Shown in pieces: positions 1 to 64,000 of a DNA stretch of 64,000 nucleotides. The notes under the pieces were generated by a model. That model was not told the DNA's origin and did no database searches. It saw only the letters and a list, made by a program, of their open reading frames with translations. The stretch is from Cherax quadricarinatus (lineage: Eukaryota > Arthropoda > Malacostraca > Decapoda > Parastacidae), in contig NC_091326.1 in assembly GCF_038502225.1 (NCBI RefSeq), positions 670,383 through 734,382 on the forward strand. The letters are read 5' to 3'. The position numbers and the translations under genes were made by a program. Within the stretch, counting starts at the first letter, position 1, and each line of letters opens with the position of its first letter.

Positions 1-329
1 GTTTGATTCTTTGCTGTGCTCAAGAGTAAACACATGATGTCACCATCCAATACCTGTCTGAATAGCCATTCCAATATGCAGTCATGAATGGGTTTACATT
101 ATTTATACTGTAGTTTAATAGCAAATAATGAACAAATAAAACACTCGTCACACTGGTGGGAGGGCTGGCTGCCAGTTGTGGGGTTGGAGGGAGGGTAGTA
201 GGGACTCGCAGGTGGCGGGAAACTTAAATATGATTTGGCGGCTGGGAATTTGGAGGCTGGGAATTTGGCGGTTGGGAATTTGCGAAAGTGTGAAGCCCGC
301 GAAAGTTGAAAACGCAAATGTTGAGGGAG
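1..329. other. No gene seen; contains a short 15-bp tandem repeat
   Basis: I see no coding signal or known element. At about 237-284 the 15-mer GGCTGGGAATTTGGC is repeated three times with small changes. Confidence 0.5.
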
Positions 330-411
330 ACCTGTATATACACACCCCTCTGGGTTTCTTCTATTTTCTTACTAGTTCTTCTTGTTTCTTTCCTATTATC
401 TCGATAGGGCA
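330..411. repeat. Dispersed repeat fragment (CACCCCTCTGGGTTT family)
   Basis: The stretch starting TATATACACACCCCTCTGGG recurs, with the same downstream CTAGTTCTT and CTTATCTC-like blocks, at 1735-1830. Two diverged copies within 1.5 kb mark it as a dispersed repeat. The family is not identified. Confidence 0.6.
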
Positions 412-1734
412 TCAGTGTTTACTCCAAAATCATTTTCAGATCACTGCTTCCACATATCTCAAGATCTTTTTTAAGTGACAATTCAAGCATTTTACCAATA
501 TCCAGGATTTCCCCAAGTAGCTCCTATAGTGTTAAGTTGTTTAACTTCAAGTTCTTTTTAATCATACTATTTTTTTATTGGCTTCTTTCCTATGAATTTG
601 GTTCCTTAGGTTGTTCCTTCTTTGTCAACCTCTTGCAGCATTTCATTTGCATCTTCAAACCCCTCATATCTTGGTTCTTGCCAGATCCACAATTTCCTCT
701 CCCTAACTAGCTCCTTCCTTACTTAGAGGAAAAAGAGATAAATTATTCACCACTGAAGGTCATAATTAACCCTACCCTTCATTTACACAAGAACATCTGC
801 AATGTTAAATTTATGCAATTACTTTGGCACGGCAGTCTCGAAACCACTATCCATTACTCTGATGAGTTTTTACATAACCAGGCACATGTATTTGTGCTGA
901 AATGTCTTTCTCACTTCTCCATTATCAAGAGTGAGTGAGAGCCTTGAATACAAGATTATCTTTCTGGCCAGGTATATCTTGACTGCAGGAATAAAATAAT
1001 GCCTTAATCAACAAACAGGGTTTGTCTTGATGTTTTACAGCACTGTAAATTACCATTGTCTTGTGATTGTACTGTTGCATTTGTTCAGAGAAGCAAAGTA
1101 ATGTTTACGTCCTTTGCAACAAGCTGCACTTTTTACTTGCTTGTTAATGTAGGTTCTTGATGGCATGCACCTTCAAGGTTGTCCTATCTTGTCACCATTA
1201 AACACTCAGTTTAGACTGTAACTGTTCTCAGAAATAATTTCCTTTGAATATGCAAGGAAATTTTGCATGGCAGTGTGATCAGCTGCTGTACTCTTGACTC
1301 CACACCTTGTGTTATGATGTTGATTGTCCTTCCTAATGTTTTCAAATAGTCACACAAACATACTGTTGTAAACACACTCCTTAAGCAATGTTCTGCAGTA
1401 TTGTACATGAGGGTTTTGTGTCTTACTTTCTGAACATTAAGTAGGGACACTTTCCTTGTTTTCTCTCTAATTGTATGTATGGTGAATTATCTCAGACAAA
1501 ACATACAAGCATTATGCATCACATATGCATATTTAAACCTAGGCAGTAGGTTGGTAGACAGCAACCACCCAGAGAGGTACTACCGTCCTGCCAAGTGAGT
1601 GTAAAACAGAAGCCTGTAATTGTTTTACATGATGGTGGGATTGCTGGTGTCCTTTTTTCTGTCTCATAAAATTGCACGATTTCAGGTACGTCTTGCTACT
1701 TCTACTTACTTAGGTCACACTATACATACATGTA
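412..1734. other. AT-rich stretch without recognised features
   Basis: No reading frame longer than about 80 codons and none resembling a known family. I see no tandem repeat, inverted repeat or transposon terminus. It could be old decayed repeat or an intron/intergenic sequence. Confidence 0.5.
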
Positions 1735-2010
1735 CAAGCATATATATATACACACCCCTCTGGGTTTTCTGCTATTCTTTCTAGTTCTTGTTCTTGTTTA
1801 TTTCCTCTTATCTCCATGGGAAAGTGGAACAGAATTCTTCCTCCGTAAGCCATGCGTGTCGTAAGTGGCGACTGAAATGCCGGGAGCAACAGGCTAGTAA
1901 CCCCTTCTCCTGTATATATTACTAAATTTGAAAGGAGAAACTTTGGTTTTTCCTTTTGGGCCACCCCACCTCGGTGGGATACGGCTGGTATGTTGAATGA
2001 AAAAAAATTG
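1735..2010 (+). repeat. Composite dispersed repeat with RTE-like 3' tail
   Basis: The first part matches the repeat at 330-411. The end (TTTTGGGCCACCCC...CTCGGTGGGA) matches the 3' end of the RTE LINE at about 21000-21040 (TTTTCGGGCCACCCTGCC...TGGTGGGA). A SINE or short LINE derivative using an RTE-type tail is the likely explanation. Confidence 0.55.
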
Positions 2011-2619
2011 CATATTTAAAGTTTCCATCTTGAATACCCTTGGAGCTGATTATTATATTCTGCTTGATACCTCTAGCATCACTAATATTCCTTTTGGGTG
2101 CCATGTTGAATATCCAGAATAGAGATGATGTGAGAAAAAAGTTCCAAAATATTTTCATAACACTGAGAAGGGAAGGAAATCAACTATGCAAACTTAAGTG
2201 ATTTTTACTTATAACTTGAGTATTCCATGCCTGCAAAGTTTCTTCAAATGGTAATCAAGAAAAGAATTCAGTTAATCAGTTGTATTTACACAGAAGTCAT
2301 ACTACAAGTTTGAGTCCATATTATCTCATTTTTTAATCTATTTCAGTGTTAACTCTGTAGCTGACATCTTGATCAAGCTCTAAAAATCTTACCTTAAATT
2401 TGGAAACTACATGAACCTCCTGTACTACACCTCTTGTTTGTGCTCTAATAATCTTGCCTGTAAATTCTAACCCATGTTACATTCAGTTTTAAGCCTAGAG
2501 GTCTCCCTCACTAGTATAGAATTTAATTCAGAATAGGCTCATTGGATTTGCCACACTCAAATTGCTTTCTTTTATATGAATATAAACCCACAGACTGCTT
2601 TTTGAAGAAGTATCCCTCA
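2011..2619. other. No recognised features
   Basis: AT-rich sequence without coding signal, repeats or transposon ends that I can recognise. Confidence 0.5.
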
Positions 2620-2886
2620 GATGGTACCTCACCACCACAATGATGCACACTGAACACCAACCATCCGATGGTACCTCACCACCACAATAACGCACACTGA
2701 ACACCAACCATCCGATGGTACCTCACCACCACAATAACGCACACTGAACACCAACCATCCGATGGTACCTCACCACCACAATGATGCACACTGAACACCA
2801 ACCATCCGATGGTACCTCACCACCACAATGATGCACACTGAACACCAACCGTCCGATGGTACCTCACCACCACAATGATGCACAGT
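2620..2886. repeat. 47-bp minisatellite, about 5.7 copies
   Basis: Unit begins GATGGTACCTCACCACC and restarts at 2620, 2667, 2714, 2761, 2808 and 2855, exactly 47 bp apart. Copies differ mainly at AATGATGC versus AATAACGC. The array stops directly before the Ty3/gypsy-derived segment. Confidence 0.95.
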
Positions 2887-2900
2887 GAGAAACAACTAGT

Positions 2901-3458
2901 TTGGGGGAACCAAGTCCCAAAGTTTGGGAGGAGAAGGCTAGGGAAACCCTGCCAGACCTTTTCCCTGATGGTTCCACCATGAGAAGTATGGCTCATGATC
3001 ATGCTGCCAATAGTCTTCATGATATTTCTCATGAGGACGGTGAGGGGTTAAGTCTGGAAACTCTGTTCTCTGATGCTGAACTGCAGTCAACTGAAGAAAA
3101 GGATGTTCCAGCCAGAGCTGAGCATGATTGGAGCATGGATCAGTTAAGTAGATTGAGAGAGGCTGCACCTACTAGGGTGCAATTAATTTCTGCACAGGAA
3201 AATTATGTCACTCTTAAGCTGATCAGAGCCTCAGCTGTGGCTGAGGAAGAGATTTTTCAATTAAATGTTTTCATTTCAGGGAGGAAACTCTTACAAAGAA
3301 GTCGCTTCTGTTTGCAGTACCAATGGAAGAAGAACAAGGGTTTTGTCACCAGATGGTGATGTCCAGGCATTTCTTCTGGCCTCTGCTGTGAGAGACTGAC
3401 GGAGAGTATATTAAGACCTATCATGTCTGTCAAATTATAGGGAAACCTAGTCAAAGTA
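2901..3458 (+). pseudogene. Ty3/gypsy-type pol relic, upstream part (to integrase zinc finger)
   Basis: An open stretch of 152 codons is followed, after a stop and frame change, by a short block near 3420-3460 whose translation resembles the second cysteine pair and following linker of the integrase HHCC zinc finger. The sequence runs into the piggyBac-like insertion at 3463 and resumes at 4533 with the integrase catalytic core, so both halves belong to one element. The N-terminal 100 residues are acidic and I cannot assign them. No protease, RT or LTRs are visible. This is a decayed, non-functional copy. Confidence 0.6.
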
Positions 3459-3462
3459 TTAA

Positions 3463-4528
3463 CCTTTTGACTGTCGCAGGCCCCTTTCTAAAACTGTCAT
3501 TCTATGTCGATAAATTTTTGGAAAAAAAATTATTTTCTCTTATGAAATGATAGAGAATTTTTTCCCAATGATAATGACACCAAAAGTACGAAATTTGGTC
3601 AAAACCCACGGAATGACACTCCCGCAAAGCTAGCGGTCTCGGCAACATATACGCATCGGCGGTTTCACCGACTTTGAGCCCTGTTTTTGGCCAATTTCAC
3701 TGTTTCAGTTGACCAAACTCATAGCTATTTCTTTAGAACTCCAGTTTTTCTATCAGCTGAGTACAAGAAACTGCCCATTTACTGATTTGAACTACCCAAT
3801 AAAATAGTCAGAAATTGGCAATTTGGCCAATTTCACGCAAATTAAAAAAGATGCCAATTTCAAAATAGGGTCCAGAATAAACAATGTAGACATTCTTGGC
3901 ACTAAAATAACATATCCTCTGTTCATTAGTCATGTCTCTAGGCCCCTCTTATATTACTATTGCTTTCTGTTTTGATTTTTTATTCATACAAAAAAATACA
4001 AAATTTACTGTTATGCAGACTACTGCATTATTGTAAAAATGGTATAAATAATATCAGTGCACTAGTGAAAGAATATTAGACTCCCCAGTTGAAGTGTATT
4101 GGACGTGTGGTGTGATTTGCTTACTCCTGAACATCGGTAAAAATCTAACATTTCCGCTAATTTGAGCTCAATTTCAAGGTCACTTTCATCATGAAAGTAA
4201 TTAAAATCATCTCTATTTCTGTAATATGGTTTCCATTTTATCACAGGAGACCATGAAAACGAGAATACAATGATAAATACTGTACGAAAATACACCTCAA
4301 AGTCGGCGTTTTAATCCAAAAAAATGGTCAGTTTTTTTTCTCATTACGCACTGCGTGCTGCAAGATTTTTTTTTATGTGGCGCACACTGACCACACAGAC
4401 CCATTCTCTTACATGTGGGCCTACCAGCTTTCTCCTGCTTGATTTGAAGCCGCTAGAATTTACGCGTATAAATACGTCAGAAACAATGGCGCATAAGACG
4501 TATATATACGACTGAAACAGTCAAAGGG
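3463..4528. mobile_element. piggyBac-like non-autonomous element with TTAA duplication
   Basis: The 1066-bp segment is flanked by TTAA at 3459-3462 and 4529-4532. The ends are inverted: CCTTTTGACTGTCGCAG on the left and CTGAAACAGTCAAAGG on the right. TTAA target duplication and a CCTTTGACTG-type terminus are typical of piggyBac elements. The interior is AT-rich with no transposase-length frame, so it is a MITE-like derivative. It lies inside a Ty3/gypsy pol relic; the flanking pol frame is continuous across the site when one TTAA is discounted. A second left end of the family is at 5427. Confidence 0.8.
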
Positions 4529-4532
4529 TTAA

Positions 4533-5372
4533 ACCTGTTCCCCTTCAGCTTATTTCAGCACCAAGTGAACCCTTCAGCAAGCTGGTAGTGGATGTAGTTG
4601 GTCCAGTTCCAAGGACCAGAATGGGAAATGATTATTTACTCACAATTACATATTTGCTCCACTACCAAGTACCTGGAAGCAGTCCCTCTACATAAGATAA
4701 CAGTTCATGTAGTCTTAAGAGCTTTGATGAAGTTTTTTTTTCATATTGGTTTTCCTCAAGAGATGCAAACAGACCCAGGGCCTAATTTTACCTCAGAGTT
4801 GTTTAGAAATGTCTCCTATGGGTTTAGCGCTTCCCCCTTGATTATAATAATAACAATGTTTAGAAATGTTTTAAAGGGATTAAAAGTAGAGCTTAACTTT
4901 TCAACTGCCTATCACCCTCAATCTTAGGGGAAAGTAGAGAAATTCCATCAAACCCTGAAGACAATGCCACAATGAGAGGATCCCTCTTTTTGTATTTGCT
5001 GGGTGGGGAAGCACTCTAGAATCTCTGAGCTGTTGGCTTGGGGGGGGATGATGATGCTCCCTTCTAGGAGCTTTTTCTCAGTTTCAGACACTGGCTCATA
5101 TGAAGTGGATGGTACCAGTGAACGTGCCCATCAGCCAGACCAGGATGATGATGTGGGACCGTAATGTGGACCGTAGTACTCTGGAAGCTGGGGAGAAGGT
5201 GCTGGCATTGGAGCCAATTCATGTGAAAATCTGTATGGCAAGTTGCTGTGACCTGAACATGGTGTGGGGAAAGTTCTCAGGTGTAAGGTATAAAACCCAC
5301 ACATGCGAACAGGAAAAGAATGAGTGTAGAGTACACAGTAACCGGTTAAAGGGTTTAAAGTTATATTAGAAA
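4533..5372 (+). pseudogene. Ty3/gypsy-type integrase relic (catalytic core and C-terminal part)
   Basis: A 109-codon frame (4598-4927) contains an integrase-core-like block: a TTKYLEAVPL segment, a GFP segment before the second catalytic acidic residue (QTDPGPNFTS), and a downstream AYHPQS segment. The expected glutamate-containing helix follows after a TAG stop. The first catalytic aspartate region (VVDVVGPVP-type) lies just upstream in another frame. Further downstream (5100-5369) a frame-shifted LEAGEKVLAL segment resembles the GPY/F end of Ty3 integrases. Frameshifts, stops and two insertions (3463-4528 and 4813-4856) make it non-functional. Confidence 0.75.
4813..4856 (+). mobile_element. 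44-bp SINE-tail micro-insertion with perfect 13-bp TSD
   Basis: The 44 bp contain GGGTTTAGCGCTTCCCCCTT and end in ATTATAATAATAAC. They are flanked by perfect copies of TGTTTAGAAATGT at 4800-4812 and 4857-4869. The sequence equals the last part of the 156-bp SINE at 28626-28781, so this is an extremely 5'-truncated retroposed copy. Insert plus duplication add 57 bp (19 codons), so the integrase frame stays open through it. Confidence 0.92.
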
Positions 5373-5426
5373 TCCAGAGAGACGAATATTTTAGTGGAAT
5401 GTAAAGGGGTGCAAAGGTGTATTTAA

Positions 5427-5850
5427 CTCTTTGACCGTCCCAAGCCCATTTCTGAAACTGTCATTCTGTCAAAAAATATTCGAAAAATAAAAAAAAAAAA
5501 TTTTTTTAACAAAATGTTAGGATTATTTTGCTGCATAGCCCTTGTGGCTTAGCGCTTCTTTTTTATTATAATAATAATAATAATGATAGGATTATTTTGC
5601 CGAGTGTTTTAAGCCTAAAAATTTTTTTTGCAATCAGTACTTGCCGAGATATAGAGGCATAAAGTTGGCAGAAAATGAGCCACATATGGCAACAGCGGTA
5701 AATGCTGCTCACCTGGTATACAATATTGTATGCTGTAACTGACAGTAGTGTCACCCTCTATTTTCTTTAATTCTTTGATTATATAATGCACAAGTACAAA
5801 GAAAGATTTAAAGAAAAAAAGAATCATTATATTGAATGTTATCGATAATA
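5427..5850. mobile_element. Second piggyBac-like element, left end only recognisable
   Basis: After TTAA at 5423-5426 the sequence reads CTCTTTGACCGTCCCAAGCCC and continues similarly to 3463-3520, including CTGTCATTCT. A right end with TTAA is not visible, so the downstream boundary is a guess. It contains the micro-insertion at 5532-5586. Confidence 0.55.
5532..5586 (+). mobile_element. 55-bp LINE-tail micro-insertion with perfect 14-bp TSD
   Basis: The insert (TGCATAGCCCTTGTGGCTTAGCGCTTC...ATTATAATAATAATAATAATGA, shortened here) is flanked by perfect TAGGATTATTTTGC copies at 5518-5531 and 5587-5600. Its sequence is the 3' end of the I-like LINE whose tail lies at 29648-29695 on the minus strand. 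Confidence 0.92.
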
Positions 5851-5980
5851 TCTAGTGAAAATAGGGGGTGCTGCAGTTCAGCAGGAACCCCGCACAAGCC
5901 GCCACTGAATTTAAGCTCGACATCTCTGGGTGGACATCTTTTCAGCATAAATGTTACAAACTTCAACTTTTATTCACTAT

Positions 5981-6038
5981 TCCTGTATAGCCCTTGTGGC
6001 TTAGTGCTTCTTTTTTATTATAATAATAATAATAATAA
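5981..6038 (+). mobile_element. 58-bp LINE-tail micro-insertion with perfect 11-bp TSD
   Basis: The same tail (CCCTTGTGGCTTAGTGCTTC followed by a TAA run) is flanked by perfect TTATTCACTAT copies at 5970-5980 and 6039-6049. It is a near-total 5' truncation of the I-like LINE family. Confidence 0.92.
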
Positions 6039-6049
6039 TTATTCACTAT

Positions 6050-6477
6050 GCACAACACACGCACATCTTTACTTTCCTTGGCCCAGGTTAGTGCTTAGTT
6101 TAACAATGTTATTATTACAGGAGGTCCCTGTTTTCATAGCTGTTATGCTCCTGAACCCTGCTGATAAGTTATAGTTGTTGGCGAGTGGAAAAGTTTTTTT
6201 TTTTTCAATATCAAAAGTGTCTAAAATGCCCGATAACATGCTTACACTATAATAAGTGCTCAGTACAGCTAGGCATAAAAAAATCACATACAAAAGTAAA
6301 ATAAATATAATACTTAAAACATGACGCCGGTACTCTTCCCTGACACATCTGTTGTGCAAAGAAGCGGAAAAAGCACCAAAGAATAACTAAATTGAAAACT
6401 GCTGAAAAAGTGAGAACAGTAAAAAGGGATCAGAAAAGACAGGGCTTTCCTATATTACTTTCCTTTGTGTTTTGTAA
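6050..6477. other. No recognised features
   Basis: AT-rich sequence between the micro-insertion and the Tigger-like element. I see no coding signal or repeat unit. Confidence 0.5.
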
Positions 6478-6479
6478 TA

Positions 6480-7664
6480 CAGTGGACCCCCGAGTTTCGT
6501 GGTTAATCCGTTCCAGAAAGCCTGCCGAAAGTCGAAATTCACGAAACTCGAAACCGTTTTCCCCATAAGAAATAATGGAAATAAAATTAATCCGTTCCAG
6601 ACACCCAAAAATATTAAAATAAATTTTTTTTTTCAAATTAAATAAAGATTTATATACTGAAATCAATGAGAAATCAAGTACATGCATATAAAAAATAATA
6701 ACATTACACTTACCTTTACTGAAGACTTCTGGGTGGATGGAAGATGGGAGGAGGGGATAGGAGGAAGGTGTACACTATTGTTTGGAAGGAGAATCTCCTT
6801 CCATTAGGACTTTAGGTAGCAAGTCCTTATCTGGGGTTACTTCCCTTCTTTTAATGCCACTGGGAACAACTTGAGAGTCACTGGACCCCTGCCGCACAAA
6901 ATATCTGTCCAGAGAGGTCTTTTTCTGGCTTTTCTTTAAGATTTCCCTGAAGTGGGACACAACACTGTCATTGTACATGTTGCAGATATGGCTTGTTTCA
7001 GCTTGGTCAGGGTGATACTTTTCAACAAAACTTTGCAACTCATTCCACATTCCACACATGTCCTTAATCACTGAAGAAGGAACCTCCTTCACTCTCTTTT
7101 CCTCCTCCTCTGAAGCAAGTTCCTCGGCTGTGGCCTGATGCTGTTCCAGTTGAAGCTCTTGAAGTTCGTCAGTGGTTAGCTCTTCCCTGTGGTCTTCCAC
7201 CAACTCTTCCACATCCCTGTCACTCACCTCCAACCCCATGGACTTGCCCAATGCCACACATATTCCACAACAGGCAGAGGGTCGGCAGGGACAGGGTCTG
7301 CCTCAAACCCTTCAAAATCCCTCTGGATCGTGTTCCTCACTTTATTTACCAAAGAGCTTGCACTAGCTTTCCTTGGGTCCATGATGACTTATTTAGCAGT
7401 TGCAAGCACAAAAAACAATGGATTATTATGAAATGTATTGTATGAACCCACGGGGTGATGGTCACGTGTTGGTAAACAATGGTACACTGAGCGTGAATGG
7501 CGTGGGAGACTGGCTTGGTGTGCGTGGTGACGGGCGGAAGGATACTGGACAGTCGCTGAAACACAAGTCTAATCACGAAACTCGAGGCCAAATTTTGCCA
7601 AAAAAAACTCGCCGAAGGTCGAATTTCACGAAAGTCGAGGCTGCCGAAACTCGAGGGTCCACTG
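6480..7664 (-). mobile_element. Tigger/pogo-type DNA transposon, internally deleted
   Basis: The left end CAGTGGACCCCCGAGTTTCG and the right end CGAAACTCGAGGGTCCACTG are inverted repeats, flanked by TA at 6478-6479 and 7665-7666, as expected for Tc1/mariner-superfamily insertion. Repeats of the ACTCGAA/TTCGTG type continue inward on both sides. At 1185 bp it is about half the usual length of an autonomous Tigger. It keeps a fragment of transposase on the minus strand. Confidence 0.88.
6775..7257 (-). pseudogene. C-terminal part of a Tigger/pogo-like transposase
   Basis: An open frame of 160 codons with an acidic middle (VEELVEDHREELTTDELQEL) is the type of sequence found after the DDE domain in Tigger transposases and in the related host TIGD proteins, where an 'EELT.EEL.EL' helix follows the catalytic core. 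The helix-turn-helix and DDE parts are missing because the element is deleted between 7258 and the right end. It has no start of its own; the first methionine is incidental. It cannot be catalytically active. I recognise the helix pattern, not a specific gene. Confidence 0.7.
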
Positions 7665-7853
7665 TAGTTCTTAATCCTGTAATATTTCCTTTCCTACCTA
7701 GGAAGCCTGGTCTGTGACTGAGCCCAGGGGGAGATAATCCCCACAACCACCATATAATTTCCAACTTTTTTTTTTATTCAGCTTTAGTGAATGATTAATG
7801 AGGCTTCCAGGCATTTTTGACATTGAAAGTCATCACAGGACACAACTTTAGAT

Positions 7854-8226
7854 GTTATGTTGATGGTAGAATTACCGACAGTATATTAGATAAATGGACA
7901 CAAGTGCAACTAATGTGACATTTTATTGTAGCAACATTTTGCTCTCCAGGAGCTTTGTCAAACCCATTACAAACAATACATGGACACAGAGAGTATAAGG
8001 TGCAAAGCATAATATAATCATTGTAGGTTGTGGTAGTAGTTGTAGTACTATTACTACCACAGATACTACTGCTATTACCTACAATGATTGTATTATGTTT
8101 TGCAACTCACACTATACCTATATATACCCTGTGTCCTTGTTTGTAATGTCTTAACAAAGCTCCTGCAGAGTGAAATGTTGCTACAATAAAAATATTAATT
8201 TAGTTGCACTTGTGTCTTTATATCAA
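7854..8226. mobile_element. Fold-back element, copy 1 (GAAACGTT family), TSD 14 bp
   Basis: The outer arms GGACACAAGTGCAACTAATG (about 7897) and its inverse near 8200-8220 pair, as do the inner GCTCTCCAGGAGCTTTGTCA and GACATTACAAAC blocks. Flanks ACACAACTTTAGAT (7840-7853) and ACACAACCTTAGAT (8227-8240) are a 14-bp TSD with one mismatch. The core reads AGTGAAATGTTG then AATAAA. No protein is encoded. Confidence 0.85.
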
Positions 8227-8537
8227 ACACAACCTTAGATTCTGAAAATGCCTGGAGCCTTGGATTAATTGCAGTCTCTGCAACTGGACAAAAAAGCTGG
8301 TTATTATAACACATGGAAAACACTGACACATCTGATACTCAACCAAGACCTGTCCACTACATGATTTAATTGTAAGTTAACTTCAAAGGTTACCTGATGC
8401 TGTCTCCTACCTCACTGGTCAGGTCATCACCTTACACTCTTGCCAGTATGTGTTGTTCTCAAACCTGTGTTTATTAGAGAGGATCATAGTCCCAGAACAC
8501 AAATATTTTCTAGATATTCACATTTGCTCGTGTGTCT

Positions 8538-8694
8538 CCCCTCAAGGAAAGTTCCTTGATGCTGGTGAGGGGCTCTTGATCTAGGGAATTGGATCTGTTC
8601 TCCAGTTCCCTGACTTAAACATGAATACCTTCCACATCCTCCCCAGGAGCTGTATAATCCTACGGGTTTAGCGCTTGCCCCTTGATTATTATAA
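8538..8694 (+). mobile_element. SINE (about 156 bp) with GGTTTAGCGCTT tail
   Basis: It starts CCCTCAAGGAAAGTTCC and ends TACGGGTTTAGCGCTTGCCC then CTTGATTATTATAA. The flanks TGCTCGTGTGTCT (about 8525) and TGCTCATGTCT (8695) look like an imperfect TSD. It is the same family as 28626-28781 (reverse) and 8794-9116. I see no clear pol III A/B boxes. Confidence 0.8.
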
Positions 8695-8793
8695 TGCTCA
8701 TGTCTCTTTCTCAACCACTTTCCTGCATCTACTGAAGTTGATGATAGTGTTGGGCACTTGATTCAAGGAATTGGACTTTTTCCTCTCTTGGAT

Positions 8794-9116
8794 CCTCTCA
8801 AGGAAGGTTCCTTGATACTGATGAGAGGCTCTTGATTTAGGGAATTGGATCTGTGCTCCAGTTCCCTGAATTGAGCCTGAACACCTTCAATCCTCCCCCC
8901 TATGTGTGCTGTATAATTCTACAGGTTTAGTGCTCCCCCTTGATTGTATTATTATAATCAAAAAGAAGCACTAAGCCACAAGGGCTATACAGTGCTGCAG
9001 GGTAGGAAAGGAAGCAAGGGTATTGGGCGGCAGAAGGGGGGAGGGGCAATCGGTAGGTTACAGAAAACAGCGGGGCAGGGGATAGTGCAGGGTAGAGGGT
9101 CCCTTGATTGTAATAA
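8794..9116 (+). mobile_element. SINE copy with perfect 13-bp TSD, split by a LINE tail
   Basis: TCCTCTCTTGGAT occurs at 8781-8793 and 9117-9129. The SINE body runs CCTCTCAAGGAAGGTTCC to CAGGTTTAGTGCTCCCCCTT and its ATT/TAA tail is interrupted at 8948 by the minus-strand LINE piece, resuming at 9101. Confidence 0.9.
8949..9100 (-). mobile_element. I-like LINE 3' end (152 bp) nested in the SINE, 12-bp TSD
   Basis: CCCTTGATTGTA is repeated perfectly at 8937-8948 and 9101-9112. The insert is the reverse complement of the LINE 3' end; it matches 29648-29800 over the GCTGCAGGGTAGG...AAAACAGCGGGGCAG region. Because it duplicated SINE tail sequence, it inserted after the SINE. Confidence 0.92.
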
Positions 9117-9369
9117 TCCTCTCTTGGATTGAATTGGCCTGCCTATCATTGACCCTTGTGGGTTTAGCTCTTAGTTATGGTTATAATGTATTTTCGTAGT
9201 ATTTATTGTAATTTTGAAGGGAATTTGATTCCTCTATTTCATTGTCTGCATCGCTCTTGGGCCGTGTAGACCTCCTGCGCAAACGCACTTCAGTTCCCTG
9301 ACTGCAGTAGTGTGAGGTGGTGCTTGTCGTGCCTCTGTCGTCAGCCCAGGAAAACTACCATTAGTCAAC

Positions 9370-10560
9370 ATGGCGTTCAGTTACAGACGCAGGATTAACA
9401 CTGTCGGTGTTGAACTTCTCAGTGGGGCAATAACGCCAGCTTCAGCCCAGGTTTTACTACCTAAAATCATCAGAGACACGTATGGCATTCAGGATGGCGA
9501 GTTGTACGGAGTAGCATTGAACGGAGCACGTAGATTTTTTGTGAAACTGCTCTCAGCAACGGTTTACGAGTCGTTGGTCAACCGTTTTCAGGACGTAAGT
9601 CTTGATGCAACACCAGCTGTGCGTGTGAGGATGATCGATGTATCCAGACATTATACATGGATTAAACTGCGTAATGTCCCCTTTGAGGCTGATGAGACAG
9701 ATATCAGAAAAGTTTTTGAGGAATACGGAACTGTTCATTTGGCCCAGCATGGTAAGTGGGTGACGGGTGCCTACACAGGTATGCCAGAGGGCACTTTTAA
9801 CCTAAAAATGACATTGCGACACCCCATACTGTCTTACGTGTACCTAAAGGAATTCAGGACACAGGTCATGGTGTCATATGCCGGGCAAAGGCGTACATGC
9901 CGACTATGTGGGGAATATGATCACATAGCGGTGGAGTGTGGGAAGCGGCACCGAGCTCCTGGCCCATGGGCGGAGACATCAGCTTCTACACCAGAGGGAG
10001 CAGGTGATGATCAACGACGTGAAGGAGGGCGTGGTCGTCTATGGAGCGAGATAGTGGATGAGGCGCATAAGGCTGGGGGAGAGGGTGAGGCCCTTTACCA
10101 GTTTCCTGGCCCAGAGACACTTCCAGTGGATCGGGTTGTGCAAAAAGTACAGGAGGAAGTGTTGGAAATTGAGGAGGAATTAGCCGAGGTTCTGAAGTCC
10201 TTGTCACCGCCTGAGGAGGTGGCTGCTTCTGGAAAGGTGGTAGAAGACGAGTTGAAGGCTGTGGTGCATCAACAACAGAACTATTCGGACGACGGAAGTG
10301 ACAGCGTGACTGAGGTGTCACCGAGATCATTGCCACTGTGTACAGTGGAGGTTGAGGTACATTGTGAGGCATCCCCAGACCAAGCCATGGAGACTGCGCC
10401 TGTCACAAGAAAGAGAGCCGCTGCGTCGGATTCAGATGACGTCCTAACACCAGCGCAGCGGACTGGGAAGCAAATATGGGCAGAAAGTGAAGGTAGTGGT
10501 GGCCATGACAGGAGGCACCGAAAGAAGGGGGGGGGGGGAGAGAGGGAAGTGTGCAGGTGA
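9370..10560 (+). CDS. LINE ORF1 protein (RRM-like, CCHC zinc knuckle), intact
   Basis: The 396-residue frame has no stop. The start ATG is in a good context (CAACATGG) 182 bp after the element's 5' end. Residues about 95-150 (WIKLRNVPFEADETDIRKVF onward) look like the first half of an RNA-recognition motif. Residues 177-190 form a gag-type knuckle, CRLCGEYDHIAVEC (C-X2-C-X4-H-X4-C). The C-terminal half is acidic, low in hydrophobic residues and probably disordered, ending in a basic, glycine-rich stretch over a G-run at 10530. ORF1 proteins of this type bind LINE RNA in a ribonucleoprotein. The final codons may be altered by homopolymer slippage at the G-run. Confidence 0.85.
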   Translation: MAFSYRRRINTVGVELLSGAITPASAQVLLPKIIRDTYGIQDGELYGVALNGARRFFVKLLSATVYESLVNRFQDVSLDATPAVRVRMIDVSRHYTWIKLRNVPFEADETDIRKVFEEYGTVHLAQHGKWVTGAYTGMPEGTFNLKMTLRHPILSYVYLKEFRTQVMVSYAGQRRTCRLCGEYDHIAVECGKRHRAPGPWAETSASTPEGAGDDQRREGGRGRLWSEIVDEAHKAGGEGEALYQFPGPETLPVDRVVQKVQEEVLEIEEELAEVLKSLSPPEEVAASGKVVEDELKAVVHQQQNYSDDGSDSVTEVSPRSLPLCTVEVEVHCEASPDQAMETAPVTRKRAAASDSDDVLTPAQRTGKQIWAESEGSGGHDRRHRKKGGGGEREVCR

Positions 10561-10615
10561 CAAGTGGCCCCACACGTTCTGGTGCCCATAGGAAGAGTGA
10601 AGAGAGGAGGCAGGG

Positions 10616-11481
10616 GTGGAAGCTTTAATAGGCCTCCGGTGTATGACAGTAAACGTTAATGGTTTGTGTAATAGTGTAAAGAGAGAATGGTTTAGAATGT
10701 TTCTGAATAAATTTAGAGTGGATGTTGTGTTCCTTCAGGAGCATAATTTTAAGGAGGGTAGGGTGTTGGAGATGGAGGGGTTTCGAGTGGTAACCCTGCC
10801 ATCTGCCCGTTTGAAAGGAGGGGTGGGTATATTAATCAGGGAGGCGAGCCCATTTGTTTTGCTGAGAAGTGAGGGGGTGGAGGGGGAAGGGTGTTGCGCG
10901 TAGATGGTTTGTGGATGGGAAAACTTGTGGCCTTTATTAGCGTATATGCGCCTGCAGAGAATAACGTACAGGTGAAGCAGGAGTTTGTGTGTGAGGACCT
11001 TGTGTTTTTTTTTCCGTGCATTACCGGAGGTGGCAATAGTAGGAGGTGATTGGAACTGCGTCATTAGGAGGGCTGATGTGGAACCGAAAGGGGCAGGTTA
11101 TGTGTCGGTGGCCCTAAGAGATTTATTGAGGGATATTAGGTTAAGGGACACATTTGAGGGGGGGCGTGGGAGACAGAGCATACATTTGTTAGGAGAGGGT
11201 ATGCAGCGAGGTTAGATAGAGTGTATCTTTCTCACGGGGTTGTAGTGAGACTTTTCAAAACTGTTGAAGTAGCATGGTCGGATCATAGAGCAGTGTTGGT
11301 GGAGGTTGGGTGGGAGGAGCTTGCGGAAATATACAGGAGTTACTGGAAATTAAATGCATGTGCATTGAGTGATGAGGAGGGGTTAGTGGGATTTTCTGTC
11401 CTATGGAAGGAGCTTAGCGAGGAGGCACGGAGTGGTAGATGTCGTACAATGGTGGGATTGTGTAGCCAAGGAAAGGATTAG
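10616..11481 (+). pseudogene. LINE ORF2, AP-type endonuclease part (frameshifted)
   Basis: The first frame (from 10616) begins LRCMTVNVNGL and contains VVFLQEHN, matching the first strands and the QE catalytic position of apurinic-like endonucleases. A second frame near 11030 reads VGGDWNCV (the GDxN motif), and a third near 11270 contains AWSDHRAVLVEV (the SDH motif). All expected endonuclease motifs are present in order but in different frames, separated by stops or indels near 10900 and 11215, several next to G- or T-runs. It would nick target DNA for target-primed reverse transcription; this copy is broken, or the assembly has homopolymer errors. Confidence 0.8.
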
Positions 11482-12870
11482 GAAATATTATGTGGGGGTG
11501 GGCAAACGTATAAATGATTTAAAATATGGCCTTTCAAACTATTTAGAGGACAGGTTAAGGGGCTGTTATGGGAAGGGGGCTGTGGGGGGCAACTATCCTA
11601 TGGATGAAATTGTCGAGGTCAAGGGGAGACTGAGGGAGTTACAAAATGAAAGGTTTCAAGCGGTAAGGGTGCAGGCAGGGGTAGAGGAGGTGCTTTGGGG
11701 AGACAAGCCATCGGCATGTGTGTTGCGACGTCAAAAACAAAGACAGCGGGTTACAGCTATTCCGAGGTTAGAGGTACATGAGATGGCGGGGGGTTATAGA
11801 ATGGGTCAGGAGATACTAACTACGAAAGGAATGTGTGTGTATGCGGATAAATGGTATGAAGGGTATTGGACAAGTGGGAAGGTGGAGAATGTGGATTTAG
11901 AGGTGTGTGAGTATGTGACGTGTAATTTAGGGAATAGTGAAAGAAAGGCTTTAGGGGGGGTAATAACGGAAGAGGAAATAGAGTTGGCTTTAAGGGGAAT
12001 GAGGAAGGGCAAAGCACCGGGAATAGACGGTCTCCCGGCTGAATTTTACCTCCAACATTGGGAGGTGATAAGGGGATTCATGGGTAGGTTATTTAATCAG
12101 ATGAAGGAGAAGGGTGTGATGGGGGACAAGCAAGCAACAGCAGTTGTAGTGCTGGTCCAGAAGGGTAAGGGGCAGCACACCCTCAAGGAGTACCGTGCCA
12201 TATCTCTGTTATGTGCTGATTATAAGTTGTTCGCTAAAGTCTTGGGTAATCGGTTTAAATGTGTGGTAGGGAGAGTGGTTTCGAAAACGCAGTATGGTTT
12301 GCCTGGAAGGTTGATGATTGAGGGTCATGGAATACTGAGAAGTTTTGTGGAGTCAAAAGGGGGGGGGGAGGAAGGGCGGCGTTGTTGGCCTTAGACTGGC
12401 AGGGGGCCTATGACAGGGTGGAAAGGGGAGCATTGGAAGCTATACTTAGGAGGCAGGGTTATGGGGAAGAAATAGTTAATTGGGTAACCACGTTGTACAA
12501 TGGAGCTAAGATGAGGGTACAGATTAATGGATGCTTGGGGGAGGAGATTGTAATGGGTAGGGGACTTAGGCAGGGGTGTCCCATGTCACAAATGTTGTTT
12601 GTGTGCATTCAGGACCCCTTCTATAGAATGGTTGAACGTTTTGTATGTGACACGAATGGAAGTGTGGGGGAGGTCGGGAAAGTGTGGCCTGGAATAATAG
12701 GATATGTAGACGATACAACAGTCCTGGTTCGAGAGGGGATGGCGTTGGGTGTTTTGGATGATGTTGTGCAACAGTTCGGAAATGCAACAGGGATGCAGGT
12801 AAATAGAGAGAAGTCAATGATCATGGGGTTGGGTGATGGGGTGGAGGGGGGGGGAGATGTAACGTTGTGA
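11432..12870 (+). pseudogene. LINE ORF2, reverse transcriptase part (one frameshift)
   Basis: Frame 11432-12394 contains KGKAPGIDGLPAEFY and the fingers region with EYRAISLLCADYKLFAKVL. After a shift in a G9 run at 12360-12369 the frame 12382-12870 continues with the first catalytic aspartate region (ALDWQGAYDRVERGAL), GLRQGCPMSQMLF and IIGYVDDTTVLV, the YxDD box. The order and spacing are those of an L1/Tx1-group RT. One indel in the G-run separates motifs before and after palm motif A; another in the G8 run near 12847 ends the frame. These runs are likely slippage or sequencing errors, which could mean the true element is less damaged than it looks. Confidence 0.85.
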
Positions 12871-13964
12871 GGAAACAAACGGTGTCTTTAAAAATTTGTG
12901 GTATCACCTATAAGGATGACTTGGATGCTGCTCGAGAGGAAAACTCGAATAGATTAATGGAAAGGATCAGGGGCGTCTGGGTGCATCTGACTCTCGTACA
13001 ACGAGTGATTGTTATAAATGTATTATTGTATAGTAAGGTTTGGCACGTAGCAGCCGTGTTCCCATTAACAGGGACGGCGATTGTGGGAATTCTGAGACGA
13101 GTGTTCAACTTTTTGTGGGGTTCAAGGTGCGATTGGCTGAGGAGAGAGGTTGTAATGTTACCTGTGCGCCAGGGTGGGTTGGGGTTGATGGATCTGAGAA
13201 GGAGGATTAAATGTGTGTTTCTTAAATGGGAGGTTTTGCGCGAAGGTATGAGTGGAGGGCAGCATGATAGATTGGGTAAGTTGTATGGTGGTGTGGAGTT
13301 GAGGGAATGTGAAACTGTTTTGAGGGCTTTGATGTTGGTTAGAGAACCCAGGAAAATTCGAGTAGGGGTTTTGTGTAGGCTGCTTGAAGAAAGGATTGTT
13401 GTACCAGTTGAGGGATTGTTCCCCATGTACGAATGGAAGAGTATTTGGTATAGGTTTAGCAAGTTGAAGTTAAATCCTAGGGTAAGGGAGGTAACGTATC
13501 GTTTTCTGCATGGCATACTACCGTCGGGGGAGGTACTAAGAACCAGAGGGGTAATTGTGGGCGGAAGGTGTGGAATCTGTGGGGAGGATGAGACGACGTT
13601 CCATGCAGTATACTTTTGTGGGGGACTGGAGGGTGTTAGGTATTGGTTAAGTAGGGTTGTACAGGGGGTGGGGGGCCGAGGGGTGTCGGTTCTGCGTGCA
13701 CTAAGCCTAGATGTGGGAGGGTTCAATGAGAGTGTTATAAGAGCTTTGGATTATATAATAGTGGATTATATATATATATCGTGGGTGATGAGGGGGAGGG
13801 GGGATTGTGAGGTGCGGAGGCGGGTACTAGCGGTAACGGTTTATCGTACGATGTGTCGTAATAGAGAACTGTATGGGAGGAGGTGGGAGAAGGGTTTTTC
13901 GGAAGGGTTTAGAATGTTAAAGTTAGGGTTTCTCATGAATCTACAACTTGGGCTGAGTGAGTAA
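12867..13964 (+). pseudogene. LINE ORF2, thumb and C-terminal cysteine region
   Basis: 365 open codons continue ORF2 after the G-run shift. They include an LTLVQRVIVINVLLYSKVWH segment and an FNFLWGSRCDWLRREV segment, typical of the connection domain in the L1/Tx1 group, where 'RVIVLNSLLLSKLWY' and 'FLWG...V' patterns recur. The end has a CGICGEDETTFHAVYFC-type cysteine/histidine cluster (about residues 231-247), like the CCHC motif at the L1 ORF2 C terminus. The related fragment at 43235-44277 covers the same region in one open frame and confirms the reading. The long opposite-strand frame here (12908-13726) is an artefact of G-rich coding. Confidence 0.85.
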
Positions 13965-15038
13965 GGGGGGGGGGGTTTGGGGATTACATACGAGAAGGGG
14001 GAATTCAGGGGGACACAGCGGGGTCGCCTCCTGGGGAGGGGTGAGAGTGAGGTGTATGTGGGTATAGAAGGTGTAGATGTGTGGCATACGTGTATGTAGC
14101 ATGCAAGTGGGCACAGAAAACAAAGGTGATATCAAGTAATTACGTAGTAACGAATGAAGAATTCTGTGTTTGATGTGTCAGGGTCGTCATGACCTTCATG
14201 TATTAAGTGTGAATGGTGTCAAGATTATAGGTGTAAGACCTTGAAGAGCTTTTGGGCTTCTGTAGAGTGTGCGTTTATAGCCTTTATTGGGCATATTTCA
14301 TGTGCGATAATCGTATCGCAATGAGAGATTAAAATTATGTTGTTTGTGTTTAGTGTTGGGGTTTTTTAGCGAGTGTACTGACTTTATTCTAGCATTATAT
14401 AATGTGCTCATCCAGTTGATGAGAGATGGAATGCTAATGACTTCCATAAATTTGTAATGCCTCGTTAAAAATTTGTAATGGGAGAGTATGGTTTAGTCTC
14501 TTACTTTATATAATTTGCTCAGCCGGTGGAAGAGGCTGTATTAATATTTAGTAATATTAATATTTATTTAGTATTTCCAGTGCTTAAAGTGGGATTGTAG
14601 TGAGGCACGTATGTATGTTTTTAGGTAATTCTTATTGTATAGGGGTTAATTTTGGGAAGTGCATGTATTTTATTTTTTTTTAACTGAGATTGTGATGTAG
14701 GTCATTCCTCTGATTATCTACTGTGAAGGTTGTGAACCTTTGTCATATGTCAGTCATAGTATGTTAACTATACAAATCTGAAAGGTTTATATAGTTTATA
14801 TTTTATATAGTTTATATAGTTATATAGTTTATATTGTTTATATTATAGTATGTTATATGGAAAAATTTGTGAGTGTATATGGGTAACCTCTTTTATGTCA
14901 ATGACAATGTGTTGTTAAAACTTGTTAGTTTTAACAACACATTGTTAGTTTTAGGATTGAGGATCCTACTGTACCCATTTTGTATCTTTTTATTTAATAG
15001 TAAGCTGTAAAGTTTTTAAATAAAATATAAAAAAAAAA
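13965..15038 (+). other. 3' UTR of the Tx1/L1-type LINE
   Basis: Non-coding, G-rich at first then AT-rich, with a TATATAGTTTATAT repeat block near 14785-14850 and an inverted repeat AACTTGTTAGTTTTAACAAC around 14905-14945. AATAAA at 15019-15024 precedes the A-tail, which ends at the TSD. Confidence 0.8.
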
Positions 15039-15156
15039 AGTTATGGTTATAATTGCCTCCCATTTCCCAGGCACATTATGACTGTAGGTTTTGTGCTTCA
15101 CCCTCGGTAACAGAACGAGTTAGCATCACTTGCTGCAATAGGTATCAAAGTAAAAG

Positions 15157-16130
15157 TTAATGAAAATGGCACCAGGCTGTCATCTACTGTAGGGAGAATA
15201 AATTAGTTAATTTTTTGCACAATAGATGGCACTAAAAATTGAAAATGGCACTTGGATGCCATCTATTATTGTAATTATTTACTAAATCTAGTTCAGTTTT
15301 TGCATAATAGATGGTGCTTTAAGTTAATGAAAATGGGAAGACAAAGGGTAGACTAAACTAAATATTTTTTTAGTTCACTTTTTGCTCAATAGATGGCGAA
15401 AAAAAAAATTGAAAATGGGAAGATTAGACAAAATATTTTTAGTTCATAATTCTTACAATAGATGGCAGTCAAGTGCCATTTCCATTAGTAATTTTCAGCG
15501 CCATCTATTGTGCAAAAAATAAACTAAAAATATTTTCTTTAGTCTCCCCTAGTTTATCTTCCCATTTTTTATTTTTTTTTCGCCATCTATTGAGCAAAAA
15601 GTGAACTAAAAAAAAATTTAGTTTAGTCTACCCTACTTTATCTTCCCATTTTCTATTTTTTTTTGCCATCTAATGAGCAAAAAGTGAACTAAAAAAATAT
15701 TTAGTTTAATCTACCATTTATCTTCCCATTTTCATTAACTTACAGTGCCATCTATTATGCAGAAACTGAACTAGATTTAGTAAATAATTACATCAGGCCT
15801 GGTGGCTAAAGCTCCCGCTTCACACACGGAGGGCCCGGGTTCGATTCCCAGCGGGTGGAAACATTTCGACACGTTTCCTTACACCTGTTGTCCTGTTCAC
15901 CTAGCAGCAAATAGGTACCTGGGTGTTAGTCGACTGGTGTGGGTCGCATCCTGGGGGACAAGATTAAGGACCCCAATGGAAATAAGTTAGACAGTCCTCG
16001 ATGACGCACTGACTTTCTTGGGTTATCCTGGGTGGCTAACCTTCCGGGGTTAAAAATCCGAACAAAATCTCTCTCTAATAGATGGCAACCTAGTGCCATT
16101 TTCATTAACTTTGTGCCATTATCAAAACTA
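15157..16130. repeat. Large palindrome of CCATCTATT repeats, right arm split by a SINE
   Basis: TGTAATTATTTACTAAATCTAG (from 15270) is inverted at 15765-15791, and GCTCAATAGATGGCG/CGCCATCTATTGAGC blocks repeat inward. Several copies of ATAGATGGC flank the centre near 15470. The outermost left block (AATAGATGGCACTAAAAATTG...) finds its partner only beyond the SINE, at 16076-16110. A fold-back transposon is likely; no transposase is present. Confidence 0.8.
15791..16074 (+). mobile_element. tRNA-derived SINE (copy a)
   Basis: The head GGCCTGGTGGCTAAAGC plus GGGTTCGATTCCC match pol III A- and B-box patterns of a tRNA gene. The body has GGTACCTGGGTGTTAGTCGA and the tail ends GGGGTTAAAAATCCGAAC. 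Close copies lie at 32490 and 57811 (both reversed). The tRNA fold is incomplete, so this is not a functional tRNA gene. Confidence 0.88.
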
Positions 16131-16221
16131 AGTGCTAAACCCACCTGGGTCATACAGCATTGTCTCCCTGCACTAGGTGGCACCCTGAATGCAGTGTAGT
16201 GACTAACTCCAAGCACTTATC

Positions 16222-16281
16222 ATTTTCCTTATACCTGGAGGAGGCTTCAGGGGTCAACATCCCTGCGACCCAGTCCGTGAC
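16222..16281 (-). repeat. Old 3'-end fragment of CR1/L2-like LINE
   Basis: TACCTGGAGGAGGCTTCAGG then GGTCAACATCCCTGCGACCC is a diverged form of the family A terminus seen at 17315 (TACCTGGAGAGAGTTTCGGG). Confidence 0.6.
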
Positions 16282-16286
16282 CCATA

Positions 16287-16464
16287 CAGTAAATCCTCAC
16301 TTAACGTCATCGATAGGTTCCTGGAGACTAACTTTAAGCAAAACAATTATCGTATGATTATCACATACATTATGAATTCTAGGGTTACAATAATTTATAA
16401 TTATATTCATTCAATTTTATTATCACATCGTTATAAGAAAACGATGTTATTTGAGAACCTGCTG
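16287..16464. mobile_element. Small mariner-type MITE with TA duplication
   Basis: Left end CAGTAAATCCTCACTTAACG and right end GAGAACCTGCTG form imperfect inverted ends with TA at 16285-16286 and 16465-16466. An internal ATCG...CGAT inverted pair and AT-rich core fit a Tc1/mariner MITE. No coding capacity. Confidence 0.6.
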
Positions 16465-16565
16465 TATTCTCATCCTGGGCCATTTATTTCCTTCTACCAA
16501 CCCCATCACTCATAAAAACCACAATATTTTAGTCACAGACATGCAAAATCTGTAAGAGAGGCAGC

Positions 16566-17314
16566 CATGTTGTAAATGAATGGTATACAATACCATGTTG
16601 TACATGAATGGTATACAATACCATGTTGTACATGAATGGTATACAATACCATGTTGTAAATGAATGGTATACAATACCATGTTGTACATGAATGGTATAC
16701 AATACCATATTGTGCATGAATGGTATACAATACCATGTTGTACATGAATGGTATACAATACCATATTGTACATGAATGGTATACAATACCATGTTGTACA
16801 TGAATGGTATACAATACCATGTTGTACATGAATGGTATACAACACCATGTTGTACATGAATGGTATACAATACCATGTTGTAAATAAATGGTATACAATA
16901 CCATGTTGTACATGAATGGTATACAATACCATGTTGTAAATGAATGGTATACAATACCATGTTGTACATGAATGGTATACAATACCATATTGTACATGAA
17001 TGGTATACAATACCATGTTGTACATGAATGGTATACAATACCATGTTGTACATGAATGGTATACAATACCATGTTGTACATGAATGGTATACAATACCAT
17101 ATTGTACATGAATGGTATACAATACCATGTTGTACATGAATGGTATACAATACCATGTTGTACATGAATGGTATACAATACCATGTTGTACATGAATGGT
17201 ATACAACACCATGTTGTACATGAATGGTATACAATACCATGTTGTACATGAATGGTATACAATACCATGTTGTACATGAATGGTATACAATACCATGTTG
17301 TACATGAATGGTAT
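16566..17314. repeat. 28-bp satellite array, about 26 copies
   Basis: Unit ATGGTATACAATACCATGTTGTACATGA-like (28 bp) with rare variants (GTAAATGA, ATATTGT, ACACC). Each unit holds two perfect small hairpins: ATGGTAT-ACA-ATACCAT and CATGT-TGT-ACATG. The array lacks stop codons on the minus strand, giving three overlapping long but meaningless frames. It ends exactly where a family A LINE fragment begins. Confidence 0.95.
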
Positions 17315-17864
17315 TTACCTGGAGTTTACCTGGAGAGAGTTTCGGGGGTCAACGCCCCTGCGGCCCGGTCTGTGACCAAGCCTCCTGGTGGATCAGCCCC
17401 TGATCAACCAGGCTGTTGCTGCTGGCTGCACGCAAACCAACGTACGAGCCACAGCCCGGCTGGTCAGGAACCGACTTTAGGTGCTTGTCCAGTGCCAGCT
17501 TGAAGACTGCCAGGGGTCTGTTGGTAATCCCCCTTATGTATGCTGGGAGGCAGTTGAACAGTCTCGGGCCCCTGACACTTATTGTATGGTCTCTTAACGT
17601 GCTAGTGAGACCTCTGCTTTTCATTGGGGGGATGTTGCATCGTCTGCCAAGTCTTTTGCTTTCGTAGTGAGTGATTTTCGTGTGCAAGTTCGGTACTAGT
17701 CCCTCTAGGATTTTCCAGGTGTATATAATCATGTATCTCTCCCGCCTGCGTTCCAGGGAATACAGATTTAGGAACCTCAAGCGCTCCCAGTAATTGAGGT
17801 GTTTTATCTCCGTTATGCGCGCCGTTAAGGTTCTCTGCACATTTTCTAAGTCGGCAATTTCACC
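17315..17864 (-). pseudogene. Family A (CR1/L2-like) LINE, 3' fragment: RT C-terminal region
   Basis: Reading the minus strand, an open frame encodes the region after the RT thumb (ITEIKHLNYWERLRFLNLYS, RRRERYMIIYTWKILEGLVP) to the conserved end (GCGSYVGLRAASSNSLVDQG). It aligns along its whole length with the complete ORFs at 23627-25312 and 54979-56667 with few changes. The 3' end has the family's TTTACCTGGAG repeat and abuts the 28-bp satellite. It is 5'-truncated at the GEIADLENVQ segment, where AT-rich unrelated sequence begins. Confidence 0.85.
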
Positions 17865-18024
17865 TATAAAAAGTAAAAAAAAAAAAATATGAGGTAGTTG
17901 GTACAAGTAAAAAATAACAGTGGCAATGACTTGGTTATAATATGATAGTAAGATGGTAGACAGGTACACAGGTACATAGGTACACAGGTACAAAGGATAA
18001 TATAAAGGTTAGAGTTGAATATAC

Positions 18025-18230
18025 GAAGAAAATAAATGGTATAAAATACCGACAATATGGAAACAAACACATATGCAGTTTAATGTGATCCTTTATTGAC
18101 AATGTTTCACCCACACAGTGGGCTTTTTCAAGTCACACACAGATCTGTTTGTGACTTGAAAAAGCCCACTGTGTGGGTGAAACGTTGTCAATAAAGGATC
18201 ACATTAAACTGCATATGTATTTATGTTTCC
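18025..18230. mobile_element. Fold-back element, copy 2, TSD 9 bp
   Basis: TGAATATAC occurs at 18016-18024 and 18231-18239. Arms CATATGCAGTTTAATGTGATC and its inverse at 18196-18216 pair almost perfectly, as do CCCACACAGTGGGC and GCCCACTGTGTGGG. The right arm reads TTGAAAAAGCCCACTGTGTG then GGTGAAACGTTGTCAATAAAG. The left edge carries the family tail GGTATAAAATACCGACA. Confidence 0.88.
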
Positions 18231-18239
18231 TGAATATAC

Positions 18240-18916
18240 AAACTTTAAAATTTGGCAACAAAATGTTATGAAAAGTATAAAATAATGATTAATGTACAAA
18301 AGTAAAACTGACTGGTAGTAAATATGGTGTTTAATAAAATTTTAGTAAGTAATAATGATTACAAAAAAAGTGAAAAAGAAATGTTGATTTCATTCAATAT
18401 TGCACTGGTAGTTATACTAGAGGTTATTTGGCAGTACAAGGTAATTAAGAGCACTCTAAGATAGTAAATGTGGCATTAAAACAGGTTATGGTAATTAGAC
18501 AAGTAATGGTAATTAAATGAGGTCAAAAATGTTAAGAGTAAATTGTACTGATAGTAAAAATGTTAATTAATTATTAATTTTTAGTAAGTAATATCAATTA
18601 ATAGTATTTAAAAAAAATATGAGGTAGTAATATGGACAGAGAAAGTATCAATTCAGCTAATATTTAAGCAAACAATAGTAAATAAGAAAATTACATAAGG
18701 TGACTTATGCTTACTAGTAAAATCACAAAATGAGGTAGTTGATTATTTAATTACTAAGAGATTGTACTATGAAATTTGAACAATAATGGAGCAAAACATA
18801 CACTACACTACGTAAGCTTTTAGGTTGGACATTGTTTAGTTATTCTCGGTAAGATTAGTATCCCTGAGAAATCGTGATAGATCATTCACATTCGTGATTG
18901 TGTACAGTTTTCCTAA
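18240..18916. other. AT-rich sequence without recognised features
   Basis: Repeated TAGTAA/GTAATTA words and poly-A runs but no clear unit, coding frame or transposon end. Confidence 0.5.
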
Positions 18917-18972
18917 CTAGGATTTTCCCATCCGCTGACACATCCACTCCCAAATATCTGAATACATTCGAA
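18917..18972 (-). repeat. Inverted RTE fragment next to the main RTE element
   Basis: The minus strand reads like nucleotides 20218-20265 of the plus-strand RTE (FRYLGVDVSADG coding region). It lies head-to-head with the RTE that starts near 18973, so either a separate small fragment or part of a rearranged insertion. Confidence 0.7.
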
Positions 18973-21045
18973 AGAGAGAGGTTAAGAGAGTGGTGAACCA
19001 AATGAGAGAGTGGGTGAGATGTTATCAACAAATTTTGTTGAAAATAAGAAACAGTTTTGGAGTGAGATTAACAAGTTAAGGAAGCCTAGAGAACAATGGA
19101 TTTGTCAGTTAAAAATAGTAGAGGAGAGTTATTAAATGGAGAGTTAAAGGTATTGGGAAGATGGAGGGAATATTTTGAGGAATTGTTAAATGTTGATGAA
19201 GATAGGGAAGCTGTGATTTCGTGTATAGGGCAAGGAGGAATAACATCTTGTAGGAGTGAGGAAGAGCCAGTTATGAGTGTGGGGGAAGTTCGTGAGGCAG
19301 TAGGTAAAATGAAAGGGGGTAAGGCAGCCAGGATTGATGGGATAAAGATAGAAATGTTAAAAGCAGGTGGGGATATAGTTTTGGAGTGGTTGGTGCAATT
19401 ATTTAATAAATGTATGGAAGAGGGTAAGGTACCTAGGGATTGGCAGAGAGCATGCATAGTTCCTTTGTATAAAGGCAAAGGGGACAAAAGAGAGTGCAAA
19501 AATTATAGGGGGATAAGTCTGTTGAGTATACCTGGTAAAGTGTATGGTAGAGTTATTATTGAAAGAATTAAAAGTAAGACGGAGAATAGGATAGCAGATG
19601 AACAAGGAGGCTTTAGGAAAGGTAGGGGGTGTGTGGACCAGGTGTTCACAGTGAAACATATAAGTGAACAGTATTTAGATAAGGCTAAAGAGGTCTTTGT
19701 GGCATTTATGGATTTGGAAAAGGCGTATGACAGGGTGGATAGGGGGGCAATGTGGCAGATGTTGCAGGTGTATGGTGTAGGAGGTAGGTTACTGAAAGCA
19801 GTGAAGAGTTTTTACGAGGATAGTGAGGCTCAAGTTAGAGTACATAGGAAAGAGGGAAATTATTTCCCAGTAAAAGTAGGCCTTAGGCAAGGATGTGTGA
19901 TGTCACCGTGGTTGTTTAATATATTTATAGATGGGGTTGTAAGAGAAGTAAATCCGAGGGTCTTGACAAGAGGCGTGGAGTTAAAAGATAAAGAATCACA
20001 CATAAAGTGGGAGTTGTCACAGTTGCTCTTTGCTGATGACACTGTGCTCTTGGGAGATTCTGAAGAGAAGTTGCAGAGATTGGTGGATGAATTTGGTAGG
20101 GTGTGCAAGAGAAGAAAATTAAAAGTGAATACAGGAAAGAGTAAGGTTATGAGGATAACAAAAATATTAGGTCATGAAAGATTGGATATCAGATTGGAGG
20201 GAGAGAGTATGGAGGAGGTGAATGTATTCAGATATTTGGGAGTGGACGTGTCAGCGGATGGGTCTATGAAGGATGAGGTGAATCATAGAATTGATGAGGG
20301 GAAAAGGGTGAGTGGTGCACTTATGAGTCTGTGGAGACAAAGAACTTTGTCCTTGGAGGCAAAGAGGGGAATGTATGAGAGTATAGTTTTACCAACACTC
20401 TTATATGGGTGTGAAGCATGGGTGATGAATGTTGCAGCGAGGAGAAGGCTGGAGGCAGTGGAGATGTCATGTCTGAGGGCAATGTGTGGTGTGAATATAA
20501 TGCAGAGAATTCGTAGTTTGGAAGTTAGGAGGAGGTGCGGGATTACCAAAACTGTTGTCCAGAGGGCTGAGGAAGGGTTGTTGAGGTGGTTCGGACATGT
20601 AGAGAGAATGGAGCGAAACAGAATGACTTCAAGAGTGTATCAGTCTGTAGTGGAAGGAAAGCGGGGTAGGGGTCGGCCTAGGAAAGGTTGGAGAGAGGGG
20701 GTAAAGGAGGTTTTGTGTGCGAGGGGCTTGGACTTCCAGCAGGTATGCGTGAGCGTGTTTGATAGGAGTGAATGGAGACAAATGGTTTTTAATACTTGAC
20801 GTGCTGTTGGAGTGTGAGCAAAGTAACATTTATGAAGGGATTCAGGGAAACCGGCAGGCCGGACTTGAGTCCTGGAGATGGGAAGTACAGTGCCTGCACT
20901 CTGAAGGAGGGGTGTTAAAGTTGCAGTTTAAAAACTGTAGTGTAAAGCACCCTTCTGGCAAGACAGTGATGAAGTGAATGATGGTGAAAGTTTTTCTTTT
21001 TCGGGCCACCCTGCCTTGGTGGGAATCGGCCAGTGTGATAAAAAA
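18973..21045 (+). mobile_element. RTE-type LINE, 5'-truncated
   Basis: The element begins inside the region between endonuclease and RT, has a frameshift near 19090, then a complete RT ORF and a 3' UTR of about 245 bp that ends in the GGGCCACCCTGCCTTGGTGG hairpin-like block and an A-run at 21040. Fragments of the same family recur at 21561, 23235, 50739, 52090, 52750, 53884 and 63512. No clear TSD found. Confidence 0.8.
19096..20799 (+). CDS. Reverse transcriptase of an RTE-type LINE
   Basis: 567 uninterrupted codons. Residues about 70-85 hold the KMKGGKAARIDGIKIEML segment (normally KAxGxDGI; here the glycine is arginine). Palm motifs follow in order: FVAFMDLEKAYDRVDR (first Asp), VGLRQGCVMSPWLFNIFID, LLFADDTVLLG (FADD box) and KVNTGKSKVM. 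The C-terminal part (FRYLGVDVSADGS, LLYGCEAWVMN, LLRWFGHVERM, GRGRPRKGWREGV) is characteristic of RTE-like LINEs. It should be an RNA-templated DNA polymerase in the nucleus. The AP endonuclease that should precede it is missing by truncation, and the true start is upstream in the frame lost near 19090, so the ATG is only the first in the open frame. Confidence 0.88.
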   Translation: MDLSVKNSRGELLNGELKVLGRWREYFEELLNVDEDREAVISCIGQGGITSCRSEEEPVMSVGEVREAVGKMKGGKAARIDGIKIEMLKAGGDIVLEWLVQLFNKCMEEGKVPRDWQRACIVPLYKGKGDKRECKNYRGISLLSIPGKVYGRVIIERIKSKTENRIADEQGGFRKGRGCVDQVFTVKHISEQYLDKAKEVFVAFMDLEKAYDRVDRGAMWQMLQVYGVGGRLLKAVKSFYEDSEAQVRVHRKEGNYFPVKVGLRQGCVMSPWLFNIFIDGVVREVNPRVLTRGVELKDKESHIKWELSQLLFADDTVLLGDSEEKLQRLVDEFGRVCKRRKLKVNTGKSKVMRITKILGHERLDIRLEGESMEEVNVFRYLGVDVSADGSMKDEVNHRIDEGKRVSGALMSLWRQRTLSLEAKRGMYESIVLPTLLYGCEAWVMNVAARRRLEAVEMSCLRAMCGVNIMQRIRSLEVRRRCGITKTVVQRAEEGLLRWFGHVERMERNRMTSRVYQSVVEGKRGRGRPRKGWREGVKEVLCARGLDFQQVCVSVFDRSEWRQMVFNT

Positions 21046-21419
21046 AAAAATACGTATAATAATATAATACAATAATAATAATATCATAATAATGTACTAC
21101 ATAATAATAATTATAACAACAGATGGCTTCAAAAAGCCATCACTAGATGGCAGTGTTTACCACAACAAAGAGGAAGTGGTTATGGCCGTCTCCACCCATT
21201 ACATAATGACACATTTTATTCATTCTAGAGTATATATATCAGGTTTCTATGTTATTTATATTGTTTATTATTTCATATTAGATGAACTGTGATAGATAAA
21301 TAAGCCGTAGAGTTGATGATAGCGAAATATTCAAGAAGTATTTTGTCCGGTCTCCAGGCAAACTCTTGTCCACCGCCGACACTGCGAATATCACTACATG
21401 AATGACACATTTTATTCAT
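21046..21419. other. AT-rich spacer
   Basis: ATAATA-rich start, then sequence with two related ACACATTTTATTCATT blocks (21209 and 21408). No gene or clear element. Confidence 0.5.
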
Positions 21420-21560
21420 TTTAGAGTACAGAATTCCACTGGAATGGATTAATTGCATTTCAGTTAATTTAAATGAGGAAAACTGACTCTGCAAATAAGC
21501 AAATCCAGTTGCAGGCAAGGTCATGGAACGGATTAAACTCGCAAGTAGAGGTTCCACTGT
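21420..21560. repeat. Tigger-like terminal fragment or MITE
   Basis: The right part GGAACGGATTAAACTCGCAAG then TAGAGGTTCCACTGTA is a pogo/Tigger terminus (compare 7630-7664). The left part GAATTCCACTGGAATGGATT may be the degraded other end. Confidence 0.55.
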
Positions 21561-21710
21561 ACTTGAATTCTGAAGGAGAGGTGGAGACATTTGTAGTTTT
21601 GAGGTGTAATATCAGCGCCACTCTGGTAAGACTGATGGTAAAAGCACTTCTTTGGGTCACTCTACCTCGGTGGGAGATGGACAGTTTCTGCAAACAAAAT
21701 TTATAGTGTT
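21561..21710 (+). repeat. RTE LINE 3' UTR fragment
   Basis: TGAATTCTGAAGGAGAGGTG then TCTGGTAAGAC and TCACTCTACCTCGGTGGGAG follow the order of the RTE 3' UTR at 20895-21030, diverged. Confidence 0.7.
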
Positions 21711-21894
21711 TATATACCACTCATTACTCAAGAATCATTGGAAGGATCTAATCTGGATGGCATCAATCAACCCAGTTACTACACAAGATGGATTTAATAA
21801 ACTATACTGACAAGGATTAAAGATCTGCTCAATAAAATGCCATAAACTCCATACACATTACTGACAAACTAACCTTAACCTCTGATGAATTTGA

Positions 21895-22130
21895 GTTTTT
21901 CTACCCCTTGAGCCCATCCATAGGTCAGGCTCATCTGGCACTTGTCTGCTCAATCAGGATGTTGCTGCTGGTGACCCACTGATCCACTCCATCACAGCCT
22001 GGTGAAGATACTTGTCTAGTTTCCTCTTGAAGACTTCTACACTTGTCCCAGCAGTGTTTCTGGTTACATGTTGAACAGTCTTGGTCCTCACATGTTGATA
22101 CAGCAACACACAATATCCACTATTCAGCAG
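21895..22130 (-). repeat. Old CR1/L2-like LINE 3' fragment related to family A
   Basis: Blocks such as CAATCAGGATGTTGCTGCTGG, ACTTGTCTAGTTTCCTCTTGAAGAC and TGAACAGTCTTGG align with family A (for example 23680-23850) at much lower identity. A diverged older subfamily. Confidence 0.6.
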
Positions 22131-22620
22131 TCAAGCAACACCACAAACTACAATTAATATTTTTGACATACTTTTTTGTCTTTAAACCACATAATGTAAT
22201 TTACATGAATTAATACAATGGTAGGCACAAAAGATGGCCACTAAATATGTAATGCATTTTGACCAACTAATTGTAAACCATGTTACTTAATATACATAAT
22301 ATTAAATAAGAATTCTTATGCAGTTAAAACTACAATTAAGGCAGCTAATGATAAATGGTCCATCACGAAAGTGTGACATTATTTTGAACTAATTCAAAAA
22401 TCCTCAGTTTTATAGTGACTGAATATAGAAATGGTGAAGATACAGTAAGTTACTTTAGATTACAATGTAAATTAAATGGGACAAAATATGTGTCAAATTA
22501 TGTATGGATGTTGAAGGAAGAACAGGGACAGAAATGGATGAAAGCTGGTTTTTAAACATAGCAGACTGCTGTTTCAATTATGCTAAGGAGAACTGGAGAA
22601 TTGGTTGGCAGATAGGGAAC
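22131..22620. other. AT-rich stretch, nothing recognised
   Basis: No coding frame, repeat unit or element end could be recognised. Confidence 0.5.
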
Positions 22621-22730
22621 CTTTCAATGCTTCAGACTGAGTTCCATATCTTAAGGCCTTTTATGAACATTGAATTTTCACACAGGTTGAGTTGGACATG
22701 GGCTGATGTCAGCTTTTTGTGTCTTGTTGC
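22621..22730 (-). repeat. LINE 3' fragment related to the element at 54395-54955
   Basis: GTTCCATATCTTAAGGCCTTTTATGAACATTGAATTTT resembles 54870-54915 (TTCCAGATTTTAGGGCCTTT...CATTGAGTTTT), the C-terminal coding end of a Crack/Daphne-like LINE on the minus strand. Confidence 0.55.
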
Positions 22731-23234
22731 ACCTATTCAAAGGGAAAGTTTCAGAGAAAGGCTTATATTGAAAACGACTGTCCTATATACTGTAGGCACA
22801 GTAGTATGAGTGCATACATGCTTTGTTTATTAAACAAGCTCAAGTTTTGGGAGTGTGTGTTGTCTGCCATTGGAATGGGTAATTGTCTGCACAACAACTT
22901 TAAGTTATTAATGATTATAGGTAATTTCACAGATTCCCATATCTGACTCAGTCTCTATGCTTCTACGATACTGTATAACACAAATATTGGGGTAGGCCTC
23001 TAATTGGATAACTCATAACATGAGTTTAACTCTAGGGTGCCTGACAGGCCAGGCCCAAGCCAACCAAAATTTCTAGTAACTCACCATTTTTTTTTTTTTA
23101 ACACTGCCCATCTAACAATGAGGTAGGATGACCATGAAGCTAAACATTTCCAACATCACTCACTATTACTGTCTTGGAAGAAGCATGCTAATAGTACACC
23201 TCGGATGACCCTCTAGACTGTATTATCCCCACAC
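22731..23234. other. No recognised features
   Basis: Unique-looking sequence with a T12 run near 23088. No supported gene. Confidence 0.5.
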
Positions 23235-23350
23235 ATCCTTCAGAGTGCAAGCACTGCACTTCCCACTTCCAGGACTCAAGTCCTGATAACCACTTTCCCT
23301 GAATCCCTTTGTAAATGTTGCCTTGCTCACATACCAACAGCACATCAAAT
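23235..23350 (-). repeat. RTE LINE 3' UTR fragment
   Basis: CTTCAGAGTGCAAGCACTGC, CAGGACTCAAGTCC and CCTGAATCCCTTTGTAAATG mirror the RTE 3' UTR at 20812-20910 on the opposite strand. Confidence 0.75.
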
Positions 23351-23562
23351 CATAATAACCACTAACCCTGTAACCCTTTCTTTCAACCAGCTTGCCACCA
23401 TGAAGCTCCTCCTATACTAATACAGATGTCCCTGACTCTCCTTTCTCCAGTCCTACATTCTTTGGGTTTTTGATATTACGTGATAAATGTCATTGTAATG
23501 CAATATTTGTTTATGCTGAACACTATTAGGTGGATCATAAAAAACTTTCAAATACCAATATA

Positions 23563-23596
23563 CAGTGGACCCCCAACTTACGACATTAATCCGTTC
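23563..23596 (+). repeat. Tigger-like left end cut by the family A LINE
   Basis: ACAGTGGACCCCCAACTTACG then ACATTAATCCGTTC is a pogo/Tigger terminus (compare 6480). It stops at the 3' end of the inserted LINE; the remaining part is not found at the other side. Confidence 0.65.
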
Positions 23597-23626
23597 CTGG
23601 AGTTTACCTGGAGAGAGTTCCGGGGG

Positions 23627-25312
23627 TCAACGCCCCCGCGGCCCGGTCTGTGACCAGGCCTCCTGGTGGATCAGCGCCTGATCAACCAGGCTGTTGCTGC
23701 TGGCTGCACGCAAACCAACGTACGAGCCACAGCCCGGCTGATCAGGAACTGACTTTAGGTGCTTGTCCAGTGCCAGCTTGAAGACTGCCAGGGGTCTATT
23801 GGTAATCCCCCTTATGTGTGCTGGGAGGCAGTTGAACAGTCTCGGGCCCCTGACACTTATTGTATGGTCTCTTAACGTGCTAGTGACACCCCTGCTTTTC
23901 ATTGGGGGGATGGTGCATCGTCTGCCAAGTCTTTTGCTTTCGTAGCGAGTGATTTTCGTGTGCAAGTTCGGTACTAGTCCCTCTAGGATTTTCCAGGTGT
24001 ATATAATCATGTATCTCTCCCTCCTGCGTTCCAGGGAATACAGGTTTAGAAACCTCAAGCGCTCCCAGTAATTGAGGTGTTTTATCTCCGTTATGCGCGC
24101 CGTGAAAGTTCTCTGTACATTTTCTAGGTCGGCAATTTCACCTGCCTTGAAAGGTGCTGTTAGAGTGCAGCAATATTCCAGCCTAGATAGAACAAGTGAC
24201 CTGACGAGTGTCATCATGGGCTTGGCCTCCCTAGTTTTGAAGGTTCTCATTATCCATCCTGTCATTTTTCTAGCAGATGCGATTGATACAATGTTATGGT
24301 CCTTGAAGGTGAGATCCTCCGACATGATCACTCCCAGGTCTTTGACGTTGGTGTTTCGCTCTATTTTGTGGCCAGAATTTGTTTTGTACTCTGAAGATTT
24401 AATTTCCTCATGTTTACCATATCTGAGTAATTGAAATTTCTCATCGTTGAACTTCATATTGTTTTCTGCAGCCCACTGAAAGATTTGGTTGATGTCCGCC
24501 TGGAGCCTTGCAGTGTCTGCAATGGAAGACACTGTCATGCAGATTCGGGTGTCATCTGCAAAGGAAGACACGGTGCTGTGGCTGACATCCTTGTCTATGT
24601 TGGATATGAGGATGAGGAACAAGATGGGAGCGAGTACTGTGCCTTGTGGAACAGAGCTTTTCACCGTAGCTGCCTTGGACTTTACTCTGTTGACGACTAC
24701 TCTCTGTGTTCTGTTAGTGAGGAAATTATAGATCCATCGACCGACTTTTCCTGTTATTCCTTTAGCACGCATTTTGTGCGCTATTACGCCATGGTCACAC
24801 TTGTCGAAGGCTTTTGCAAAGTCTGTATATATTACATCTGCATTCTTTTTGTCTTCTAGTGCATTTAGGACCTTGTCGTAGTGATCCAATAGTTGAGACA
24901 GACAGGAGCGACCTGTCCTAAACCCATGTTGCCCTGGGTTGTGTAACTGATGGGTTTCTAGATGGGTGGTGATCTTGCTTCTTAGGACCCTTTCAAAGAT
25001 TTTTATGATATGGGATGTTAGTGCTATTGGTCTGTAGTTCTTTGCTGTTGCTTTACTGCCCCCTTTGTGGAGTGGGGCTATGTCTGTTGTTTTTAGTAAC
25101 TGTGGGACGACCCCCGTGTCCATGCTCCCTCTCCATAGGATGGAAAAGGCTCGTGATAGGGGCTTCTTGCAGTTCTTGATGAACACAGAGTTCCATGAGT
25201 CTGGCCCTGGGGCAGAGTGCATGGGCATGTCATTTATCGCCTGTTCAAAGTCATTTGGCGTCAGGATAACATCGGATAGGCTTGTGTTAATCAAATTTTG
25301 TGGCTCTCTCAT
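23627..25312 (-). CDS. Reverse transcriptase of family A (CR1/L2-like) LINE
   Basis: 561 open codons. Residues 27-45 hold MPMHSAPGPDSWNSVFIK (the PGPD segment before the fingers), then AKNYRPIALTSHIIKIFERV, the first palm aspartate (VIYTDFAKAFDKCDH), SVPQGTVLAPILFLILI, and SSFADDTRICM (FADD box). The C-terminal region contains LSRLEYCCTLTAPF and the ENVQRTFTARI...YWERLRFLNLYSLERRRERY block typical of CR1/L2-group LINEs. The start methionine is internal: the frame continues upstream without a stop (GAA codon where the 54979 copy has TAA) until the nested insertion at 25345. All visible catalytic residues are intact, so this RT part could be functional apart from lacking its endonuclease. Confidence 0.88.
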   Translation of the reverse strand: MREPQNLINTSLSDVILTPNDFEQAINDMPMHSAPGPDSWNSVFIKNCKKPLSRAFSILWRGSMDTGVVPQLLKTTDIAPLHKGGSKATAKNYRPIALTSHIIKIFERVLRSKITTHLETHQLHNPGQHGFRTGRSCLSQLLDHYDKVLNALEDKKNADVIYTDFAKAFDKCDHGVIAHKMRAKGITGKVGRWIYNFLTNRTQRVVVNRVKSKAATVKSSVPQGTVLAPILFLILISNIDKDVSHSTVSSFADDTRICMTVSSIADTARLQADINQIFQWAAENNMKFNDEKFQLLRYGKHEEIKSSEYKTNSGHKIERNTNVKDLGVIMSEDLTFKDHNIVSIASARKMTGWIMRTFKTREAKPMMTLVRSLVLSRLEYCCTLTAPFKAGEIADLENVQRTFTARITEIKHLNYWERLRFLNLYSLERRRERYMIIYTWKILEGLVPNLHTKITRYESKRLGRRCTIPPMKSRGVTSTLRDHTISVRGPRLFNCLPAHIRGITNRPLAVFKLALDKHLKSVPDQPGCGSYVGLRAASSNSLVDQALIHQEAWSQTGPRGR

Positions 25313-25344
25313 AAAAAATTCATTTTGATCTTCGACTCTGGTTA

Positions 25345-25494
25345 CCTGGAGTTTACCTGGAGAGAGTTCCGGGGGTCAACGCCCCCGCGGCCCGGTCTGT
25401 GACCAGGCCTCCTGGTGGATCAGAGCCTGATCAACCAGGCTGTTGCTGCTGGCTGCACGCAAACCAACGTACGAGCCACAGCCCGGCTGATCAG
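25345..25494 (-). mobile_element. Family A 3' end inserted into family A
   Basis: The block CCTGGAGTTTACCTGGAGAG to CAGCCCGGCTGATCAG is the 150-bp terminus of family A, same orientation as its host. In the 56690-56710 copy the corresponding site reads CGACTCTCAGTCTGGTTAGC without it. About 5 bp of the host site differ; no clear TSD. Confidence 0.85.
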
Positions 25495-26047
25495 CGGCTT
25501 GCTAAAAACTGAGTCATATTGGGACTTGAGTAGCTCACTCATTTCCTTGCTGTCATCTGTGTAGGACCCATCTTGTTTAAGTAGGGGCCCAATACTGGAC
25601 GTTGTTCTCGATTTTGATTTGGCATAGGAGAAGAAATACTTTGGGTTTCTTTCGATTTCATTTATGGCTTTTAGTTCTTCCCGCGATTCCTGACTCCTAA
25701 AGGATTCTTTTAGCTTAAGTTCGATGCTTGCTATTTCTCTGACCAGTGTCTCCCTACGTATTTCAGATATATTGACCTCTTTTAGCCGCTCTGTTATTCT
25801 TTTCCGTCGCCTGTAAAGGGAACGCCTGTCTCTTTCTATTTTACATCTACTCCTCCTTTTTCTTAGAGGAATAAGCCTTGTGCATACATCGAGTGCCACC
25901 GAGTTAATCTGTTCTAGGCATAAGTTGGGGTCTGTGTTGCTTAGTATATCTTCCCAGCTTATATCGGTTAGGACTTGGTTTACTTGGTCCCACTTTATGT
26001 TTTTGTTATTGAAGTTGAATTTGGTGAATGCTCCCTCGTGACTAGTC
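25495..26047 (-). pseudogene. Family A endonuclease-RT linker, 5'-truncated
   Basis: The minus strand is open and encodes the basic linker (LIPLRKRRSRCKIERDRRSL, ITERLKEVNISEIRRE, NPKYFFSYAKSKSR) that in the longer copy at 56674-57804 joins the endonuclease to the RT. The upstream endonuclease is absent. The joint with the RT frame is disrupted by the nested 150-bp insertion. Confidence 0.85.
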
Positions 26048-26129
26048 TCATTATGTCATCATTTTGTATTTATCACATGACCATATTATGCCACAGTCAA
26101 CTGTGTTCATTATTCTGTGCTATACGGAC

Positions 26130-26449
26130 CATGGCCTGGTGGCTAAAACTCGCTTCACACGGCGAGTCCCGGGTTCAATTCCCAGTGAGGGTAGAAACAT
26201 TGGGCTTGTTTCTTTACACCGGTTGTCTATGCTTACCCATCAATATTATTATTATAATCAAAAAGCGCCGCTAAGCCACAAGGGCTATACAGCTACCCAT
26301 CAATAAAATGGGTACCTGGGTGTTAGTCGACTGGTGTGGGTCGCATCCTGGGACAAAACTGACTTTAATTTGCCTGAAATGCTCTACATAACAAGGGACT
26401 TTCTATATGTAGTAGTTATGTCACTGATGTCAGCTATGTATACCTTGTA
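26130..26449 (+). mobile_element. tRNA-headed SINE (second type), interrupted twice
   Basis: CATGGCCTGGTGGCTAAAACTC and GGGTTCAATTCCC give tRNA-like A and B boxes; GGTACCTGGGTGTTAGTCGA follows. It is interrupted by the LINE tail at 26245-26293 and by the fold-back at 26450-26645, after which its tail (CACCTTGTACATGTACTTGTAG, ATTATTATT) resumes to about 26695. The same tail type is seen at 51781-51850. Confidence 0.8.
26245..26293 (-). mobile_element. 49-bp LINE-tail micro-insertion with perfect 11-bp TSD
   Basis: TACCCATCAAT flanks it at 26234-26244 and 26294-26304. The insert is the reverse complement of the I-like LINE 3' terminus (CTGTATAGCCCTTGTGGCTT ... TTATAATAATAAT). It splits the tRNA-type SINE. 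Confidence 0.92.
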
Positions 26450-26645
26450 ATAAAGTTGGTAGATTTACCAACAATACGTAAAGTAAAAGGACACAAGTGC
26501 AACTAATGTGACATTTTACTGTGGCAACGTTTCGCTCTCCAAGAGCTTTATCAAGCCGTTACAACGGCTTGATAAAGCTTCTGCAGAGCGAAACGTTGCC
26601 ACAATAAAATGTCACATTAGTTGCACTTGTGTCCTTTTACTTTAT
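26450..26645. mobile_element. Fold-back element, copy 3, TSD 14 bp (1 mismatch)
   Basis: ATGTATACCTTGTA (26436-26449) and ATGTACACCTTGTA (26646-26659) flank it. The arms around 26485-26560 and 26563-26640 are almost perfect inverse copies meeting at AAGCCGTTACAACGGCTT. Right arm core: CTTGATAAAGCTTCTGCAGAGC then GAAACGTTGCCACAATAAAA. The left edge GGTAGATTTACCAACAATAC matches the tail of the other copies. Confidence 0.9.
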
Positions 26646-26952
26646 ATGTACACCTTGTACATGTACTTGTAGTAAACAGATATTATTATTACTTACCCTG
26701 TGTGTGTTGCTGTTGTTCTTCACCTTCAAGATAAATTCTGTCAACAAGTTAGCAGGTTTTTTTCTCCTGTCAGTGACTACATCAGTAGTGATGTACAGTG
26801 ACTAGTAGGTTGATGTTTGTTGTCAATGCAGTTGCTTGTGGTAATCAACATAGTGTTCCTCTTGACTCTGCCGAATGATTTACTGTGTTATTGATGGTAT
26901 TTAGGGAATCGTCATTACATGGGTTCTAAATTTTTATTAGCCATTATACAAT

Positions 26953-27086
26953 GTTAAGTAAATGGACACAGTTGCAACTGATGTAACATTTTATTGTAGC
27001 AACACTTGGCTCCTGGAGAGGTCAACATTGCAACAATAAATGTCACTTTAGTTGCAACTGTCTATTCACCTAACATTTTGTCAGAA
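26953..27086. mobile_element. Fold-back element, copy 4 (shortened), TSD 10 bp
   Basis: ATTATACAAT flanks at 26943-26952 and 27087-27096. Arms ATGGACACAGTTGCAACTGATG and TAGTTGCAACTGTCTATTCA are inverse, as are TTTATTGTAGCAACA and ATTGCAACAATAAA. The central CTGATGAAG-type loop is mostly lost; GGAGAGGTC remains. Confidence 0.85.
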
Positions 27087-27096
27087 ATTATACAAT

Positions 27097-27720
27097 TACT
27101 AATATTACATAAGTTTTGGCTGATGACAATTGTCTTACATACTAACATATGAAGAAATTTACTTGAATAACAAAGTAATGTCAAAGTGACTGACTTCCAC
27201 TGAGTTAATACTTAAGTATTAGATAGATTACTCCACATAAATAGTTTCCTGTTGTGAAGGGGATATTCAGGTGGCAAAGTCATGACTGAAGATGGCTTTT
27301 GAAAGTCAAAAAAAAATTATATATTCACCAGCAAGCAACTGCCTGGTCCATCAAACACCAGACAAAACTGGCCGAAGGTCACACACACTGGGAATATAAA
27401 AAGAAAATCGGAATTCAAAGGTATATCGAAGGTAAGTACTGTATTGTTAGTTCATCAATGTAATGTTCAAGTTTATTATACTTGATATAAATACCCAGAG
27501 ATCTTAATATTGCAAGACTGTGTAGGAAACCACGCAAAATATTTCAGGGATTACAGTTAATATTTTGTGGATTCCCTATCACATAGGCCTCTTGGACCAT
27601 AACCTCTCAAATTCACCCTAATAGAAATCAAAGACCCCAATGTAAATAAAGGTCTATAATAAAAAATCAAGAACCCAATGGGAATCAAGGATCCTAATAG
27701 AAAACAAAGACCACAATGGG
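27097..27720. other. No recognised features
   Basis: AT-rich, with short direct repeats of AAGACCCCAATG/AAGGATCCTAATAG type near 27620-27720. No gene supported. Confidence 0.45.
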
Positions 27721-28105
27721 AATCCAGGATCGAGGTGTCCCGTAGCTCGATCATTAGCGCACTCAACATGACACGAAATCGTAATGACACGATTGCAAAC
27801 AAACTATACCAGGGGCGGGACTGAGTTTTGAGACTCTCTGATCGCGGGTTCAATTCCGCCTGTGGTATGGTTCAGCGCACTCAGCTCTCACACACTGAAG
27901 TCCGGAGTTCGAATCCCCGGTACGGCTGGAAAACATTAGGGGCGTGTTTCCATAAGACGTCTGCTGTCCCTCCACTCCCATCAGTATAAAATGGGTACCT
28001 GGGTGTTAGTGCACTGGTGTGGGTCGCATCCTGGGACAAAACTGACCTAATTTACCTGAAATACTCAGCATAACAAGCGGCTTTCTATATAGTAGTAAAC
28101 AAATA
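27721..28105 (+). mobile_element. tRNA-headed SINE with duplicated head
   Basis: Two tRNA-like heads follow each other: GTCCCGTAGCTCGATCATTAG ... GGGTTCAATTCCGCC (to 27862) and GGTTCAGCGCACTCAGCTCTC ... GAGTTCGAATCCCC (27868-27922). The body GGTACCTGGGTGTTAG and tail GGCTTTCTATATAGTAGT match 51600-51780. The first head contains an extra CACGAAATCGTAATGACACG insertion. Confidence 0.75.
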
Positions 28106-28335
28106 CATATGAATGGAGGAACACTGCAGAAGTCCTATAGGCCCATAAAAGACAGGTCCTTATCAAAACCACCCCTATCCTAAGCTACCCAAGAATTTAC
28201 TCCCGTACCCAATGATATCAATCAAACCCAGCCCCTCCCACTCGTATATTGTCCAATCTTTTTTTAAAGCTACCCAAGGTCCTACCCTCTATCACCCCTA
28301 CTCTGAAGATTGTTCCAGGCATCCACTGATGTCAA
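28106..28335 (-). repeat. CR1 family B 3' fragment (old)
   Basis: GGAGGAACACTGCAGAAGTCC, GACAGGTCC and TTTTTTTAAAGCTACCCAAGG then TGTTCCAGGCATCCAC correspond to 61110-61350 of the CR1 copy (GGAACACTGCAACCGG, AGCAGGTCC, TTTTTAAAGCTACACAAC, TGTTCCACTCATCCAC), diverged. Confidence 0.65.
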
Positions 28336-28625
28336 CTAGGCCTGTATACCATGGGAATCAAGGATCCTAAAGGAAAACAAAGACCACATTATTCCTATGT
28401 TAGGTAAACTATATGCCTATCAGTGTCAAGTGTAAACTCCTACTGTATGCGTATGACAGTACTCCGTTAGTGTCAGGTAAAGACCCACAAGATATAGCTA
28501 ATGTAATTACACTGGAACTGGAGTCCTGCAGACAACAAACTATCGTTACACCTCGAGAAAACGGAAGCCATACTCTGGCACGAAAACTGAGAAGGGTAAA
28601 TAATTGTAATGTCCGGTGTAATGGA

Positions 28626-28781
28626 TTTATTATTATAATCAAGGGGAAGAGCTAAACCCGTAGGATTATACAGCGCCTAGGGGGGGATGTGGAAGGCATT
28701 CAGGCTTAATTAATTGGAGCACAGATCCAATTCACTAAATCAAGGGCCCCTCGCCAACATCAAGGAACCTTCCGTGAGGGG
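28626..28781 (-). mobile_element. 156-bp SINE with perfect 13-bp TSD
   Basis: CCGGTGTAATGGA flanks at 28613-28625 and 28782-28794. On the minus strand: CCCCTCACGGAAGGTTCC, CTTGATTTAGTGAATTGGATC, TGTATAATCCTACGGGTTTA, GCTCTTCCCCTTGATTATAA and a TAA run. This is the cleanest complete copy and defines the family's ends. Confidence 0.93.
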
Positions 28782-29336
28782 CCGGTGTAATGGACAACCC
28801 ATCACTTCAGTTTCCTCAGTAAAGTAGCTGGGAATCCCCTTTAATGCATGTCAAGAGAACTGATAGGGAACAGTATAGTAAAGAAAGCGAATACCAGACT
28901 AAAATTCCTCCTACAGACAAGCACAATGTCTACCTACTGAGGCTCACAGGACCCTATGTCTAGCTCTTATAGTGTCATATGGATTACGCTTGCTCTTCAT
29001 GGTACTCTGCCTTAACAAATAAACTGAAAGATAAGCTACAAATCATCCAGAACAAAATGGCGAGATTCATTCTGGACTTGGGTCCAAGAAAGCATGTAGG
29101 CCAGGATGAATTACAACTGGATATGGTGAATGTTGAAGACAGAGTAAAACAACTGAAGTTAAATCAAGTTTATAGGATTGCTCACAGTGTCCAGAATATC
29201 TTCTGCCTATTTTTGTCAATATAGAGTAAGAAATAGTATTAGTCTGCCCGAAATGCCTAGGCATGCGATTGGCCTTCTTTGTAATAAGTATTGTATTTTA
29301 TAACTATTTTATAAACCACACATTGTAATCTATACA

Positions 29337-29552
29337 GGGGATTACCAACAGACCCCTGGCAGTCTTCAAGCTGGCACTGGACAAGCACCTAAAGTCAGTT
29401 CCGGATCAGCCGGGCTGTGGCTCGTACGTTGGTTTGCGTGCAGCCAGCAGCAACAGCCTGGTTGATCAGGCTCTGATCCACCAGGAGGCCTGGTCACAGA
29501 CCGGGCCGCGGGGGCGTTGACCCCCGGAACTCTCTCCAGGTAAACTCCAGGT
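29337..29552 (+). mobile_element. Family A LINE 3' fragment
   Basis: 216 bp from GGGGATTACCAACAGACCCC to the terminus CTCTCCAGGTAAACTCCAGG. It encodes the last residues of the family RT and interrupts an older LINE. Confidence 0.88.
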
Positions 29553-30010
29553 ACCCATAGTCAGAGGCCGGGCTTCAAACATATTTTACTGTACAGCAAT
29601 AAAGGAATGGAACAGACTGCCTGTACATGTCCAAGCCAGTCATATAATTATAATTATAATCAAAAAGAAGCGCTAAGCCACAAGGGCAATACAGCGCTGC
29701 AGGGTAGGGAAGGAAGCGAGGGTATTGGATGGCAGAAGGGAGGAGGGATGATCAGTAGGTTACAGAAAACAGCGGGGCAGGAGATAGTACGGGGGTAGAG
29801 GGTAGCAAGAGATTGAAGTAGAAAGCGCTGAAGGTATCAGAATTTGTGAAGAAAGTCAGTTGTTGTCAAAAAGTCAATGAGAGAGTCCGGATGAAAGATG
29901 GGTCCATCAGCAAGAAGGGAAGGTAAAGAGAGAGCAGCGGAGTGTAGACGACGACGGAGGTAAATTCTGCGTGCTCGTTGATAAAGTGGGCAGTCCAACA
30001 GGATGTGGCT

Positions 30011-30297
30011 GTTAGGTAAGACAAATATGCAACAGTTAGGTATCTTTATTTCGAAACGTTTCGCCTACACAGTAGGCTTCTTCAGTTGAGTACAGAAAAG
30101 CTGATAGAAGCAGAAGAGACTTGAAGACGATGATGGGTGATGGACTGATTACATCGTCTCTTCTGCTTCTATCAGCTTTTCTGTACTCGACTGAAGAAGC
30201 CTACTGTGTAGGCGAAACGTTTCGAAATAAAGATACCTAACTGTTGCATATGTGTCTTACCTAACAACCTGTCGGTATTTTATACCATTTTAACATT
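30011..30297. mobile_element. Fold-back element, copy 5 (best preserved), TSD 8-12 bp
   Basis: CAGGATGTGGCT (29999-30010) and CAGAATGTGGCT (30298-30309) flank it. Arms of more than 100 bp are nearly perfect inverses: GTTAGGTAAGACAAATATGC ... and its complement ending 30262. The right arm has CGACTGAAGAAGCCTACTG, TGTAGGCGAAACGTTTCG, AAATAAAGATACC and TGTTGCATATGTGTCTTACC, then the tail TGTCGGTATTTTATACC. It interrupts the 3' UTR/RNase H end of the I-like LINE. Confidence 0.93.
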
Positions 30298-30675
30298 CAG
30301 AATGTGGCTGACTGATAATGGAGCTTGGCAATTCTCACAGAGAGGAGCAGGGTGCCTCTCCATGAGATATCCATGAGTAAGACGAGTATGGCCAATGCGA
30401 AGACGGGAGAGAGTAGTCTCCCAACCTCGACACTGGTGATAAGAAGACGGCCAGTAACCTAAACTCAGTTTAATAGATTGAAGTTTGTTACCGAGCATAG
30501 TAGACCAACGTTGTTGCCAACGGGTGTGAAGGTGGGAAGATATTGCAGCAAAATAGTCCGTAAATGGAATACCTCTATATGAAACTGGTAGGTCGTGTAC
30601 TGCTGACCGCGCAGCAGTGTCTGCCTGTTCATTGCCCTGTACGTCAACATGACCAGGGACCCAACAAAAAAACAA
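30298..30675 (-). pseudogene. I-like LINE RNase H, C-terminal half and tail domain
   Basis: The frame starts with FFCWVPGHVDVQGNEQADTAAR, which holds the catalytic-site histidine (PGH) and last aspartate (EQAD) of RNase H type I. A cysteine/histidine tail follows (TRLTHGYLMERHPAPLCENC and CQAPLSVSHIL), typical of I/Jockey-group elements. The original C terminus is cut at 30297 by fold-back copy 5, and the frame is shifted relative to the first RNase H half near 30650. RNase H would remove the RNA strand during element copying. Confidence 0.85.
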
Positions 30676-31000
30676 TATATTTACGCTTGGTAAAGATGCG
30701 GCATAGCCAAAGTTGGATACGGAGGACTAAGGGGTGAGGTGTATCAAATTTCTGTATAGCCTGTAAAGCACTAAGGGAGTCTAAGACAACCACAAATGAT
30801 GACACAGGCATAGATGCAATACAGATAAGTGCTGCAAGGATGGCATACAATTCAGCAGTAAAAATGCTAGCCGAAGATAGTAAATGCCCTCGTACGATGC
30901 TGTCCGGAAACATTGCTGCGAATCCTATGCCGTCAGAAGACTTAGAGCCATCTGTGTACACAGCAATGGCATGAGAATGAGAGTGAAAGTGGTCAAGAAA
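30644..31000 (-). pseudogene. I-like LINE RNase H, N-terminal half
   Basis: MYTDGSKSSDGIGFAAMF gives the first catalytic aspartate, TAELYAILAALIC the glutamate, and VVLDSLSALQAI the second aspartate, in the usual order and spacing. The remaining motif lies in the neighbouring frame downstream, so one small indel around 30650 splits the domain. Otherwise the catalytic set D-E-D-H/D is complete. Confidence 0.85.
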
Positions 31001-31063
31001 AGGAGAGCGGGAAGCGACCGTAGACAGTTGGGCTTTCGAGCAAGGGAGAGAGAAAGAACAGAC

Positions 31064-31672
31064 TCAAACAGCTGGAACTTCCCAGGGGGGTTGGGAAAAG
31101 TGAGATGCTACATGAACATAGAAAGGTGGTAATTGAAGAGAAGACAAGAGCGAATGAAGGCGAAGAGAGAAGGGACGAAGTAAACAAGGGCGGTGAACAA
31201 ATAAAGAATGTCTACTAATATCAGTGACCATTCTATAAATGGAAGGATTGCGGAGATCATGAGAGCGTACATAGTAGCGAAGGCAATGGGCATCACGGCG
31301 ATCAGATAAGAATGGAATGTTCACTTTTGCATAGAGGCTCTCGACAGGGGAAGAGCAAAAAGCACCAAGGCATAAACGTAATCCTTGGTGATGAATGGGG
31401 TTAAGGCTAGAGAGAGTAGCAGGAGATGCTGCTGAATAGATCTGGTCACCATAATCAAGTTTCGATAAAATGAGGGTGGAATGTAGGCGAAGGAGGGTTC
31501 GACGATCAGCTCCCCATGAAAGATGAGCAAGGGTTTTAAGAAGGTTCAGCCGGCTGTGACAAGTTGCCTTCAGAGAGGTAATGTGAGGTTTCCAGGATAA
31601 CCTACGGTCAAAGAGGAGGCCCAGAAACTTGACTGTATCACGTTCAGGGATACGGGAGCCATAGAGGTACAA
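31064..31672 (-). pseudogene. I-like LINE RT thumb/connection region
   Basis: 202 open codons with VKFLGLLFDRRLSWKPHI, LNLLKTLAHLSWGADRRTLL and ILSKLDYGDQIYSAASP. These are the conserved region after the YxDD box in I/Jockey/R1-type LINEs (FLGxxFDxxLxWxxHI). The frame upstream continues in the RT palm piece at 31570-32172, with a shift between. Confidence 0.85.
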
Positions 31673-32221
31673 AGGATGATCGGAGATGACAGAGCGTCTA
31701 GTGAAAGTAATTTGGTGGGTTTTAGTGCTGGAAAATTTAAACCCATGTGTGGTGGCCCAATTGGAACATGGTCGACTGCATGCTGGAGAGAAACTGTAAT
31801 GAGGTGACAGTCAGCGCCTGCACAGGCAATAGCGAAGCCATCAACATAGAGTGATGACCAAATATTTGATGGAAGACTAGAGGCCAAATCATTAATAGAA
31901 AGGAGAAAAAGTGTTGTGCTCAGAACACATCCCTGGGGGACACCTTCAGCTTGGATCAAGTCCGGGGAGAGCACATTATTAACCCAAACACGGAAATGCC
32001 TGTCAGTTAAAAAGCTCTTAAGGAAGGATGGTGGATTGCCTCGAAGGCCTAAGGAGTGGGCTTGGGCTAAAATATTATACCTCCAAGTTGTGTCATATGC
32101 CTTCTCAAGGTCAAAAAATATGGCAATAAATGAGTGGTTATTCGCAAAGGCATTACGAACATACGTATCCAAGCGTAGTAAGGGGTCTATGGTAGAACGT
32201 CCCTTACGAAAGCCATATTGA
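31570..32221 (-). pseudogene. I-like LINE RT palm region, catalytic box altered
   Basis: The frame contains FIAIFFDLEKAYDTTWRYNIL (first catalytic aspartate present), GVPQGCVLSTTLFLLSIN, and SSLYVDGFAIACAG, where the YADD box reads YVDG: the second aspartate is changed to glycine. That change alone should abolish polymerase activity. Neighbouring frames supply RPIALTSAVCKVMERLVNRR upstream (32204-32480). Confidence 0.85.
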
Positions 32222-32489
32222 CGAGTGGAGAGACTGTTGTCTCTCTAAAAACCGCACTAAACGTCTATTTACTAGGCGTTCCATCACTTTGCAAACTGCA
32301 CTGGTAAGAGCAATGGGACGATAGTGGGAGGCTTCATGTCCCATAGTGCCTGGTTTGCGGAAAGGGAGAACAATGGCGGATTTCCACAGCAGTGGAAGAA
32401 CTCCTTGTGAGCAAATAAGATTGTAAAGGCATAATAGGACTGCAAGGGCTGACTGATGTAAATGTTGTAGCATACGAATATGAAGAGAT
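32204..32489 (-). pseudogene. I-like LINE RT fingers region
   Basis: SAIVLPFRKPGTMGHEASHY then RPIALTSAVCKVMERLVNRR is the fingers segment (P.pKPGKD...YRPIsLTs...EkmvnrRL). It is truncated upstream by the tRNA-SINE at 32490-32792 and shifted in frame relative to the palm piece. Confidence 0.85.
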
Positions 32490-32792
32490 TTCGTTCGGAT
32501 TTTTAACCCCGGAGGGTTAGCCACCCAGGATAACCCAAGAAAGTCAGTGCGTCATCGAGGACTGTCTAACTTATTTCCATTGGGGTCCTTAATCTTGTCC
32601 CCCAGGATGCGACCCACACCAGTCGACTAACACCCAGGTACCTATTTGCTGCTAGGTGAACAGGACAACAGGTGTAAGGAAACGTGTCAAATGTTTCCAC
32701 CCGCCGGGAATCGAACCCGGGCCCTCCGTGTGTGAAGCGGGAGCTTTAGCCACCAGACCACCGGGCCACTAGCCAGACCACCGGGCCACTAG
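32490..32792 (-). mobile_element. tRNA-derived SINE (copy b) inside the I-like LINE
   Basis: Reverse complement of copy a: head GGCCCGGTGGTCTGGTGGCT, B box GGGTTCGATTCCC, tail GGGTTAAAAATCCGAACG. The 20-bp head CTAGTGGCCCGGTGGTCTGG is present twice in tandem (32753-32772 and 32773-32792). Confidence 0.9.
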
Positions 32793-33446
32793 AATGCCAC
32801 TATGAATGTCGTCGGGCCCAGCTGCCGATGATTGGCAAGCTGAGTGTGTTGCCTCCAGTTCTTGAAGTGTAAAAGGCACATTATACTGTTCTTCTCTGAG
32901 AGAAAAAAAGTCCAAGGGTGCTAACTCTCTGGCAGACTTTGAGGAAAGAAATGAGGGGCATAGATGGAGTCCCTGAGAAATACGGACCAGATGATTGCCA
33001 ATTTCATTGGCAACATCTAGTGGGTTTGCTATATCAACACCGGCAACCCGCAGAACAGGAGCCAGGTCAGGAGAATATTTACCACTCAGTTTTCGTACTT
33101 TTTTCCAGACTGCACTCATAGAGGAAGCAGAGGTGATGGAGGAGACATAATCTCGCCAGCAAGTGCATTTAGCGTCACGGATGACACGGCGAGCGATCGC
33201 ACGCTTCTGCTTAAAATCAAGAAGTCTCTCTGTGGTTCTATTGTACCGGTACCTGCCCCATGCAGCGCGTTTCAAACGTACTGCACAAGCACAAGCAGGA
33301 GACCACCAAGGCACGCATTTCTGAGAATGCCTGCCCGAAGTTTGGGGTATACAATTAGAAGCTGCGGTTAAAATGGAGGATGAGAAGAGGTGTAAAAGCT
33401 CATCGATGGAGGACGAAGAAGGAACCTCTCTAAAAACAGTTAGGTG
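32793..33446 (-). pseudogene. I-like LINE region between endonuclease and RT
   Basis: The frame (to 33314) starts MPWWSPACACAVRLKRAAWG and holds FKQKRAIARRVIRDAKCTCW and SMSAVWKKVRKLSGKYSPD, the 'WW...C..A...R..A...R...A..R..ikeakr.sW..f...i' pattern that precedes the RT in I/Jockey elements. It ends in SSAAGPDDIH, the start of the RT, where the SINE was inserted. Upstream it is cut by a family A LINE. Confidence 0.85.
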
Positions 33447-34013
33447 TTTACCTGGAGTTTACCTGGAGAGAGTTCCGGGGGTCAACGCCCCCGCGGCCCG
33501 GTCTGTGACCAGGCCTCCTGGTGGATCAGAGCCTGATCAACCAGGCTGTTGCTGCTGGCTGCACGCAAACCAACGTACGAGCCACAGCCCGGCTGATCAG
33601 GAACTGACTTTATGTGCTTGTCCAGTGCCAGCTTGAAGACTGCCAGGGGTCTGTTGGTAATCCCCCTTATGTGTGCTGGGAGGCAGTTGAACAGTCTCGG
33701 GCCCCTGACACTTATTGTATGGTCTCTTAACGTGCTAGTGACACCCCTGCTTTTCATTGGGGGGATGGTGCATCGTCTGCCAAGTCTTTTGCTTTCGTAG
33801 TGAGTGATTTTCGTGTGCAAGTTCGGTACTAGTCCCTCTAGGATTTTCCAGGTGTATATAATCATGTATCTCTCCCTCCTGCGTTCCAGGGAATACAGGT
33901 TTAGGAACCTCATGCGCTCCCAATAATTGAGGTGTTTTATCTCCGTTATGCGCGCCGTGAAAGTTCTCTGTACATTTTCTAGGTCGGCAATTTCACCTGC
34001 CTTGAAAGGTGCT
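33447..34013 (-). mobile_element. Family A LINE 3' fragment inside the I-like LINE
   Basis: 567 bp from CAGCACCTTTCAAGGCAGGTG (minus strand) to the 3' terminus with CTCCAGGTAAACTCCAGGTA. A 143-codon open part encodes the family A C-terminal region. It has nearly the same sequence as 23597-24160, so it is young. Flanks GTTAGGTGT and GTAAAGGTGT may be a degraded TSD. Confidence 0.88.
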
Positions 34014-34961
34014 GAGTAAAGGTGTGAGTAAAGGTTCCAATTTGCCTGATCAAATTGCCAACGTGGGATGCGAAGAGGTGGTGAATATGAAGGGTAAGTA
34101 AGAATGATTGGGAAATGATCGCTGTCATGTAAGTCCGGGAGAACAGACTAAGTGAAGTCTAATGCGGCAGAGGAAGAGCAGACTGAGAGATCGGTGCAAG
34201 AGAGTGTGTGAGTCCGAGGATCAAAATGGGTGCGAGTACCTGTATTTAAAACATGGAGGGGGTGGGTGGCAAGAAAAGCCTCTAACTGAATGCCACGGGA
34301 ATCACAGTGAGATATCCCCCCCAGAGGAAATGGTGGGCATTAAAATCTCCAAGTAACAGAATCGGTGGCAGTAATGACGAAACAAGAAAGGCAATATCCG
34401 GAATAGATAATGCCCGAGGAGAGAGATATAAAGAACAGAGCGTATACCACCTATGCAAGTGGATACGGGCTGCTGTGTAATGCAGTGAAGTACGAACAAA
34501 TAGCTGATGGTACGGAATATCAGTGCATAGAAGAAGGGCACTTTCATTAAAGGTCCCTGATGGGACCTTTAATGATCTGAAGAATACAAATTATAGCCTG
34601 AGATGGGAGAGATAACAGCAGAGTGTAATTTTGGTTCCTGTAAGCAAACACCAACAGGGGAAAACTGGGAGAGTAACATCTGAAGCTCACCCCGATTACC
34701 CCTGAGGCCGCGTATATTCCACTGTAAATAGGCCATGATTGGCAATGATAAAGATACCTGAAATCCGCAGGTAAGGGTTCCTATGGACTAGAGGGTTTAG
34801 AAAAGTCCACATGCGGAGGCAGGGGAAAACGTTCAAGCAGTGAAGGAATGGTGCGGTGTGAAGAAAGGAGTTGCGCAGATGGAGCAGAGGAGAGAGAAGG
34901 AACGGAGGGTGGATCAGTGTCCATTGATGGTTTGGTCTCTGCAATATATTCAGAGATTGCT
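34014..34961 (-). pseudogene. I-like LINE endonuclease part (frameshifted)
   Basis: Across frames on the minus strand I read LLGDFNAHH-like sequence near 34330 (GDFN motif) and DLHDSDHFPIILTYPSYS near 34100 (SDH motif), in the order expected for the AP-type endonuclease. The N-terminal motifs (LQWNIRGLRGN/Q-E type) lie near 34700-34620. Several stops and frame changes break it, and its 3' side is cut by the family A insertion. Confidence 0.7.
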
Positions 34962-36677
34962 TCAAGTGTTTCGGAATTCAGAGACATTGTATGGGAGACA
35001 ATATTGGAAATGGTAGGGGGAGGATGAGTAAAGATTGGAACTGTAATGGACTGTACCAAGGTAGGGGGGGGGCGAAAGGGTGGAGGGAACTGGAGAAGCG
35101 TGGAGGGGGACAGAAGAGGCAGAAACCTGGGAGGTGGCAGAAGAGGAAGAAACTTGGGAGGGAACAGGGGAGGAAGGTACAGTATGAGGAGGGTGAACCT
35201 CTACACTTGTAACAGAGCCAGTGAGAGGGGAAGAACCAGGTACAGAGACAGGGAAGGTAAAATGAGGAGGAAGAAGGGAAGGTGTTAACGGACCTTTTTT
35301 TGACTTTTGAGAAGTAGAGAGACGGTTAGGAGGAGGTGTCATACGAGATCTCGTCGCTACCGAGGCTTGTGAGGGAGAACACGAAGAAGCGAGATCAGAC
35401 TGAGGTGTTGAAGTAGGGACGTCTGAGCCTAGGACAGCAAAAGAATTAGATACAGGAGTGACTATGGGAGAGGTAACCAGAGGTGGTTGCAGAAGATGGG
35501 ATCCCAGAAGTGGGGGGACGTTTTGAAACATGGGAATAAGAAACACGAGGTAGTCTCCCTTGGAGGCGGAGATGAGAAACTGACATGGCATAAGGGAGAC
35601 CTGCCTCTTTGAGGTAACGGATTTCCCGCTCGTTTAAGTAGACTTGACAATGGCGAGAGTATGAAGGGTGAGCCTCATGACAATTAAGGCAAGAGGGAGG
35701 TCGATTACAAGACATATTAGAATGGTCATCGGCACCACAGACCGGGCATTCGGCGATAGATCTGCAATATTTCGCTGGATGGCCAAATCGCCAGCAATTT
35801 CTACACTGTTGCGGTGTAGGGAGACACGTTTCGAACTTGTAACCGATGTCCTGCTACATAAACTGAGGATGGGAGTTCATGGCTGTCAAAAGTTAAACGA
35901 GCCACATTGCTAGGGTATCGTCTTCGCCCGTGGGCAGGAAGAACATAAGTGTCTACCTTGAGGATTGGGAGATCTTGGAGTTCCAGCTGTTCAAAAATGT
36001 CAGTGCCACATGTCTGGAAATTTTGTTGAACTATGGTATGGGGCAGAATGACGGTACCACTACAAGAATTGAGGGAATGATGTTTTTCAATAGTGACAGG
36101 AACAGTATTGATATGGGAAAGACGAGAAAGCTCATGAGCCTGGGTAGCATTCTGTACAGTGATGATGCACGTACCGCTCTTAAGAGCACGAAAAGACGTA
36201 GGAGTGCCTTGCCAATACTGTGGTCAGAAAGATAGGCAGTAGAGGAAGTCGGTCGTAAAGTGAAGAATTTAGTCCATTGTGCAGTCTGAAACTGAGCGTG
36301 GAAAGGTAGTGAAGGAAGTGTCGATCTTTTCTGAGAAGAATGAGAAGGTGGAGAAGTATCATCAGCAGGTAATTGTCGTTGGCATTTAGGCGTGGGACCA
36401 GAATTGGTCCGACATGGAACGGGCCGGCGATTCAAAAATTGCCGCACCGTAGAGGGAGAGGCCGGAAGCATAGTCAGAGGAGAGCGAAGGTCAGATAAAT
36501 CGAAGGAGTCAGTCGAGGCCTCAGTACCTGAAGCGGGTGAGGAAACAGCACCGGCAAGAGGTACAGAGGCATGAGGAGTGTCCGAAGAGTGGTCCAAAGA
36601 TGAGGCGGGGTCAGAATGGGGTGCGGTATCAAGAAGGGGCCTGGGGGTAGCAGGTTCATGGACTAGGGCTGCCATGG
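34962..36677 (-). pseudogene. I-like LINE gag-like ORF1 with CCHC knuckles (frameshifted)
   Basis: The start is at 36675 (MAALVHEPATPRPLL). A serine/proline-rich N-terminal part (to about residue 130) is followed, in shifted frames, by a region with zinc-knuckle cysteines near 35690-35850: CWRFGHPAKYC and CPVCGADDHS-like sequence, then CNRPPSCLNCHEAHPSYSRHC. Two or three CCHC-type knuckles in a row are typical of I/Jockey ORF1 proteins, which bind the element RNA. The C-terminal part (34962-35591) is again serine/proline-rich. At least two frameshifts. Confidence 0.75.
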
Positions 36678-37440
36678 TTAGGTTACTTCTTTCTTTTTGT
36701 TTTTAAGAAAAAAAAATAAAAATAAAAATAAAAAAGAATAAAAAAAGGGGGGGATCGGGGAGGGATAGTTCCTAGGAGGAATGAAAGGGCCAGAAATCTC
36801 CCTCCGTGCCCAAGAGGACCTCAGCACCGCAAGTAGCGCAGATGCAGCATGGAACCCGTGCCATACCCTACCCATCATGCCAGTAAACCGGCAATCCAGG
36901 ATAGCAACCTCACATCTGCCGAGCTACCTCGATGGACAAAAGAGAGGGCGGCCGGAAATCTGCCACAAAGCATACCTCCTTCGACCACCACCCCCGGAAT
37001 CCGAAAAGTGGCTTCCAGAGACACACCCGTCGCCCGAGACACACCCAAAAGCCAACCTCCGGGATACCGGAGAGGGATCAGGACATCCCCAGGCGATCCA
37101 GATTCCACAGCAAACTATGCCACCGCGAAGAACCTCAACGGAATGGGATGGACCCCGGTACCCTTTCCTCAACCTAGGAACTAGCGTGCCTGTGGGAAAA
37201 AAAAATCCCAAAGGCCAAAAAGGAAGGGCAAAAGGGAGGGGTGGGGAGGAGGAGGAGGAAAAGAAAAAGGGGAGGATGGGGAAGATGGGATAGGGAATGG
37301 GGGATTGGGGGGTAATTAGGTTCGGTCTGAGGAAGGAGACCGACAGGTCTAATTCCTCAGACCAAGAGCCTCTTCACCACGCCAAGGAGCCCCCCTTGAA
37401 GAGGAAGCCAGTCATAGCATGAACCAGTTCAAGAAGTCAA
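36678..37440. other. Probable 5' region of the I-like LINE
   Basis: Contains an A/T-rich homopolymer block (36700-36750), then GC-richer sequence and a purine-rich G/A tract (37200-37310). It has no convincing frame; the 170-codon plus-strand frame here has low-complexity composition. The element's 5' end probably lies near 37430, but no TSD could be matched. Confidence 0.45.
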
Positions 37441-38134
37441 AAGGTACCTAATGAGCGTAGTGACAAAGGTTGAATTTTTTTTTAGCTAACACACATGTAA
37501 ATATAAATAACTCATTTTACCTTATTCTTAGCACATCTCCTTTATATTATAACAAGGTATTAAAAGGACCCCGATGGAAATAAGTCACTGACTTTCTTGG
37601 GTTATCCTAGGTTCTCTACACGTATGCTGCTATGTATGATAATCTATGTAACTATTTGTGTATACCTGAATAAATTTATTAAACAAGTCACTGATTTTTT
37701 GGGTTATGGTGGGTAATTTACACTATGTATGATAATTGTATGTAGCAGTGTGGTAGTGCAGGTTGGGGTGATCACTTCTCAGCCGATATGTCTGCCTCAA
37801 GTATGCAATATAAATGCGCCTTAGACTTTAGTGTTGTGAAGGGCACGCCGTGGAAATTACAACTAACAGAATGTTAAGTTAAACATCACAGATGGTAACT
37901 ATCGCCTCCATTTTCCATCATAATGATTTGTGTCAAGTAATGAGTAGCCACATTACCAAATATTTTGAAATATTGTTACATGTTCCTGCTGCTGCTGCTG
38001 CTGCTGCTATTTCCCTATGTTTGTTAAATAATAATAAATCTATTTCTAGAAGTACGTGATACAACTTATACAGACCATATGTGACACCAGCCAGTGGCGT
38101 CGTAAAAGGGGGGGGGGTGGCGCCCGGGGTGACA
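37441..38134. other. No gene; short repeats
   Basis: Includes a fragment GACCCCGATGGAAATAAGTCAC-TGACTTTCTTGGGTTATCCT resembling the tRNA-SINE body (37568-37612), a CTG trinucleotide run (37987-38008) and a G10 run at 38109. Sequence 38090-38134 (GCCAGTGGCGTCGTAAAAGG, GGCGCCCGGGG) looks like a DNA transposon end that hosts the hAT element. Confidence 0.5.
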
Positions 38135-38142
38135 CCATAGAG

Positions 38143-38820
38143 CAGTGGTTCCCAAACTTTTTCAGCTTGTTACCCAATTTAACATGCCACATAAAGCATG
38201 TTACCCCTTTCACAAAATGTTGTTATTATTGATATATATGGCTAAATTAAAACACTTGAGATATTTTCTTTTATTTATTGTATTTGAACATTGTGCATCT
38301 CTAATGACTATTACCAAAGATGTCAAGAACATCAGTGGGATGGATGGAGTTGCATACTTGAAGCTAGTTTAGGAATTCTTGGCTTCATACCAGCTTATGT
38401 CTACCTCGGCTGATGCTCACAGATAAACTGACAGTGTGAAATAGAGGCAGCCTCAGGAAGTGAGTGACGCATACTGGACAGGTCGATCTGGGCTACTGAG
38501 TGACTTTTGTCCTGAAGCATACTTGTCAAAATACTTTTGGGTTTCCACACACACTTAGCTATATATTTCTTCTTTTCTAATACTGTATATTAGTTTTTGA
38601 TGTTATTGTTATTTGGTTTAACTTTATTACTTACTTATAATAGGTTTACTTTACAACTTTATATACTAAGACAAAGTTAACAATAATCCTCATACCGGGT
38701 ACCGCATTGTTTTCTTGATTTTCAGAATTCATAACTTTTTTTCTGTCACCCCTCCATTACCCCCAAAAAATGGTTAAATTACCCCCAGGGGGTAATTTAC
38801 CCCCAGTTTGGGAACCACTG
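38143..38820. mobile_element. hAT-type MITE with perfect 8-bp TSD
   Basis: Inverted ends CAGTGGTTCCCAAACTTTTT and CCAGTTTGGGAACCACTG, flanked by CCATAGAG at 38135-38142 and 38821-38828. The 8-bp duplication and CAGTGGTTCCCAA-type ends are characteristic of hAT elements. A 75-codon frame inside shows no transposase motif, so it is non-autonomous. Confidence 0.92.
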
Positions 38821-38989
38821 CCATAGAGCCTCTAAAGGTGACACTAATGACCAAAACAGTGCTGCAGCAATGCAAGAGAAAATCCTTCGTTTCTCTATAG
38901 ACTATATGATTACAGAGTATAAATAGGTCTAGATAGGGAAAATCATTGATTTTGACGTGATAGATGATTTTGCAGGATTGAGTTTAGTT

Positions 38990-39300
38990 AGTTTAATATC
39001 TTTATTATGCACCCCATACCCATCCTGTGGGCGGTAGTCAAAAGATTACAAAGGTACATAATGGGTCCAGGGACTGAACCCCAAAGTTATGATAGCTGAA
39101 CTAGTTACAAAGGTAATGAACTCCACGTAGATATGATCACAATCATGGCAAGTTACAAAGGTAATGAATCAGCCTCACTCCTATACATGGTTACAGTCAT
39201 GAACAAATTACAAAGTAATGAGCCACTGATACGTCCACACCTGGTCACAATTGTAATGATTTATAAATACAAATATTAAGTGGGTCATACACCCACACGA
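38990..39300 (-). repeat. Dispersed repeat with GGATGGGTATGGGGTGCATAA terminus
   Basis: Reverse complement of the family at 42328-42450 and 42870-43234: TTTATTATGCACCCCATACC, GTCCAGGGACTGAACCCC, then ACAAAGGTAATGAA repeats. The I-like LINE ending at 63490 has a related terminus, so this may be a LINE 3' UTR. Confidence 0.75.
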
Positions 39301-39832
39301 GCGCGTGCAGGATTGAAAGCCAGGAAATGTAAGATCACAATCACTGAAATGTTACCTGTACTCAAGGTCAAATCGGAACTAGCGTTCCTGATATTGCAAT
39401 GTTTTTCTTTATTTTTTAATTTTTTTTTCTATTGCATTGTTGAAGATGAATAAATGTAGGATCTGTTGCCTATACTCAAAGTGGTATGTGAGTATCTTTC
39501 CTCAATATTGCTACAATTATAAATTTTATCATTAATAAAGTTGAGAAGTATTCTCCTGTTCGGTTTATGGCCCTTAAATGTTCTCATTGCTAAACATTAG
39601 TTAGTGGTCATGCAGTAGTGATGTAACTAGAGTTTACTACCCCCCTCCCATCCCCCTGAACTTGGATTTCATATCAGGTGCAGGAACTGATCAACACACA
39701 GCAGCATTTTGTTGGGTTATTATTGGTTTAGGTGATTGGTCGTAGAAGATTTGTGCCACAATATGTCACATTAGTGTCGTTTGTGTCTATTTACCCAACA
39801 TTTTCTTGGATTTAATTGCCACGACGGATAGT
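39301..39832. other. No gene; half of a fold-back relic near 39745-39825
   Basis: TTTGTGCCACAATATGTCAC then ATTAGTGTCGTTTGTGTCTA and ACATTTTCTTGGATTTAATT resemble one arm and the tail of the fold-back family. The rest is unrecognised. Confidence 0.45.
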
Positions 39833-39856
39833 GGAGTTTACCTGGAGTTTACCTGG
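39833..39856 (-). repeat. Family A terminal repeat only (24 bp)
   Basis: GGAGTTTACCTGGAGTTTACCTGG, shortened here to its two TTTACCTGG units, is the extreme 3' terminus of family A without any body. Confidence 0.6.
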
Positions 39857-40080
39857 TATGAACTCTCCCACTAGGTATGTTAGGATGGCAATGAAGATAT
39901 TAAACTAACAGGTCAAATTCACATTCAGATATTTACATTTATCTTCATACTCTAGGAAAGCAATATAGTTTACATGTAATAAGACACTGGTAGGCACAAA
40001 AGGGAGCCACTGGTATGCAATGCATTTCGGGATAATTAAAACTGAACTAAGGCACTTCAACTTTGGGTTATCCTAGGTAA

Positions 40081-40430
40081 TTTACACTCGGCAGACGATG
40101 CAACATCCCCCCAATGAAAAGCCGGGGTGTCACTAGCACATTAAGAGAAAACAATAAGCGTCAGGGGCCCAAGACTGTTCAATTGCCTCCCAGCATACAT
40201 AAGGGGGATTACCAATAGACCCCTGGCTGTCTTCAAGCTGGCACTGGACAAGCACCTAAAGTCGGTACCTGACCAGCCGGGCTGTGGCTCGTACGTTGGA
40301 TTGCGTGCAGCCAGCAGTAACAGCCTGGTTGATCAGGCCCTGATCCACCATGAGGCCTGGTCACAGACCGAGCCGCAGGGGCGTTGACCCCCGGAACTCT
40401 CTCTAGGTAAACACTCCAGGCTATGTATGA
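40081..40430 (+). mobile_element. Family A LINE 3' fragment
   Basis: 350 bp from GGCAGACGATGCAACATCCC to CTCTCTAGGTAAACACTCCAGG, aligning to 44590-44912 with moderate divergence and a short deletion (AGAGAAAACAATAAG). Encodes the RT C-terminal end with several changes. Confidence 0.85.
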
Positions 40431-40599
40431 TAATGCGTACCTGTACCTAAATATACTTGCTTACTAAGAATTAAGACTGGTGAATAAGTTCATTCAGGTA
40501 TACATAAATTATCATGCATAGCAGCATGTGTCGATTACCTAGGATAACCCCCACAAAAAAAAAAAAGTCAGTGACTCATTTCCATTGCGGTCTTTGTAT

Positions 40600-41348
40600 T
40601 TCCTTTGTTAAACTATATCATCCTGCATGAGGCACTAAAGGCAGCTCATGCCATCTATCAGGTCACACCATATAAAAATTAAGCACTAAACCCACAAGAG
40701 ATGTCAAATACGCAAGCCCAACATCCAGGAGTGTTTTCAACGAGTCCATGGACACTGTTCATTAGAATTTTTCTTTTATATTTTATTTAAAACTCGGGTA
40801 CAAAAATATATGGGTACATAATCAATATGTAACAAGATACAGGCAGTGAACAATAATCAACTGTAATTACATAAATACTGAAGAAGCACATATATAATGA
40901 CAGAACTGGCTGCTGCACTCAAATCAAACACCGCTTGTACGTACTGTGCTTCACATGAAAAGATGGTCATATAAAAAACGATAGAACCTACCCAGTAATG
41001 CTTACACTCTTCCCCCATGAAAACGTGCCACTTTCACCTTAGCATACAGTGACAAATCTCTTATACTTATACATTTATAAAGCATTAAAAACTTCAATGA
41101 CAAAATATATAAACACAATCCAGCCAGCTAAACGGCTGACACTATAATACAAGGAATGTCTTAACATGACGGCTCACATCCACCATACAACACAACCCAC
41201 ACTAACCCTCATATACCCTATGGTAATAATCAATAAACAGTCACTGATGGTAATTAGCGTCTTATAATATATATCACCCTAAAAAAACACGCTATATACA
41301 TAAACCTACCACAATAATAAATAAATTTACACATTGCAGTGCAGTGCA
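40600..41348. other. No recognised features
   Basis: AT-rich sequence with a diverged SINE tail near 40675 (TTAAGCACTAAACCCACAAG). No gene supported. Confidence 0.5.
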
Positions 41349-41459
41349 GTGCAGCCAGCAGCAACAGCCTGGTTGATCAGGCTCTGATCCACCAGGAGGC
41401 CTGGTCACAGACCGGGCCGCGGGGGCGTTGACCCCCGGAACTCTCTCCAGGTAAACTCC
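41349..41459 (+). mobile_element. Family A LINE 3' terminus (111 bp)
   Basis: From GTGCAGCCAGCAGCAACAGC to CTCTCCAGGTAAACTCC. It follows a GTGCA-type short repeat (AGTGCAGTGCAGTGCAG) that may have served as the pairing site. Confidence 0.85.
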
Positions 41460-42327
41460 TGCAGACAGATTATTTACACTGCCGGAGATAATCTATACAT
41501 CACATCCTACAGAGAATGGACAACATTAGACATCTAAAATAATATGACATGTGTTTCGCATGACCTGCTATTGCAGAGATTACTTACACTCCTACCAAAA
41601 TGAAAACTGACCAGTTTCACCTGGCTATACACAAGATCAAAAACTCATTCACTTGAACATATATAATGAAAATGTGAAAAAACATCTGTCACAATATATA
41701 AGCAAGAACACCCCAGGCAAGATCTTACATTATATACAATACCAAAACGTTCCACTAGTTAAAAAACAGGTATGAATGCCTCATTATTATGACAAGTTAC
41801 ATTGCTCATATATAGGTAGACATGTATAATTACAGGTTAAAATATGCTTATATACTAACATGCTTATGTACATCCTTACAAAACATGAAGGAATCCTTAG
41901 ATAAATTATAATCATCGGTGTTCACAATAACACCAAGACATTACATTGAATATCACATTGAATATCACCTCAACATCCTTTCCTCACACAATTCCACACA
42001 CTCACACAATCGACCTCTGCAACACCCCCCCCCATGGGAAGGCCAGCCCGTTCATGCCCCTGACCGCTTATAAAGACCATTAATCCCTCAAAAGAAAGTC
42101 CCTGTAGCCCTCCGAGAAATCCCTCTCCCACCTCCTACCATATATTTCCCTGTTGCGACACTTTGTTCTATAAAAGGATGCTGCTATGGCCATCCTACGT
42201 TCCTCCGCCCCTTTGTCTCTCATTGCCCATGATATATATACACGAAATTAACCACTAAGTAAGCCACTGCCCTTTGAACCTTTACCCCTACATCTAAACT
42301 GAGCGCTCTCAAAACCGACAACCCTTA
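41460..42327. other. No recognised features
   Basis: AT-rich, C-run at 42027. No coding frame or repeat unit. Confidence 0.5.
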
Positions 42328-42450
42328 CCTTTGTAACTAGTTCAGCTATCATAACTTTGGGGTCCAGTCACTGGACCCATTATGTACCTTTGTAATCTTT
42401 TGACTACCGCCCACAGGATGGGTATGGGGTGCATAAAGATATTAAACTAA
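42328..42450 (+). repeat. Dispersed repeat (GGATGGGTATGGGGTGCATAA family)
   Basis: CCTTTGTAACTAGTTCAGC, ACTTTGGGGTCCAGTCACTGG, GACTACCGCCCACAGGATGG and a terminus ATATTAAACTAAAG leading into a GAGT/GT microsatellite. Confidence 0.8.
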
Positions 42451-42721
<271 letters not shown>

Positions 42722-42869
42722 CAACAATCAATATTTGCACCAATAACTCATTACAGTTGTGACCGCGTATGGAAGTGTGAATTGCTCATTACTCTATAAT
42801 TTGTTCATGATTGTAGCCAAAGTATAAACGTAAGTAACCATTCTACAGAATTCATTACCTTTGTAACTT

Positions 42870-43234
42870 GTGAGCTCATTACCTTTGTACCTAGTTCAGC
42901 TATCAAAACTTTGGGGGCCCAGTCCCTGGACCCATTACGTACCTCTGTAATCTGTAAATACCTTTGTAACTTGTCATGATTGTGACCAGACTTACCTGGA
43001 GTTCATTACCTTTGTAAATTGTGAGTTCATTACCTTTGTAAATTGTGAGTTCATTACCTTTGTAAATTGTGAGTTCATTACCTTTGTAAATTGTGAGTTC
43101 ATTACCTCTGTAACTTGCTCAGCTATCAAAACTTTGGAGTCCAGTCCCTGGACCAATTATGTACCTCTGTAATCTTTTGACTACCGCCCACAGGATGGGT
43201 ATGGGGTGCATAATAAACATATTAAACTAACTAA
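42870..43234 (+). repeat. Dispersed repeat, two partial copies with a 24-bp tandem
   Basis: Two copies of the GTCCCTGGACCxATTAxGTACC block (about 42900 and 43130). Between them the 24-mer GTTCATTACCTTTGTAAATT-GTGA repeats four times (43005-43100). It ends ATTAAACTAACTAACTAACC, beside a reversed Tx1 fragment. Confidence 0.85.
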
Positions 43235-44277
43235 CTAACCTTTTCCCCCCCCCACATACCGGATTACTTTTCCTAACCATTCCCGCACAACCCCTAGGCT
43301 TTCACAAAAATAAACTACATGAAAAGCTGATTCATCTACCCAACAAACCTGACACTCCCCACCCTCCCTTATTCGCCTATTTCGTAAAACCCCAGACGGC
43401 AATATTCCATGAAGAAACCTATACATTACCTCCCTCACGCGTGGCCGGATGCGTAACCCTTTTAATCGACCCCAAATGTCTTCCCATGCGTACATCGGGT
43501 ACACTCCTTCCGTTGCCACTGCCACCCTAGGCCATAACTTCCTCTCCATGAACCCTACCCGCATGTTTCTCGGATCTCTGACCATCATCAATAGACACAA
43601 CAACTCCTCACCATCTCTCAAATCCTGTCCCTTCCACCATCTCCCAAGATCTCCCTGCAGCATCCCCAACCCTCCACTCCCCTCCCCCCGAGCCCTTAGC
43701 AACCCATGTTTCACATATACACACTTCAACCTTCTTTCCAAATGAATTAACCCCAGCCCTCCCAAGGCCACCGGAAGTGTTACCACCTCTCTTTTCAACC
43801 AATCACATCCCGAACCCCAGATAAAACGGAAAACTCTGCTCAACAATCTCCGGACATCCCCATACACCAAAGGGTACAAAGCTGCTACATGCCATATTTT
43901 GCTGTACAAAAGCACATTGACCACAATGACCCTCTGGTGTAGCGTAAGATGTGTCGGCCGTAATCCTGACAATCTTCCCAATACCCTAACTACCACACCC
44001 TTTGAATTATTCTCCCTCGCCATCTGAGCATTACCCATATACACAACTCCACAAATTTTCACCCGGTCCACGACACACCACCTCATCCCCCCACCCCCGC
44101 CCTCCCGCCCATCCCAATCACCCAATCTCATGAGTTTTGATTTATGCACATTCACAGCCATACCTGTTGCCATCCCAAAAACATCTATAACTCTCTTCAG
44201 ACCCTCCAAGCCCTCCCTCCCACTCACTAGGACAGTTGTGTCATCAACATAACCTATGATACCGGGACTCCCACCTC
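43235..44277 (-). pseudogene. Tx1/L1-type LINE ORF2, RT end to C-terminal region
   Basis: One open minus-strand frame of about 345 codons. It begins upstream of the first methionine with IIGYVDDTTVLVSG (the YxDD box), then VHKSKLMRLGDWDG, LTLHQRVIVVNVLLYSKIWH, FRFIWGSGCDWLKREVVTLP and the cysteine cluster CQVCWVDESAFHVVYFC. It aligns over its length with the 12700-13700 part of the full-length element but differs at many residues, so it is another subfamily. Truncated upstream exactly where a plus-strand family A fragment begins, and downstream before the 3' UTR. Confidence 0.88.
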
Positions 44278-44913
44278 CAAAACTAGGGAGGCCAAGCCCA
44301 TGATGACACTCGTCAGGTCACTTGTTCTATCTAGGCTGGAATATTGCTGCACTCTAACAGCACCTTTCAAGGCAGGTGAAATTGCTGACCTAGAAAATGT
44401 ACAGAGAACCTTCACGGCGCGCATAACGGAGATAAAACACCTCAATTACTGGGAGCGCTTGAGGTTCCTAAAACTGTATTCCCTGGAACGCAGGCGGGAG
44501 AGATACATGATTATATACACCTGGAAAATCCTAGAGGGACTAGTACCGAACTTGCACACGAAAATCTCTCACTACGAAAGCAAAAGACTTGGCAGACGAT
44601 GCAACATCCCCCCAATGAAAAGCAGGGGTGTCACTAGCACGTTAAGAGACCATACAATAAGTGTCAGGGGCCCGAGACTGTTCAACTGCCTCCCAGCATA
44701 CATAAGGGGGATTACCAACAGACCCCTGGCAGTCTTCAAGCTGGCACTGGACAAGCACCTAAAGTCAGTTCCTGACCAGCCGGGCTGTGGCTCGTACGTT
44801 GGTTTGCGTGCAGCCAGCAGCAACAGCCTGGTTGATTAGGCTCTGGTCCACCAGGCCGCCTGGTCACAGACCGGGCCGCGGGGGCGTTGACCCCCGGAAC
44901 TCTCTCCAGGTAA
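44278..44913 (+). pseudogene. Family A LINE 3' fragment, RT C-terminal region
   Basis: 179 open codons from PMMTLVRSLVLSRLEYCC to SSNSLVD, then a TAG where other copies read CAG. The 3' UTR and terminus CTCTCCAGGTAA follow. It is highly similar to 23627-24240 (reversed). It begins at the REAKPMM segment, fused to the reversed Tx1 fragment. Confidence 0.88.
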
Positions 44914-45769
44914 TTACTGCCTGTCTGATAACCATTAATGTTTAACATAGTAAAACTATCTTTATTTTCTTTAATCAATATTTCTTACATATTAACATGA
45001 TGACTAACAATTTGTTTACATGGAAATCTATCTGGATCACATGGCACAAGTTACTTGGATCAAGAGACCTTCCCTAAGTTTTTTTTCAAAAACGGAAAAA
45101 AATAGCCCAGAACTGCATACACCTTTATGGGTTACGTAACGCCTAGTGCGAGAGTTATTGTTTGATCAGAGGAAGGGGAGGAGCTCCAGTTCCTCGCATC
45201 AAAACCCCTTCACTAAATTCAATCACCTCCCTCCCTCACCCTCCCTTCAAGACCCCAAAGAAAATTAAAACTTAAATAATTTAGTGACCAAACTGGTGGC
45301 GGGGACCAGGAGCTGCAGGTTAACTTTGCTGTTGTACTTAAAAAAACGTCAATAGACAATATTTACATTATTTAGGTGTATTAAGAGGCTGAGGAAGCGG
45401 TAAAGCCGGAGGGGGCCAGGAAGGGGAGCAACACGTCTCTCTTGTACGACCATGGAAGGTTAACTGACCTTTAGTGACCATGAGGTTAGTCACTGTCCTG
45501 AACTTCACTGTAACACTATCACTGATAACCTGACTAACTTTGACTACCACCACTAGCTGGCACTACTACACCACCACTACCTCCACTAGATGGCACTACT
45601 ACACCATCTCTATCAGTATTACTCATGGTGAAGCGCCCAACCCGTGGGGGTCATGCACCGCCTGGGAGGACAAGTTCACTCCCAGGTGGTATAGATCACA
45701 TTCCTTTGATCAGGAGTCCCTCACCACCACCTTCAAGGAACCTCTCTCCAGGCCAACACTCTTACCACC
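44914..45769. other. No gene; short repeats
   Basis: Contains diverged SINE-body words (CAGTTCCTCGCATCAAAACCCC at 45187) and CACTA-rich short repeats (45545-45605). No reading frame with recognisable content. Confidence 0.5.
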
Positions 45770-46445
45770 AGAGTACTAGTGGTACTATTGTACCACTAGT
45801 ACTCCTCATGAAGGGCAGATTATTGTACCACTAGTATTCTATATGAAGGGCAGGTTATTGTACCACTAGTACTCTACATGAAGGGCAGATTATTGTACCA
45901 TTAGTACTCTATATTAAGGCCAGATTATTGTACCACTAGTACTCTACATGAAAGCCAGACTGTTTTACCACAAGTACTCTACATGAAGGGTAGATTATTG
46001 TACCATTAGTACTCTACATGAAGGGAAGACTATTGTACCACTAGTACTCTACATGAAAGCCAGACTGTTTTACCACAAGTACTCTACATGAAGGGTAGAT
46101 TATTGTACCATTAGTACTCTACATGAAGGGAAGACTATTGTACCACTAGTACTCTACATGAAAGCCAGACTGTTTTACCACAAGTACTCTACATGAAGGG
46201 TAGATTATTGTACCATTAGTACTCTACATGAAGGGAAGACTATTGTACCACTAGTACTCTACATGAAAGGTAGATTATTTTACCACAAGCACTCTACATA
46301 AAGGGTAGATTTTACCATTAGTATTCTACATGAAAGGAAGATTATTTTACCACTAATACTCTACATAAAGGGAAGATTATTGTACCACTAGTACTCTACA
46401 TAAAGCGCAAATTGTTGTACCACTAGTACTCTACATGAAGGGCAG
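45770..46445. repeat. 35-bp minisatellite with 105-bp higher-order unit
   Basis: Unit ACCACTAGTACTCTACATGA-AGGGCAGATTATTGT (35 bp), about 19 copies. The variant GAAAGCCAGAC recurs at about 45950, 46055 and 46160, exactly 105 bp apart, so a three-unit block was amplified secondarily. Confidence 0.95.
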
Positions 46446-46539
46446 ATTATTTTAACATTCAAGGAAGTGCTAAGCCCGTACGGGTTATAGTAATAATAAA
46501 TTGGCCTATGAGTCGTACTCATTTTTCATCATATACAGT

Positions 46540-46870
46540 ATTATATTCATGAGGAGAGTTAATCCGGTGGGAATAAACCTATTTAGGGCTGTTTCTGTTA
46601 GCTTATGGGTCAGAGTTAAATTCATGTGGGAAATTTAAGCCATTAGGAAAAGGTCTATTTAGGGGTGTTTCTGATAGCTTATGGGTCAGTATTATGGAGA
46701 GAGTTAAGCCAGTAGGGATAGGCCTATTTATAGGTGTTCCTGCTAACCTATGGGTCAGTACTATAGGGAGTTAAGCCAGTAGAAATAGGTCTATTGAGAG
46801 GTGTTTCTGCTAGCCTATGGGTCAGTATTACATTCATGGAGGAGACTCAATAAGATAGGTACAGATAAAA
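46540..46870. repeat. Minisatellite of about 80 bp, four diverged copies
   Basis: Blocks GAGAGTTAA(G)CC(A/G)GT...ATAGGCCTATTTA...GGTGTTTCTG...TAGCTTATGGGTCAG repeat four times with 10-20% differences. Confidence 0.8.
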
Positions 46871-47066
46871 CAGTTTAGATAAGCAGCTTGGGCTTCCAGA
46901 CAGCGCTGTATGACCCTTGTTGTCTTTTAATTGAAATAATAATAAATAGGTTACCATGGAAAGTTTTGAGCAAACAGAAACAGGGCTAAATATACCTATC
47001 CCTGCTGGTATTAAGGTCAATCACAAGCAGTTTCATGATAATGCTTGCAGACGTAATTCTTACCAG

Positions 47067-47120
47067 TATTATTATTATAACAAAATCAAGTGCTAAACCT
47101 ACTAGGGTCATACAGAGCTG
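47067..47120 (-). mobile_element. 54-bp SINE-tail micro-insertion, 15-bp TSD with 2 mismatches
   Basis: CGTAATTCTTACCAG (47052-47066) and CGTAATTCCTATCAG (47121-47135) flank it. The insert reads TATTATTATTATAAC, AAGTGCTAAACCTACTAGGG, TCATACAG: the reversed tail of the SINE/LINE family, older than the other micro-insertions. Confidence 0.82.
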
Positions 47121-47204
47121 CGTAATTCCTATCAGCCCTCTAAGAAAACCCAAGTCAGGGATTAGTTCAGGTTAACCTATGGAGGCCTCTAGTCTGTAAA
47201 ACCT

Positions 47205-47650
47205 TTCTCTCAGGAGCTTGTGTACACCCTCAGAAGAGCCCTGTATCCTACTAGGATCCCAACTATGTTACCAGTTTACAGCCTTATTAGAGTCCTCTCT
47301 CCTACCAGGATCCCAGCTATGTCACTTGTGTACACCCTCAGTAGAGCCCTCTATCCTACCAGGATCCCAGCTATGTCATCTGTGTACACCCTTGGTAGAG
47401 CCCTCTATCCTACCAGGATCCCAGCTATGTCATCTGTGTACACCCTCAGTAGAGCCCTCTATCCTACCAGGATCCCAGCTATATCACCTGTGTACACCCT
47501 TGGTAGAGCCCTCTATCCTGCCAGGATCCCAGCTACATCGCCTGTATACACCCTTGGTAGAGCCCTCTATCCTACCAGGATCCCAGCTGTCACCTCCGTA
47601 CACCTTTGGTAGAGCCCTCTATCCTACCAGGATCCCAGCTGTGCATCTGG
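47205..47650. repeat. 54-bp minisatellite, about 8 copies
   Basis: Unit CTATGTCACTTGTGTACACC-CTCAGTAGAGCCCTC-TATCCTACCAGGATCCCAG. The unit is 18 codons long, so two plus-strand frames stay open through the array without being genes. Confidence 0.95.
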
Positions 47651-47985
47651 TAGGGTCAAGCACCCCTGTGAAGCCCCCTACCAAGATCCCGGCTATGTCA
47701 CTGATACGAGGTCATAGACCCCTGTAAAGCCCCTCTACCAAGATCCCAGCTATGTCCCTGGTAGAGGTCATAGACCCCTGTGAAGCCCCTCTACTAAGAA
47801 CGCGGCTATGTCACTGGTAGGGGTCATAGACCCCTGTGAAGCCCCTCTACCAAGATCCCAGCTATGTCTCTGGTAGGGGTCATAGACCCCTGTAAAGGCC
47901 CTCTACCAAAATCCTAACTATGTTCCTGGTAGGGGTCATAGAGCCCTGTAAAGCCCCTCTACCAAGACCCCGGCAATGTCACTGG
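47651..47985. repeat. 56-bp minisatellite, about 6 copies
   Basis: Unit contains GGTAGGGGTCATAGACCCC-TGTGAAGCCCCTCTACC-AAGATCCC. It shares AAGATCCCAGCTATGTC with the preceding array and GGTAGGGGTCAT with the next one. Confidence 0.93.
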
Positions 47986-48485
47986 TAGGGGTCATGGGTC
48001 ATACACTGATATGGGATCATACACTGGTAGGGGGTCATACATTGGTAGGGATGTCATACACTGGTAGGGGGTCATACACTGGTGCGGAGTCATACACTGG
48101 TTGGGGTCATGCGTCATACAGATACGGGGGTCATACACTGGTAGGGGGTCATACACTGGTAGGGGGTCATACACTGGTAGGGGGTCATACACTGATAGGG
48201 GGTCATACACTGGTAGGGGGTCATACACTTTTACGGGGTCATACACCTTTATGGGGTCATACACTGGTATGGGGTCATACACTGGTGGGGGTCATACACT
48301 GGTAGGGATCATAGGTCAGACACTGGTAGGGGTCATGGATCATACACTGGTAGGGAGTCATACACTGGTATGGGGTCATATACTGGTAGGGGTCATGGGT
48401 TATACACTGGTAGGGGGTCATACACTGGTACGGGGTCATACACTGATAGGGGTCATATACTGGTAGGGGTCATGGGTCATACACT
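47986..48485. repeat. 18-bp minisatellite, about 27 copies
   Basis: Unit GGGGGTCATACACTGGTA with many single-base variants and occasional longer spacers (GGTCATGGGTCAT). It is a tandem array without unique spacers. Confidence 0.95.
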
Positions 48486-48599
48486 TCATAAAATGGAAAA
48501 CAGTCAGGCTTGATTCAAGGCACTGAAGCATAGGCCCAATTCCTTAGATCAAGAGCCCCTCACATCAAGGAACCTCCCTTGAAGAAGGGGGGGTAACTG

Positions 48600-48655
48600 G
48601 AATATTATTCTAATAAAAAACAAGCGCTAAACCCACAAGGGTCATACAGCGCTGT
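48600..48655 (-). repeat. SINE/LINE tail fragment
   Basis: CAAGCGCTAAACCCACAAGG and GTCATACAGCGCTG, preceded by TATTATTCTAATAA. Upstream words at 48510-48585 (AATTCCTTAGATCAAGAGCC, CATCAAGGAACCTCCC) match the SINE body, so a full but rearranged copy is possible. Confidence 0.65.
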
Positions 48656-50149
48656 CTTGAATTCTATTAATCAGGAGAAAATGCAAACCCCATAGGAGGT
48701 CATTATTACAACCTAGGATTTCAAATGGCCTGTTATCCCAGGTGTAATGGGAGCAAATAAACACAGTAGAAAAAGTTTAGACTTATATTATCCTTCACCA
48801 ATTATAACAGCAATATGTACACTATGTACAGTGATAAATATAGTGCACTCCACGGTAAGCAAGGCAGAAATAGAAGCCACAAGATAGCAGACCGTGCTTC
48901 AACCAGCTCTAGAGTGGGAATGACAAGGGCAGACAGGAGAGCGGTATCCACATAACCTCTGCGATTGTCAATCCCACCTTCTTATTGGCTAGAACCTGGT
49001 CACTAGTTGAACGATGGGGCCCCATCATCAACTCTTAGCAACCTGGTTCGCTGGTTGGGGGAGATAGCCTGTAAATGAGGGTGTGTCCATGCGCCGAATA
49101 AAGGTTACGTACTCTTTGCATGCCACAGTCATATAGCATCTTATTCCTTGGATTAAGAACCCTTTAATAACATCAAGGTACCAGTCTTCAAGATAATGAT
49201 TTTAAGTGGTAAACCCGTATGGGTGGTGCACCACTGCCCAGCCTTCAAAACTTCCTACACATTCAACTATTTTTTTTAAACTGGAGACATAAGTAGTATG
49301 TTGGTACACTATTATTACATTGATGGGGAGCACTAAACCCACTGGGGTCATAGTGACTCGAGGAATGGAACAAGGCAAGAGTTTAGTCAGGTAATAGTTC
49401 CATCAGCAAAAGGATGATACATTTCAACATCTTGTAAAAGCCCCAACATCATAGATTATCTTCCCAAGTCAGTATCTTTATTAATATCACTGGTAATCTG
49501 CTTTATTAAAATAAGGGGAAGTGCTAAAGTCCAAAGGGGTCATACAGCACATGGGTAATGGGAGGCTCTCGTTCAATACAAGAAAAGGATATGTTCACCT
49601 CCTTGGATCAAAACTTTTCGTCATTAAAACACCTCACTAGGTGCACAAACATAGCTCAATATGAGGAAGGAAATTTTATTACCACTGCATTCATGGATAA
49701 GAACTAAACCCAGAATGGGAGAATGGGAGCCATTCAGGTAAGATCCAGTTCCTTGCATCAAAAACCCCTCACTGGCATCAAGGCACCTCTTGTAAGAAGT
49801 TTCTGTCCTAAGTCACAGTTATTAATGTCTTCAAATATTGATATTTTAACTTTTAGTCTCCAGAGTTCAGTAATAATGATTCATAACTTTGAATACTATC
49901 CTGTCAGGAGTAATACAGGCACTTCTCCCTTAACGATGGGGTTGCATTCCTAAGAGCAGGTAAGTGAATTGGTCGTTAAGAGAGGAGCATACTATACTGG
50001 TAGTGAGTTTGTGTCAACCATCTAGATATTTTTTTAATGTTACCTTTGCACCATTTATTTAATAATTAGTATATTTTTAAATGTTTGAAAAGTAGTGTAC
50101 TGTATACTGTAATAAACAGAATAGAGGAAATCAGCTCTTAATATAAATT
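48656..50149. other. No gene recognised; scattered SINE relics
   Basis: Diverged SINE tails or bodies at 49325-49350, 49510-49545 and 49735-49795. At 49910-49975 TTAACGATGGGGTTGCATTCC and GGTCGTTAAGAGAGG form a small inverted pair like mariner-type MITE ends. Nothing else is recognisable. Confidence 0.5.
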
Positions 50150-50350
50150 ACTTATTTATTAATTTGAACATGATACAGAGAAGTACAAAGGAATACAGTT
50201 ATTAAAGTGCAGCATGCCAAAGCCCCTTGTATGCAGAGCATTATGGGCAGCTTAAAATTAACTGAAGATTAACTAAGCAATGATATATTCAGTGGTAAAA
50301 CATTATTGTAAACAGATAACAATTTAGCACAAATGAGTATTACGTTTGCA
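50150..50350 (-). repeat. LINE 3' UTR fragment (same family as 54395-54620)
   Basis: CAGCATGCCAAAGCCCCTTG, TTAAAATTAACTGAAGATTA and AACATTATTGTAAACAGATA occur in the same order at 54470-54590. Confidence 0.8.
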
Positions 50351-50365
50351 TACTGGTTGGAGAGC

Positions 50366-50738
50366 TTACCTGGAGTATACCTGTAGAGGGTTTTGGGGGT
50401 CAATGCCCCCATGGCTCGGTCCGAGACCAGCCCTCATGGTGGGTCAGAGCACGATCAACCAGGCTGTTACTGCTGGTCACACAAACTGAAGTACAAACCA
50501 CAGCCCGGCTGGTCAGGTATGTACTGACTTTAGGTGCCTGTTCAGTGCCTTCTTCAAGACTGCCAGGGGTCTATTGGTAATCCCCCTTATATATATACTG
50601 GGAGGCAGTTGGACAGTCTTGGGCCCCTGACACCTATTGCGTTGTCTCTCATTGGGAGAATGTTGCATTTACTGCCGAGTCTTTTGCCTTCATAGGGAGT
50701 GATTTTCATGTGCAAGTTTGGTACTAATCCCTCTAGGA
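50366..50738 (-). repeat. Older family A LINE 3' fragment
   Basis: Follows 17315-17700 throughout (GATCAACCAGGCTGTTACTGC, AGACTGCCAGGGGTCTATTG, GGGAGGCAGTTGGACAGTCT, TTTTCATGTGCAAGTTTGGT) at clearly lower identity. It ends where the RTE-derived minisatellite begins. Confidence 0.85.
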
Positions 50739-51310
50739 TATGTGAAGACATTCACTTCTTTCAAACTCCCTCCTGCCAATACTCCCAGATATGTCTAGAC
50801 ATTCACTTTCTTCATACTCCCAGATATGTCAAGACATTCACTTTCTTCATACTCCCAGATATGTCAAAACATTCACTTCCTTCATACTTCCTCCTGCCAA
50901 TACTCACAGATATGTCAAGACATTCACTTCCTTCATACTTCCTCCTGCCAATACTCCCAGATATGTCAAGACATTCACTTCCTTCATACTTCCTCCTGCC
51001 AATACTCCCAGATATGTCAAGACATTCACTTCCTTCATACTTCCTCCTGCCAATACTCCCAGATATGTCAAGACATTTACTTTCTTCATACTCCCAGATA
51101 TGTCAAGACATTCACTTCCTTCATACTCCCAGATATGTCAAGACATTCACTTTCTTCATACTCCCAGATATGTCAAGACATTCACTTCCTTCATACTTCC
51201 TCCTGCCAATACTCCCAGATATGTCAAGACATTCACTTTCTTCATACTCCCTCCTGCCAATACTCCCAGATATGTCAAGACATTCACTTCCTTCATACTC
51301 CCTCCTGCCA
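50739..51310 (-). repeat. Minisatellite made from an RTE coding segment
   Basis: Repeats of 51 bp and 35 bp share CAGATATGTCAAGACATTCAC. On the minus strand the 51-bp unit translates in frame as MKEVNVLTYLGVLAGGS, which corresponds to the MEEVNVFRYLGVDVSADGS segment of the RTE RT at 20215-20265. The 35-bp units lack 16 bp of the long one. The array joins RTE sequence at 51311. Confidence 0.92.
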
Positions 51311-51560
51311 ATGTGAAATCCCATCAGTACTTATACTCACAAATTCATCCACCAACCTTTGCAAATTCTCTCCACAATCTCCCAAAAGCGGTGTCATTGG
51401 GAAAAAAAAAAAACTGTGGCAAATCCCAGTTTGCATTTGATTCTATATATTTTAATGCTACACTTCTCCCCAACACCCAAGCATTCACTTCTCTTACAAC
51501 ACCATCTACAAATACTATGTTAATCATGGTGACATCATGCATCCCTCTCTGAAACCTACT
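51311..51560 (-). pseudogene. RTE-type LINE RT fragment
   Basis: The minus strand encodes FVDGVVREVNAWVLGRSVAL then a FADDTxLL-like stretch where the frame reads FFPNDTAFGRLWREFAKV; in the intact RTE this is FIDGVVREVNPRVL ... LLFADDTVLLG. The catalytic box is altered and an A12 run disrupts it. Continuous with the minisatellite downstream. Confidence 0.8.
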
Positions 51561-51589
51561 TTTACTGCATAATAATCTTTCTCTCTCTT

Positions 51590-51860
51590 CCAGTATGGCT
51601 GGAAAACATTAGGGACGTGTTTCCATAAGACACTTGCTGTCTCTGTTCACCCATCAGTGTAAAATGGGTACCTGGGTGTTAGTCGACTGGTGTGGGTTGC
51701 ATCCTAGGACAAAACTGACCAAATCTGCCCGAAATGCACAGCATAACAAGTGGCTTTCTATGTAGTAGTATGTCACTGACATCAGCTAGGACTGTATACC
51801 ATGTACATGTACTTGTAGTAAATAAAGATATTATATTATTATTATTATTCTTATTATTAT
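51590..51860 (+). mobile_element. tRNA-type SINE (headless) with ATT tail
   Basis: AAAACATTAGGGACGTGTTT, ATGGGTACCTGGGTGTTAGT, GGCTTTCTATGTAGTAGTAT and TGTACATGTACTTGTAG, ending in ATTATTATT repeats. The same family as 27868-28105 and 26130-26695. The B box is lost. Confidence 0.8.
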
Positions 51861-52089
51861 TATTATTGGTAGTAGTAGTAGTATTACATACCCTAACCAG
51901 ATTATATCAGATTATATACCCATTTAATTACTGAATGTTCATTAATGGTTTCTATCACACACTGATATTAAACATTACCTAATTTGTTTCATAATAGCAT
52001 TGTTACTTAGGTACAAGGCAGTGAGAAATATTTAACATTTATAACAGTAACCTCAAATCTATCTACAGGGGCATTTACTTAAACAATGA
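51861..52089. other. No recognised features
   Basis: AT-rich sequence following the SINE tail. Confidence 0.4.
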
Positions 52090-52260
52090 TTTATGTTTTC
52101 CTCTGAAGGAGAGGTGAGGACATTTGCATTTTTAAACTGTAGAACATCAGTGTCCCTCTGGCAAGACAGAGATGGTGTGAGTGATGGTGAAAGTGTTTCT
52201 CATTTCTGGGGTCACCCTACTACAGTAGGAGACAGCCAGTGTGTTAACAACAATATCTCA
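52090..52260 (+). repeat. RTE LINE 3' UTR fragment
   Basis: TCTGAAGGAGAGGTGAGGAC, CTCTGGCAAGACAGAGATGG, GATGGTGAAAGTGTTTCT and GGGGTCACCCTACTACAGTA follow the RTE 3' UTR order at 20897-21030. Confidence 0.8.
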
Positions 52261-52544
52261 AAACACAACAAATCTTGTTATGTACAACAGTAATGTGTAA
52301 ATGTACATTAGAAATAGTGTACATATATAATACATGTCTGTGGTATATACATGTAATCAATTTACTATAAATGCCATAGGTACATAAGAAATATGATAAA
52401 TAACACAAAACATTAGGAACAGACACAGTAAAAAATATTGTTTTTATTCACAAGCCAAAAACTCACAGGTAGAATAATACAGTGGTCGGCACTTTAGCGA
52501 CTGCTGCAAACACTTAAGTCACGCATGACCACATACGGTGTTCC

Positions 52545-53070
52545 TGGACTTACGATGGGGTTACGTTCCAATGAACTCATCATAACTTGAAAATATCATA
52601 AGTCAAATATAAATGTGATATAATAATTATAAAAGTAAATAAATAACTACTGTCACTAAATAAGTAAATATACAAATAATTACATGTATTGTAACTATCT
52701 AAATACCAGTACTGATAAGTAATTAAATCAAAACAAGTTTTTTCTTAACACATCAGCTGTTTCCCACCAAGGTAGGGCGACCTGTTATAGAAAAAACACT
52801 TTCATTATCATTAACTCCATCACTGTCTTGCCAGAGGAGTGCCTATACTACAGTTATAAAACTGCAAATTATCAACAGGCACTTTACGTCCCACCTCTAG
52901 AACTTAAGTCCGGCCTGCCAGTTTCCCTGAATCCTTCATAAATGTTACCTTGCTCACACTCCAACAGCCCATCAATACAAGTTAATCCTATCGATAAATG
53001 TACAGTACTGTAGGATGGTGATATTTTGAAATATTCTAAGTTGAGCCATCGTAAAGCATGGAGCATCTGT
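52545..53070. mobile_element. Mariner-type MITE-like element holding an RTE 3' UTR
   Basis: Left GGACTTACGATGGGGTTACG and right CTAAGTTGAGCCATCGTAAAG look like inverted ends. The middle (52750-52985) is an RTE 3' UTR in reverse (CCACCAAGGTAGGGCGACC, AAGTCCGGCCTGCC, CCTTCATAAATGTTACCTTG), so it inserted into the MITE. Boundaries are approximate. Confidence 0.6.
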
Positions 53071-53339
53071 AGACATGCAGTTTACTGGGAAAATGACCAT
53101 AATGTTATCCATTAACTTTTCCATTGTATTCTCTTCCTCCATTATTAATCAATGTTTGTCTTGTCAGGATGCTGGCATCAATGTTCGGATCACCCTGCAA
53201 ACTGCAATGCCCACACCTTTCTTTCACCCTGCATCTTGCTTGCAGGACTCAAGTTTGGCAAAGCAATTCTCCCAAATCTTCAAGCCTCAAATTCAGTTAA
53301 CATACTACTACTGGTTTGAGTAATATAAGATTCATTTTG

Positions 53340-53615
53340 ATTTTTAACCTAGCGCAGGGTTAGCCACCCAGGATAACCCAATTAAGTCAGTGCTTCATCG
53401 ATGACTTTGTGTTATTTCCAGTGTGGTCCTTGAATCTTGTCCCCCAGGATGCAACCCCCACTAGTCGACTAACACCCAGGTACCTACTTAATGGTAGGTG
53501 AAGAGGGACAGCAGGTGTAAAGAAACTTGCCCAATGTTTCCACCCAGGCCGACTGGTTACTGAACCACAGACACCCAGTGTATGAGGCAAGAGCATTGCC
53601 AACCATGTACAGAAA
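53340..53615 (-). mobile_element. tRNA-derived SINE (copy c, older)
   Basis: GATTTTTAACCTAGCGCAGG, TTAGCCACCCAGGATAACCC, CTAGTCGACTAACACCCAGG and GTTTCCACCC follow copies b and d in order with 15-20% differences; the tRNA-like head is degraded. Confidence 0.82.
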
Positions 53616-53879
53616 GGACGTGCATTGCTTATACAGTTCTAATTAATTTAATATACCTCTTCATGATTTTTCTTTTTAACTCTGTATCATACTTGGTGGC
53701 AAAGTTTGTCTTGAGCTGGACACAGTGAAGACAGCAGAAAATGTCTTAACCTTGCTTGCACTGCTCTGGTCTGCAACTCTGCAACTGAGGAATGCTGTTT
53801 AATGCATGCTCTTTTCTGAAATATATGTGTAATACAAATATGATGAATAATACAGATATGATGTATAATACAAATATGA

Positions 53880-54117
53880 TGAAGGTATCAAACAAGTTAG
53901 GTAAAGAAAAATTGGATATTACATTGGATGCAGGGAGTATGGAAGACGTGAATGTGTTCAGATATTTGGGAACAGACTTGTCAGCAGATGGGTTTATGAA
54001 GGATGAGGTAAACCATATAACTAATGAAGGAAAAAGGGTGGGTGGTGCACTGAAGTATCTGTGGAGACAGAGAATGTTATCCAAGGAGGCAAAGAAGGGA
54101 ATATATGAGAGTACAGC
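53880..54117 (+). pseudogene. RTE-type LINE RT fragment
   Basis: Encodes LDITLDAGSMEDVNVFRYLG, TDLSADGFMKDEVNHITNEG and KRVGGALKYLWRQRMLSKEA, matching residues about 360-430 of the RTE RT at 19096-20799. Both ends are truncated; the 3' side joins a CCTCTCCTCACTTAGCGAC MITE end. Confidence 0.85.
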
Positions 54118-54360
54118 CAGCCTCTCCTCACTTAGCGACAAACTTGCTTACCAATGCCTTGGACTTATGACGAGCTCTCTGACCAGTATTTCTTCAATTC
54201 TGTTTATTACAATGTACAGTACACCGCTGTATAAACATTTAAAAATGCAGTGGAACCTTGAGTTACGAACTTAATTTGTTCCAGAAGGCTGTTCGAGTGC
54301 CAATACCAAATGAATTTGTTCCCATAAGGAATAATGTAAATTAGATTAGTCCATTTCAGA
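54118..54360. repeat. Two DNA transposon ends (mariner/Tigger type)
   Basis: CCTCTCCTCACTTAGCGACAA at 54121 and CAGTGGAACCTTGAGTTACG at 54248 with TTTGTTCCCATAAGGAATAA are typical left ends. A possible matching right end TTGAAACTCGAGGTACCACTG is at 58713-58733, beyond several later insertions. Confidence 0.6.
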
Positions 54361-54394
54361 CCCCCAAAAATACACTTACAAAAGCACTTACATA

Positions 54395-54955
54395 AATACT
54401 TATTTATTTATTTATTTATTTATTTAGTAATTTTAGCATACATACAGAGGTACAAAAAAATACAGGTAAGAGCAGCATGCCAAAGCCACTTATATGCATA
54501 GCATTACAGGCTGGCTTAAAATTAACTTAAGATTAACTAAGCAATGATGAAATCAGTGATAAAACATTATTGTAAACAGATAACTATAAAGCACAAATGA
54601 GTATTACAAAGACAGGTCATATGGTTGCATGCATTGCTGTACATTCAGTCAAATGGAGTATTCTGTTAGGTAGTGTATTTAGAAAAATAACAAAGTTAGA
54701 TTGGGTCCTAGGTTTAACATTTGTGTGATATAATTGTGAGTAACATATAGCATATACAATTTATAAGGTTCAGTTATTCAGTATTTATTTGGTTTTGAGT
54801 GAGTAAGTGATCTTTGAGAAGAGACTTGAATTTATAAACAGGTAGTGTTTCTTTTATATTTACAGGTAATGAATTCCAGATTTTAGGGCCTTTTATGTGC
54901 ATTGAGTTTTTGCATAGCGTGAGATGGACACGAGGAAGATAAGATAACCTGGAGT
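54395..54955 (-). pseudogene. Crack/Daphne-like LINE, C-terminal end and 3' UTR
   Basis: On the minus strand near 54780-54955 the translation, with shifts, reads like VHLTLCKNSMHIKGPKIWNS and YKFKSLLKDHLLTQNQ, the C-terminal end of CR1-superclade LINEs. The 3' UTR continues to about 54395. Its upstream part is found at 58087-58460, so the family A LINE and the tRNA-SINE were inserted between. Copies of the UTR occur at 50150 and 22621. Confidence 0.7.
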
Positions 54956-54978
54956 TTACCTGGAGAGAGTTTCGGGGG

Positions 54979-56667
54979 TCAACGCCCCCGCGGCCCGGTC
55001 TCTGACCAGGCCTCCTGGTGGATCAGCGCCTGATCAACCAGGCTGTTGCTGCTGGCTGCACGCAAACCAACGTACGAGCCACAGCCCGGCTGATCAGGAA
55101 CTGACTTTAGGTGCTTGTCCAGTGCCAGCTTGAAGACTGCCAGGGGTCTGTTGGTAATCCCCCTTATGTGTGCTGGGAGGCAGTTGAACAGTCTCGGGCC
55201 CCTGACACTTATTGTATGGTCTCTTAACGTGCTAGTGACACCCCTGCTTTTCATTGGGGGGATGGTGCATCGTCTGCCAAGTCTTTTGCTTCCGTAGTGA
55301 GTGATTTTCGTGTGCAAGTTCGGTACTAGTCCCTCTAGGATTTTCCAGGTGTATATAATCATGTATCTCTCCCTCCTGCGTTCCAGGGAATACAGGTTTA
55401 GAAACCTCAAGCGCTCCCAGTAATTGAGGTGTTTTATCTCCGTTATGCGCGCCGTGAAAGTTCTCTGTACATTTTCTAGGTCGGCAATTTCACCTGCCTT
55501 GAAAGGTGCTGTTAGAGTGCAGCAATATTCCAGCCTAGATAGAACAAGTGACCTGAAGAGTGTCATCATGGGCTTGGCCTCCCTAGTTTTGAAGGTTCTC
55601 ATTATCCATCCTGTCATTTTTCTAGCAGATGCGATTGATACAATGTTATGGTCCTTGAAGGTGAGATCCTCCGACATAATCACTCCCAGGTCTTTGACGT
55701 TGGTGTTTCGCTCTATTTTGTGGCCAGAATTTGTTTTGTACTCTGATGAAGATTTAATTTCCTCATGTTTACCATATCTGAGTAATTGAAATTTCTCATC
55801 GTTGAACTTCATATTGTTTTCTGCAGCCCACTGAAAGATTTGGTTGATGTCCGCCTGGAGCCTTGCAGTGTCTGCAATGGAAGACACTGTCATGCAGATT
55901 CGGGTGTCATCTGCAAAGGAAGACACGGTGCTGTGGCTGACATCCTTGTCTATGTCGGATATGAGGATGAGGAACAAGATGGGAGCTAGTACTGTGCCTT
56001 GTGGAACAGAGCTTTTCACCGTAGCTGCCTCGGACTTTACTCTGTTGACGACTACTCTCTGTGTTCTGTTAGTGAGGAAATTATAGATCCATCGACCGAC
56101 TTTTCCTGTTATTCCTTTAGCGCGCATTTTGTGCGCTATTACGCCATGGTCACACTTGTCGAAGGCTTTTGCAAAGTCTGTATATATTACATCTGCATTC
56201 TTTTTGTCTTCTAGTGCATTTAGGACCTTGTCGTAGTGATCCAGTAGTTGAGACAGACAGGAGCAACCTGTTCTAAACCCATGTTGCCCTGGGTTGTGTA
56301 ACTGATGGGTTTCTAGATGGGTGGTGATCTTGCTTCTTAGGACCCTTTCAAAGATTTTTATGATATGGGATGTTAGTGCTATTGGTCTGTAGTTCTTTGC
56401 TGTTGCTTCACTGTCCCCTTTGTGGAGTGGGGCTATGTCTGTTGTTTTTAGTAACTGAGGGACGACCCCCGTGTCCATGCTCCCTCTCCATAGGATGGAA
56501 AAGGCTCGTGATAGGGGCTTCTTGCAGTTCTTGATGAACACAGAGTTCCATGAGTCTGGCCCTGGGGCAGAGTGCATGGGCATGTCATTTATCGCCTGTT
56601 CGAAGTCATTTGGCGTCAGGATAACATCGGATAGGCTTGTGTTAATCAAATTTTGTGGCTCTCTCAT
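54979..56667 (-). CDS. Reverse transcriptase part of family A LINE
   Basis: 562 open codons. Motifs in order: SAPGPDSWNSVFIK, AKNYRPIALTSHIIKIFERV, YTDFAKAFDKCDHGV, SVPQGTVLAPILFLILISD, SSFADDTRICMTV, and the C-terminal ENVQRTFTARITEIKHLNYW block. Compared with 23627-25312 there are about eight residue changes and one extra serine (IKSSSEYK). The methionine is not the real start: two codons upstream is the TAA that separates it from the endonuclease part in the same frame. RT residues look intact; the enzyme would reverse-transcribe the element RNA at a nicked target. Confidence 0.9.
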   Translation of the reverse strand: MREPQNLINTSLSDVILTPNDFEQAINDMPMHSAPGPDSWNSVFIKNCKKPLSRAFSILWRGSMDTGVVPQLLKTTDIAPLHKGDSEATAKNYRPIALTSHIIKIFERVLRSKITTHLETHQLHNPGQHGFRTGCSCLSQLLDHYDKVLNALEDKKNADVIYTDFAKAFDKCDHGVIAHKMRAKGITGKVGRWIYNFLTNRTQRVVVNRVKSEAATVKSSVPQGTVLAPILFLILISDIDKDVSHSTVSSFADDTRICMTVSSIADTARLQADINQIFQWAAENNMKFNDEKFQLLRYGKHEEIKSSSEYKTNSGHKIERNTNVKDLGVIMSEDLTFKDHNIVSIASARKMTGWIMRTFKTREAKPMMTLFRSLVLSRLEYCCTLTAPFKAGEIADLENVQRTFTARITEIKHLNYWERLRFLNLYSLERRRERYMIIYTWKILEGLVPNLHTKITHYGSKRLGRRCTIPPMKSRGVTSTLRDHTISVRGPRLFNCLPAHIRGITNRPLAVFKLALDKHLKSVPDQPGCGSYVGLRAASSNSLVDQALIHQEAWSETGPRGR

Positions 56668-56673
56668 AAAAAA

Positions 56674-57804
56674 TTAATTTTGATCTTCGACTCTCAGTCT
56701 GGTTAGCGGCTTGCTAAAAACTGAGTCATATTGGGACTTGAGTAGCTCACTCATTTCCTTGCTGTCATCTGTGTAGGACCCATCTTGTTTAAGTAGGGGC
56801 CCAATACTGGACGTTGTTCTCGATTTTGATTTGGCATAGGAGAAGAAATACTTTGGGTTTCTTTCGATTTCATTTATGGCTTTTAGTTCTTCCCGCGATT
56901 CCTGACTCCTAAAGGATTCTTTTAGCTTAAGTTCGATGCTTGCTATTTCTCTGACCAGTGTCTCCCTGCGCATTTCAGATATATTGACCTCTTTTAGCCG
57001 CTCTGTTATTCTTTTCCGTCGCCTGTAAAGGGAGCGCCTGTCTCTTTCTATTTTACATCTACTCCTCCTTTTTCTTAGAGGAATAAGCCTTGTGCATACA
57101 TCGAGTGCCACCGAGTTAATCTGTTCTAGGCATAAGTTGGGGTCTGTGTTGCTTAGTATATCTTCCCAGCTTATATCGGTTAGGACTTGGTTTACTTGGT
57201 CCCACTTTATGTTTTTGTTATTGAAGTTGAATCTGGTGAATGCTCCCTCGTGACTAGTCTCATTTTGTCGGTCTGGGGCTCCACGCATACATGTCTGAAC
57301 CTCAATTATGTTGTGATCTGAGTATATTGTTTTTGATATGGTGACATTTCTTATCAGATCATCATTGTTAGTGAAGATGAGGTCTAGTGTATTCTCCAGT
57401 CTAGTAGGCTCTATTATTTGCTGGTTTAAATTGAATTTTGTGCAGAGATTTAAAAGCTCGTGTGAGTGTGAGTTTTCATCAGAGCTGCCTCCTGGTGTTA
57501 TTACTGCAACAATATTATTTGCTATATTCCTCCATTTTAGGTGCCTTAAGTTGAAGTCCCCCAGGAGCAAGATGTTGGGTGCAGGAGCTGGAAGATTTTC
57601 CAGACAGTGGTCAATTTTTAACAGCTGTTCCTGGAATTGCTGGGATGTTGCATCCGGAGGCTTGTAGACTACCACAATGACTAGGTTTTGGTTCTCGACC
57701 TTTACTGCTAAAACTTCCACTACATCATTTGAGGCATTAAGCAGTTCTGTGCAAACAAGTGACTCTGCAATGTACAGGCCAACCCCCCCCTTTTGCCTGT
57801 TCAC
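56674..57804 (-). CDS. AP-type endonuclease and linker of family A LINE
   Basis: 376 codons ending at the TAA. Starting NRQKGGVGLYIAESL, it holds VVVYKPPDATSQQF, ILLLGDFNLRHLKW (GDFN motif), DLIFTNNDDLIRNV and TIYSDHNIIEVQ (SDH motif), all standard for the second half of LINE AP endonucleases. The N-terminal strands (N-x-R-S/T and Q-E motifs) are missing because the copy starts at 57810. The basic linker (RKRRSRCKIERDRRSLYRRR) leads to the RT. Endonuclease and RT are one polyprotein in the family. Confidence 0.88.
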   Translation of the reverse strand: MNRQKGGVGLYIAESLVCTELLNASNDVVEVLAVKVENQNLVIVVVYKPPDATSQQFQEQLLKIDHCLENLPAPAPNILLLGDFNLRHLKWRNIANNIVAVITPGGSSDENSHSHELLNLCTKFNLNQQIIEPTRLENTLDLIFTNNDDLIRNVTISKTIYSDHNIIEVQTCMRGAPDRQNETSHEGAFTRFNFNNKNIKWDQVNQVLTDISWEDILSNTDPNLCLEQINSVALDVCTRLIPLRKRRSRCKIERDRRSLYRRRKRITERLKEVNISEMRRETLVREIASIELKLKESFRSQESREELKAINEIERNPKYFFSYAKSKSRTTSSIGPLLKQDGSYTDDSKEMSELLKSQYDSVFSKPLTRLRVEDQN

Positions 57805-57810
57805 TCTGTT

Positions 57811-58086
57811 CGGATTTTTAACCCCGGGGGGTTAGCCACCCAGGATAACCCATGAAAGTCAGTGCGTCATCGAGGACTGTCTAACTTATTTCCATTGGGG
57901 TCCTTAATCTTGTCCCCCAGGATGCGACCCACACCAGTCGACTAACACCCAGGTACCTATTTGCTGCTAGGTGAACAGGACAACAGGTGTAAGGAAACGT
58001 GTCGAAATGTTTCTACCCGCCGGGAATCGAACCCGGGCCCTCCGTGTGTGAAGCGGGAGCTTTAGCCACCAGGCCACCGGGCCACC
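57811..58086 (-). mobile_element. tRNA-derived SINE (copy d) fused to the LINE
   Basis: Complete head GGCCCGGTGGCCTGGTGGCT, B box GGGTTCGATTCCC, body TAGGTACCTGGGTGTTAGTC and tail GGGTTAAAAATCCGAAC. Minus-strand order is host LINE, SINE, family A LINE, host LINE, with no host sequence between SINE and LINE. Confidence 0.9.
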
Positions 58087-58460
58087 AAGAGTGATCTGTG
58101 CCTTGTGTTATGGTCATGTGTTCTGTTGAGGTTGGCAAGGAGATGTTTGAGGGGAGGGTTAATATCAGAGTTAAGTGTTCTATGTATGTAATAGGTGCAG
58201 TAATAAGTATGGATGTTTTGTATGGTGAGTAGGTTGAGTGTTTTGAATATTGGTGGAGTGTGCTGCCTGTAGTGAGAATTTGTTATCATTCTAACTGCAG
58301 CCTTTTGTTGGGTAATTAGTGGTCTGAGATGGTTAATTGTTGTTGAGCCCCATGCACAAATTCCATAGGTGAGATAGGGGTAAATAAGAGAGTGATAAAG
58401 GGCCAGGAGGGCTGACTGTGGAACATAGTACCGTATCTTCGATAGTATGCCTACAGTCTT
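58087..58460 (-). pseudogene. Crack/Daphne-like LINE, RT thumb region
   Basis: The minus strand encodes LSKIRYYVPQSALLALYHSL, TYGICAWGSTTINHLRPLIT, QQKAAVRMITNSHYRQHTPP and PIFKTLNLLTIQNIHTYY, typical of the region after the RT palm in CR1-superclade LINEs (Crack/Daphne-like). It continues in the fragment at 54395-54955. Upstream it is cut by fold-back copy 6. Confidence 0.8.
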
Positions 58461-58680
58461 GGTAATCAGTCCCTCAACTTGGAATCGATGTGTTCAGTCG
58501 ATCACATCGATTCCAGGTTGAGGGACTGATTACCTCAAACTTTTCCTCTCCTTACCCATTTCTACTTTGTATTGGACTGATGAAGCCACTGTGTGGCAAA
58601 ACGTTTCTTCAATAAAGATTCCCATGTGTTGCATAAGTGTCTCAATTCTTCAACTTGTCAGTTTTCTAAACCATTCATCA
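58461..58680. mobile_element. Fold-back element, copy 6 (partial arms)
   Basis: GGTAATCAGTCCCTCAACTTGG and CCAGGTTGAGGGACTGATTACC pair around ATCGATGTGTTCAGTCGATCACATCGAT. Then the single right arm core follows: GGACTGATGAAGCCACTGTG, TGGCAAAACGTTTC, TTCAATAAAGATTCCC, GTTGCATAAGTGTC and the tail TTGTCAGTTTTCTAAACC. The left outer arm is absent. Confidence 0.85.
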
Positions 58681-58689
58681 CATTTACAT

Positions 58690-58736
58690 AATTCTTCGAG
58701 TTGGGAGCTGTTTGAAACTCGAGGTACCACTGTATA
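58690..58736 (+). repeat. Tigger-like right end
   Basis: TTCTTCGAGTTGGGAGCTGT then TTGAAACTCGAGGTACCACTGTA. Possibly the partner of the left end at 54248. Confidence 0.6.
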
Positions 58737-58817
58737 CCAGAAATGTTATAAATGGTGTAAAGGTGACATTAAAACAATATCAAAGACCGTTTATGCAAAT
58801 CCACTACCATTATAGTA

Positions 58818-58886
58818 TGCTCCTCGTTCAGCAACGAATTCGTTTACCGACGGTAAACAAATTCATTGCTAAGTGAGGAGAGGCTG
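58818..58886. repeat. Short palindrome of two joined MITE ends
   Basis: GCTCCTCGTTCAGCAACGAAT then TCGTTTACCGACGGTAAAC and AAATTCATTGCTAAGTGAGGAG form a 69-bp inverted repeat; the right arm equals the MITE end at 54121. Confidence 0.75.
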
Positions 58887-58894
58887 TGTAGTGG

Positions 58895-60463
58895 TGTAAT
58901 CTAACACATGCAGCTAGGAGGATTGGTAAAGCATACCATGAAGGTAGAACCCCAGACCTGTTCAGAACATTCCAAGCTGCACTAAAAAATGCAAGGAATA
59001 GAAAGCAAGAACTTAGGCAACAGGAATGGGAACAATTTGTTAGTGTATTAAATAGGTCCACCCCTTTAAGTTTGGCTTGGAAAGGTACAAGTAAAATAAC
59101 CAGGAAAAAGACTGGCAATGTTGCTCATCCCTTTCCTCTCGAAAAAGCAAATGACCTCATAAATGACTGGTCCAAAACATCCAGGCATGAAAACCTTCCA
59201 TCTCATATTAGAAAAAATTTAGAGAGTGCTTCTGAAGAAATGTTGAAACTGATTAATTTTATGAGCCAAAATGTTGATGAGAGTGATTGCCTCTTCACCG
59301 AGTATGAATTAGATAATGCACTAACTGAAGGTCGATCAACTGCTCCTGGGGAGGATGGTATAACCTATAAAACTTCTCAAAACTTTAAGGCACGTGCCTG
59401 ATAACCCTTTGTTGGCACTGTACAATACCAGTTACATTGAGTGAGTTCTTCCTACTTCCTGGACCAATAGTCTCATTGTGCCTATCCCTAAGCCCCAACA
59501 GCCTGATACATTTAGACCGATCTCCTTAACTAGTTGTCTTTGTAAAACTTTTGAAAGAATGATACTTAACAGACTGTACTACAGAATCAGACACCAACTT
59601 TTCCCCAACCTCTATAGGTTCATGAAAGGTAAAAGTGTGCAGAACTGTATTTCCATCTTTCTCACTGCACACACCTCTACTAGTTTTACCACTTTTCTTG
59701 ATCTAAAATCTGCATTTGATATTGCGAACAGATATACTACATGAACTAGCCAAAATGAATATTGGTGGCAGCTTACTCTGCTGGATAATAGGATACCTGT
59801 CAAATAGAGTATCCTCTGTCCTCTACCAAGGCTTTAGAAGCGAGTCTAAAGAAATGTCTTTAGGTACACTGCACGGAGGAGTTCTCAGTCCCATGTTATT
59901 TAATATTCTGATTAATGCTCTCCTAAATGCTCTACCTGCCTCACCTAAACATATAGCTATAAGCTATGCTGATGACATCATGATCCATACAACAGGGCAT
60001 AAGATGATGAGTACCACTCTTAATGAAGTTCAAGCAATTTGTAACTGACTAGGCCTCATAATATCCTCCTCTAAAACAAAGATATTAACAAGCAAACGAC
60101 ATCCCCCACCCATCTATTTGCAGGGTGAAAACATTAGCTACGTTAAAACTTACAGATATCTTGGTGTAGATGTACCCTTTAACAAATCCACTATACCACA
60201 ACTAAACAAGAAATGCAAAGATAGGTTAAATGCTCTCAAAGCTGTTGCTGGCTACAACCCCAACTATGGTGCTAATGTGAAAATCGTGAGAATGATGTAC
60301 ATAGCCTATGTTAGGTCCTTAATTGATTATGCTGCTCCCATGCTGACATTAGCTAGAGAAAGTTCTCTCCGACCCTTGGAGTTAATGCAAAATGAAGCTC
60401 TCAGAATTATTCTTGGGTATCCCAAATCTACAAAGGTTCTTAATATGAGGAAGGAGCTTGGTA
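58895..60463 (+). pseudogene. I-like LINE linker and RT
   Basis: Linker sequence near 58900-59100 (GKAYHEGRTPDLFRTFQAAL). Frames then give TAPGEDGITY (59340), FRPISLTSCLCKTFERMILN (59510), FTTFLDLKSAFDI (first palm aspartate), GTLHGGVLSPMLFNILINAL and AISYADDIMIHTTG (YADD box intact), KTYRYLGVDVPFN, and YVRSLIDYAAPMLTLARESS. At least two frameshifts (about 59400 and 59735) and one in-frame TGA at 60046. The frame runs into fold-back copy 7. Confidence 0.85.
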
Positions 60464-60620
60464 CACAAATAACCCGCACATAAAAGAGAGAAGCTTACGA
60501 CGACGTTTCGGTCCGACTTGGTCCAAGTCGGACCGAAACGTCGTCGTAAGCTTCTCTCTTTTATGTGCGGGTTATTTGTGTATCGTTCCAGTCACGGTAT
60601 TGTGCCTTTTTTTGTTATTT
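60464..60620. mobile_element. Fold-back element, copy 7, TSD 13 bp (2 mismatches)
   Basis: AAGGAGCTTGGTA (60451-60463) and AAGAAGTTTGGTA (60621-60633) flank it. Perfect arms: ATAACCCGCACATAAAAGAG, AGAAGCTTACGACGACGTTT, CGGTCCGACTTGG and their inverses meet at TTGGTCCAAG. Core: GGACCGAAACGTCGTCG. It lacks CTGATGA and AATAAA and ends CCAGTCACGGTATTGTGCC, so it is a distinct subfamily. It splits the I-like LINE frame. Confidence 0.88.
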
Positions 60621-61091
60621 AAGAAGTTTGGTATTTCTAGTATCAGTGATAGGATTGTTGAGATTAACACTGTACTCGGTATTAAAATGTTAAGAAATGA
60701 ACCAGACACTGTCACAATGAATCTTACCAAGGGTCTAGAGGTAAATACATACAGATCTAAATGGATTGTGAAAACGTGCAATTGCATTAAGTTTTATAAC
60801 CTGCATGAACTGTATCACTGTAGGCAACAAGAGCATTTCACCCCTTCATGGAAGATGTGTTCATTTAATATCACATACCTGCAAGTCCCTCCCAAGAAGC
60901 TCATTGCTAGTAATCCCTTCCTTAAATCACTTGTTAAAGCAACTGCTCAAGAAGAAATTTCTCGCTTAGCTGGTAGTAATAAGTTATCACTAGTTATATA
61001 CGCTGATGGATCTAAACAAGAGTTTTCTGGCAGGGCTGCATCTGCTCTTGTTGCTACCTCCCTAGTTAAGAACGATAATAAATTTGTTGAG
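60621..61091 (+). pseudogene. I-like LINE RNase H, N-terminal part
   Basis: The frame contains SISDRIVEINTVLGIKMLRN and then VIYADGSKQEFSGRAASALV, the first catalytic aspartate of RNase H (ADGS). It breaks off at KFVELRI where the CR1 copy was inserted; the remaining motifs continue at 62628. Confidence 0.82.
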
Positions 61092-61521
61092 TTACGCATA
61101 AGAACATAAGAAAGAAGGAACACTGCAACCGGCCTACTGACCCATGCAGAGCAGGTCCATGTCCCCCAACCCCCCGGATTAGCCCAATGACCCACCCAGT
61201 CTGGTCGCCTCCACTCAAGGAAGGAGCACGGCACCAGACCCAGCAGCACAAGCTAGTCAGGTCCAACTCACACCTACTCATGTATTTATCTAACCTATTT
61301 TTAAAGCTACACAACGTTTTAACCTCAATAACTGTACTCGGGAGTTTGTTCCACTCATCCACAACTTTATTACCAAACCAGTGCTTTCCTATATCCTTCT
61401 TGAATCTGAATTTTTCCAGCTTGAAACCATTGCTGCGAGTCTTGTCTTGGCTGTAAATTTTCAGCACGCTATTTACATCCCCTTTATTTATTCCTGTTTT
61501 CCATTTATACACCTCGATCAT
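61066..61521 (-). pseudogene. CR1 family B, C-terminal coding end
   Basis: MIEVYKWKTGINKGDVNSVL then FKLEKFRFKKDIGKHWFGNK and VVDEWNKLPSTVIEVKTLCS, FKNRLDKYMS: the classic CR1 end (..R....F..R....WN.LP..vv...s...FK..LD). The real stop is probably before the trailing low-similarity residues. A shift separates it from the previous part near 61530. Confidence 0.85.
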
Positions 61522-61534
61522 ATCCCCCCTAATT

Positions 61535-61939
61535 CTACGCCTTTCGAGAGTGCAGATTCAGGGCCCTTAGTCTATCCTCATAGGGAAGATTTCTGATACA
61601 TGGGATCATCTTTGTCATCCTCCTCTGTACGTTTTCCAGAGCATTTATATCCATTATGTAATACGGTGACCAGAACTGAGCAGCATAGTCTAAATGAGGC
61701 CTAACCAAGGATATATAGAGTTGAAGAACAGCCTGAAGACTTCTATTATTTATACTTCTAGATATGAAGCCAAGAATTTTGTTAGCTTTATTGCTAACAC
61801 TAATGCACTGTTGTCTTGGTTTTAGATTACTGCTAACCAGAACTCCTACATCCTTTTCACAATCAGTAGTATTAAGATCTACATTATTTAGTTTATATGT
61901 CGCATGGTTATTTTCCTGTCCAACATTTAGAACTTGCAT
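61535..61939 (-). pseudogene. CR1 family B, thumb region
   Basis: CEKDVGVLVSSNLKPRQQCI, SNKANKILGFISRSINNRSL, LQLYISLVRPHLDYAAQFWS and LENVQRRMTKMIPCIRNLPY: the CR1 block of 'KDLGV.i...lk...q......kA...lG.i.r......vll.LYk.lVRP.LEYa..vWsP'. Confidence 0.88.
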
Positions 61940-62613
61940 TTGTCTATATTAAACTGCATCTGCCACTTCTCCGACCATTGCATCAGTCTATTCAAATCAT
62001 CCTGGAGTGCTCTAGTGTCCTCATTAGAATGAATTGGACGGCCTATTTTGGTGTCATCAGCAAATTTGCTTATGTCGCTATTTATTCCCTCATCTATGTC
62101 GTTTATGTAAATTGTGAACAACGAGCCCAACACTGACCCCTGTGGAACACCGCTCGTGACGCTTCCCCACTCTGATTTCTCCCCATTTATGCAAACTCTC
62201 TGCTGCCTATTTGTCAGCCATGCCTCTACCCAGGAAAAAATTTCTCCTCCTATTCCGTGTGCCTTAAGTTTCCTCAATAGCCTCTGATGTGGAACTCTAT
62301 CGAAAGCCTTACTGAAGTCCAAATACGCAATATCATATTCATTACCATGATCTACCTCCTCAAATACCTTAGTGAAAAAAGTTAGTAAATTCGAAAGACA
62401 GGAACGCCCCTTCGTAAAACTGTGTTGAGATTCATTAATCAATCTGTGCCTATCAAGAATTGCTTCGGCAATTATTGATTCCATAAATTTTCCCACTATG
62501 GAGATAAGGCTTATTGGTCTATAATTCGAAGCCAAGGACCTGTCACCTGACTTGTAAATAGGTATTACATTTGCCATTTTCCACTTATCAGGCACTGGGC
62601 GTCTACATTGCAA
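61927..62613 (-). pseudogene. CR1 family B reverse transcriptase core
   Basis: 228 open codons: VIPIYKSGDRSLASNYRPIS, AYLDFSKAFDRVPHQRLLRK (first palm aspartate), SGVPQGSVLGSLFTIYINDI (one residue, the P of GPLLF, missing), ISKFADDTKIG (FADD box) and QWSEKWQMQFNIDKCKF. The catalytic residues are present. The frame stops near the thumb part by a one-base shift at about 61930. Fingers and everything upstream are lost by 5' truncation. Confidence 0.9.
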
Positions 62614-62627
62614 ACTGAATTATTTGC

Positions 62628-63110
62628 AATCCTATTGGCGCTAAAGCTAACTTATGACACTGAGCTTGACTCTAATGACACTGAGCTTGACTCTATCATC
62701 ATTACTGATTCTATGTCATCATTGAAGGTTCTTGACTCATATAATGGCTCCAACATGCTCATTGGAGAAGCCAGGTATAGATATTAAAAAATCAGGGGCA
62801 AAGGGATTAATGTCCAATTGCTATGGATCCCATCACACATTGGATTACTCCTTCATGATAAAGTTGATATGTTAGCCAAGAAGAGTACACAGAAGGAGAA
62901 TGTAGAATATAACTTTGGTATAACTGTGTCTAGCATTAGGAATAATATTAGGAGACAAGTAAATAATGAAAATGATTGTTATAGGAATGCAGTTAGAAGC
63001 CTGAGTAGATCTATAACCCACTATGATAACATGAACGTAGATAAGTATGTTTATGGAGCAACTTGCAATGTGAACAGACTGACTGATGTTGTAGTGGCCA
63101 AGGCTTAGGC
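62628..63110 (+). pseudogene. I-like LINE RNase H, C-terminal part
   Basis: Begins FAILLALKLTYDTELDS (catalytic glutamate upstream lost or at the junction), IIITDSMSSLKVLDSYN (second aspartate), then after a stop LLWIPSHIGLLLHDKVDMLA (histidine and last aspartate) and NNIRRQVNNENDCYRNAVRS. Together with 60621-61091 this makes one RNase H domain cut by the CR1. A short direct duplication (GACACTGAGCTTGACTCTA, 62658-62694) lies inside. Confidence 0.82.
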
Positions 63111-63495
63111 TTGGTTACAAGTACTTCTGGCAGTTTGGGAGACACACAGATGATGCTCAAACTAAATGAAAATGATGTGATCAGGCATATGGTCACTGTC
63201 TTGAACACTATGTGCTTAATTGTCCACTTATTGAGAAATACAGAGACAGACAGTATAATAACCTATGTGACATGTCAAGATATCTTATTAATGAAAATAA
63301 GATACCAGATATACTAAGCAAATTTCCTAAATTTGCTTGTAACAGATAAGTGAACTGTAGATATGTAGATATAAACCCATATGTACACCCGTTAACCCTT
63401 TTGGGGCCTAGTTCCTAGGCCTTATGTGTATCCATATGCTCTTGCGCTACCGTTCACAGGATGGATATGGGGTACACAATAAACTAGCCACTTCG
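63111..63495 (+). other. I-like LINE C-terminal relic and 3' UTR
   Basis: Coding resemblance fades after 63110. AACCCTTTTGGGGCCTAGTTCC, CTACCGTTCACAGGATGG and GGGTACACAATAAAC near the end match the dispersed repeats at 42328 and 42870 in order. Confidence 0.6.
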
Positions 63496-63511
63496 GTGGC
63501 AAAATCTAAAT

Positions 63512-64000
63512 CTTATATGGGTGTGAAGAATGGGTTGTAAATGCTGCAGCAAGATGGAGGCTGGAGGCAGTGGAGATGTCGTGTCTAAGAGCAATGTGTG
63601 GTGTAAATATTATGCAGAGAATTCGTAGTGTGGAAATTAGGAGATGTGAAGTTACCAAAAGTATTAGTCAGAGTGCTAAAGAGGGGTTGATGAGGTGGTT
63701 TGGTCATTTAGAGAGGATGGAGCAAAATAGGATGACTCGCAGGATGTATAAATCTGTAGTAGAGGGGAGGAGGGGTAGGTATAGTCCTAAAAAAGATGGA
63801 TGGAAAGGGTGAAAGAGGTTTTGTGTGCAATGGACATGGACATACAGCAGGCATGTGTAAGCACGTTAGATAGGAGTAAATGGAGACGAGTAGTTTTCGG
63901 GGAAGGACTTGACAAGCTGTTGGAGTTCGAGCAGAGTAATATTTTGTGCAGGGATTCAGGGAAACCGGTTAGCAGGACTTGAGTCCTGGAGGCGAGAAGT
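63512..64000 (+). pseudogene. RTE-type LINE, C-terminal RT and 3' UTR start, runs off the window
   Basis: LYGCEEWVVNAAARWRLEAVEM (from 63512), CLRAMCGVNIMQRIRSVEI, LMRWFGHLERMEQNRMTRRM and then, after a shift at about 63805, VKEVLCAMDMDIQQACVSTL match the C-terminal 180 residues of the RTE RT at 19096-20799. The 3' UTR (GGATTCAGGGAAACCGGTTA) continues past the end. 5'-truncated, one frameshift. Confidence 0.88.

Follow-up and report, generated by a model that had tools for sequence, protein, structure and literature searches.

Head-to-head hammerhead-like repeats of Cherax quadricarinatus as probable Penelope-like insertions with one tailed and one untailed end

The window, a 64,000-nt stretch of the Cherax quadricarinatus genome, contains seven related elements, each found where the initial annotation had placed it. 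We refer to them by letter, and to their types by first position: E (7854), C (18025), D (26450), F (26953), A (30011), B (58461) and G (60464). Complete elements consist of two head-to-head copies of one unit, which comprises a hammerhead-like motif, AATAAA and an optional tail. In element A, the left arm (30011..30120, minus strand) has its untailed end outward and carries its hammerhead on the minus strand at 30091-30044. The right arm (30156..30297, plus strand) terminates in a tail at ∼30264-30297, and similarity to the unit extends back to 30139. The hammerhead of this arm (30187..30225, plus strand) consists of stem I, CTGAAGA, an extra A, a 6-bp stem II and GAAACGTT. Domain scans of 49 of the 96 ORFs in the window revealed LINE, RNase H and integrase domains only, and no GIY-YIG. 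The window also holds a repeat with a GAAACGTGTC motif and an adjoining tRNA-like part, at 15877 (minus strand) and at 32679 and 57994 (plus strand). ARAGORN calls tRNA-Val within this repeat at 32696-32768 and 58012-58084 (minus strand), and the repeat looks like a tRNA-derived SINE. A tandem array at 16530-17325 gives weak Rfam miR-384 matches, below the gathering score.

The remaining elements are variations on this layout. Element C (18025..18230) has inverted arms at 18025-18143 (tailed) and 18144-18230, with a TTGAAAA core (U3-A8) at 18156 on the plus strand; at other loci of the genome, Penelope genes have an arm of this type on their 3′ side. Element D (26450..26645) has arms at 26450-26560 (tailed) and 26563-26645, with TTGATAA cores at 26569 (plus) and 26554 (minus). 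Element E (7854..8226) has longer arms, is tailed on the left, and carries decayed cores of U3-A8 type. The arms of F (26953..27086) and G (60464..60620) are joined inside stem II; the right tail is short in F (∼20 nt) and 38 nt long in G. Element B (58461..58680, plus strand) contains one full unit (58500-58680, hammerhead at 58573-58609) and an extra 35-bp inverted piece derived from the 5′ part of the unit. An eighth copy, a decayed single arm of 26450 type (39753..39822, plus strand), has no clear duplication; at its 5′ edge it starts no more than 1 nt from where the hammerhead is predicted to cleave, a lone case. Arm complementarity is 97% over 114 bp in A, 96% over 79 bp in C, 95% over 82 bp in D, 100% over 60 bp in G and 94% over only 35 bp in B. 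It is lower in E and F. The tail, which the initial annotation also described, measures 30–40 bp (less in F) and is found on one arm only, a point that had not been singled out.

Target-site duplications flank six of the seven elements: E (14 bp), C (9 bp), D (15 bp), F (10 bp), A (13 bp) and G (13 bp), with 1, 0, 1, 0, 1 and 2 mismatches, respectively. For element A, the copies at 29999..30011 and 30298..30310 are identical at 12 of 13 positions. Element B has no such duplication. Six duplications had been proposed previously, with lengths of 14, 9, 14, 10, 12 and 13 bp. Among 4000 random placements outside tandem-repeat regions, 8 to 33 reached the observed scores; a looser control that kept these regions was less clear, with 2–14% reaching them. 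When A or G is removed and its flanks are joined with one copy of the duplication, an uninterrupted LINE frame is restored, which strongly indicates that both were inserted. None of the remaining four flank joins tried restored a LINE frame, and the flanks of B contain no continuous one.

In the arms, the order traced back from stem II is stem I, a 7-nt core, an extra A and stem II, followed by GAAACGTT or a sequence close to it. The extra A is present in all nine arms, as had been claimed. This arrangement includes the type I minimal hammerhead core (C3 U4 G5 A6 N7 G8 A9 / GAAA / U16.1 H17, with U3-A8 allowed). No canonical hammerhead with stem III and loop contacts was found in these arms; in place of stem III there is only a loopless ACGT or variant thereof. 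The core had been given as CTGANGA with GAAA, and covariation of the stem and of the core pair supports a hammerhead-like core, but the literal CTGANGA occurs in only two of the seven elements (A and B). In three others (C, D and E) the core reads TTGANAA or is a decayed version, and in F and G truncation of the unit inside stem II leaves that half of the core absent. Pair 3-8 is C3-G8 in A and B and U3-A8 in C, D and E. Window arms with core substitutions are those of E and B and one of C. Copies had been described as deviating; the deviation is real but largely not decay. Treating U at 3 and A at 8 as decay was dropped, because U3-A8 is found in 24 of 24 gene-linked hammerheads (see below) and the rare exchange of C3-G8 for U3-A8 occurs in natural hammerheads, according to the available part of PMC3088659.

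A descriptor combining core, stem and GAAACGTH matched only these elements in the window, against 0.0 matches per Markov-resampled window (60 resamplings). In the nine arms, which come from five elements, 87 of 90 pair cells hold standard pairs, and the covariation score was 0.753 versus 0.325 in shuffles, with none of 500 reaching it; the score was far less when partners were slid. A family-level permutation test gave 2/120. These results uphold the claim that pairing is kept despite sequence change, although two of the five structure measures were not beyond shuffles (pairs changed on both sides, 23/500; pair types, 348/500). Of four stretches folded alone, three form stem I and stem II and B does not; compared with shuffles this is weak, as 5, 6, 40 and 68 of 200 shuffles were as good. 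A covariance model built from the nine arms recovered those nine, the next match being inside F (E 3). A negative result with the Rfam hammerhead models had been set beforehand as refuting the hammerhead reading, and these models gave no hammerhead family match in the window at E up to 10. The models may miss the motif because its stem III has no loop, and in our view the covariation and the gene linkage described below outweigh the missing match. Judged from sequence, then, the elements carry a hammerhead-like motif with predicted ribozyme activity. Exact-pattern scans of viral contigs gave only apparent chance matches: among those listed (at least 120), matches with 4–5 pairs in stem II form no more than 2 in stem I, and L001-L004 read as phage or bacterial-type DNA. 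Model R1, run over 80 of the at least 120 viral matches, gave none below E 0.4.

We searched the genome (3.95 Gb, 7334 contigs) for copies of two families. The 30011 query returned 1961 first-look candidates; the best 40 of the 1961 were scored, and all 40 match both strands. The sample comprised 39 fetched loci plus the window copy. Seven of these 40 lie in longer copies, two repeat another insertion, and 31 are short. A duplication was resolved in 25 of the 31 short copies, with a length of 12–17 bp; it is perfect in 16 of the 25, and 9 mismatches occur in 358 bases overall. Exactly one tail is present in 25 of 25, with one end no more than 10 nt from the arm-end anchor and the other at least 28 nt beyond it. 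The short copies without a resolved duplication are L135, L139, L146, L149, L155 and L158, and L135 may be tailed on both sides. L135 and L146 have a common left flank and an extra piece before the tail motif; their right flanks differ.

All seven longer copies (L172-L178) contain an inverted arm followed by arm, tail, body and arm in direct order. The body is ∼260 nt long, has a TATATAAG TATA-like box and contains stops in all three frames; the 30011 repeat unit is therefore ∼430 bp without a long ORF. ORFs of at least 120 aa listed in four of the longer copies do not cover the body. The idea that the tail leads into a full gene was rejected, since in the seven longer copies it leads into the body and a second arm. 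A duplication of 11–16 bp surrounds the whole structure in six of the seven (L177 runs off the stretch), and in six of six one outer end is tailed and the other untailed. These data support the 30011 type being a non-autonomous retroelement, as the initial annotation proposed.

Arms of this type also bear on the motif itself. Of 66 arms preselected to differ from the window copy by no more than 9 substitutions, 64 keep CTGANGA intact and 54 also retain GAAACGTH. The core, stem II and GAAACGTT are off consensus in 0.9% of cells versus 1.9% for the rest (stem I excluded), and 126 of 5000 permutations were as low. This modest difference fits selection on source copies. The sampled arms continue past the site of hammerhead cleavage, which fits an uncut RNA template; this observation is biased, since the arms were found by that sequence.

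For the 26450 query, the best 40 of 2456 candidates were scored and 30 loci were read. A duplication of 10–18 bp was resolved in 27 of the 30 (11 mismatches in 366 bases), counting that of L236, which is weak (3 mismatches). Exactly one tail was found in 27 of 27, on the left in 13 and on the right in 14. L220 and L238 share the same duplication and represent one insertion, and L209 is the window copy. The duplication was not identified in L213, which is one-tailed, nor at the single locus represented by L216 and L225, where both sides are apparently tailed. All loci were best matches to fold-back queries, so fold-backs are over-represented.

The inner junctions vary in both families. We counted ∼31 distinct end-point pairs in 40 30011-type sequences, with a mean of 1.7 shared bases; the count is approximate, since duplicates were counted and the junctions given for WIN and L161 are unreliable. 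The 26450-type copies have 22 distinct centers in 28 copies. This variation argues that the fold-back is made at insertion rather than inherited. A transcript folding back on itself had been favored as the mobile form, and a non-autonomous unit with both arms, copied as such, would explain why so many fold-backs of near-constant length occur (40 scored of 1961 for 30011; 40 of 2456 for 26450). Yet for the two families sampled such a unit is already contradicted by the varying junctions, and the longer 30011-type copies reveal a source unit that is repeated in direct tandem and has a TATA-like box of its own. A fold-back transcript would also lock the hammerhead in a long hairpin. We consider an inherited fold-back very improbable.

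Another reading is snap-back, in which a single Penelope cDNA would fold on its own 3′ end and prime the second arm. Arm distance is 0.026 within a copy versus 0.046 between copies (0 of 2000 shuffles; 38 of the 40 30011-type sequences), and many 30011-type junctions, with an arm difference of 9–20 nt and 0–4 shared bases, fit a primed loop. Snap-back would give such similarity, which thus counts against an origin of the two arms from two cDNAs. But snap-back predicts equal ends, whereas a tailed end is paired with an untailed one in every copy whose duplication was resolved. Moreover, 15 of 28 26450-type centers have fewer than 3 unpaired middle bases, tight for a hairpin, although chance pairing within a short loop could mimic this. 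The arms also differ at a diagnostic A/C site in 5 of 26 30011-type copies (two of these, L135 and L146, share a flank) and at other diagnostic sites in 6 of 37, 0 of 35 and 3 of 37. Overall, the sampled copies argue against an inherited fold-back and weaken snap-back, which we regard as unlikely. A reading in which the arms come from two random templates was rejected as too strong, given the lower within-copy distance and the disagreement of arms in only some copies.

To find gene-bearing relatives, we searched the genome for GIY-YIG. Of 14,992 candidates, the best 150 were scored, all above the cut-off, and 30 loci (∼3.2 kb) were read. A hammerhead lies on the same strand, 150–450 nt beyond the GIY-YIG domain, at 24 of the 30; it is absent from L179-L183 and L191. 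The gene-linked arm is 88–94% identical to the 18025 arm. Its core, U3-A8 in all 24, reads TTGAAAA or TTGAGAA and ends in GAAACGTT or GAAACGTA, with variation at N7 and H17, as a hammerhead permits. RVT_1 and GIY-YIG were both found in six of six ORFs tested, and in L207 the C-type arm flanks the frame on both sides. Among the best 150 candidates, 27 pairs of GIY-YIG neighbors lie no more than 6 kb apart, and all 27 are head-to-head; gene-bearing copies thus also occur as fold-backs.

These loci bear out the suggestion that Penelope elements drive the family, in that RT and GIY-YIG genes carry the same type of hammerhead arm. The expectation of a Penelope RT with the same arms holds for the 18025 type, but no complete element that bears a gene turned up with arms of the 30011, 58461, 26450 or 60464 type, and none of the 30 loci has a 26450- or 60464-type arm just 3′ of the gene on the same strand. 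Features of Penelope membership found here are an RT and GIY-YIG ORF linked to the arm (18025 type only), tandem or inverted pLTR-like units, a tail and a target-site duplication. In L191 (2763-3168 and 1354-2850, minus strand), a 30011-type body, arm and tail lead directly into an RT and GIY-YIG frame; this single case may be a chimeric insertion, or it may hint at a 30011-type partner that bears a gene. Near a GIY-YIG gene in L182 (1625-2799) and L191 (1-851), 58461-type arms stand in direct tandem with ∼360–380 bp spacing, and from sequence this looks like a second retrozyme-like unit.

The same observations address transposase-driven movement as a MITE or fold-back DNA transposon. Such an element would show long inverted repeats between duplications, but the duplication length is not fixed (10–18 bp in fetched copies), the ends are unequal, and 18025-type arms adjoin RT and GIY-YIG genes. 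This reading is already contradicted, and we give it practically no credence; the earlier argument against a cut-and-paste DNA transposon stands.

We conclude that the elements are probably insertions made by Penelope-like (GIY-YIG) retrotransposition, each containing two cDNAs, one per target strand, from two RNA start sites. The template RNA unit would carry, in order, a type I hammerhead without looped stem III, AATAAA and two neighboring RT start sites. These sites, ∼30 nt apart, would correspond to the untailed and tailed ends. The endonuclease would make a staggered cut at the target, and each target 3′ end would prime its own antisense cDNA, one per start site. Both cDNAs would end at variable points, either within the hammerhead or beyond it. 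Their 3′ ends would then be joined, often at a few shared bases, and the product would be an inverted repeat in head-to-head order that has a single tail and a 9–18 bp duplication. Two joined cDNAs from two start sites would account for the head-to-head order, the duplications, the unequal ends and the variable junctions. The 30011, 58461 and 26450 types may be cross-mobilized.

Thousands of first-look candidates exist for two short families, and the sampled ones can be read at both ends and at the join. These copies suggest a strict rule of one tailed and one untailed end per insertion. We advance tentatively, with marginally more doubt than belief, the stronger proposal that the asymmetry is obligate, the two strands being primed at different RNA sites so that there is always one tail, and that the gene-less hammerhead units (30011 and 58461) are retrozyme-like parasites. 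Some copies whose duplication was not resolved (L135 and L216) look tailed at both ends, which speaks against strictness. If true, obligate asymmetry would suggest a two-sided RNP whose halves are distinct, and the retrozyme-like units would directly link retrozymes to Penelope elements. Minimal U3-A8 hammerheads just downstream of RT and GIY-YIG genes, together with gene-less units bearing Penelope signatures, make that link testable. Penelope elements form a third class of retroelement, and their integration is poorly known.

How do these elements compare with known systems? In the available part of PMC3846280, self-priming is proposed for rotifer elements, there on an antisense template; a tail is described as optional on one of the inverted pLTRs, and the word ‘hammerhead’ is absent from that text. 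Compared with the endonuclease-bearing Penelope elements of Adineta vaga treated there (Pen2a_Av and relatives), most crayfish elements are two arms without an ORF, the duplications are longer (up to 18 bp), and every resolved copy counted has one tail. For Poseidon of Anolis carolinensis (PAc), the accessible portion of PMC11167929 reports a protein that cuts and extends each of the two strands and initiates at two internal sites bounding the tail. The PAc hammerhead is drawn there with stems I and II, and the template is mainly unprocessed RNA. The start sites that PAc used in vitro showed no difference between the strands, whereas the ends differ in every resolved copy here; the PAc work, as far as that portion goes, therefore does not predict strict asymmetry.

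Metazoan non-LTR retrozymes are suspected to be mobilized by Penelope elements, according to the available parts of PMC7229834 and PMC7761336. The units described here resemble them in being short, tandem, non-coding hammerhead units (∼430 bp for the 30011 type, ∼360–380 bp spacing for the 58461 type) with duplications of more than 4 bp. Unlike retrozymes, they lack a looped stem III, as does the minimal Penelope type in those papers, and they bear Penelope signatures, namely an inverted arm and a tail. The natural U3-A8 hammerheads in the seen part of PMC3088659 share the same exchange; the crayfish motifs differ from them in having U3-A8 in all 24 gene-linked copies and an extra A before stem II. 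In the openly licensed literature, we found neither a count or statement of strictness for the one-tail pattern nor a study that focuses on hammerhead Penelope elements of decapods or crayfish. The one-tail pattern is partly known from PMC3846280, as far as its available text goes, and the strict count goes beyond both that account and PAc. The elements are thus of a known, Penelope-like kind, of which this one genome holds several families; their integration pattern is sharper than that in the openly licensed accounts, so far as these were accessible.
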